Shown piece by piece: positions 1 to 32,082 of a DNA stretch of 32,082 nt (its first letter is position 1; each line of letters starts with the position of its first letter). The stretch is from Clostridia bacterium (GTDB lineage: Bacteria; Bacillota; Clostridia; Oscillospirales; CAG-272): contig JAGAJV010000159.1 in NCBI GenBank assembly GCA_017625915.1, positions 1 through 32,082 of the forward strand, in the 5' to 3' direction. The notes below the pieces were generated by a model. It made no database searches. It was not told the DNA's origin and saw nothing but the letters and a program-made list of their open reading frames with translations. The position numbers and the translations under genes were made by a program.

Positions 1-37
1 GGTAGGAGGTAGGAGGTAGGGTGTAGGATGTAGGGGT
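1..37. repeat. Tandem heptamer tract H1 (GGTAGGA type)
   Basis: Five consecutive 7-bp units run from base 1: GGTAGGA twice, GGTAGGG, TGTAGGA and TGTAGGG. The tract ends just before the ribU promoter. It is the first of at least 13 heptamer tracts in the window, all at gene boundaries. The window starts inside it, so its true left edge is unknown. Confidence 0.8.
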
Positions 38-49
38 ATAATAACACAC

Positions 50-78
50 TTGACATAATATCATATTGGTGGTATAAT
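50..78 (+). promoter_or_regulatory. Promoter of the FMN riboswitch-ribU transcript
   Basis: A perfect -35 TTGACA (50-55) and a perfect -10 TATAAT (73-78) are separated by 17 bp. The expected start near base 85 falls right at the 5' edge of the riboswitch. Confidence 0.9.
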
Positions 79-85
79 ACGAATA

Positions 86-195
86 TAATCTTCAGGGTAG
101 AGTGAAATTCTCAATCGGCGGTAAAGTCCGCGAGCCTTTTGGCAGACTTGGTGTAATTCCAAGACCGACAGTAAAGTCTGGATGGAAGAAGATAG
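86..195 (+). ncRNA. FMN riboswitch (RFN element)
   Basis: The conserved FMN aptamer blocks appear in order: TTCAGGGTAGAGTGAAATTC, an ATCGGCGGTAAAGTCCGCGAG block, CCGACAGTAAAGTCTGGATG and the closing GAAGAAGATA. P1 pairs ATCTTC (88-93) with GAAGAT (188-193). The 3' side of P1 overlaps GATAG (191-195), which can alternatively pair with CTATC (212-216), and that in turn is part of the terminator stem. This gives a simple switch: FMN bound keeps P1 and frees the terminator; without FMN the antiterminator forms. Such aptamers usually control riboflavin synthesis or uptake, matching the ribU gene that follows. Confidence 0.95.
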
Positions 196-212
196 GTAAA
201 TTTTATGTTTTC

Positions 213-242
213 TATCACCCTGATTTTTGGGTGATTTTTTAT
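213..242 (+). terminator. Riboswitch-controlled intrinsic terminator
   Basis: ATCACCC (214-220) pairs with GGGTGAT (229-235), followed directly by a run of T. It lies between the aptamer and the ribU start, so it acts as the transcription attenuator of the FMN riboswitch. Confidence 0.88.
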
Positions 243-256
243 TTCGTGAGGTTTTT

Positions 257-910
257 ATGAAAAGTAATAAAAAGATAGCTCTTATCGGTCTATTCTGCGC
301 TATTGCTTATATTTTTACATTATTGGGCGGACTGCTTCCTATTTCCGTTGCAGGCTTTTTAAAGTATGACCCTAAGGATATTATCGTAGCTATTGCAGGC
401 TTTATTTTAGGTCCTGCCTCAGCCCTTGCAATATCCGTGCTGACTGCTCTTATGGAGCTTATAACAGGCATTAGCACAACAGGCTTTTACGGACTGCTTA
501 TGAATATTATTTCCACAGCCTCCTTTGCTTGTATTTCGTCCTATATTTACAAGAGGGATAAAACACTAAGGGGTGCGATTATTGGCTTAGTAGCTGCCAC
601 AATTATAACCACAGGGTTAATGCTTTTATGGAATTACTTTATAACTCCGTTTTATATGAGCGTGCCAAGAGAGGCCGTTTTAAGAATGCTACCAACTGCG
701 TTTTTACCATTTAATTTGATTAAATATGGAATTAATGCTTGCCTTGCCTTACTTATTTATAAGCCCGTAGTTACGGCTATGCGTAAAAGTCACATACTTG
801 AAACAACTGCCCCCGCAAAATCACGCCCTAAGCTATGGATAATTTTAATCACATCATTTGTATTAATTTCCCTTATTTTCTGCCTGCTTATTCTTGCAAA
901 GGTCATTTAA
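257..910 (+). CDS. ribU: Riboflavin ECF transporter S component RibU
   Basis: This is the substrate-binding S component of an energy-coupling-factor importer for riboflavin in the cell membrane; it works with shared EcfA/EcfA'/EcfT subunits encoded elsewhere. The 217-aa product is strongly hydrophobic with about six membrane segments. It carries the RibU-type signature FLKYDPKDIIVAIAGFILGP after the first helix. The ATG at 257 is chosen because GTGAGGT lies just upstream; the TTG at 227 lies inside the terminator hairpin and is rejected. The C-terminus adds a further hydrophobic helix (WIILITSFVLISLIFCLLIL). The FMN riboswitch immediately upstream supports riboflavin as the substrate. Length fits the family. 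Confidence 0.92.
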   Translation: MKSNKKIALIGLFCAIAYIFTLLGGLLPISVAGFLKYDPKDIIVAIAGFILGPASALAISVLTALMELITGISTTGFYGLLMNIISTASFACISSYIYKRDKTLRGAIIGLVAATIITTGLMLLWNYFITPFYMSVPREAVLRMLPTAFLPFNLIKYGINACLALLIYKPVVTAMRKSHILETTAPAKSRPKLWIILITSFVLISLIFCLLILAKVI

Positions 911-940
911 AAGCCACATTTTTGTGGCTTTTTTCTTTTT
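911..940 (+). terminator. ribU terminator
   Basis: AAGCCACA (911-918) pairs with TGTGGCTT (923-930) around a TTTT loop, followed by a T-rich run to 940. It starts at the base after the ribU stop codon. Confidence 0.9.
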
Positions 941-942
941 AC

Positions 943-971
943 TTGACGGTTGATACATTGTATGCTATAAT
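943..971 (+). promoter_or_regulatory. Promoter of the beta-helix lipoprotein operon
   Basis: TTGACG (943-948) and TATAAT (966-971) are spaced by 17 bp, directly after the ribU terminator and 38 bp before the next start codon. Confidence 0.88.
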
Positions 972-1008
972 ATAAAATGAAAAAATATATTCTTTTAGGA
1001 GATGAAAA

Positions 1009-4000
1009 ATGAGAAAAGGTTTATTAGTTTTATCAGCATTGACAATACTCATTCTTTCCCTTGCATTAAGCTCTTGCCATAAGCACGAATTTGGCGAGTG
1101 GCAGACAACAAAAGAGCCTAACTGCTCTAGCGAGGGCACAAAGGAAAGAATATGCGCAAGCTGCAAAGAAAAGGAAACGGAAGCTATTCCTGTGCTTACC
1201 GAGGGCGGACACGATTTTGGTCAGTGGCATACAGACCTTGAGCCTACCTGCTCCTCTATCGGAACAAAAAGCAGAGATTGCAAGCGTTGCGACGAGCACG
1301 AAATTGAAAACATAGACGAAAACAAGGACAACCATATTTCCTTTGGCGATTGGGTAACTACCTTAGAGCCTACCTGCTCGGCTGACGGTAAAAAGGAAAG
1401 AGTATGTATTTGTGAATACAAGGAAACAGCTATTATTCCTAAGCTTACCGAGGGTGGACATACATATGGCGACTGGGCAATTTCAGTTGAGCCTACATGC
1501 TCCAACGAGGGACAAAGAATCAGATACTGTCTTGATTGTGACGCTCCACAGGTGGAAACGCTTTCCCCTGTTGACGAGGGTGGACACTCCTATGGCGAAT
1601 GGTACACAGTAGCTGAGCCTACCTGCTCAGCAGTTGGCGAGAAAAAACGTGACTGCGTATATTGTGATAACAAGGAAACAGAGGAAATCCCTGTATTAAC
1701 ATCAGGGGGACACTCCTTTGGGGAATGGTCAACTGTGACTGAGCCCACCTGCTCCACAGAGGGAGAAAGAAAGAGAGCCTGCATACTTTGCGGTATTAGC
1801 GAATACGAGCCAATTTCCCCGCTTGACGAGGGCGGACACGCATATGGCGAATGGTATGAAACCATAAAGCCTACCTGTGATAGCGAGGGCGAAAGACGCA
1901 AGGACTGTACTCTATGCGATAATTTTGTAACCGAAATACTTGATAAATTACCTATCGTTTATACAATTACAGTTGATATTGACGGTAAGGAAACAGTAAT
2001 TAATTTACCTGAGGACGGTATTTATTCACTTAGCACACCAAGCAAGCTTGGCTATACCTTCCTTGGCTTCTTTGAGGGTGACAGAGAATTCAACGCAAGC
2101 GGTGTTGTTACAGAAAGCAAGAGCATCACTGCTAAATTCCAGCTTAGCGAAACTAAAACCTTTAACGAGCTAAAGACAAGAATTGACGGCGGCGTTGATA
2201 AAATCCTTTTAGCAAGCGATATTACATTAACCGATACAATTTATGTAACAGGCAATACAGAAATCACAGCAAAGGGTAATTACACTCTTACAAGAGATGC
2301 GTCCTTCCTTGGCGAGCTATTTGTGCTTGGTGAGGATAATCTTGGCAATAACCTTATTTTAAAGGACAAGAAAGCAGCTCTTACAATTAAGCCGGAGGGT
2401 ACAATTACCATTGACGGTAACAAGGATAATTTAACCGACAAGGTAACTGGCACAGTATTCTTTATGACCAACGGCTCTGTGCTTAATATTTACGACGGCG
2501 TTACAGTACAAAACCACAAAAAGCTTGGCAACGAAAAAATATTAGACACAAAATATGCATTCAACGGAGCCATCACCCCGGGTGGTAGTGTTGTGCTAAT
2601 TGATGACGGTACATTTAATATGTACGGTGGTATTATCACAAATAACGAGGTAAGTCCTCTATCCTCTTCTATGACTCCTGAGGAGGATAAGATTGAGGGC
2701 TACGAGAATTCAACCTATGGCGGCGCTATCTACAATAACGGCACAACAAACATTTACGGCGGTACAATTAGCAACAATAAGGGTAGCTACGGCGGCGCTA
2801 TTGCCAGCGGCAGAGTGTTAAATATTGAGGGTGGCCTTTTTGAGGGCAATAGCTCAACATATTACGGCGGAGCTGTATATCAAACAAACAGCGCTACCTC
2901 AGTTGCCTACATTGGTAAGGAAAGTAAGGATATTACGGTCATTTTCCGCAATAACTCCTCAATAACCGGTGGTGCTATTCGCACTCAATACAATAGTGGC
3001 ACAGTAATTTACGGCGGTACTCTGTTTGACTCCAACAAGGCAATAAGCTACATTGTTACTGAGGATGTTATTGACGAAGCAACAGGCGAGCCAACAGGAG
3101 AGACCGTGGAAGTAGTAAAAACTGCCGGCAAGGGCGGTGCTATTCAGAGCTACGGTGAGTTAATTATTTACTACGCTGAATTTAAAAATAATAATGCTAT
3201 GGACCGTGGCGGTGCAATCAGCACTAACTACTCCGCCGAGGATATGGTTCCAAGAGTAACGCTTATTCACGAGGCGATATTTGAAGGCAACAGCGCAACC
3301 TTTGGAGGTGCTATTGCGTGTGGCTCTGACTACAATGCAACCACTGATGCAGAAATTAAGCTTGATAAGGTTACCTTCATAGGTAATGAGGCTACCTCAA
3401 ACGGCGGTGCAATTTATCTAACTGCAAAGAGCATTGCTTCACTTATCGGAGCTTCTACATTTAAGAATAATATCGCAGGGGCAAACGGCGGTACATTCTA
3501 TCTAACTAATACAACTACCGTTCAAATGCTTGACAGCGCTACCGCTATTATCGAGGGCAACACCGCAGACTATGGCGGAGTGGCATACCTTAAGACTGAA
3601 TCAACCTTAACTCTAAAAAATGCAAGCCTAATTGGCAATAGCGCAAGGAATGGCGGAGCAATCTATACAACCTCATCCACAGTCAATCTTGACGGTATTA
3701 CTGCAAAGGAAAACACTGCAACAGGCTTAGGAGCATTTGTTTCAGCAACACTTTCAACCGTTAATCTTTCATCAAAGAGCAGCGCAAGCTCCATTAGCAA
3801 AAATACAGCAGGATCACACGGCGGCGCAATTTACAGCTTAGGCTCTGCAATTAATCTTGTAGGAACAAGCGAAAACGCATTAGTATTTGACAGTAACCTG
3901 GCAAGCAAGCAGGGTGGCGCTATATATCTCGCTGCAAGCAGTGATAACAATACTACAACAAGGTCGTCTATCAATGCTTCTTATGTAAGCTTTACATCAA

Positions 4001-6003
4001 ACACTGCTAATCAGGTTGTACAATACGGGGGCGGAGCACTTTACTGCTCTAATGTAGTTCTTAAGTTAGATAACATTATCTTTGATGGCAACCGTGCAAT
4101 TTTTGGCGGTGCAATCTCACTATATTCCGGATCTGAGCTAACTGCTGAAAAAATCACATTTACTAATAATATAGCCGACCATCAGGGCGGTGTAATGTAC
4201 ACCTCTAAGTCAACTGTGTCCTTTAAGGATATTACTGTAAAGGGCAACAAGGCTACGGGCTTTACTGCCACCGAGGACGTTATTGATGAAGTGACCGGCG
4301 AGCTAACAGGCGAAGCTGTCGAGGTCTACAATGAGGGTGTTGGCGGAGCATTCTTCTTCAACTCAAGCTCTTATGCCATCTTCGATACATTAAATGCAGA
4401 TGGCAACATTGCTGACAATGCAGGCTTTATAATGATTAATGTTTCCGAGCTTGAAATAAAGGGCGAGAGCAACACAATCAAGAATAGCCAAGCAATTTCA
4501 GGCGGTTATCAAAAGGGCGGCGGCGCTATTCGCTTCTCAGGCTCAACCGGTACAATTGAAAATACAAGCTTTATTTCAAATACCGCTCTTTATGGCGGCG
4601 CTATTGGATTGTTTTCTAATTCAGATGTATTATTTAAGAGCTGTACCTTTGACGGAAACAAATCTATTTTATACGATTATGCAACAGGCGACAATACAGC
4701 CTCACAGGGTGGTTCATTATATATCAATCACTCAAGCGCTGCGCTTGATACCTGTGTAATTAAAAATAGCAGTGCTGACAATCGAGGAAGTGCTATTTAT
4801 ACAACAACCGGAGAGCTCAAGCTTACAAATACTGCTATTACAGAAAACACAGGTACAGATAGCATTATTTATCTGACAAAATCAACCTTTGAATCAGCAA
4901 ATAGCACATACACAAATAACACAACAAAAACAGGTGTAATATACATTAACACAAGCACCGTTGCAACAATGAGCGGTGATACAATGTCCGGCAACACAGC
5001 ATCATCTCACGGTGGCTGTATCTATATTCCAAACGGTACACTTACTATTGATAAGCTTACTGCCTTGAATAACACATCAGGTGACAGTGGCGGTGCAATC
5101 CACATTGCGTCTAAGGGCGAGGCTGCAACTACAGTAACAATTAGCAATTCAAGCTTTACAGGAAACTCTGTTCCTATCAATAACGAAAGTCGCTTTGGCG
5201 GCGCAATCTTCATTGATAACGGCGCCGTAGCTACTCTTACTGATGTAGTATTTACAAAGAATATCGCATCTAACGGCGGTGCAATTGGCTTAACGGGCGC
5301 TTCTCTGACAATTAACGGTATTACTGCTATTGAAAATGAGGCTACAGGCAACTCTATTTATTCAGGTAACGGTGGTGCTATTTCAATAAAGAAGGACTCC
5401 ACAAACGTTAAAATTGAAATTAACGCAGGCACACAAATTACTGAGAATACCTTTACAGGCAATAAGGCAAGCCGTGCCGGCGGTGCAATCTTCTTCTATC
5501 TATCCGAGGGAGAATTTAGTGCAAATCAACTTACATTTACTAACAATGTGGCAACCTCAAATTATGGTGGCGCGTTATATTTAAGAGCAACAGACTCAAG
5601 CCTATTAACAGCAGATATTGGCACAATAGTTGCTAATGGAAATAAAGCAAGCGGTAATGGTGGCGCTCTATACCTATACAAGATGACAGGCTCTATTGAT
5701 TCAGTAACCGCAAGCAATAACTCAGCAAACAACGGTGGAGCTATGTATATTGCAGGTAGCGCAGTAATTGAATTTGGAGAGCTTTATGGCTCTGGCAACA
5801 CAGCTGCCACAAATGGTGGATATGCTTATATAGGTACATCAAAAACAACAATTCACTCCGGCGAAATCGGTGAAAATGATGATGCAACGGGACTAGAATT
5901 ACACGTTTCCGTTTCTAAAGCAGCTAAAATTAACCTATCTAAATTCACCTTCCCAGATGGTGGCGTAAACAATGCCTCATACATTGAAAATATCGCCGAA
6001 TAA
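1009..6003 (+). CDS. Large surface lipoprotein: seven Cys-rich repeats plus right-handed beta-helix
   Basis: A 1664-aa exported protein, probably anchored to the outer face of the membrane by a lipid on Cys23 (lipobox LSSC after a hydrophobic signal). Residues about 24-315 hold seven repeats of about 42 aa of the form H-x-[FY]-G-[ED]-W ... EPTCS ... R-x-C-x-x-C, common in Firmicute surface proteins. Repeat 3 has lost a residue between its last two cysteines. Residues about 317-378 resemble an InlB/Listeria-Bacteroides repeat (GYTFLGFF). The rest is a long series of N-x-A-x-x-G-G-A-[IL] turns typical of right-handed beta-helix or Pmp-like passenger domains. No sortase motif or membrane anchor is seen at the C-terminus. 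AGGAG at 997-1001 fixes the start. Adhesion or polysaccharide binding is an inference; no catalytic motif is recognised. Confidence 0.88.
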   Translation: MRKGLLVLSALTILILSLALSSCHKHEFGEWQTTKEPNCSSEGTKERICASCKEKETEAIPVLTEGGHDFGQWHTDLEPTCSSIGTKSRDCKRCDEHEIENIDENKDNHISFGDWVTTLEPTCSADGKKERVCICEYKETAIIPKLTEGGHTYGDWAISVEPTCSNEGQRIRYCLDCDAPQVETLSPVDEGGHSYGEWYTVAEPTCSAVGEKKRDCVYCDNKETEEIPVLTSGGHSFGEWSTVTEPTCSTEGERKRACILCGISEYEPISPLDEGGHAYGEWYETIKPTCDSEGERRKDCTLCDNFVTEILDKLPIVYTITVDIDGKETVINLPEDGIYSLSTPSKLGYTFLGFFEGDREFNASGVVTESKSITAKFQLSETKTFNELKTRIDGGVDKILLASDITLTDTIYVTGNTEITAKGNYTLTRDASFLGELFVLGEDNLGNNLILKDKKAALTIKPEGTITIDGNKDNLTDKVTGTVFFMTNGSVLNIYDGVTVQNHKKLGNEKILDTKYAFNGAITPGGSVVLIDDGTFNMYGGIITNNEVSPLSSSMTPEEDKIEGYENSTYGGAIYNNGTTNIYGGTISNNKGSYGGAIASGRVLNIEGGLFEGNSSTYYGGAVYQTNSATSVAYIGKESKDITVIFRNNSSITGGAIRTQYNSGTVIYGGTLFDSNKAISYIVTEDVIDEATGEPTGETVEVVKTAGKGGAIQSYGELIIYYAEFKNNNAMDRGGAISTNYSAEDMVPRVTLIHEAIFEGNSATFGGAIACGSDYNATTDAEIKLDKVTFIGNEATSNGGAIYLTAKSIASLIGASTFKNNIAGANGGTFYLTNTTTVQMLDSATAIIEGNTADYGGVAYLKTESTLTLKNASLIGNSARNGGAIYTTSSTVNLDGITAKENTATGLGAFVSATLSTVNLSSKSSASSISKNTAGSHGGAIYSLGSAINLVGTSENALVFDSNLASKQGGAIYLAASSDNNTTTRSSINASYVSFTSNTANQVVQYGGGALYCSNVVLKLDNIIFDGNRAIFGGAISLYSGSELTAEKITFTNNIADHQGGVMYTSKSTVSFKDITVKGNKATGFTATEDVIDEVTGELTGEAVEVYNEGVGGAFFFNSSSYAIFDTLNADGNIADNAGFIMINVSELEIKGESNTIKNSQAISGGYQKGGGAIRFSGSTGTIENTSFISNTALYGGAIGLFSNSDVLFKSCTFDGNKSILYDYATGDNTASQGGSLYINHSSAALDTCVIKNSSADNRGSAIYTTTGELKLTNTAITENTGTDSIIYLTKSTFESANSTYTNNTTKTGVIYINTSTVATMSGDTMSGNTASSHGGCIYIPNGTLTIDKLTALNNTSGDSGGAIHIASKGEAATTVTISNSSFTGNSVPINNESRFGGAIFIDNGAVATLTDVVFTKNIASNGGAIGLTGASLTINGITAIENEATGNSIYSGNGGAISIKKDSTNVKIEINAGTQITENTFTGNKASRAGGAIFFYLSEGEFSANQLTFTNNVATSNYGGALYLRATDSSLLTADIGTIVANGNKASGNGGALYLYKMTGSIDSVTASNNSANNGGAMYIAGSAVIEFGELYGSGNTAATNGGYAYIGTSKTTIHSGEIGENDDATGLELHVSVSKAAKINLSKFTFPDGGVNNASYIENIAE

Positions 6004-6011
6004 GGAGAAAA

Positions 6012-7721
6012 ATGAGAAAATTTAATAGATTTATCGCTATTCTTCTCTGTTTTTTAACTGTTTTAAGCTGTTTTTCACTTTTATCCTGCGACAATACACC
6101 ATCCGATACATCATCGGATGGTGGTAGCAATGATACTAGCATAGATACAGACACTAATACAGATACGGCCACGAAGCCCGACCAAAAGCCTGACATAAAG
6201 CCAGAGGACGAGCCCACAATTGATGAGCTTAACAAGAAAAATGAGGTTTTAGCTATTCTTGATAACAATTTTCTTAGCAGAAACGAAATAGTTTACAAAA
6301 ATATAAATGGCAAGGATGTTACAGTTTACACAACCTTCCGTGATAAAAAGGAAATACAAAACAACCCTAACTTCTCTCAAATCCAAATGCTATGGCAAGC
6401 CATTAAGTATAAGGAAAAATATCCTGAAAGGGATGTTTATATCAGTCTTTCCTCTTATAGAATTTCAGGCACGCTTGCAGGGTGTGTTAAGGAGGATAGT
6501 GCTGAATACGGACACTTAAAAATGCTTCGTGATAAGGAATATGACGAGGAAAGTGGCTACTATCGCCTTTGCTACCTTCTTTGCGAGGCTGCAAGAAAGG
6601 GCATTTATGTAACTGTTATCGGGCACTTAAACGCAAGTGCTGTAAAGCTATCTGCTGATGCAAAGAAAAACACTGCTGATATTGACTTTATTACCTATTT
6701 CAATAATCACTTAAACGACCCCTGCTATATTGAAGGCAAGGTAATATCCGACTATATGGTTGCATTAAAATCGAAATGGTCTCTTGACAAGGGCGGCACG
6801 GATATGATGCACCTAAAGGCTTGTACCGTTTCTAACTATATTGACAGATACGGAAACGATAGGGGTAAGGCAGTATGGCTTGGCTGTACCAACATTGACG
6901 GTGTAAACTATCTGGGCAGAAACGGTCTTGACTATATCCAAACAGGTGCAGTTATTTGCGACCACGAGGAAATATACAGAGCAACCTATAACTTTATTCA
7001 GTTAATGAGCAAGTATCAGGAGCAGGAGGAGGTTCTTATATTTAGACGTCTTTGTCAGCTTCGCACTACTATGCAAATTGACCTTATTTTAGCAGGTAAG
7101 GGCGATACTATTCCAAGTGATGAGCAAATTGTTTATCTCGGAACAGAAAGCGACAAGGTCTTCGAGTTATATTTCACCCCTCTCGGTGGCTCTTCATCAA
7201 CTTGGGATACTACATATAATCCATATTGCAAATACACAACAAAGCTGGTAAGCTCCAAAAACGAGGATGGCTATATTGAATTTTTACTTAATAATCCCAA
7301 ATTCATAAACGGTAGCTTTTCCGTTGCTCAAATTCTTCTTGATTTGCTTAATAAAAAGTTTATGGACAGTGGAAATGTAGAAAACAATTTGCATTTGCAA
7401 TCCCCCGGTCCAGACTACTCTATTTTTGACGGACTTATAGAGGGTGAAAACATAGGCGCAAAGCAGTTAAACGAGTATAGATCAAAGAACTATCACACCA
7501 AGGATGTACAAATGTCATATGTTGAGGACGGCACACGATACTATGTTACACTGTTTAATTCCTTAAATTTCCACGAGGGCGCTATGTTCTATCAAACGAA
7601 CTCAATCCTTGTAATTAAGGAAACCAAGGAAACGGGCAACGATTTTTATATTGACTATGCCATTATGACAACTCCTGATATTAATTTTGAGGAGCATAGA
7701 TATGCGACAGATTCGCAATGA
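6012..7721 (+). CDS. Lipoprotein with degenerate phospholipase D-like (HxK) motifs
   Basis: A 569-aa predicted lipoprotein: hydrophobic signal with lipobox LLSC (Cys26), then a Ser/Thr/Asp/Pro/Lys-rich linker to about residue 75. Two HxK motifs lie about 228 residues apart. H267-L-K269 is followed by VWLGCTNIDG, and H495-T-K497 by VTLFNSLN, resembling the paired HKD motifs of the PLD superfamily. In both copies the position of the usual Asp (HxKx4D) is Ser and the GSxN element is altered, so activity is uncertain. The gene starts 8 bp after the large beta-helix lipoprotein, with AAGGAG overlapping that stop codon, so the two are one operon and probably work together at the cell surface. The last few residues and the stop codon lie in repeat array A. 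Confidence 0.7.
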   Translation: MRKFNRFIAILLCFLTVLSCFSLLSCDNTPSDTSSDGGSNDTSIDTDTNTDTATKPDQKPDIKPEDEPTIDELNKKNEVLAILDNNFLSRNEIVYKNINGKDVTVYTTFRDKKEIQNNPNFSQIQMLWQAIKYKEKYPERDVYISLSSYRISGTLAGCVKEDSAEYGHLKMLRDKEYDEESGYYRLCYLLCEAARKGIYVTVIGHLNASAVKLSADAKKNTADIDFITYFNNHLNDPCYIEGKVISDYMVALKSKWSLDKGGTDMMHLKACTVSNYIDRYGNDRGKAVWLGCTNIDGVNYLGRNGLDYIQTGAVICDHEEIYRATYNFIQLMSKYQEQEEVLIFRRLCQLRTTMQIDLILAGKGDTIPSDEQIVYLGTESDKVFELYFTPLGGSSSTWDTTYNPYCKYTTKLVSSKNEDGYIEFLLNNPKFINGSFSVAQILLDLLNKKFMDSGNVENNLHLQSPGPDYSIFDGLIEGENIGAKQLNEYRSKNYHTKDVQMSYVEDGTRYYVTLFNSLNFHEGAMFYQTNSILVIKETKETGNDFYIDYAIMTTPDINFEEHRYATDSQ

Positions 7722-7787
7722 AATCCCTACAGGATGAAATCACTTCGTGATGAAATCCACGAGCGAATGAAATCTTGCTTCGCAAGG
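7703..7787. repeat. Hairpin array A (ATGAAATC spacer)
   Basis: Four copies of ATGAAATC (7718-7725, 7734-7741, 7750-7757, 7767-7774; period 16-17 bp) separate small, different palindromes: GCGA/TCGC, CCT-ac-AGG, CAC-ttc-GTG and TTGC-ttc-GCAA. The stop codon of the PLD-like gene is the TGA of the first spacer. Confidence 0.8.
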
Positions 7788-7795
7788 ATATAAGC

Positions 7796-7828
7796 AAAAA
7801 CGACACTTTTTTGAGGTGTCGTTTTTTA
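7796..7828. terminator. Bidirectional terminator between convergent genes
   Basis: CGACAC (7801-7806) pairs with GTGTCG (7816-7821), flanked by A5 on the left and T6 on the right, so the hairpin is followed by a U-run on either strand. It serves the PLD-like gene (plus) and the acyltransferase (minus), and overlaps the latter's stop codon. Confidence 0.88.
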
Positions 7829-8908
7829 TATTCCAAAATATAGTAGAATTTTTGAGGTGATTTTGCTTTTTTCTCTTATTAAGTATAATATGTAAAGCAC
7901 TATAAGGTAAATCAAAATTATATAAAATGCTTCCTTTATGCCCGCGTGCAAGCCGGCGAGCCATTTGTTTGCCTTATAGGATGGTGACGAATAAAACGGT
8001 GAACGGAAAAACAGGTAGTGGGTTGCCATAATAAAGAATGAGCTTTTAGACAATCTTGAAACCGATTTAATTTCCGGCAATAGCGCACAGCTTAAAATCA
8101 GCGATACAAGTATTACTGTTCCTAAAGCAATATACACATATATATTGTTATATTTCAGATTCAAAACACTCATTCCGTAATAGCCGCCCGGTCTTGATGG
8201 ATCCCTGTTTGCATAAGCACATATTATAAGGCTTGCTATAAGAGCGCCTAATGCTATATATAGCATATAATTTTTATAAGGGCTTTCTTTTCTTTCTATT
8301 ACGAGCTTTATCAAATCCTTAAGGACATACCCAAGACAGTAAAAGCCTAAAAGCAAGAACACGTTGTGCATATTAAATATGTTTGTGTAGCCAAATAGAT
8401 TTACTGTTTTTTCTGTTTCTACAAGTATAATAATTCCTGCAAAGGAGACAAGCCCCAGACCTAAGCAAGCATATTTATTTCCCTTTACTAAATAAGCAAA
8501 GAATATAAACGTCAAGCTTACAATAAAATAAGGTATAACAAACCACAATGCCGCATTCCAGGTTGGTCTGCCATTTAGTAGAAAAAAGATTTCAACAAGC
8601 TCCCCAAAGCCATAATCGGTCTTTAAAGGACATTCCTTCATCATATAAGGATATGATGTAACAATAAACCAAATAAGATAAGGTATTCCTATTCTCTTTA
8701 GTAATCCAACAACCTTTTTTAAGGCTTCCTTAATTGTTTTTGCAGGACTTGATAAAAAGCCGCCTGCAAATGCAAAAAGAGGCACATGAAACGCGTAAAA
8801 AATTGTCTTTGGCAAGGTATAGGCAGGCAAGCAATGGCCCATCACTATTAAGCAAATACCTATCGCCTTAAACCAATCTATATAATTAAGTCGCTTTTGC
8901 TCTAGCAT
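7826..8908 (-). CDS. Acyltransferase family 3 membrane protein (OafA/YrhL-like)
   Basis: A 360-aa polytopic membrane protein with the acyltransferase-3 signature at its N-terminus: YIDWFKAIGICLIVMGH (His25 is the conserved motif histidine) followed by a YAFHVPLFAFAGGF segment. About ten hydrophobic helices follow. Members transfer acetyl or other acyl groups to extracytoplasmic sugars of cell-wall or capsular polymers; the exact acceptor cannot be read from the sequence. The gene lies 54 bp downstream of the DUF6062-like gene on the same strand, with a heptamer tract between them, so cotranscription is possible. A bidirectional terminator overlaps its stop codon. Confidence 0.85.
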   Translation of the reverse strand: MLEQKRLNYIDWFKAIGICLIVMGHCLPAYTLPKTIFYAFHVPLFAFAGGFLSSPAKTIKEALKKVVGLLKRIGIPYLIWFIVTSYPYMMKECPLKTDYGFGELVEIFFLLNGRPTWNAALWFVIPYFIVSLTFIFFAYLVKGNKYACLGLGLVSFAGIIILVETEKTVNLFGYTNIFNMHNVFLLLGFYCLGYVLKDLIKLVIERKESPYKNYMLYIALGALIASLIICAYANRDPSRPGGYYGMSVLNLKYNNIYVYIALGTVILVSLILSCALLPEIKSVSRLSKSSFFIMATHYLFFRSPFYSSPSYKANKWLAGLHAGIKEAFYIILIYLIVLYILYLIREKSKITSKILLYFGI

Positions 8909-8942
8909 CTTTTCTCTCTTTCTAATATTAAATACTTGTATA

Positions 8943-8963
8943 GTCTAACTGCTAACGGCTAAT
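8943..8963. repeat. Tandem heptamer tract H2 (GCTAACG type)
   Basis: Three 7-bp units (GTCTAAC, TGCTAAC, GGCTAAT) lie between two minus-strand genes and overlap the stop codon of the upstream one by one base. Confidence 0.6.
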
Positions 8964-9661
8964 TATTTCCCACTTAAAAGCTTAATCGCTCTTTCAACGG
9001 CATCCTTGGAGTCGTACCACGGCTCGCTGTCGTAGCGATAATCGAATTTTTTAGCAAACCAGCTAACGTCCTTAATAATTTTATCAAAGTATTTTTCTTG
9101 AATTAGCGACACGTCAGCATAAAATTCCTCAAATTTTTTCTTATCCAGCTTATTTTTTGCATACTCAACCATTTTTTGATAGTGAGGCAAGCAGAAAAAT
9201 TTTTGCTTTTTAGTTTTTAGTCTGAAATCTGCATCGTAGCCGTGCAAATATACGGTTGTTTCAATCATTCTGTTAATATGAAAGTCGACCTTTTCGCATA
9301 TGTAGCAGCTTTCCTCAAGCCCCTTAGCAGTCTTTACCTGACTTTTGTGCTTTGGGATTACAATATTTTTTAAGGGATTGCCCTTCATTTTGCCTCGAAT
9401 TACATCAAGATGGCTTTCCAAAATTAGAGCTAAGGATAGTTTATTCGGTCTTTGAAGCATCATATCAAAATGGTGGTGACAGAAGCCCTTTTCGTTAGTT
9501 TCCACTCTTGTAGACGGCTCCATCATAGCAGGGCCTAAAGCCATATCTACCTCTTTATTTTCCAGCTTTTCAAGCATTTTGCAAATAGGACATTCGCACA
9601 CATCGTTTTTTGCACATTCGTCAAATGCTTCGTTTACCGGTATCATATATATTTGTTCCAT
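8963..9661 (-). CDS. DUF6062-like cysteine/histidine-rich protein
   Basis: A 232-aa soluble protein. The N-terminus has clustered cysteines (C16, then C-E-C-P-I-C at 22-27), followed by G-F-C-H-H-H-F and a later S-C-Y-I-C-E motif, then F-F-C-L-P-H-Y. This pattern of paired cysteines plus C/H blocks resembles the DUF6062 family of Clostridia, from memory and not from a search. The arrangement suggests metal binding, but no function is established. There is no signal peptide or membrane helix. The minus-strand start at 9661 is supported by a GGAG-type site just upstream (reverse of ACTCCC). Confidence 0.65.
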   Translation of the reverse strand: MEQIYMIPVNEAFDECAKNDVCECPICKMLEKLENKEVDMALGPAMMEPSTRVETNEKGFCHHHFDMMLQRPNKLSLALILESHLDVIRGKMKGNPLKNIVIPKHKSQVKTAKGLEESCYICEKVDFHINRMIETTVYLHGYDADFRLKTKKQKFFCLPHYQKMVEYAKNKLDKKKFEEFYADVSLIQEKYFDKIIKDVSWFAKKFDYRYDSEPWYDSKDAVERAIKLLSGK

Positions 9662-9689
9662 AAAAAACTCCCTTCGGTCGTTTTTGAGC

Positions 9690-9717
9690 GATTAGTTGTT
9701 GGTGGTTTGTGTTTAGT
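9690..9717. repeat. Tandem heptamer tract H3a (TTAGTGG type)
   Basis: Four 7-bp units: GATTAGT, TGTTGGT, GGTTTGT, GTTTAGT. An oppositely oriented tract of the same type lies 44 bp downstream (H3b), so the two form an interrupted inverted repeat. Confidence 0.65.
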
Positions 9718-9761
9718 AGCTACTTTATGTTAATAAATTTAACTATACGCTCCCTGTGTAA

Positions 9762-9789
9762 ATGCTAACAACTAGCCACTAATTACTAA
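9762..9789. repeat. Tandem heptamer tract H3b (CCACTAA type, inverted to H3a)
   Basis: Four 7-bp units: ATGCTAA, CAACTAG, CCACTAA, TTACTAA. This is the reverse-complement orientation of tract H3a. It ends 8 bp before the -35 box of the ogg promoter. Confidence 0.65.
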
Positions 9790-9796
9790 AATTTCT

Positions 9797-9840
9797 CTTG
9801 ATTTATTTCAATTATACCTTTATAATATAAATAAATCAAG
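9797..9840 (+). promoter_or_regulatory. ogg promoter within a perfect 12-bp inverted repeat
   Basis: TTGATT (9798-9803) and TATAAT (9821-9826) are 17 bp apart. CTTGATTTATTT (9797-9808) and its exact reverse complement AAATAAATCAAG (9829-9840) bracket the -10 box with a 20-bp gap. The left arm contains the -35 box and the right arm covers the start site, so the arms could be an operator or an early-transcript structure; this is inference. Confidence 0.8.
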
Positions 9841-9856
9841 TAAAAAGGGGGATTTT

Positions 9857-10762
9857 ATGGAGAAAATTGTGGAATTTACACTTGAAAACGGTGTAAATGC
9901 AGTTAAAATTGAAGATGTACCTTATATTGATATATTTAAAACCTTTGATTGCGGTCAATGCTTTCGATTTGATGAGGTATCAATTTTTGGCAACAAATAT
10001 GAGTTTGGCGGTGTTGCATTTGGCAAATATGTGGTGTTCGGTCAAAATCACCCTAATGAAATAATTATATATAATTCTACCGTTTCCGACTATCAAAGCA
10101 TTTGGAAATCCTTTTTAGCCCTTGATGCTGACTATGATAAAATTAACAGTGAAATTTCAAGCGCCCTTAAAAATAGCCATATGGATAAGGCAATTGAGTA
10201 CGGTCGCGGTATAAGGATTTTAAGACAGGATAGGTGGGAGGCTATTTGCTCCTTTATTATTTCTCAAAATAATAATATTCCAAGAATTAAGAAAATTGTA
10301 GGCTCAATGTGCGAAAAATACGGAGAGAGTATCGATTTTTTGGGCACAAATCATTATTCGTTCCCCTCTGCCAGCGTGCTTTTAGAGGCAGGAGTTGAGG
10401 GAATTTTCGCTTTAAAAACAGGCTTCAGGGCAAAATACATAATTGACGCTTGCGAAAGAATTACGTCAGGTGAAATTGACCTTAATTTAATACAGAACGA
10501 GAAAAATTTCAACACCTGTGTGGATAATTTATGCAAAATCAAGGGCGTTGGCTTAAAGGTTGCCTGCTGTGCTCTGCTCTTTGGCTTTAATAAAACCGAG
10601 GCTTTTCCCGTTGACGTGTGGATAAAGCGAGTAATTGACAACAGATTTGACGGTAGCCTTGATATATCGCTATTTGGCAAAAACGGCGGAATAGCGCAGC
10701 AATATTTGTTCTATTATGAACGGTATGCTAGCAGTCAGCCCTCAGCCGTCAGCAGTCAGTAG
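9857..10762 (+). CDS. ogg: 8-oxoguanine DNA glycosylase/AP lyase, OGG1 type
   Basis: This enzyme excises 8-oxoguanine opposite cytosine in base-excision repair and can nick the resulting AP site. The 301-aa protein has the OGG N-terminal motif F-D-C-G-Q-C-F-R-F near residues 30-40, then a helix-hairpin-helix-GPD core. The HhH carries the catalytic lysine (GVGLKVAC, Lys234), and Asp253 lies in the P-V-D-V-W motif 19 residues later. That is the same spacing as Lys249/Asp268 in human OGG1. The DNA-contact segment QDRWEAICSFIISQNNN is also typical. A strong AAAAGGGGGA site precedes the ATG. The last 11 residues (ASSQPSAVSSQ) and stop are encoded by a heptamer repeat, so the native C-terminus was probably altered by repeat growth. 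Confidence 0.9.
   Translation: MEKIVEFTLENGVNAVKIEDVPYIDIFKTFDCGQCFRFDEVSIFGNKYEFGGVAFGKYVVFGQNHPNEIIIYNSTVSDYQSIWKSFLALDADYDKINSEISSALKNSHMDKAIEYGRGIRILRQDRWEAICSFIISQNNNIPRIKKIVGSMCEKYGESIDFLGTNHYSFPSASVLLEAGVEGIFALKTGFRAKYIIDACERITSGEIDLNLIQNEKNFNTCVDNLCKIKGVGLKVACCALLFGFNKTEAFPVDVWIKRVIDNRFDGSLDISLFGKNGGIAQQYLFYYERYASSQPSAVSSQ
10732..10762. repeat. Tandem heptamer tract H4a inside the ogg 3' end
   Basis: Four 7-bp units: CAGTCAG, CCCTCAG, CCGTCAG, CAGTCAG, followed by the TAG stop. The tract is translated as the C-terminal residues of the glycosylase. It is the inverted counterpart of tract H4b. Confidence 0.8.
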
Positions 10763-10809
10763 ATTGCTTTTGTAAATACGAAAAAAATTTAAAAAACATA
10801 CAATTATTA

Positions 10810-10838
10810 TTGATATTATAAAGAACTTATGCTAAAAT
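10810..10838 (+). promoter_or_regulatory. Promoter of the kdgK-like gene
   Basis: TTGATA (10810-10815) and TAAAAT (10833-10838) are separated by 17 bp, between the inverted heptamer tracts H4a and H4b. Tract H4b therefore lies in the 5' untranslated region. Confidence 0.75.
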
Positions 10839-10877
10839 AATTATGTTATAAAGGCTAGCAAAAACTAGCTAGCTAAA

Positions 10878-10905
10878 AGCTGACAGCTGACGGCTGACGG
10901 CTAAT
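10878..10905. repeat. Tandem heptamer tract H4b (GGCTGAC type)
   Basis: Four 7-bp units: AGCTGAC, AGCTGAC, GGCTGAC, GGCTAAT. It is largely the reverse complement of tract H4a, about 115 bp upstream, so the pair could fold into a long hairpin enclosing the promoter segment. Confidence 0.8.
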
Positions 10906-10924
10906 AAAACGGAGGACATAAAAT

Positions 10925-11950
10925 ATGAAAACAGTTTGCTTTGGCGAAATTATGCTAAGACTTAATCCGGCAGGCTACACAAGATTTGTGCAGACAGACA
11001 CATTTGGCGCTACATACGGTGGCGGTGAGGCTAATGTAGCAGTATCTCTTGCTAACTATGGCATTGATGCTTCCTATGTTACTAAGCTTCCTAAGCACGA
11101 AATCGGTCAGGCTGCTATAAATTCTCTTCGTCGCTATGGGGTTGACACAAGCGATATTGTAAGAGGTGGCGACAGAGTTGGTATTTACTATCTCGAAACA
11201 GGCGCATCACAAAGACCGTCAAAGGTTATTTATGATAGAGCTTACTCTGCAATTGCTCTTGCTAAAAGAGAGGATTTTGATTGGGAAAAGATTTTAGAGG
11301 GCGTTAATTGGTTCCATTTTACAGGAATTACACCGGCTCTTGGCGGTGAGCTTCCGGAAATTTGCTTAGACGCTCTTAAGGTATGTAGAGAAAAAGGCAT
11401 TACAACAAGCTGTGACCTTAACTTCAGAAAGAACCTTTGGACAAGTGAGCAGGCAGGCAAGGTAATGGGCACTCTTATGAGCTATGTTGATGTTTGTATC
11501 GCTAACGAGGAGGATGCTGAAAAGGTATTCGGTATCAAGGCAGAAAACACAGACGTTGACAAAGGCGTTGTAAATCACGAGGGCTATAAGAGCGTTGCAA
11601 AGCAATTAAGCGACCGTTTTGGCTGTAAGAGAGTTGCTATAACACTTAGAACAAGTATTTCTGCAAACGACAATATTTGGGCTGCTATGCTTTATGATAA
11701 GAACGAAAACGAATACTACTTCTCACGCTCCTACAATATTCACATTGTTGACCGTGTTGGCGGTGGCGACTCCTTTGGTGGCGGTCTTATCTATGCTTGC
11801 CTACAAAATAAATCCTCACAGGATGTTATTGAATTTGCAGTTGCCGCATCCTGCTTAAAGCACACAATCCTTGGTGACTATAACCTAGTTTCAGTTAGCG
11901 AGGTTGAAGGTCTTATCAAGGGCGGCGGAAGCGGACGCGTACAAAGATAA
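10925..11950 (+). CDS. kdgK: PfkB-family sugar kinase, probably 2-dehydro-3-deoxygluconokinase
   Basis: A 341-aa cytoplasmic kinase that probably phosphorylates 2-keto-3-deoxygluconate, feeding sugar acids (for example from pectin or uronate breakdown) to KDPG. The PfkB fold is shown by the N-terminal G-E-I-M-L-R-L-N-P, the glycine-rich YGGGEANVAVSLANYG substrate region and the C-terminal DRVGGGDSFGGGL motif with catalytic base Asp282. The N-terminal half is closest in pattern to KDG kinases rather than ribokinase or fructokinase, but substrate choice in PfkB proteins is hard to call by eye. GGAGG upstream supports the start. No aldolase or uronate genes lie next to it here. Confidence 0.8.
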   Translation: MKTVCFGEIMLRLNPAGYTRFVQTDTFGATYGGGEANVAVSLANYGIDASYVTKLPKHEIGQAAINSLRRYGVDTSDIVRGGDRVGIYYLETGASQRPSKVIYDRAYSAIALAKREDFDWEKILEGVNWFHFTGITPALGGELPEICLDALKVCREKGITTSCDLNFRKNLWTSEQAGKVMGTLMSYVDVCIANEEDAEKVFGIKAENTDVDKGVVNHEGYKSVAKQLSDRFGCKRVAITLRTSISANDNIWAAMLYDKNENEYYFSRSYNIHIVDRVGGGDSFGGGLIYACLQNKSSQDVIEFAVAASCLKHTILGDYNLVSVSEVEGLIKGGGSGRVQR

Positions 11951-11960
11951 ATAAACAAAT

Positions 11961-12001
11961 ACGGATTTCACTAAAATATAACTGTGAAATCCGTTTTGAT
12001 T
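11961..12001 (+). terminator. kdgK terminator
   Basis: ACGGATTTCAC (11961-11971) pairs perfectly with GTGAAATCCGT (11984-11994), followed by TTTTGATT. The U-run is short, so some read-through into the next gene is possible. Confidence 0.75.
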
Positions 12002-12005
12002 ATTC

Positions 12006-12040
12006 AGGATATAGGGTGTAGGATACAGGATATAGGGGGA
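12006..12040. repeat. Tandem heptamer tract H5 (AGGATAT type), supplies an RBS
   Basis: 7-bp units AGGATAT, AGGGTGT, AGGATAC, AGGATAT, then AGGGGGA. The terminal AGGGGGA sits 5-11 bp before the ATG of the dehydrogenase and is its only visible ribosome-binding site. Confidence 0.8.
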
Positions 12041-12045
12041 CTGCT

Positions 12046-12843
12046 ATGAAAAAATTAGATTATAGAAATAAAGCTGTTATAATAACAGGTGCATCCAGTG
12101 GCATTGGCAAGGAAATAGCACGACAGTTAATTTGCAATTACGGCTGTACTGTATATGCTATTGCAAGAAACGAGATTAGGCTTCTTGAGGTACAAGGCGA
12201 GCTTGGAGAAAATTACATAGTATATCCTATGGATGTATCAATTAAGGAAAATTGGCTATCCTTTGCCAAATTTCTTGAAAATTCCTCGATATGTGTGGAT
12301 ATTTTAATAAATTGCGCAGGAATTTTACCTAAATTTGCAACGCTTGAAAGCACTGAAATTGAGGAATATGAAAAAGCGATTTCTATAAATTATCTTGCTC
12401 AGGTTTATGCCTGTAAGCTGATTTTACCACTTATAAATAACGGTGGCGCTATTGTAAATGTAGCATCTGCATCAAGCATTTGCCCATTTTCCTTAATTAG
12501 CGCATATTCTGCATCTAAGGGCGCTTCCTGTCGCTTTAGCGAAAGCATTTCACAGGAAATCAAGCGCTTATCCGTTTCCACCGTCCTTTGTGGCTTTGTT
12601 AAAACGGATATAATGAAAAATCAGCAAATGAACGAAAGGGAAGCTAAGCTGATTAAGCGCTTCTCTGCCAATTGCGAAAAAACAGTGCGCAAAATCCTAA
12701 GACGAGTAAAGCGCAGAAAAAAGCGAATTGTAACAGGCTTTGACGGTCACTTTATGAGCCTTATGTATCGCTTATTCCCAAATTTCGCCCCAAAATTCTT
12801 TAGCTGGTTTTTAAAGAAAAGCGGGTTTAGCTTATTCAAGTAG
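12046..12843 (+). CDS. Short-chain dehydrogenase/reductase (SDR)
   Basis: A 265-aa classical SDR, an NAD(P)-dependent oxidoreductase. The Rossmann motif is TGASSGIG (residues 14-21), the structural motif is N-C-A-G near residue 90, and the catalytic Y-x-x-x-K is Tyr154/Lys158. A serine-rich stretch (VASASSI) lies just before the catalytic motif. The C-terminus is basic (RRVKRRKKR) and then aromatic and hydrophobic, suggesting membrane association as in some lipid- or sterol-type SDRs. Substrate is unknown. No promoter is visible between the kdgK terminator and the start, and the ribosome-binding site is part of a heptamer repeat. Confidence 0.85.
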   Translation: MKKLDYRNKAVIITGASSGIGKEIARQLICNYGCTVYAIARNEIRLLEVQGELGENYIVYPMDVSIKENWLSFAKFLENSSICVDILINCAGILPKFATLESTEIEEYEKAISINYLAQVYACKLILPLINNGGAIVNVASASSICPFSLISAYSASKGASCRFSESISQEIKRLSVSTVLCGFVKTDIMKNQQMNEREAKLIKRFSANCEKTVRKILRRVKRRKKRIVTGFDGHFMSLMYRLFPNFAPKFFSWFLKKSGFSLFK

Positions 12844-12862
12844 TCAGCATATATTATACAAG

Positions 12863-12896
12863 AAGCCTAAACGGTCACTCGTTTAGGCTTTATTTA
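12863..12896 (+). terminator. SDR gene terminator
   Basis: AAGCCTAAAC (12863-12872) pairs with GTTTAGGCTT (12881-12890), followed by TATTT. Confidence 0.8.
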
Positions 12897-13157
12897 GTAA
12901 AAAGTCGATTAAATAGCCAAATTTTATGCGTTTCGATTAAACAAAATTCAGAAATTTTGAAATTAGATGTTCTCAAAACTATATTGGTGATATATTTGAG
13001 ACCCAAGAAGCAAGTATTTCTAGGCGCAACGGAACAAACGCGAACCCCCTAAACTCGTTCCTCGTTTTGTGGAACCCCTACCGCAGGCGATAGCGTACTT
13101 GGCGTACGCTGAGGTTGTGAGTGAGTAGCAACGACGAAAGACGCAGCTTATTGAGTC
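12897..13157. other. Intergenic region with a possible 172-bp inverted-repeat-bounded element
   Basis: No gene is seen here. TATTTGAGAC (12993-13002) and its exact reverse complement GTCTCAAATA (13155-13164) bound a 172-bp segment of less A+T-rich composition than its surroundings. Inside are smaller palindromes: AGCGTAC/GTACGCT (13092-13110) and GTTCC/GGAAC (13057-13075). Just upstream, CTCAAA (12972-12977) can pair with the same TTTGAG as the left arm, giving mutually exclusive folds. TCGATTAAA occurs twice before it (near 12906 and 12937). The right arm contains the stop codon of the DUF554 gene. It could be a small non-autonomous element or a structured RNA; no target duplication was found. 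Confidence 0.55.
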
Positions 13158-13904
13158 TCAAATAAATAGACAGAATAGAATTGGCATAAACATCGCCGGT
13201 ATCAAATTAGCAATTTTAACCCTTGAAGCGCCTAACATATTAAGACCGAGGGCTATAATTATTATTGAGCCTGCTGCGGACATTTCGGCTATCATATAGT
13301 CACTCATTATTGGTCCTGCAAGATAGAAAAGCAGCTCTAATGCTCCTTGATATACAAATATAGGAATTGCTGCAAGGGCTGCGCCAAAGCCAAAGGAGGA
13401 TGCGAAAACTACTGCTGTTACAAAATCAAGAACGATTTTTGCATACATAAAGGTTTGATTTTCGCCGCCGCTTACACCGCTTTCCATAGCCGCCTTTATG
13501 GTTAATGCGCCTACACAGCAAGCAAGAGTTGTGCTGACAAAGGCTCTTGCCACATTCTTTTGCGCTCTTTCCTCGTCAAGCTCAAACATTTCTTGTGGGG
13601 GTAATTGATTTCTTACGAATTTCTTTTCAACAAATGTTCCCAGCTTCTGCAATCCACCGTCAATATTTAAAATTGTACCAATAATTGAGCCTGTAACAAG
13701 TGATAATATAAGCACAAGTGGCTTTCTGCTGTCAAATGCTCCCTGTATGCCTAAAAATATAACGCACAGGGATATTGCCTTTAGCGCAACCTGAGGCAAA
13801 TCGGCAAGGCGTGAGCTTTTAGATAACAGCTTGGAAAGAAGCACACCTAAAAGAGCGCCCACAACTACAGAAAGTGCATTTATTGTTGTTCCTATTAAAA
13901 TCAT
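13158..13904 (-). CDS. DUF554 family membrane protein (YdfK-like)
   Basis: A 248-aa membrane protein with about six hydrophobic helices. The N-terminus (ILIGTTINALSVVVGALLG) and the segment LVTGSIIGTILNIDGGLQKLG are characteristic of DUF554. The C-terminal half repeats this helix layout (AGSIIIIALGLNMLGASRVK). The function of the family is not established; a transport role is often supposed. The start overlaps the rsmA stop by 4 bp (ATGA), so the two genes are translationally coupled in one operon. The stop codon and last residues lie in the right arm of the 10-bp inverted repeat that bounds the adjacent element. Confidence 0.85.
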   Translation of the reverse strand: MILIGTTINALSVVVGALLGVLLSKLLSKSSRLADLPQVALKAISLCVIFLGIQGAFDSRKPLVLILSLVTGSIIGTILNIDGGLQKLGTFVEKKFVRNQLPPQEMFELDEERAQKNVARAFVSTTLACCVGALTIKAAMESGVSGGENQTFMYAKIVLDFVTAVVFASSFGFGAALAAIPIFVYQGALELLFYLAGPIMSDYMIAEMSAAGSIIIIALGLNMLGASRVKIANLIPAMFMPILFCLFI

Positions 13905-14809
13905 AGCTTTCTCTCTTTTTCATCGTAAAATTTATCTGCAAGTCGGCAAAAATCGCCAATTGAAAGCCTTTCACCGCGAATTGCTATATCAAAGCCAAGC
14001 TGGCAAATAATCTCCCCAATTCTTTCCTTGGATATATAGGAAAAATGCGAGGACAGTGAGTTTAGCATAGTTTTTCTTCTTTGCAAAAATGCTCCTTGAA
14101 TTACATCAAATAGCATTTTTTCACTTTTTACTGTATATTTTGGCTGGTCGTAAAGCTCTATTCTTACAACGCTTGAGGTTACCTTAGGCGGTGGCAGAAA
14201 ATTATCAGGTCCTACATCAAATAGCTTTTTAACAGTGCCATAATAATTAATTGAAGCGGTAATTGCACCGTAGTCCTTGTCCTTTTCTGTGGCGCTAAGT
14301 CGGTCTGCAACCTCCTTTTGCACCATAACAGTTATAGAGGTAAGACGGTTTTTGCCATTTACTTTTGATTCCTCAAGAAGCTTCATAATAATAGGCGTTG
14401 TTATGTAATAAGGCAAATTCGCGCACACAGATACGGGTATTTCCCCAAAATTGTCGCTGATTAGCTTATTTGTATCAAGCTTTAAAAAGTCGTCGTTGAT
14501 AACTGATATATTGTCAAAATCCCCAAGTGTTTTTTCTAGAATAGGGATGAGCGTTTTATCAATCTCAATAGCCACTACCTTATTATAGCGAGAGCCAAGC
14601 TCATATGTTAGCGAGCCAATGCCAGGGCCTATTTCGATAACTCCGTCAGCCAAGATAGGATTTTTTGATTTGTGATAGGAATAGCTTTCCTCGGCAATAT
14701 TAAACGGTACATCAGCATTAATTAAAAAGTTCTGACCAAATGCTTTTTTAGTGCCTGTGCCAAATTCAGCCATTATTTTTTTTACTGTCCTAATATCACA
14801 TAAATTCAT
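13901..14809 (-). CDS. rsmA: 16S rRNA (adenine1518/1519-N6)-dimethyltransferase RsmA/KsgA
   Basis: This SAM-dependent enzyme dimethylates two adjacent adenines in the 3' terminal hairpin of 16S rRNA during 30S maturation; its loss gives kasugamycin resistance. The 302-aa product has the N-terminal K-K-A-F-G-Q-N-F-L motif, the SAM-binding EIGPGIGSLT loop, an acidic EID after the second strand, and the catalytic NLPYYITTPI motif. The C-terminal small domain contains FLQRRKTM. The start is supported by an AAGAGGT-type site upstream. The gene diverges from tRNA-Thr, and their promoters overlap. Confidence 0.95.
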   Translation of the reverse strand: MNLCDIRTVKKIMAEFGTGTKKAFGQNFLINADVPFNIAEESYSYHKSKNPILADGVIEIGPGIGSLTYELGSRYNKVVAIEIDKTLIPILEKTLGDFDNISVINDDFLKLDTNKLISDNFGEIPVSVCANLPYYITTPIIMKLLEESKVNGKNRLTSITVMVQKEVADRLSATEKDKDYGAITASINYYGTVKKLFDVGPDNFLPPPKVTSSVVRIELYDQPKYTVKSEKMLFDVIQGAFLQRRKTMLNSLSSHFSYISKERIGEIICQLGFDIAIRGERLSIGDFCRLADKFYDEKERKL

Positions 14810-14819
14810 TAGCTACCTC

Positions 14820-14848
14820 TTGACAAAAAATTATAATTGTTGTAAAAT
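14820..14848 (+). promoter_or_regulatory. tRNA-Thr promoter
   Basis: TTGACA (14820-14825) and TAAAAT (14843-14848) are spaced 17 bp apart, ending 12 bp before the mature tRNA 5' end. Confidence 0.85.
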
Positions 14849-14859
14849 GTGTTAGTAAA
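14830..14859 (-). promoter_or_regulatory. Probable rsmA promoter, overlapping the tRNA promoter
   Basis: On the minus strand TTTACT (14854-14859) and TATAAT (14830-14835) are separated by 18 bp. It overlaps the divergent tRNA-Thr promoter, so polymerase probably cannot occupy both at once. Confidence 0.55.
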
Positions 14860-14860
14860 C

Positions 14861-14935
14861 GCTAGAGTAGCACAGTGGTAGTGCAGCTGATTCGTAATCA
14901 GCAGGTCGTGAGTTCAATCCTCATCTCTAGCTCCA
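14861..14935 (+). tRNA. tRNA-Thr, anticodon CGT
   Basis: A full cloverleaf can be drawn: acceptor GCTAGAG/CTCTAGC, D stem GCAC/GTGC, anticodon stem GCTGA/TCAGC with loop TTCGTAA (anticodon CGT, reading ACG), and T arm GTGAG-TTCAATC-CTCAT. The 3' CCA is encoded (14933-14935). Confidence 0.95.
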
Positions 14936-14940
14936 AGCCT

Positions 14941-14962
14941 AGCCTAACGGTTGGGCTTTTTT
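14941..14962 (+). terminator. tRNA-Thr terminator
   Basis: AGCCTAA pairs with TTGGGCT (one G-U pair), followed by a run of T to 14962. Confidence 0.82.
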
Positions 14963-14964
14963 AA

Positions 14965-15087
14965 TGCTCGCTTGCGAGCAATTCACGAAGCGAAGCTTTA
15001 ATTCATGATACACAGTATCAATTCATATTGCGTAGCAATAATTTATCAAATAAAATGAATTGCATAAATGCATAAATTGGCTTCGCC
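14965..15087. repeat. Hairpin array B (AATTCAT spacer, 20-bp period)
   Basis: AATTCAY/AATTTAT spacers occur exactly every 20 bp (14980, 15000, 15020, 15040). They separate unrelated palindromes: GCTCGC-tt-GCGAGC, GAAGC-gaa-GCTTT, GATAC-aca-GTATC and ATTGC-gta-GCAAT. After a central CAAATAAA the spacer becomes its reverse complement ATGAATT/ATAAATT, with GCAT-aa-ATGC and GGC-ttc-GCC following. The array ends 2 bp from the stop codon of the glycosyltransferase. Confidence 0.85.
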
Positions 15088-15088
15088 A

Positions 15089-16318
15089 CTAAAACTTGCT
15101 CTTCAAAAATGCGCGCATTTTTGAGCCCTTTTTGAATAGAAGCATACCCATAGAATATACAAAATGGTTGTGTAGAAATTTATTTTTAGCGCTGATAATC
15201 TTTTTAGGCACCATAAGCGTTTTTCTTTCGGTGTCGGTTATATCGTGCTTTATTCTTTCAATATATTTCATTGTGCGAGAAACATACAGGTCGCTTTTAT
15301 CGTAAATTACAGTTACATTACTGTTAGTAAAGTAAATTTTGCGAAGCGCCTTATCAATATCAAGGAAATTGTCGCCTAAAAGCTGATTTTTCGCATACAG
15401 CTCACCGTCCCTTTTGGTTGAGGCCTGTAGCTTTTCTACATGATACTTATCCTTAATATATTGATACAGGTCGGTGTGTTTATTGGTTTTTGCATAGGTA
15501 TAGTGTGTTCTTGACATAAGCTCGCGCCACTTTATAATACCGTACTTTATTTCGCTTGCATACATATGCTTGCCGATATTTACCAGCATAATATCAAAGG
15601 TTCTTGACATATCGTCAATTTGGCAAATTAGCTTGTCCTTATTTGAAGCGTTGACGCTTTGGTCGTCGTGAACTCTGTAAAAATAGTACCCTGTGTGAAT
15701 ATTTGATACCTTTTTGGCATTTTTAAAAACAAAGAAATTAATTAGCGCATCCTCAGAATAGGTATGACGGTGCATAATTATATCTGTGCTTTCAAGCTGT
15801 TCCTTTGCCTTAAGAAGCACGCTTCTTTTTGTCACCTTATTCCAATGGACAAAATATGAGTGAGCGCGACCCTCATGGCGAACAAATTCCATTAGCACAT
15901 CGTCGCCCTTTACAGACACATCCTCGCAAATTAACGGGTCGTTTACGCAAAAATATCTTGTTCTTTCTGTATGAAATGCCCAATCGTTAATAACTACATC
16001 AAGGTCAAGCACCTCTGCCTTATCAAGCATAGGCAGGTGGTAGTTAAAGGACACTGTATCGTCACTGTCCACAAAGGCAACATAATCACCCTTAGCTATG
16101 GTGATAGCATACATTCTTGAGGCAAAAAGTCCTCTGTTTTCAGTTTTAACATATCTTGGCTCATATTTACTTACTAAATCCGAATAATCAACCGTTGAGC
16201 CATCATCAATTACAAGTATTTCGTAATCCTTAAGCGTTGAATTTCTTATGGACTTAAGACACTCCTCAAAATACTTCTTTTCTGTGTTATAAACACAAAC
16301 AATTACCGATAATTTCAT
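15089..16318 (-). CDS. Glycosyltransferase family 2
   Basis: A 409-aa GT-A fold enzyme that probably adds a sugar from a nucleotide-sugar donor to a cell-surface glycan or lipid-linked intermediate. The N-terminus is a standard GT2 domain: SVIVCVYNTEKKYFEECLKS, then LVIDDGS, an NRG motif near 61-63 and the metal-binding F-V-D-S-D-D (Asp84, Asp86, Asp87). No membrane helix is evident; the basic C-terminus with aromatic residues may bind the membrane surface. The acceptor and linkage are unknown. AAGGAG precedes the ATG. It has its own promoter, with heptamer tract H6 as its leader, so it is not cotranscribed with the second glycosyltransferase upstream. Confidence 0.85.
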   Translation of the reverse strand: MKLSVIVCVYNTEKKYFEECLKSIRNSTLKDYEILVIDDGSTVDYSDLVSKYEPRYVKTENRGLFASRMYAITIAKGDYVAFVDSDDTVSFNYHLPMLDKAEVLDLDVVINDWAFHTERTRYFCVNDPLICEDVSVKGDDVLMEFVRHEGRAHSYFVHWNKVTKRSVLLKAKEQLESTDIIMHRHTYSEDALINFFVFKNAKKVSNIHTGYYFYRVHDDQSVNASNKDKLICQIDDMSRTFDIMLVNIGKHMYASEIKYGIIKWRELMSRTHYTYAKTNKHTDLYQYIKDKYHVEKLQASTKRDGELYAKNQLLGDNFLDIDKALRKIYFTNSNVTVIYDKSDLYVSRTMKYIERIKHDITDTERKTLMVPKKIISAKNKFLHNHFVYSMGMLLFKKGSKMRAFLKSKF

Positions 16319-16333
16319 TTTAACTCCTTTACT

Positions 16334-16384
16334 AGCAGGCCACAGCCTACACCCTGCATCCTATATCCTATATCATATATCATA
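16334..16384. repeat. Tandem heptamer tract H6 (GGATATA type)
   Basis: Seven 7-bp units: AGCAGGC, CACAGCC, TACACCC, TGCATCC, TATATCC, TATATCA, TATATCA. On the minus strand it forms the 5' leader of the glycosyltransferase, beginning next to its -10 box. Confidence 0.8.
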
Positions 16385-16413
16385 ATTTTACTATGATTTT
16401 GTTTATTTGTCAA
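16385..16413 (-). promoter_or_regulatory. Promoter of the glycosyltransferase at 15089-16318
   Basis: On the minus strand TTGACA (16408-16413) and TAAAAT (16385-16390) are spaced by 17 bp. Confidence 0.85.
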
Positions 16414-16440
16414 CAAAAAAGAACACTATTTTAGTGTTCT
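16411..16440 (-). terminator. Terminator of the processive-type glycosyltransferase gene
   Basis: AGAACACTA (16420-16428) pairs with TAGTGTTCT (16432-16440). Six A on the left give a U-run on the minus transcript. The hairpin overlaps the stop codon, and its end touches the next gene's -35 box. Confidence 0.85.
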
Positions 16441-17684
16441 TTTGTTATTTCATCGAGTGAAACGGACTTATTATGGGTGATTGGTGTCCATTTTACCTTT
16501 TTAAATAGCGCCACAAAGGATATTGGAATATACGTAAACATAAAGAATGGGAAGGTGAATGTATAAAGCAGCTTTTTAAGGGCGCTTGTGTGTATCTTTT
16601 TCCATTCCGTTAATGTTGTAATAAAGCCTACTATGTACAATGTCAAATACATTCCCGCCAGCGTGCCTAAAACCGTTTCGTTAAAGCCCGAAAGCTCGGC
16701 ATTGCATATAGCGCCGTAAATATAACCGACAGCTATATTAATACAGGTTAAAATGCTTATAATTAATGCAGGTAAAATCGTCATTATCATATCGTAGCAG
16801 GACCTGAAGCTCTTAGAAAATAGATTTTTAGATAGCAAGCCTCCGTATTTTCCCCACACCTGCAAATATCCCTTTGACCAGCGCAAGCGCTGATTCCAGG
16901 ATTGAGAAAATTTTGTCGGTTGCTCGTCGTATAGCTCGGCATTAGAGGCATAGCCGATTTTTCTGCCCTTAGTTACATTATGAATAGTAAATTCAATATC
17001 CTCTGTAAGCAGAAAGAATTTCCAGCCTCCTACCTCTCTTATAACATTTGACGAGAACATAAAGCCTGTTCCCGACACTGCGCAAGATGTATTTAACAGC
17101 ATTCTTGAATAATTTAAATACTTGCTTTCTCTTAAAAACCATAGTCCGTAGCCTGCGCTTATCCAGTTATCACCGTAATTTTTAGAATTGCGGTAGCTTG
17201 TTAAAACCTCATATCCGTCACAGAAAACCCTGTTCATTTCCTCAACGTATTTTACATCCAGAATATTATCTGCATCAAGCACTAAATAAGCATCAAAATA
17301 GCTATCCCCGTAATCTCTTACTATATTTTCATAAAGAAGCTCCAGAGCGTAGCCCTTGCCTATCATTTCCTTGTTAAATCTTTCATAAACCTTGGCTCCA
17401 AGCTCCCCAGAAATTTTAGCCGTATTATCATCACAGTTATCGGCTATTACAAAAATTGTAATAAGCTCTCTTTTGTAGCTTTGATTGTTTATGCTTCTTA
17501 TGAGGTTTCCTATTACTGCTTCCTCATTTCTTGCAGACACAAGAATTGCTATGCGATTATCCCTTGGCTCTTTATGTGGCTTTTCCTTTTTTATAAAGGT
17601 AACTATTATATAGAAAAATTGGTAGGCATAGCAGACTATAAAGATTGCGCCTAAAATCTTACTAATTACTTCAAATATTTCCAT
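16431..17684 (-). CDS. Membrane glycosyltransferase family 2 with QxxRW motif (processive type)
   Basis: A 417-aa membrane glycosyltransferase. One N-terminal helix (about residues 7-31) is followed by a cytoplasmic GT2 domain with SARNEEAVIGNLIRS, L-D-A-D (Asp137/Asp139), T-E-D (227-229) and Q-R-L-R-W (265-269). Three or more C-terminal helices then run from about residue 295. The D, DxD, TED and QxxRW set is the signature of processive beta-glycosyltransferases such as cellulose, hyaluronan and poly-GlcNAc synthases. Nearby family members also make single transfers, so polymer synthesis is an inference. It diverges from the glycoside hydrolase pair, sharing one intergenic region. AAGGAG precedes the ATG. 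Confidence 0.87.
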   Translation of the reverse strand: MEIFEVISKILGAIFIVCYAYQFFYIIVTFIKKEKPHKEPRDNRIAILVSARNEEAVIGNLIRSINNQSYKRELITIFVIADNCDDNTAKISGELGAKVYERFNKEMIGKGYALELLYENIVRDYGDSYFDAYLVLDADNILDVKYVEEMNRVFCDGYEVLTSYRNSKNYGDNWISAGYGLWFLRESKYLNYSRMLLNTSCAVSGTGFMFSSNVIREVGGWKFFLLTEDIEFTIHNVTKGRKIGYASNAELYDEQPTKFSQSWNQRLRWSKGYLQVWGKYGGLLSKNLFSKSFRSCYDMIMTILPALIISILTCINIAVGYIYGAICNAELSGFNETVLGTLAGMYLTLYIVGFITTLTEWKKIHTSALKKLLYTFTFPFFMFTYIPISFVALFKKVKWTPITHNKSVSLDEITKEH

Positions 17685-17746
17685 AATTCTCCTTTTTATG
17701 AATTATTTGTAAACAATATATAAACTAATTAATTTTTGACTTGCTT

Positions 17747-17775
17747 ATTATAGCACCCACAAGCTTTATAGTCAA
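17747..17775 (-). promoter_or_regulatory. Promoter of the QxxRW glycosyltransferase
   Basis: On the minus strand TTGACT (17770-17775) and TATAAT (17747-17752) are spaced by 17 bp. Confidence 0.85.
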
Positions 17776-17850
17776 TATATTTCATAAATTTGTTACATTT
17801 AAATTTTTTAATATTTTGTATTATTTTAACAAATATTAACCTTTATTTTA

Positions 17851-17879
17851 TTGACTTTTAAACAATATTATAGTATATT
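17851..17879 (+). promoter_or_regulatory. Promoter of the glycoside hydrolase pair
   Basis: TTGACT (17851-17856) and TATATT (17874-17879) are spaced by 17 bp. The sequence from the -10 onward (TATATTATAAATAAG) is nearly the same as at the pflB promoter (TATATTATAAGTAAG). Confidence 0.78.
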
Positions 17880-17924
17880 ATAAATAAGTACGCTTGCGTG
17901 CTTTAGAAGGAGGTTTAGATTAGA

Positions 17925-19883
17925 TTGAAAAGATTGAAAAGATCGAAAAAATCAATAAAGCTTTTATTTATTGTTTCTTTGTTAGCAATTTTAGCTATTT
18001 TTGCTGTTTCCTGCGGCAAGGATACAGAAATAATTAAGGTTGACTATGAAAATATGACATATGTTGGCACATCCTTGAAGGATTTTAGCAAAATGTTCGA
18101 CGAGCAGGACACCCTTGACCCTCTCTGCGATAGCACAAATGATGCTAAAAGCCCACAGCCTATATTAGATCATGATGCTAACGGCGCAATCGACGATAAG
18201 GATAGAAGTGGATTCTTTAATTATACCGTTGATTTATTTTCTGAGCATATGGTTAAGTATATTTATTTATACTTTGAGGACGAGGGCTCTGTCTTTAAGG
18301 CTGAAACAGGCACTCCCTTTGCTTACGAAAACCAGTTCAAGCTTGATTCCTCTACTAAAAAGTGGAACTGTCTTGAAATCGGCGAAAAAACAAGATACAT
18401 AGAATTAACCTTCCAAAACGGTAAAGCGCCAAGTGAGGTTATGATTTACGGATATAGGACAGGTGAGCCTGAGGAAATTAATACTGCAAAGCATAATTAC
18501 AAAACATTTGATTATTTGCTTGGTATTAATGGCAATACTGAGGATTACGAGAGAGTAAAGAGAGTTATGTGCGCTCCTTATTTTCGTGATTACATAAACT
18601 GGGCGTGGTTCTATGATTTTTCAAAATATCCTGATCCAGGTACTCAATTTGCATCATTCTTTGCAAACACCTATGACGGCCACTATAAAAACCTAAAGAA
18701 GTTTGGCGTTGAGCCTGTTCCCTGCTTTATGTTTGGCGGCGAGGTTAAGATAGAGAGTATTGATTCAAGTCTACCCGAGGCTTACGCTATGTATGGCGAG
18801 CTTTTATACCAGGTTAGCGCAAGATACGGTAATAACCCTATGAACACAGTCGATGTTGTCCGTCTATCCAATTCCCGTGCGCCAAAAATAATTAATATGG
18901 ACGTTATTAAGTGGATTGAGGCGGGAAACGAGCCTAACGGCGAGGGGAATGACGGCCTTACTCCATATGAAATGGCGGCGCTTACCTCAACCTCATACGA
19001 CGGTCACTGCGGCACTGTATTATCTCCCTCAGGACATCTTACAGGTGTAAAAAATGCTGACCCAAATATGAAAATGGCAATGGCAGGTCTTGCAGGCGTT
19101 GGCACAAGATACATTAAGTCTATGGTGCATTGGATGAAATTCAACCGCGCCGACGGAAGCATTGGAATGGACGCATTTAATGTTCATACATATTGCAGAA
19201 AAACTGTTACATATAATGGCTACACCTTTAGCTATGGTGTTGCTCCCGAGGTTGGAAACATTACGGGCGAGCTTAAAAAGCTAGCTGATTTCAGAGATAA
19301 ATATTATCCCGAAACGGAATTATGGCTAACTGAGTTTGGCTGGGATACTAACCAAAGCTATGCAACAGAAAATTCCTGTCACGCATACGGTGAATTTACA
19401 GCAAGAGAGCTTCAAGCTATGTGGCTTGTTCGCGCTTACTTTATGTTTGCCTCGGTTGGTGTTGACAGATGCGCTATGTATATGTGCTCAGATTTAGGAA
19501 ACGAGGAAACATCTGTTGGTAAATATGGCACAAGTGGAATTATTGCCTCAAACGGTCAATTTAAGGATTCCTACTACTATATTTACACACTCAGAAATAC
19601 TATGGGCGATATGTATTTTTCTGAAATTATAGATTCAGGCAACGAAAATGTTTGGATTTATCGCTTTGAAAACGGTAAGGGAAAATCCTGCTATGCTGTT
19701 TGGTGTCCTACAATGGATAGCGTAGAGGTTGAAAATTATAAATTAGCAATTGATGGCGACAGTGCCACAATGGTGGAATTTGCAAATTTACAAATAAACG
19801 GTATTTCCACAACCCTTACAGTAGAAAACAAAACAGTTACAGTTGACGTTAGTGAGCGTCCTGTGCTAATCTTTTCTGAATAA
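17925..19883 (+). CDS. Lipoprotein glycoside hydrolase, clan GH-A-like (paralogue 1)
   Basis: A 652-aa predicted lipoprotein (basic N-terminus, hydrophobic core, lipobox AVSC). The TTG start is chosen because AGAAGGAGG lies 11 bp upstream and no ATG occurs before the signal peptide. After a beta-rich N-terminal module that resembles a carbohydrate-binding or discoidin-like domain (to about residue 185) comes an apparent TIM-barrel. It has EAGNEPNGEG (Glu336, likely acid/base) and WLTEFGWDTNQ (Glu470, likely nucleophile). These NEP and TEFGW motifs fit retaining clan GH-A hydrolases, but the exact family (5, 39 or another) is not recognised. The C-terminus is a short beta domain. It is followed 54 bp later by a full-length paralogue. 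Confidence 0.8.
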   Translation: MKRLKRSKKSIKLLFIVSLLAILAIFAVSCGKDTEIIKVDYENMTYVGTSLKDFSKMFDEQDTLDPLCDSTNDAKSPQPILDHDANGAIDDKDRSGFFNYTVDLFSEHMVKYIYLYFEDEGSVFKAETGTPFAYENQFKLDSSTKKWNCLEIGEKTRYIELTFQNGKAPSEVMIYGYRTGEPEEINTAKHNYKTFDYLLGINGNTEDYERVKRVMCAPYFRDYINWAWFYDFSKYPDPGTQFASFFANTYDGHYKNLKKFGVEPVPCFMFGGEVKIESIDSSLPEAYAMYGELLYQVSARYGNNPMNTVDVVRLSNSRAPKIINMDVIKWIEAGNEPNGEGNDGLTPYEMAALTSTSYDGHCGTVLSPSGHLTGVKNADPNMKMAMAGLAGVGTRYIKSMVHWMKFNRADGSIGMDAFNVHTYCRKTVTYNGYTFSYGVAPEVGNITGELKKLADFRDKYYPETELWLTEFGWDTNQSYATENSCHAYGEFTARELQAMWLVRAYFMFASVGVDRCAMYMCSDLGNEETSVGKYGTSGIIASNGQFKDSYYYIYTLRNTMGDMYFSEIIDSGNENVWIYRFENGKGKSCYAVWCPTMDSVEVENYKLAIDGDSATMVEFANLQINGISTTLTVENKTVTVDVSERPVLIFSE

Positions 19884-19892
19884 TTTTAAAAA

Positions 19893-19915
19893 GCCGAGTG
19901 TATAGCACCTACGGC
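19893..19915 (+). other. Small hairpin between the two hydrolase genes
   Basis: GCCG (19893-19896) and CGGC (19912-19915), with an inner GTG/CAC pairing, form a stem-loop without a U-run. It lies in the 54-bp gap of the operon. It may tune mRNA stability; it does not look like a terminator. Confidence 0.45.
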
Positions 19916-19937
19916 GTAACCCAAGGAGAAAAAGAAA

Positions 19938-21896
19938 ATGAAACCACAAAAGATTAGAATTACCCCTGATATGATTATCAACGATATGGGTATTGAAAGA
20001 GTTGAAAACTTCTTTAACGAATTTGACATAGTTGGCGACCCTCTATACGGAATTGATGGAGAAAAGCCTGTTGTTCACCCAAGACATGACCATTGGTGGA
20101 TTGGTCAGACTGATTTATCATTTACTGTTGAGCTTGACGGAATTTATCAAATCACTAATATTTACATCTATAACGATTACGACGAATACAAGCCGGAAAA
20201 GGACAAGGCTGATTATGGCGTTCGTAAGGTCAGAGTTAAGATGGGTACTCCGTTCTCATGGGAGTTTAATGAGGAATTTGGTGCAGAGGTAAGAAAATGG
20301 ACCGGCTTTGAAGCAAAGCACGAAACACAGTATATTAACTTCAGCTTTAATAATAACCAAGCCCCAAGCGAAATTATTATTTACGGCTACAAGGTTAAGG
20401 ATGTTATAGAGGAAATTCCTGAAAGAAAAGAGCACAAGAAAAAGAGCCTTCAGCACTTTGTTGGTATGAACGCATTTATCAATGACGGTAATGATGTTCT
20501 CCGTTGTGTAAACTATATTCGTGAATATCACCCTTGGACATGGTCCTGTACTCCGGACAGAGAGAACACAAAAATCGCAATGAGCCCTTCCTTTGCAGGT
20601 CCTTGGGACTTTGACGATTATTATACAAAGCTCCACAATTGGGGAATTGAGTGTGTTCCTACCTATTCAACTCACTCTAAGCGCGACCCTAAGGATCAGG
20701 TTTGTGATTCAACTGACCCATATAACTATTATAGCTATGCAGCAATGCTATTCCAAATTGTAGCTAGATACGGTAGCAATAAGGATATTGACCCTGATTT
20801 AATTCAGGTTGCCGAGGGACAGGAAAAGAAGATTGGTCTTGGCGTTATGAATGCCCTTGAGCCACTTAACGAGCCTGACGGAACTTGGCTTGGCAGAATT
20901 CCTTACTACTCACCGTTTGAGCATGCAGCATTTTTAAGCATGTGCTACGACGGACACGAGGGCAAATATAAGAATGTCGGTGTTAAGCAGGCTGACCCTA
21001 ACTTTATGATGTCAATGTCTGGCGGGGCAGGTCTTCACTATGGCAGACTTCGCGCTATGCAATTCTGGTGCAAGTATAACCGTAAGGACGGTAAGCTTCC
21101 CTTTGATGTTATCAATGCTCACTGCTACTGTGGCAAAAAGCTTGACGAGGAGGGTATTGCAAAGCTGGCAAATGTCAACACCGAGGACCGTGGCGACCAA
21201 GGTCAAGCGGTTTGGGTTGGTATTTCCCCGGAGGAAGGCAATATCGTAGGTGCTTTCGACAGAATTCGCGAATTCAGAGACAGATACTATCCGGATATGG
21301 AAATTTGGCTGACAGAGTTTGGTTGGGACACTAACCAAAGCTATAAAACCTCAACCTCTGCTCACGCATATGCAGAATATACAGGCAGACAGGTTCAAGC
21401 TATGTGGCTTGTTCGTGAATACCTGCTTCTTTCCTCAATCGGTATTGAAAAGGCGGCTATGTATATGTCCCGTGACTGCGGTCCGGAGGAAACAGCAATT
21501 GGTAAATATGGCTCAAGCGGTCTTATCCGTTTCCCAATTGAAATTGACCCTACAAATGTAATTCAAGGTAACAAGAAGGACTCCTTCTATTATGTTTACA
21601 CACTTAAGGAAATGCTTAAGGATTGCTATTTTGACTCCGTTCTTGACTCAGGCAACGAGAATGTAATGCTCTTTAAGTATGTAACAAACGAGGGCAAGGC
21701 TAAATATGCTGTTTGGTGCAAGACCTCTGACGGTACTAAGGTTCCTGACTACAAGCTAACTGTGGGCGAGGGCGAATTTAAGCTTGTAGAGTTCGTAAAC
21801 GAAGCATATGCAGGTAAGCAATCCAACCTTGAGGTAGCAGACGGAATTATAACTGTAAATGTTTCCGAAAATCCAATTTTCGTAGTGGAAAAATAA
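19938..21896 (+). CDS. Glycoside hydrolase, clan GH-A-like, without signal peptide (paralogue 2)
   Basis: A 652-aa paralogue of the preceding lipoprotein, colinear from the N-terminal beta module onward. Matching blocks include QAPSEIIIYGYK, LNEPDG (Glu312), WLTEFGWDTNQSY (Glu460), QAMWLVREY, EETAIGKYGSSGL and VLDSGNENVM. Both catalytic glutamates are kept. It starts directly at MKPQKIRITPDMIINDMG with no signal peptide or lipobox, so it is probably cytoplasmic, unlike its neighbour. The ATG is fixed by AAGGAG ten bases upstream. A surface enzyme plus an internal one would suit stepwise breakdown of an imported oligosaccharide; that division of labour is inference. No transporter is adjacent. 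Confidence 0.8.
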   Translation: MKPQKIRITPDMIINDMGIERVENFFNEFDIVGDPLYGIDGEKPVVHPRHDHWWIGQTDLSFTVELDGIYQITNIYIYNDYDEYKPEKDKADYGVRKVRVKMGTPFSWEFNEEFGAEVRKWTGFEAKHETQYINFSFNNNQAPSEIIIYGYKVKDVIEEIPERKEHKKKSLQHFVGMNAFINDGNDVLRCVNYIREYHPWTWSCTPDRENTKIAMSPSFAGPWDFDDYYTKLHNWGIECVPTYSTHSKRDPKDQVCDSTDPYNYYSYAAMLFQIVARYGSNKDIDPDLIQVAEGQEKKIGLGVMNALEPLNEPDGTWLGRIPYYSPFEHAAFLSMCYDGHEGKYKNVGVKQADPNFMMSMSGGAGLHYGRLRAMQFWCKYNRKDGKLPFDVINAHCYCGKKLDEEGIAKLANVNTEDRGDQGQAVWVGISPEEGNIVGAFDRIREFRDRYYPDMEIWLTEFGWDTNQSYKTSTSAHAYAEYTGRQVQAMWLVREYLLLSSIGIEKAAMYMSRDCGPEETAIGKYGSSGLIRFPIEIDPTNVIQGNKKDSFYYVYTLKEMLKDCYFDSVLDSGNENVMLFKYVTNEGKAKYAVWCKTSDGTKVPDYKLTVGEGEFKLVEFVNEAYAGKQSNLEVADGIITVNVSENPIFVVEK

Positions 21897-21918
21897 TAAA
21901 AAACAACCAAATAAAACT

Positions 21919-21953
21919 AACAGCTACAGGCTTTTGCTTGTAGTTGTTTTTTA
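21919..21953 (+). terminator. Glycoside hydrolase operon terminator
   Basis: AACAGCTACAGGC (21919-21931) pairs with GCTTGTAGTTGTT (21936-21948), with two G-U pairs, followed by a T run. Confidence 0.85.
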
Positions 21954-21955
21954 TT

Positions 21956-21983
21956 AGGGGACAGGGTACAGGATATAGGGAAG
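21956..21983. repeat. Tandem heptamer tract H7 (AGGGTAC type)
   Basis: Four 7-bp units: AGGGGAC, AGGGTAC, AGGATAT, AGGGAAG, directly after the hydrolase terminator. Confidence 0.75.
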
Positions 21984-22098
21984 ATACCCTTACACCATAT
22001 TTTCAAGCTATTCTCTGTGACATTATTTTCTGTTTTCTAATAACATTATAAAATAAAAAAGGTGTAATAGCAGGTACAGTTTTAGGTAAAATAAAAAA

Positions 22099-22124
22099 AG
22101 AAGAGGTAAATATTCACCTCTTCT
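22099..22124 (-). terminator. Terminator of the 60-aa protein gene
   Basis: AGAAGAGGT (22099-22107) pairs with ACCTCTTCT (22116-22124). The A-rich left flank gives a U-run on the minus strand. It overlaps the stop codon. Confidence 0.8.
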
Positions 22125-22305
22125 AGCCACCAATGTTATCAACCAATTGTTGCATTTCTCTTTTAGTTTGGACATGGCGGGATTTTTCGATTATTTCGTC
22201 TTGTTTTTTATCGTCTAATGCCAAAAACGCATTAAAGGCTTTTACATTATGAGCAAGCGCCATTGAAAAGCCAAGCGGTAATTCTGATGAAGCTTTTCCG
22301 TACAT
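22123..22305 (-). CDS. Conserved small protein, 60 aa, function unknown
   Basis: A 60-aa cytoplasmic protein beginning MYGKASSELPLGFSMALAHN. The ATG at 22305 is chosen over longer in-frame starts because AAGGAG lies just upstream, and because a longer reading would run into the RNase P RNA and its promoter. The C-terminal half is an acidic-basic helix with K-K-Q-D-E-I-I-E-K and T-K-R-E-M-Q-Q-L-V. This small protein seems familiar from Clostridia, where it is annotated only as hypothetical, and the end resembles the C-terminal motif of YdeI/OmpD-associated proteins. Both statements are from memory. It has its own terminator. Confidence 0.75.
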   Translation of the reverse strand: MYGKASSELPLGFSMALAHNVKAFNAFLALDDKKQDEIIEKSRHVQTKREMQQLVDNIGG

Positions 22306-22342
22306 TGTTTTTCTCCTTTGGTGACTTTCTATAACTATTTTT

Positions 22343-22371
22343 ATCATATTCACAGTTTTTATTTGTGGTAA
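22343..22371 (-). promoter_or_regulatory. Possible promoter of the 60-aa protein gene
   Basis: On the minus strand TTACCA (22366-22371) and TATGAT (22343-22348) are spaced by 17 bp. Both boxes are imperfect. Confidence 0.35.
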
Positions 22372-22383
22372 AAAATGTACGAC

Positions 22384-22412
22384 TTGACAAAACAAAATTT
22401 TTTTATTATAAT
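22384..22412 (+). promoter_or_regulatory. RNase P RNA promoter
   Basis: Perfect TTGACA (22384-22389) and TATAAT (22407-22412) boxes with a 17-bp spacer, seven bases before the RNA's 5' end. Confidence 0.92.
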
Positions 22413-22418
22413 AGTTAC

Positions 22419-22781
22419 GAACTAATCCGGACGGTTGCGCCATAGAATGTCGAAAGGTACTATGGTGAGGAAAGTCCGTGCTTCGCAGGGCAGGATAACT
22501 GATAACGTCAGCCGAGGGTGACCTTAGGGAAAGTGCAACAGAAAATTACCGCCGAGAAATCGGTAAGGATGAAAACGCGAGGTAAGAGCTCACGACACGC
22601 TATGGTAACATAGGGTGGGTGTAAACCCTATCCGAAGCAACACCGCATAAGAGAATTTTTATTTGCCCGATAAAGCTATGCTATTCTCTTGGGTGGCACG
22701 CAATTTTGCGGAGCTATATGGTGACATATAGCAAAGATAGATGACCGTCTTTTAACAGAACACGGCTTACAGGATTAGTTC
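22419..22781 (+). ncRNA. rnpB: RNase P RNA
   Basis: The catalytic RNA that trims tRNA 5' leaders. The ends pair as P1: GAACTAATCC (22419-22428) with GGATTAGTTC (22772-22781). Conserved landmarks include GAGGAAAGTCCG near 22470 (universal CR-I region), GGGAAAGTGCAACAGAAA near 22530, and the 3' segment ending ACAGGATTAGTTC. The length of about 363 nt and the layout look like class A rather than the Bacillus-type class B; that subtype call is tentative. Confidence 0.93.
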
Positions 22782-22783
22782 AT

Positions 22784-22818
22784 AAAAAACCACTCGAACC
22801 CCGTTCGAGTGGTTTTTT
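22784..22818. terminator. Bidirectional terminator after rnpB
   Basis: ACCACTCGAAC (22789-22799) pairs perfectly with GTTCGAGTGGT (22803-22813). Six A before and six T after make it work on both strands, ending rnpB and catching minus transcripts from the glycerate kinase gene. Confidence 0.92.
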
Positions 22819-22821
22819 AAT

Positions 22822-22980
22822 TTATGCGAAGCATAATTTAATGACCGAAGGTTAATTCATGCAACCTGTTGCAATTAATTTTTCATTTATATGAATTGTT
22901 CTGCGAACATGAATTGAGGCACGCCTCATGAATTGATTTCATCATGAATTGGCTTCGCCATGATTTGCACTTCGTGCATT
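22822..22980. repeat. Hairpin array C (AATTCAT/ATGAATT spacer)
   Basis: Palindromes in order: ATGC-gaa-GCAT, GACC-gaa-GGTT, GCAAC-ct-GTTGC, a central switch (22880-22890), GTTC-tgc-GAAC, GAGGC-ac-GCCTC, GAT-ttc-ATC, GGC-ttc-GCC, GCAC-ttc-GTGC. They are separated by AATTCAT-type spacers before the switch and ATGAATT-type after it (22891, 22909, 22928, 22944). The last three hairpins are read through as the C-terminus of the glycerate kinase gene. Confidence 0.87.
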
Positions 22981-24198
22981 AATAAGCAAAATGCTTACAT
23001 CATTTACATTTGTGCCTGTTGGGCCTGTGAAAATAAGACCGTCTGACAGGGCTAGTGCGTTATAAGCATCGTTATTATTTAGATACTCTTCGGCACTTTT
23101 CTTGCTTTTTGCAATTTCCTTATATGTATTTCCGTCTGCATATCCACCGGCTGAATCGGTTGGTCCGTCTGTTCCGTCAGAGCCAACGGAGAAAACGCAC
23201 ACATTGTCAAGCTCTTTTATTTCAATTGATGCGCTAAGGGCTATTTCTTGGTTTCGTCCACCCTTGCCGTTGCCCTTTACATTTACAACAGTTTCCCCAC
23301 CTACAATAAAGGCGAGGGGTGTGTCTGTATTTTGGTTCATTATGGCAAGTCTGCCCAAGGCAAAGCCTACATTTTTCGCCTCGTCCTGCTCGTTATCTCT
23401 TAAAATTTCAGCCTTGTAGCCAAGCTTCTCGGCATACTTTTTTGCGCTTTTACAAAGCTCGGTAACACTGCCGGAAATATTGTGTATTGCGTTGTCAATT
23501 TTCTTAGGTGTTTCTCGCTTAATTAAATTAAGCATATTTTCATTTACTTCAATACTATATTTTTCTAAAATCGCAAGAGTATCGCTAACTGTGGTTAAAT
23601 CTGCACAGGCAGGGCCGGACGCTATCATATCTAGTCTATCGCCGATAACATCGCTGAGCACAACTGCGTAAACCGTGGCAGGAGCGCAGTGCTGTGCGAA
23701 TTTTCCACCCTTAACGTTAGAAATATGCTTTCTTACTGTGTTTATTTCCTCAATTGATGCGCCACATTTTAAGAGGGCGCTTGTTAGCTGCTGCATTTCA
23801 CTTAAGGAACAGGAAATATCCTCAAAAAGAGCTGAGCCACCGCCTGACACTAAAAATAGCACAAGGTCATCCTTTGTTAGCTTCTCTGTTAATTTTAGCG
23901 CCTTGCGTGTGGATAAAACAGTGTTTTCGTCAAGTACAGGGTGTGACGCCTCGCAAATTTCAATTTTCTGTAAAGCCCCCTCGCTGTGTCCGTATTTCGT
24001 TATTACGATGCCTTGGTCTATCCTGTTTCCCAGACACTCTACGGCAGTTTTTGCCATTTGATAGGATGCTTTACCGATAGCTACTAAAATCAGTCTGCCC
24101 TTGTGGTTTGGTAACTTTTCTATTGCTTTTTTAACTGCGCTGTCAGGCAAATTTTCTCTTATTGCGTTTTCGTATATGTATTTTGCGTGATTTCTCAT
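22942..24198 (-). CDS. Glycerate 2-kinase (MOFRL/DUF4147 family)
   Basis: A 418-aa cytoplasmic kinase that probably converts D-glycerate to 2-phosphoglycerate, linking hydroxypyruvate/glycerate or sugar-acid breakdown to glycolysis. Family marks are VAIGKASYQMAKTAVE near the N-terminus, LVSGGGSALFE, VLSDVIGD followed by SGP, and the MOFRL domain ending F-S-V-G-S-D-G-T-D-G-P-T-D-A/S-A-G. The length of about 420 aa is normal for the class II (GckA/TtuD) type. The final residues RSANHGEANS and the stop codon are encoded by hairpin array C, so the native end has been replaced or extended. GGAGAG lies before the ATG. Confidence 0.9.
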   Translation of the reverse strand: MRNHAKYIYENAIRENLPDSAVKKAIEKLPNHKGRLILVAIGKASYQMAKTAVECLGNRIDQGIVITKYGHSEGALQKIEICEASHPVLDENTVLSTRKALKLTEKLTKDDLVLFLVSGGGSALFEDISCSLSEMQQLTSALLKCGASIEEINTVRKHISNVKGGKFAQHCAPATVYAVVLSDVIGDRLDMIASGPACADLTTVSDTLAILEKYSIEVNENMLNLIKRETPKKIDNAIHNISGSVTELCKSAKKYAEKLGYKAEILRDNEQDEAKNVGFALGRLAIMNQNTDTPLAFIVGGETVVNVKGNGKGGRNQEIALSASIEIKELDNVCVFSVGSDGTDGPTDSAGGYADGNTYKEIAKSKKSAEEYLNNNDAYNALALSDGLIFTGPTGTNVNDVSILLINARSANHGEANS

Positions 24199-24217
24199 AA
24201 AACTCTCTCCGTTCGTT

Positions 24218-24259
24218 TTAGTGGTTAGTGGTTAACCTATCCCCTGTACCCTATCCATT
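24218..24259. repeat. Tandem heptamer tract H8 (two opposed types)
   Basis: TTAGTGG twice, then TTAACCT, ATCCCCT, GTACCCT, ATCCATT. A TTAGTGG-type block is fused to a CCTATCC-type block of opposite strand bias. The tract lies upstream of glycerate kinase and beside array E. Confidence 0.75.
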
Positions 24260-24265
24260 ACAAAA

Positions 24266-24443
24266 ACGAAATTCTCACTTCGTTCGAGCTAAATTACTTC
24301 GTAGCGAAATTACTTCACTTCGTTTCGTAGCGAAATGAAATTTGCTCTTTCGCTCGGCTTGCCGAATTTCGCTCAGTTTACTGTATTTCGCTCGGCTTGA
24401 CGAATTTCGCTTGCGCTTGCGCAAATTTCGCTGTGGCTTTGCC
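24266..24443. repeat. Hairpin array E (AGCGAAATT/AATTTCGCT spacer)
   Basis: AGCGAAATT-type spacers lie on the left and AATTTCGCT-type on the right, switching near 24330-24345. They separate different small palindromes, for example CGGC-tt-GCCG, CAG-ttta-CTG, TGCGC-tt-GCGCA and finally GTGGC-ttt-GCCAC. It fills most of the 267-bp gap between the AEC transporter and glycerate kinase. Confidence 0.8.
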
Positions 24444-24444
24444 A

Positions 24445-24472
24445 CTATCCCCTATCCTCTGTCCCCTATATC
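24445..24472. repeat. Tandem heptamer tract H9 at the AEC gene stop
   Basis: CTATCCC, CTATCCT, CTGTCCC, CTATATC. On the minus strand it reads GATATAG..., and the TAG is the AEC transporter's stop codon. Confidence 0.75.
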
Positions 24473-25392
24473 AAAAGCGTCATTACGGGAATGGTGATTG
24501 CTGAAAGTAAGGTGCCCAAAAGGACCAGACTTGATGCTTGCTCCTGTCCCTCTCCTATCATTTCCGAGAAGGATAAAACCACGCTTGCAACAGGGCAAGC
24601 CATAAGTATGTAAATTGATGCTTTCATTCTTTCGTCAAGTGGTAATAAAAGCAAAATTAAAAATGATACAAGCGGGAAAATTATTTGCTTAATTGCAACT
24701 ATCAGATATTGTGCTGGCACTAAAAACACCTTTTTAGGTGATACGCAAGCAAGACGCATTCCCATAATCAGCATACAAAGCGGGGTTGACATCTTGGCAA
24801 GAAGCACTATCATATTGTTGATAAGGTCGGGAATTTGAATTTTAAATACAAAGAACGGAATTGCTACGAATAATGCAATTACCGCAGGGTTTAAAAGTAT
24901 CTTTTTTACACTGATATATTTTTTATCCTGTGAAATAATATAAGATGCAACGCTCCAGCCAAGAATATTAAGCGCCATAGATGCCATAGCTGAAAATGCA
25001 ATCGCCTGCGGGTAGTCGGGAAATAGAGCCTCAAGCACAGGCACACCCATAAATGCGCAATTGGCAAGGGTGGTGGCAAGATTGTAAATCCTATATTTTA
25101 CATCGTTGCTTTTTCTTTTAAAAATAAAGCGAAAGGCTAAAAGTCCCAGCAAAAAGGCTAGAAAAATAAATACAAAGCCAATTAGCATTTCCTTTACAAG
25201 CGATACTGAAAACTCGTTTCTTGTAAGTGAATTAAACACAAGACATGGCGAGCAAACATACATAAGTAGCTTTGCAAAGGCTGAAATCTGGTCCTTTTTT
25301 ACTATTTTTGTTTTTATTAAAATGAAGCCCGGCATAGCATATAAAAGCATTGTGGATACTACACCAAGGGCGATAAGGAAGGTTGTTAGCAT
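24466..25392 (-). CDS. AEC family transporter (auxin efflux carrier-like permease)
   Basis: A 308-aa integral membrane protein with about ten helices in two inverted sets of five. Family features are the N-terminal MLLYAMPGFILIKTKIV, the C-S-P-C-L-V-F-N segment in helix 2 and the later L-C-M-L-I-M-G-M-R-L. Bacterial AEC proteins move small organic anions such as malate or lactate; the substrate here cannot be told. Its position upstream of glycerate kinase on the same strand raises the idea of organic-acid uptake, but a 267-bp repeat-filled gap separates them. GGAG lies eight bases before the ATG. The stop codon is formed by a heptamer repeat. Confidence 0.85.
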   Translation of the reverse strand: MLTTFLIALGVVSTMLLYAMPGFILIKTKIVKKDQISAFAKLLMYVCSPCLVFNSLTRNEFSVSLVKEMLIGFVFIFLAFLLGLLAFRFIFKRKSNDVKYRIYNLATTLANCAFMGVPVLEALFPDYPQAIAFSAMASMALNILGWSVASYIISQDKKYISVKKILLNPAVIALFVAIPFFVFKIQIPDLINNMIVLLAKMSTPLCMLIMGMRLACVSPKKVFLVPAQYLIVAIKQIIFPLVSFLILLLLPLDERMKASIYILMACPVASVVLSFSEMIGEGQEQASSLVLLGTLLSAITIPVMTLLI

Positions 25393-25410
25393 GTGAAAAT
25401 CTCCGATTTT

Positions 25411-25445
25411 TAGTGGATAATGGTTAGTGGCTAGTGACTAGCGGT
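25411..25445. repeat. Tandem heptamer tract H10 (TAGTGGT type)
   Basis: TAGTGGA, TAATGGT, TAGTGGC, TAGTGAC, TAGCGGT. It forms most of the 5' leader of the AEC transporter gene on the minus strand. Confidence 0.75.
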
Positions 25446-25461
25446 TTGTTTTTGCAAAAAT

Positions 25462-25490
25462 ATATTAGCATATTATATGAAATTTTTCAA
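25462..25490 (-). promoter_or_regulatory. Probable AEC transporter promoter
   Basis: On the minus strand TTGAAA (25485-25490) and TAATAT (25462-25467) are spaced by 17 bp, upstream of tract H10. Confidence 0.6.
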
Positions 25491-25520
25491 CAAAAAAGCA
25501 AAATTTTTCTATGCCAAATA

Positions 25521-25549
25521 TTGCAATAGGAAAATCATTGTGCTAAAAT
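25521..25549 (+). promoter_or_regulatory. Probable ddh promoter
   Basis: TTGCAA (25521-25526) and TAAAAT (25544-25549) are spaced by 17 bp. If used, hairpin array D is transcribed as the whole 5' untranslated region of ddh. The 381-bp gap from 25393 to 25773 is thus tract H10, two divergent promoters and array D; no gene is seen in it. Confidence 0.6.
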
Positions 25550-25582
25550 AAAATCAAAATTAAAAGCTATGCCAAAGTGTAT

Positions 25583-25760
25583 TAATGACCGACGGTCAAT
25601 TCATGCGTAGCAATTTATGCAACCTGTTGCAATTCATGTTCGTAGAACAATTCATTTTTCATTTTTATGAATAGGTGCAAGCACCATGAATAGAGGCAAG
25701 CCTCATGAATTGATTTTATCATAAATTGGCTTCGCCATGAAATGCACCTTGTGCATTATA
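25583..25760. repeat. Hairpin array D (AATTCAT/ATGAATT spacer), in the ddh leader
   Basis: Palindromes in order: GACC-gac-GGTC, GC-gta-GC, GCAAC-ct-GTTGC, GTTC-gta-GAAC, a central switch (25656-25666), GGTGC-aa-GCACC, GAGGC-aa-GCCTC, GAT-ttt-ATC, GGC-ttc-GCC, GCAC-ctt-GTGC. AATTCAT spacers (25598, 25631, 25649) come before the switch and ATGAATW or similar (25667, 25686, 25705, 25721) after it. Most stems match array C while several loops differ. Confidence 0.87.
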
Positions 25761-25773
25761 ATGAGGTGATTAT

Positions 25774-26757
25774 ATGATAAGAGTTGGTATATACGGCTAT
25801 GGAAATCTTGGCAGAGGAATTGAATGTGCTATTAAGCAAAATCCAGATATGGAGCTTGTAGCTGTTTTTACAAGACGAGAGCCATCAAGCGTAAAGATTT
25901 TAACCGAGGGTGTTTCTGTATATAAAACAGAGGAAGCTCTAAACATGACCGACAAAATAGATGTTATGATTTTATGTGGCGGTAGCGCTAAGGATTTACC
26001 TGTGCAAACACCGTATCTTGCAAAATACTTTAATGTGGTTGATAGCTTTGACACCCACGCAAAAATTCCGGAGCATTTTGCTAATGTGGATAAAAGCTGT
26101 AAGGAAAGCCATAAGGTAGGAATTATTTCCTGCGGCTGGGACCCCGGTATGTTCTCTCTAAATAGACTTTATGCTTCCTGTATTCTACCCGAGGGCAAGG
26201 ATTACACATTTTGGGGCAAGGGGGTTAGCCAAGGCCACAGTGATGCAATAAGACGAGTTGATGGCGTTAAAAACGGAAAGCAATATACAATTCCTGTAGA
26301 TAAAGCTCTTGATGCTGTAAGAAGCGGCGTAAATCCGGAGCTTACCACAAGAGAAAAGCATATAAGAGAATGCTTTGTAGTGTCTGAGGACGGTGCTGAC
26401 CTTGAAAGAATCGAAAAGGAAATTAAGGAAATGCCAAACTACTTTGCTGATTACGATACAACCGTTCATTTTATCAGCGAGGAAGAGCTTATTCGCGACC
26501 ATAGCGGAATACCTCACGGCGGATTTGTAATTCGCAGCGGCAAAACAGGCTGGGACAAGGAAAACAACCATATTATCGAATATAGCCTAAAGCTGGACTC
26601 TAACCCGGAGTTTACCGCATCCGCTATTGTAGCATATGCAAGAGCCTGCGCAAGACTTGCAGGCGAGGGTCAATATGGCGCAAAAACTGTATTTGATATA
26701 GCACCAAGCTATTTAAGCTTATTAAGTGGCGAGGAAATCAGAAAGAATATGCTTTAA
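25774..26757 (+). CDS. ddh: meso-Diaminopimelate D-dehydrogenase
   Basis: This NADP-dependent enzyme makes meso-diaminopimelate directly from tetrahydrodipicolinate and ammonia, the one-step branch of lysine and cell-wall precursor synthesis. The 327-aa length is normal. The Rossmann motif is G-I-Y-G-Y-G-N-L-G-R-G at the N-terminus. Family signatures follow: F-T-R-R-E-P, L-C-G-G-S-A-x-D-L-P, VVDSFDTHAKIP, SCGWDPGMFSLNRLY and GKGVSQGHSDAIRRVDGV. GAGGTG lies seven bases before the ATG. The long structured leader (array D) and the nearby promoter suggest it is transcribed alone. Confidence 0.94.
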   Translation: MIRVGIYGYGNLGRGIECAIKQNPDMELVAVFTRREPSSVKILTEGVSVYKTEEALNMTDKIDVMILCGGSAKDLPVQTPYLAKYFNVVDSFDTHAKIPEHFANVDKSCKESHKVGIISCGWDPGMFSLNRLYASCILPEGKDYTFWGKGVSQGHSDAIRRVDGVKNGKQYTIPVDKALDAVRSGVNPELTTREKHIRECFVVSEDGADLERIEKEIKEMPNYFADYDTTVHFISEEELIRDHSGIPHGGFVIRSGKTGWDKENNHIIEYSLKLDSNPEFTASAIVAYARACARLAGEGQYGAKTVFDIAPSYLSLLSGEEIRKNML

Positions 26758-26781
26758 TTTCACGAAGTAATTATTTTTAAC

Positions 26782-26811
26782 AAAAAGCACTTTTAAAAGG
26801 TGCTTTTTTTG
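26782..26811 (+). terminator. ddh terminator
   Basis: AAAAGCAC pairs with GTGCTTTT, with an inner T-A stretch, ending in a run of seven or more T. Confidence 0.8.
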
Positions 26812-26849
26812 TTTAAATATATGAACTTATTTCGCACGCTTTATTTTGC

Positions 26850-26878
26850 TTGACTTTATTTATTAAAAATGATATATT
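26850..26878 (+). promoter_or_regulatory. pflBA promoter
   Basis: TTGACT (26850-26855) and TATATT (26873-26878) are spaced by 17 bp. No Rex-type operator was seen around it. Confidence 0.8.
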
Positions 26879-26883
26879 ATAAG

Positions 26884-26945
26884 TAAGAGAGGTGGGGGTG
26901 AATAGAAGCACGGCTGCTTGTGGTGACACGTATTACACAGTGTAA
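26884..26945 (+). other. Unexplained pflB leader segment
   Basis: The transcribed leader begins with a purine-rich GAGGTGGGGGTGAATAG block, followed by an AAGCA-cggc-TGCTT hairpin (26906-26919) and a GTGACAC...GTGTAAC stretch. It does not match the ZTP (pfl-motif) riboswitch, whose conserved 3' CCGCC-type block is missing. Its role is unknown. Confidence 0.35.
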
Positions 26946-26980
26946 CTACTAACCACTAATCACCAACCACTAACCACTAT
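26946..26980. repeat. Tandem heptamer tract H11 (CCACTAA type)
   Basis: CTACTAA, CCACTAA, TCACCAA, CCACTAA, CCACTAT, ending 18 bp before the pflB start codon and thus within the mRNA leader. Confidence 0.82.
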
Positions 26981-26998
26981 TTAAAGAGAGGAAAAATT

Positions 26999-29227
26999 AT
27001 GATTAAAGAATGGGAAAACTTTGTCGGCGGACCTTGGGAAACCGAGATAAATGTTCGTGACTTTATCCACAGAAATGTTACACCTTACTACGGTAACGGC
27101 GATTTCTTATCAGGTCCGACTAAGAATACACTTGATTTATGGGATGAAATAAGCAAGCTTAAGAAGGAGGAAATTGAAAAGGGCGGTGTTCTCGATATGG
27201 ACACTAAGATTATTTCTACAATTACCTCACATCCTGCCGCTTACATTGATAAGGACAAGGAGCAAATTGTGGGCTTGCAGACAGACAAGCCCTTAAAGCG
27301 CTCACTTCAGCCATACGGCGGCATCAGAATGGCTATGAAGGCTTGTAAGGACAACGGCTACGAGGTTGACCCCGAGGTTGTTGAATACTTTACCGAGCAT
27401 AGAAAAACACATAACGCAGGCGTTTTCGATGTTTATACTACTGAAATGAGAAAATGCCGTTCCAGCCATATTATTACAGGCTTACCGGATGCTTACGGCA
27501 GAGGACGCATTATTGGCGACTACCGCAGGGTTGCCCTTTACGGTGTTGATAAGCTAATTGAGTTTAAGCAAAAGCAAAAGGCAGGCACACGCATTATTAT
27601 GTATGCCGATGTTATAAGAGAAAGAGAGGAGCTTTCCGAGCAAATTCGCGCTCTTGAAATGCTTAAGAAAATGGCTCTTTCCTATGGCTGTGATATTTCT
27701 AAGCCTGCATCTAACTTTAAGGAAGCAGTTCAAGCTGTATATTTTGCTTACCTTGCAGCAGTTAAGGAGCAAAACGGAGCTGCTATGAGTCTTGGCAGAA
27801 CATCAACCTTCCTTGATATTTATGCAGAAAGAGATTTACAGGCAGGCTTAATTACTGAAAAGGAAATTCAAGAAATTATCGACCATTTCATTATGAAGCT
27901 TCGTCTTGTATGCTTTGCAAGAACTCCAGACTATAACGCTATTTTTGCAGGCGACCCTACTTGGGTAACCGAATCTATTGGCGGTATGGCTATTGACGGC
28001 CGTCCGCTTGTTACTAAATCTTCATTTAGATATTTAAATACCTTAAATAATATAGGCGCAGCTCCGGAGCCAAACCTAACTGTATTATGGTCAAATAATC
28101 TACCGGAGGAATTTAAGAAATTCTGCGCAGAGATTTCTATTAAGCACCATGCGGTACAGTATGAAAATGACGATATTATGCGTCCGCTTCACGGTGACGA
28201 CTACGGTATTGCTTGCTGTGTTTCCTCAATGAGAATTGGTAAGGAAATGCAATTCTTTGGCGCAAGAGCTAACCTTGCTAAATGTCTTCTCTATGCTATC
28301 AACGGTGGTGTTGACGAGATTACAGGCGAGCAGGTAGGTCCTGAGTATCGCGGTGTTGAGGGTGAATATCTTGACTATGACGATGTTATGGAAAAATATA
28401 AGGATATGATGAGATGGCTTGCGCAGGTATATGTAAACGCCCTCAATATTATCCACTATATGCACGATAAGTACAGCTATGAAAGACTTCAAATGGCGCT
28501 TCACGACAAGAATGTTAAAAGATGGTTTGCTACAGGTATTGCAGGCTTCTCCGTTGTTGCCGACTCACTTTCCGCTATTAAATATGCTAAGGTTAGAGTT
28601 GTAAGAAACGAGAAGGGTATTGTTACAGACTACATTACCGAGGGCGATTTCCCTAAGTACGGTAACGACGACGACAGAGTTGATAATATCGCAAAAGAGG
28701 TTCTGCACACCTTTGTTGAGTATCTTCGTCAAAATTATACCTACCGTGAGGGTATTATAACAACATCTATTCTTACAATTACATCAAACGTATCCTACGG
28801 TAAGAATACAGGCTCAACGCCTGACGGAAGAAAGCAGGGCGAGCCCTTTGCTCCGGGTGCTAATCCAATGCACGGACGCGACACAAACGGCGCTGTTGCA
28901 TCTATGGCATCTGTTGCTAAGTTACCGTTTATGGATTCACAGGACGGTATTTCAAACACATTTACAATTGTTCCAAGCGCCCTGGGTAAGAGCCACAAGG
29001 AAAGAGTTACTAACCTTGTTGCATTACTTGACGGCTATTCCAAGAAGGGTGGCTTCCATCTTAATGTTAATGTATTTGACAAGGAATTGCTTCTCGATGC
29101 GCAAAAGCATCCGGAAAAGTATCCACAGCTTACAATTCGTGTATCCGGCTACGCAGTTAACTTTATTAAGCTAACCAAGGAGCAACAGGACGAGGTTATT
29201 TCAAGAACCTTCCACTGCTGTATCTGA
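26999..29227 (+). CDS. pflB: Formate C-acetyltransferase (pyruvate formate-lyase)
   Basis: A cytoplasmic glycyl-radical enzyme that converts pyruvate and CoA to acetyl-CoA and formate in anaerobic fermentation. The 742-aa protein matches the true PFL type in length and motifs: N-V-R-D-F-I near the start, [13 protein letters not shown], the [10 protein letters not shown] block and [20 protein letters not shown]. The active-site cysteine pair is Cys406-Cys407 in A-C-C-V-S-S-M-R, and the C-terminal radical site is Gly717 in R-V-S-G-Y-A. GAGAGGA precedes the ATG. It is followed after one base by pflA, so the enzyme and its activase are made together. Confidence 0.96.
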
Positions 29228-29228
29228 T

Positions 29229-29948
29229 ATGCTGGGTAAAATTCATTCATTTGAAAGCTTAGGCACGGTTGACGGCCCCGGAGTGCGCTTTGTGGTGTTT
29301 TTCCAAGGGTGTGTGCTAAGATGTAAATATTGCCATAATCCTGATACCTGGGCTTTTAATATAGGCGCCAAATACACTGCCGAGGATATAATTAAAAGAC
29401 TGCTAAGGAACAAGGAATTTTACGAAACAGGGGGCATTACAGCCACAGGTGGCGAGCCTATGTGTCAAATTGATTTTCTTACAGAGCTTTTTAGTCTTGC
29501 TAAGAAAAACAAAATTCATACCTGTCTCGATACCTCGGGCATTATGTTTGATAAGGTAAACAGGGACAAAATTGATGCTTTATTAGAGGTATGCGACCTT
29601 GTTATGCTTGATATAAAGCATATAGACGAGGGCGAGCATATCAAGCTAACAGGAATGTCGAATAAGGCTGTTTTGGATTTTGCAAGGTACTTAAACGAAA
29701 AGCAAAGGAAAATGCGTATTCGCTATGTGCTTGTGCCTACTATAACGGATAAAGAGGACGATTTAACAGAGTTAGGTAAATTCCTAAAGGATTTTACTAA
29801 TATTGAAAAAATTGAGGTTTTGCCTTATCACACCTTAGGCAAGGTAAAATACGAAAATCTAGGCATAAAATATCCTCTGGAAAATATCCCCGAGGCTACA
29901 AGCGATATGGCAAAAAAAGCGCTTGAACTTATAAAGGCAAATATGTAA
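29229..29948 (+). CDS. pflA: Pyruvate formate-lyase-activating enzyme (radical SAM)
   Basis: A 239-aa radical SAM enzyme that uses a [4Fe-4S] cluster and S-adenosylmethionine to create the glycyl radical on PflB. The cluster motif is C-V-L-R-C-K-Y-C (Cys28, Cys32, Cys35), preceded by SLGTVDGPGVRFVVFFQG, which is typical of PflA. The G-G-E-P motif and a D-I-K-H motif follow. It starts one base after the pflB stop with no clear ribosome-binding site, so translation is probably coupled. The length of about 240 aa indicates the classical activase, without the extra ferredoxin domain of other glycyl-radical activases. Confidence 0.95.
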   Translation: MLGKIHSFESLGTVDGPGVRFVVFFQGCVLRCKYCHNPDTWAFNIGAKYTAEDIIKRLLRNKEFYETGGITATGGEPMCQIDFLTELFSLAKKNKIHTCLDTSGIMFDKVNRDKIDALLEVCDLVMLDIKHIDEGEHIKLTGMSNKAVLDFARYLNEKQRKMRIRYVLVPTITDKEDDLTELGKFLKDFTNIEKIEVLPYHTLGKVKYENLGIKYPLENIPEATSDMAKKALELIKANM

Positions 29949-29985
29949 AAATAAAGCCTCGCACAGCGTGCGAGGTTTTATTTTT
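29947..29985. terminator. Bidirectional terminator after pflA
   Basis: CCTCGCAC (29957-29964) pairs with GTGCGAGG (29968-29975), flanked by an A-rich left and a T-rich right side. It serves pflA (plus) and the convergent membrane protein gene (minus). Confidence 0.9.
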
Positions 29986-30469
29986 ATGCTAATGAAGCAA
30001 CTACAATCACGCCGACGATTATACATAGGATTAAGCCTATTGCTACTGAACACGCTGTGATAATCATCTTAATGATTGGGTTTTTCTGCCTTGTTGAAAA
30101 GCTGAAGCCAAGTGCTGCGGGTATGCAATATAAAAATGCACCAATAAAGCCACCTATCATTGGAATTATTGAGCAAAGAGTTATACTATTGCTCCATACA
30201 AGAAATAGTACAAGTCCTGCTATGTATATGGCTATTTCGTACCACTTGGCAGCATTTGTAACTTGAATTACATCACCGTTAATTTCAAGCTTGATGGCTG
30301 TAAAGCCACCACCGACAACATTAACCGCCGTTCCGTCTTCCATTCGGAATAGCTTGTTTGACTTTTTTTCAAGAGCCTTGCCATTGATTACAATTGAACG
30401 ACTTCCCCAAAATTCGCCTTGTGTAAATTCAATAGCACCATACTTTTCGTTTTGAATTACTTCTTTCAT
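29984..30469 (-). CDS. Small membrane protein, function unknown
   Basis: A 161-aa protein with a soluble N-terminal part (about 75 residues, beta-rich, with GEFWGSRSIVINGK and FTAIKLEINGD) and three hydrophobic helices in the C-terminal half. The ATG at 30469 is used because AAGGAGAAGG lies just upstream; the longer in-frame start at 30508 overlaps the promoter. No family is recognised. It is transcribed alone, convergent with pflA. Confidence 0.72.
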   Translation of the reverse strand: MKEVIQNEKYGAIEFTQGEFWGSRSIVINGKALEKKSNKLFRMEDGTAVNVVGGGFTAIKLEINGDVIQVTNAAKWYEIAIYIAGLVLFLVWSNSITLCSIIPMIGGFIGAFLYCIPAALGFSFSTRQKNPIIKMIITACSVAIGLILCIIVGVIVVASLA

Positions 30470-30496
30470 ATCCTTCTCCTTTATTTTGATAGCATC

Positions 30497-30525
30497 ATTA
30501 TAAAGCATATTTTATCAAAAGTCAA
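30497..30525 (-). promoter_or_regulatory. Promoter of the 161-aa membrane protein gene
   Basis: On the minus strand TTGACT (30520-30525) and TATAAT (30497-30502) are spaced by 17 bp. Confidence 0.85.
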
Positions 30526-30736
30526 GTTAACTTAGGTTTACATATGTCAACCTGTGGTTGTTTTTTGCTTAAAATCAATCAATTATTGCATTATACTTTA
30601 TTTTCATTATAGCTAACTTTTTTAATATGACGCTTAATTTAATTATGAAAATTCAGATATAGAGCAGTAAAAGCCTCGCGCACTCTCCCTCGGTCTTAAT
30701 AAAACACATCACCGCATCGCACGAACCCCTTATTAC

Positions 30737-30757
30737 TAGTGGTTAGTGGTTAGTATT
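30737..30757. repeat. Tandem heptamer tract H12 (TAGTGGT type)
   Basis: TAGTGGT, TAGTGGT, TAGTATT, directly before the two hairpins of array F. Confidence 0.65.
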
Positions 30758-30758
30758 C

Positions 30759-30802
30759 ATATTTTCGCTTGCGAAAATATATCGAATTTAACGCAGTTAA
30801 AT
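30759..30802. repeat. Short hairpin array F
   Basis: ATATTTTCGC-tt-GCGAAAATAT (30759-30780) and ATTTAAC-gca-GTTAAAT (30786-30802) are separated by ATCGA. The loops (tt, gca) resemble those of the longer arrays, but the spacer is of another type. Confidence 0.6.
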
Positions 30803-30846
30803 ATATACGCTGTATTTGTAAGATTTTGTAATATTATGTAGGCCTT

Positions 30847-31377
30847 ATGAATATCAAAAATTTAAGCAAGGACAGGCTTGGCTCTGTTGTTTGGGGCTGT
30901 ATTGTTTTGGTAATAGGAATTCTTTTTTGTTGCTCACTATCCTTTGCAATAACAGGGCTTAGTTATCTTATCGGTATTTCTATTATTGCAGCAGGCTTAA
31001 TTTGGGCAGCCACAACAGGCATACAAAGAAAAAGCTTAATCACCGCCAGCGGCTTTCTTTCAACAACGCTTATGGCTTTTGGAATTATGTTTATTATGAG
31101 AAGACTCGCCAGCATTGTTGTTGATTTTATCCCTTGGTTTATGATTTCGGCAGGTGTATTTATAATAATTGATGCTTTTCTTTTAAAATTTGCAAGAAAT
31201 GATAATTCTCTTGCTAAATTTATTACTGAGCTTGTAATAGGCGTTGTCTCTGCCACTCTCGGCTTTCTTGTGAAGTTTGTTAATGGCTGGGATAAGTTTT
31301 CGGCTACTGTGCTTGGTGCAATTTTAGTCATTTACGCATTATATACAATTTTTATAGCAATTTTCAAAAAAGATTAA
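30847..31377 (+). CDS. DUF308 family membrane protein (HdeD-like)
   Basis: A 176-aa membrane protein with about five to six helices arranged as repeated hairpins. Segments such as VVWGCIVLVIGILF, LSYLIGISIIAAGLIW and GVFIIIDAFLLKF match the DUF308/HdeD pattern of paired helices with G-x-x-x-x-x-G turns. The role of the family is not settled; the best-known member, HdeD, is linked to acid resistance. The ribosome-binding site is weak (TAGG), so the start at 30847 is likely but not certain. Confidence 0.72.
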   Translation: MNIKNLSKDRLGSVVWGCIVLVIGILFCCSLSFAITGLSYLIGISIIAAGLIWAATTGIQRKSLITASGFLSTTLMAFGIMFIMRRLASIVVDFIPWFMISAGVFIIIDAFLLKFARNDNSLAKFITELVIGVVSATLGFLVKFVNGWDKFSATVLGAILVIYALYTIFIAIFKKD

Positions 31378-31417
31378 AGAATTTCAGAAAAATTTGAGGC
31401 TGGCATATAAAGAAGAA

Positions 31418-31453
31418 AAGGCAGAAATTCCAAACGAAATTTCTGTCTTTTAT
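31418..31453 (+). terminator. DUF308 gene terminator
   Basis: GGCAGAAATT (31420-31429) pairs with AATTTCTGTC (31438-31447), with one G-U pair, followed by TTTTATT. Confidence 0.78.
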
Positions 31454-31466
31454 TGTTATTTGGTTT

Positions 31467-31517
31467 AAATTCGCTATTTTAGCTTGTCAAAGACAAATTT
31501 AGCTGTGGCTTCGCCAC
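31467..31517. repeat. Hairpin array G (AAATTNGCT spacer, related to array E)
   Basis: AAATTCGCT and AAATTTAGCT spacers with TTGTC-aaa-GACAA and GTGGC-ttc-GCCAC hairpins. The last spacer-hairpin pair is nearly identical to the end of array E. Confidence 0.7.
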
Positions 31518-31546
31518 CGACGGCTATATTCTATGCGCCCTATATC
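31518..31546. repeat. Degenerate heptamer tract H13 at the TSUP gene stop
   Basis: CGACGGC, TATATTC, TATGCGC, CCTATAT. On the minus strand GTGATATAGGG spans the TGA stop of the TSUP gene, the same layout as tract H9 at the AEC gene. Confidence 0.5.
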
Positions 31547-31937
31547 ACTTTAATATTTGTAAAACTGCAATCCCTGTGCCTATTACAGTAAGAATAACGC
31601 CTACAATGCGATTTAGCGTTTTGTGACTTGCCTTATTAGCGATTTTGGACGCAAGCAGCGCAAAGGTAAGGGTAACTGCAATACAGAGGGTAAGAACGAG
31701 ATAATCAAGCTTGCTATCTGACATTGCGAAATGGCTGACTGCTCCCGTAAACGCAGTAAAGGTCATAATAAACACGCTTGTGCCAATGGCAGTTTTTAAT
31801 TCGTAGCCTAAGATTGTGGTAAGGACAAATAGCATAGTAAGTCCGCCGCCACCGCCTACAAAGCCACAAATAAAGCCGACAATTGCTCCGCTTATAATGC
31901 TTTTAATTAAAAATGCTTTTGAATTTTGCTCGTGCAT
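31545..31937 (-). CDS. TauE/SafE (TSUP) family half-size permease, second gene of pair
   Basis: A 130-aa membrane protein with four helices, about half of a usual TSUP permease (about 250 aa). The motif GFICGFVGGGGGLTMLFVLTTILGY, followed by L-K-T-A-I-G-T-S-V-F, is the hallmark of TSUP repeats, which move sulfite, sulfoacetate or other organosulfur anions. Its start overlaps the 3' end of the upstream partner by 31 bp in another frame, so the two halves are cotranslated and probably assemble into one transporter. Pairs of half-size TSUP genes are common in Clostridia. The substrate is unknown. The stop codon lies at the edge of a degenerate heptamer tract. Confidence 0.85.
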   Translation of the reverse strand: MHEQNSKAFLIKSIISGAIVGFICGFVGGGGGLTMLFVLTTILGYELKTAIGTSVFIMTFTAFTGAVSHFAMSDSKLDYLVLTLCIAVTLTFALLASKIANKASHKTLNRIVGVILTVIGTGIAVLQILK

Positions 31938-32082
31938 TGTGTTTTAGTTGCATTAATTGGGTAAACTAAAAATTTAATGCCTAAAAATACTGCAAGCAAA
32001 ATACTGTATGAGCCAAGCAATTTATCAGGCAAATAGCTGCCTGCAAAGCTACCGATAAATGTAAATACTATTACCGATATAA
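31907..32082 (-). CDS. TauE/SafE (TSUP) half-size permease, first gene of pair (partial)
   Basis: The reading frame enters from the right edge and ends with TAA at 31907-31909. The visible 57 or so residues include FTFIGSFAGSYLPDKLLG and LLAVFLGIKFLVYPI, the C-terminal part of a TSUP repeat (glycine-rich loop then helix). The 5' end lies outside the window. It overlaps the next gene by 31 bp, and the tail in the overlap (TQCTSKIQKHF) is hydrophilic. Confidence 0.8.
   Translation of the reverse strand, partial: ISVIVFTFIGSFAGSYLPDKLLGSYSILLAVFLGIKFLVYPINATKTQCTSKIQKHF

Follow-up and report, generated by a model that had tools for sequence, protein, structure and literature searches.

Introduction

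The closest described relatives of the repeats analysed here are a structured RNA and a ribosomal insertion. Gut-1 is an orphan RNA in Rfam (RF01706) with three hairpins separated by GUGAAAU, and is listed as certainly an RNA in PMC2864571. The intervening sequences (IVSs) of 23S rRNA carry a PF05635 gene between complementary arms. According to PMC4990558, heptameric repeats precede the ORF of one IVS, the protein family (IVP) was still of no known function in 2016, and an IVS protein acting as mobility factor had been proposed by Ralph and McClelland in 1993, as cited there. PF05635 also resembles Avd of diversity-generating retroelements (PMC10053308). Hairpin-heptamer arms accompanied by IVP genes are not described in the literature searched, which was screened by titles and opening lines of abstracts, included passages of PMC4990558, PMC3936711, PMC10053308, PMC11270868, and PMC2864571 and covered subscription papers and preprints thinly, so that this is weak evidence of absence.

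Here, we describe three arrays, B, C, and D, in a 32,082-nt stretch of DNA (the window). Because the same design flanks genes for the four-helix-bundle protein IVP in related gut bacteria, the arrays are likely gene-less copies. We put the probability at roughly 0.7 that they derive from the mirrored arms of a small IVP-carrying mobile element, which IVP would recognise and move.

Three mirrored hairpin arrays

All three arrays, none of which is assigned a strand, lie where a first-pass annotation of the window had placed them, and each combines a constant spacer with variable palindromes in mirrored halves, the word AATTCAT turning into ATGAATT mid-array. Array B (14961-15087) follows a tRNA-Thr gene (14861-14935). 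It starts with TTAAT, and its left hairpins are, in order, gctcgcTTgcgagc, gaagcGAAgcttt, gatacACAgtatc, and attgcGTAgcaat, with the words AATTCAC, AATTCAT, AATTCAT, and AATTTAT; the right half reads ATGAATT gcataaatgc ATAAATT ggcTTCgcc after the centre. Array C (22838-22983) runs from TTAAT to CATTAA, 3' of rnpB (22419-22785) and its terminator, with two hairpins on the left (words AATTCAT and AATTAAT), TTTTCAT in the centre, and five hairpins on the right (ATGAATT and ATGATTT). Array D (25582-25760) runs from TTAAT to CATTATA between the Mem_trans and diaminopimelate dehydrogenase genes, with four left hairpins (AATTCAT and AATTTAT), the centre TTTTCATTTTT, and five right hairpins (ATGAATA, ATGAATT, ATAAATT, and ATGAAAT). 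That centre (ttttcattttt, 25656-25666) is the spot held by the IVP gene in a full-length element of genome G000 (contig C46, locus L016). The range 22822-25760 spans arrays C through D with two genes in between, and array B lies outside it.

Some finer details required revision. A 20-bp step between left spacers is exact in array B (words at 14980, 15000, 15020, and 15040), because three consecutive hairpins are each 13 nt long, but the step is 14 to 19 in C and D; we therefore reject constant 20-bp phasing as a general rule, hairpin length varying elsewhere. The stems listed as shared by C and D are correct save for two particulars: the first hairpin of C is gaccGAAggtt, with an outer G-T pair, and the gttc...gaac hairpin sits in the right half of C and the left half of D.

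No PF05635 ORF lies within arrays B, C, or D themselves, and the window has no 16S or 23S rRNA match, so insertion in an rRNA gene does not apply there. Unlike the 23S rRNA IVS, these arrays are intergenic, lack an ORF, and have palindromes between their heptamers.

The same design flanks IVP genes

Mirrored arms on a repeated heptamer also occur around IVP genes. The element at L016 has the order AATTCAT arm, IVP, ATGAATT arm; G011 has an IVP gene between arms in the same manner, with the arms inside-out (contig C25), and G021 has one directly after an arm (contig C19). In G031, the core of one element (L301) holds an ORF matching PF05635 with an E-value of 4.5e-25, while 14 parsed sister copies are without the gene. 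Full copies with a PF05635 gene in or beside the arms are found at L016, L301, L311, and L042.

We then compared IVP loci with controls. From 133 PF05635 hits, 97 rows were used, largely best-scoring first and with contig-edge fragments omitted; dropping three with an internal stop and no match and one duplicate left 93 loci, among them L348, which has one internal stop and was retained via its longest open piece. At least two distinct hairpins between identical 7-mers were present at 46 of the 93. Dinucleotide shuffling gave this pattern in 0 of 465 cases, and displaced windows, drawn from the same loci rather than from a random genome sample, gave it in 2 of 64. At rnpB loci the criterion picked out one of 23 (7 of 30 were too short and left out), and that one was array C. 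A phylum-wide draw (28 loci fetched) gave hairpin arrays at 0 of 14 readable IVP loci.

Of the 47 loci that fail this strict test, 17 have plain tandem heptamers, and the other 30 fail the plain-heptamer test too, though some are arrays by eye. In all, 26 of 106 IVP loci have at least 17 of 21 matches at lag 7, and none do at lags 4, 5, 6, 8, 9, or 10. One locus of the same phylum but outside the order (L454) places an IVP gene and plain heptamers inside a 23S rRNA gene.

Spacer words follow the IVP tree

The AATTCAT arrays represent a single spacer class among the many that IVP elements show. On the IVP tree, the spacer word changes 20 times, compared with a mean of 44.5 when labels are shuffled, and none of 200 shuffles is as low; the tree has 59 labelled loci, whose words were grouped by hand into 15 classes. 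Ten of the 11 AATTCAT loci group together as a clade (SH-aLRT 97). The same agreement would arise if a linked arm and gene were simply inherited together, so it is not proof of recognition.

Another class is already named. Gut-1 has variable-stem hairpins between a constant heptamer, as here, with GUGAAAU as its word, and differs from an IVP element in being described as a stand-alone RNA, found in the human gut only, rather than as one arm of a two-armed element with a protein gene. Its model matches 6 of 43 scanned IVP loci of the order (seven matches), every time lying 5' of the IVP gene, and Gut-1 and IVP genes co-occur across 57 genomes (41/44 versus 3/13). The 50-bit threshold of the Gut-1 covariance model is reached in other spacer classes; in the window nothing matches at 50 bits, and array D has no match up to an E-value of 5. 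The earlier view that the arrays belong to no named repeat class needs qualifying: since a sister class is in Rfam as Gut-1, the array design is not wholly undescribed.

Hairpins keep their shape and spacers keep their sequence

The source genome contains 107 exact units, and none is found when the pattern is read backwards. When units between exact spacers are pooled from nine genomes, 194 of the 247 distinct ones have a perfect stem of at least 3 bp, whereas shuffling within units, added up across the genomes, predicts about 6. The corresponding figures are 43 of 82 for G000 alone (1.4 expected) and 128 of 385 for a mixed set of named genomes and viral contigs that includes chance matches (8.4 expected). 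Among units of one genome, one-base differences number 37 in loops (167 sites) and 22 in stems (518 sites), and double differences inside stems are compensatory in 23 cases and non-compensatory in 4, the unit pairs behind these counts not being independent. In 15 elements of G031, pairing is kept in 107 of 118 hairpins even though each slot shows 8-14 different stems, whereas the spacer is identical in 109 of 118 cases. Stems that change as readily as loops, which would have refuted the first-pass proposal, were not seen in the unit comparisons or in the G031 slots. The proposal that pairing is retained while sequence drifts agrees with these data, although the link to an IVP element was not foreseen.

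Loops are also constrained. GNA and GNNA loops favour the TCA strand, with 53 such AATTCAT units against 4 reversed, and 36 against 0 in other spacer classes (excluding 10 of 46 loci whose word lacks both TCA and TGA). This preference changes strand between one half of an array and the other, which means that a single transcript would not have it along its whole length. Within an arm, the same stem recurs once in G000, compared with 6.6 expected (P = 0.002), and three other genomes show depletion with P values of 0.04, 0.05, and 0.10. A duplex between arms as the selected structure is unsupported: in G031 elements, 0 of 9 variant spacers are compensated by the nested partner in the opposite arm, and one-armed copies occur.

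Arrays are patchy and multi-copy

Occurrence across genomes is patchy, and arrays are present in multiple copies. An AATTCAT-clade IVP is found in 6 of 9 array-rich genomes and in 4 of 48 others (p = 4e-4, with the threshold of 17 units chosen afterwards). The array-rich genomes in which we found none are G015 (97% complete, 3 of 3 IVP hits classified), G043 (97%, 3 of 4), and G005 (79%, 4 of 6); G010, G032, and G054 have such an IVP yet one exact unit each.

At rnpB, we fetched 30 loci and read up to 330 bases, two loci being cut short; the 3' end was readable in 18, including the source genome, and unreadable by pattern in 12. Only the source genome has the array, which is absent from all 17 other readable relatives. 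Because the genes farther on from rnpB do not follow a conserved order, the loci are not clean empty sites. One rnpB locus among the relatives holds a single ATGAATT.

Phage and plasmid collections gave no match to array D. Among the matches listed in a scan of named genomes, 36 of 119 stretches have at least two palindromic units, and many of the remainder resemble chance or other repeats.

Origin of the arrays

We considered what else could generate such arrays. They could be host non-coding RNAs, or mRNA-stability or terminator modules, with the IVP gene a chance neighbour. The filing of Gut-1, which has the same design, as certainly an RNA (PMC2864571) speaks for this, as do the location of arrays at gene ends and in intergenic stretches and folding that beats shuffles (z = -2.6 as RNA and -4.7 as DNA for array D; -2.4 for C and -4.1 for B as DNA). 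Yet arrays accompany IVP genes much more often than they appear in controls, their spacer word tracks the IVP tree, occurrence is patchy with no counterpart of array C after rnpB in readable relatives, the loop preference switches strand between array halves, and GNRA accounts for only 6 of 19 GNNA loops; we consider a host RNA unlikely. Slightly less probable still as a full account is template switching, in which quasi-palindrome correction, known from E. coli, copies one stem arm onto the other and maintains pairing by mutation, without selection or IVP, while loops drift. Stems that vary between copies yet pair, and the excess of compensatory doubles, fit such a process, which leaves unexplained why the word is constant, why the loop rule is specific to one strand both in AATTCAT units and in other classes, and why repeated stems are depleted within arms. 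It can act alongside an IVP element.

Repeats of the ordinary MITE or REP/REPIN kind, mobilised by a DDE or Y1 (RAYT) transposase, would also be dispersed, inverted, multi-copy, and intergenic, and G021 has closely similar dispersed copies. REP/REPIN with RAYT offer a parallel in that they too are short palindromes scattered over a genome, with a protein suspected of helping them, and Y1_Tnp hits occur in the array-rich genomes G000, G005, G011, G031 (weak), and G043. But the hairpins of different copies have no sequence in common here, unlike those of REP, and it is the linker that stays constant while the palindrome varies; the arms are mirrored, but no target-site duplication was seen by eye around the G031 copies; and G015 (97% complete), G019 (61%), G021 (69%), and G027 (81%) have no Y1_Tnp hit, of which only G015 is a strong absence given the incompleteness of the other three. 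We regard this origin as very improbable, and Y1 transposase as an unlikely required partner. Reverse transcriptase is rejected as a required partner: unlike Avd systems, seven array-rich genomes (G000, G005, G011, G015, G019, G021, and G027, of which only G000, G011, and G015 are more than 90% complete) have no RVT_1 hit, while G031 and G043 do.

We favor instead descent from an IVP element. Each arm is a run of near-constant heptamers split by private palindromes; folding of the palindromes would bring neighbouring heptamers together and so restore the plain tandem-heptamer arm of other IVP elements. On this view, the palindromes may be passive inserts that must fold but are otherwise free to drift. 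IVP would then recognise the heptamers once the single strand has folded and would mobilise the element, and gene-less copies could spread in trans or through host recombination. The modal number of hairpins per arm is four, hence about five words, and our guess is that each word serves one subunit of a pentameric IVP ring.

More speculatively, and with odds that we put somewhat against it, these elements may form a selfish class in which a ring protein, IVP, reads a heptamer chain existing only after single-strand hairpin folding, with its own word and protein in each lineage, gene-less copies by the dozen, and both the Gut-1 'RNA' and the 23S rRNA IVS as members. Independently of that wider class, the IVP association gives the orphan structured-RNA family Gut-1 a home and a link to the IVS protein family. 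Dozens of copies retaining shape but not sequence provide a natural folding test, and the old mobility-factor idea becomes directly testable, with natural protein and word pairs to swap.

The comparison with reversed CRISPR logic made in the first-pass annotation is an image only: the arrays combine a constant stretch of 7 nt with variable stretches that are palindromes, and their sequence gives no hint of stored foreign sequence. A small additional unit, AATTTAT-gcGAAgc-ATAATTT (22819-22839, also without an assigned strand), lies immediately before array C.

Mirrored arrays of variable hairpins and constant spacers

The first-pass annotation had claimed that arrays B, C and D of the window set unrelated small hairpins between a constant 7-base spacer that is inverted halfway. 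All three were found as described, B at 14961-15087, C at 22838-22983 and D at 25582-25760; the observation holds, on a larger scale than first reported. In each, a left half with AATTCAT spacers and a right half with ATGAATT spacers, one-base variants occurring, flank a short centre, which contains TTTTCAT in C and D. TTAAT precedes the outermost left hairpin of all three arrays, and the 3' ends of C and D read ATTAA or ATTATA. Array B comes after tRNA-Thr, C after rnpB, and D before a diaminopimelate dehydrogenase gene. A glycerate kinase-like ORF (DUF4147/MOFRL; 22942-24198, minus strand) ends within array C, which supplies about its last 13 codons (22942-22983). Between two genes at 24283-24432, small palindromes with AATTTCGCT-like words form a further, irregular array.

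In the window's own genome (G000), which is 2.08 Mb long and 93% complete, there are 107 exact AATTCAT-N9-14-AATTCAT units versus 0 of a reversed control. Across 57 genomes including this one, counts vary widely: G011 has 54, G031 (of another genus) 49, G021 32, G015 and G043 (the latter of another family) 21 each, G005 and G019 20 each, G027 17 (11 + 6), and the remainder 0 to 8. Array D had no match in phage or plasmid records. A 5128-base contig filed as viral (L191) has four AATTCAT array matches and may be host DNA rather than viral.

Pairing is kept while stem sequence varies. Among 247 distinct units between exact spacers in nine genomes, with 90 different 5' arms, 194 had a perfect stem of 3 bp or longer, where shuffling within units predicts about 6. 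Of the other 53, 16 pass with G-T pairs and 20 with one mismatch, overlapping classes that also overlap the nine distinct forms of a recurring NGAGC-NNN-GCGAN unit. This unit, common to G000, G031, G043 and other genomes across genera, has outer bases that are not Watson-Crick paired and may be held by tandem G-A mismatches. The clearest case is G031, where 15 parsed elements share a single architecture, in which a core with two A+T-rich hairpins is flanked by four hairpins on each side. Over the eight slots, 107 of 118 hairpins pair perfectly, with 8 to 14 different stems per slot among 14 or 15 copies, and a single spacer sequence accounts for 109 of 118; thus, shape is kept in the hairpins and sequence in the spacers. 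None of the nine spacer variants in G031 was matched by its nested partner in the opposite arm. Four hairpins per arm (one half of an array) is the mode in four genomes (28/33 arms in G031, 19/53 in G000). In G000, stems were repeated within an arm less often than in permutations (1 versus 6.6, P 0.002), with a weaker trend in G031 (P 0.04), G043 (P 0.05) and G011 (P 0.10).

Read on the AATTCAT strand, three-base loops favored GNA over TNC (34 versus 4, n=114) and four-base loops GNNA over TNNC (19 versus 0, n=33), and the closing pair was C-G in 151 of 194 perfect hairpins. For other spacer classes, read on the TCA strand, the same rule held in 36 of 67 loops versus 0 reversed, a count that omits 10 of 46 loci whose word has neither TCA nor TGA. 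DNA hairpins of the forms C(GNA)G and C(GNNA)G have unusual stability. Only 6 of the 19 GNNA loops were GNRA, and therefore no RNA tetraloop preference is seen. The loop pattern points to single-stranded DNA as the folding form.

The arrays are linked to a 23S rRNA intervening-sequence protein

The core of one G031 element contains an ORF matching PF05635 (23S_rRNA_IVP, E 4.5e-25), hereafter IVP. PF05635 gave 133 hits in 44 of the 57 genomes and none in 14 control genomes. IVP genes lie between two arms in G000 (C46, with a ribosome-binding-like AAGAGG 5' of the ATG) and G011 (C25), directly after an arm in G021 (C19) and near one in G027 (C11); on G000:C46 the protein matches PDB 2rld at 2e-29. 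Other IVP genes are flanked by arrays of this design built on different words (GTGATAT, GCTTCAT, GTGATGT and more), and on G000:C53 and G015:C1 an IVP of a different class has an AATTCAT array within a few hundred bases.

A blind detector, requiring at least two different hairpins between identical 7-mers within 460 bases upstream or 400 downstream of the gene, was positive at 46 of 93 IVP loci. It picked up none of 465 dinucleotide shuffles, 2 of 64 displaced windows and a single one of 23 rnpB loci, the locus of array C. Spacer words also follow IVP phylogeny. On the tree of the 93 proteins, built from only 119 columns and with many weak forks, 59 labelled loci in 15 hand-grouped word classes required 20 changes (shuffled mean 44.5; 0/200 as low); the strict 46 loci required 16, a subset with no shuffle. 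Ten of 11 AATTCAT loci fall within one clade, which spans ten genomes. IVPs of this clade occur in 6 of 9 genomes with at least 17 units versus 4 of 48 others (p 4e-4, threshold set afterwards). Among classified hits, G005, G015 and G043 are exceptions, with at least 17 units and no such IVP, so array copies persist or spread without it. The most likely reading of arrays B, C and D is that they are AATTCAT-class IVP elements that lack the gene.

The spacer as the probable heptamer of IVP elements

Of 106 IVP loci, 26 had a lag-7 repeat (at least 17/21 matches) and none a repeat at lags 4, 5, 6, 8, 9 or 10; 40 had an upstream repeated heptamer with its reverse complement downstream, versus 2 after mononucleotide shuffling. 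Nineteen of the 26 plain-heptamer loci are from the order; 17 of these had failed the hairpin test, as had 47 loci in all, and all 19 sit in one 22-row tree group whose fork is weak (72). PF05635 occurs in 25 of 119 genomes drawn from the phylum; of 28 loci fetched there, 14 were readable, none with hairpin arrays and several with plain inverted heptamers. One (L454) has its heptamer-flanked IVP gene within a 23S rRNA gene (RF02541, 2585 bits). PMC4990558 describes one 23S intervening sequence with tandem heptamers 5' of its S23p ORF. Within hairpin arms, successive maximal hairpins are 7 apart in 37 of 66 cases; the AATTCAT class, in which a T-A pair fits either helix, accounts for 10 of the 11 gaps of 5. 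Because of the plain-heptamer loci, the published heptamers and these 7-nt gaps, we read the spacer as the IVP-element heptamer with palindromes interposed. The window itself has a plain tandem TAACCAC repeat (5.3 copies, 26943-26979) immediately before the gene at 26999-29227, its word of the same kind as in plain IVP arms; similar GTGGTTA words occur near 24220-24240 and 25416-25445.

Gut-1 RNA (RF01706), whose consensus is three hairpins with GUGAAAU between them, gave seven matches at 6 of 43 scanned IVP loci of the order, all 5' of the gene. At E 0.001 it matched 41 of 44 genomes with an IVP gene versus 3 of 13 without, passing its cut-off in at least 38. Among the matches listed, 1 of 14 control genomes (E. 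coli) had one, below cut-off, and most lay away from IVP hits, as expected of gene-less copies. By score, the window's arrays are not Gut-1. PMC2864571 lists Gut-1 as an RNA known only from human gut metagenomes; Gut-1 is best regarded as one of the spacer classes of IVP arms.

Possible spread of the elements

Closely similar arms occur at several places in G021, and the array 3' of rnpB is present in the window's own genome only, being absent from 17 other readable relatives. Inspection by eye of the flanks of the G031 copies showed no target duplication. Reverse transcriptase and Y1 transposase had no hit in array-rich G015 (97% complete), and thus seem not to be required. Among candidates searched by hypothesis, IVP is the sole gene found tied to arms. 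Beyond the design, linkage, co-phylogeny and dual conservation shown here, IVP may recognize the heptamer, the arms would fold as single-stranded DNA, and IVP is a candidate mover of putatively mobilized elements.

In G043 (L285:1105-1700), a pair of AATTCAT arms that mirror each other hairpin for hairpin encloses a short unrelated ORF, by eye presumably DUF3343-like, as if carrying a cargo gene. A second array type with the word TCGATAT adjoins AATTCAT arms at several places in G021 (L039-L044), and CGATAT words also occur beside IVP genes of a clade of their own.
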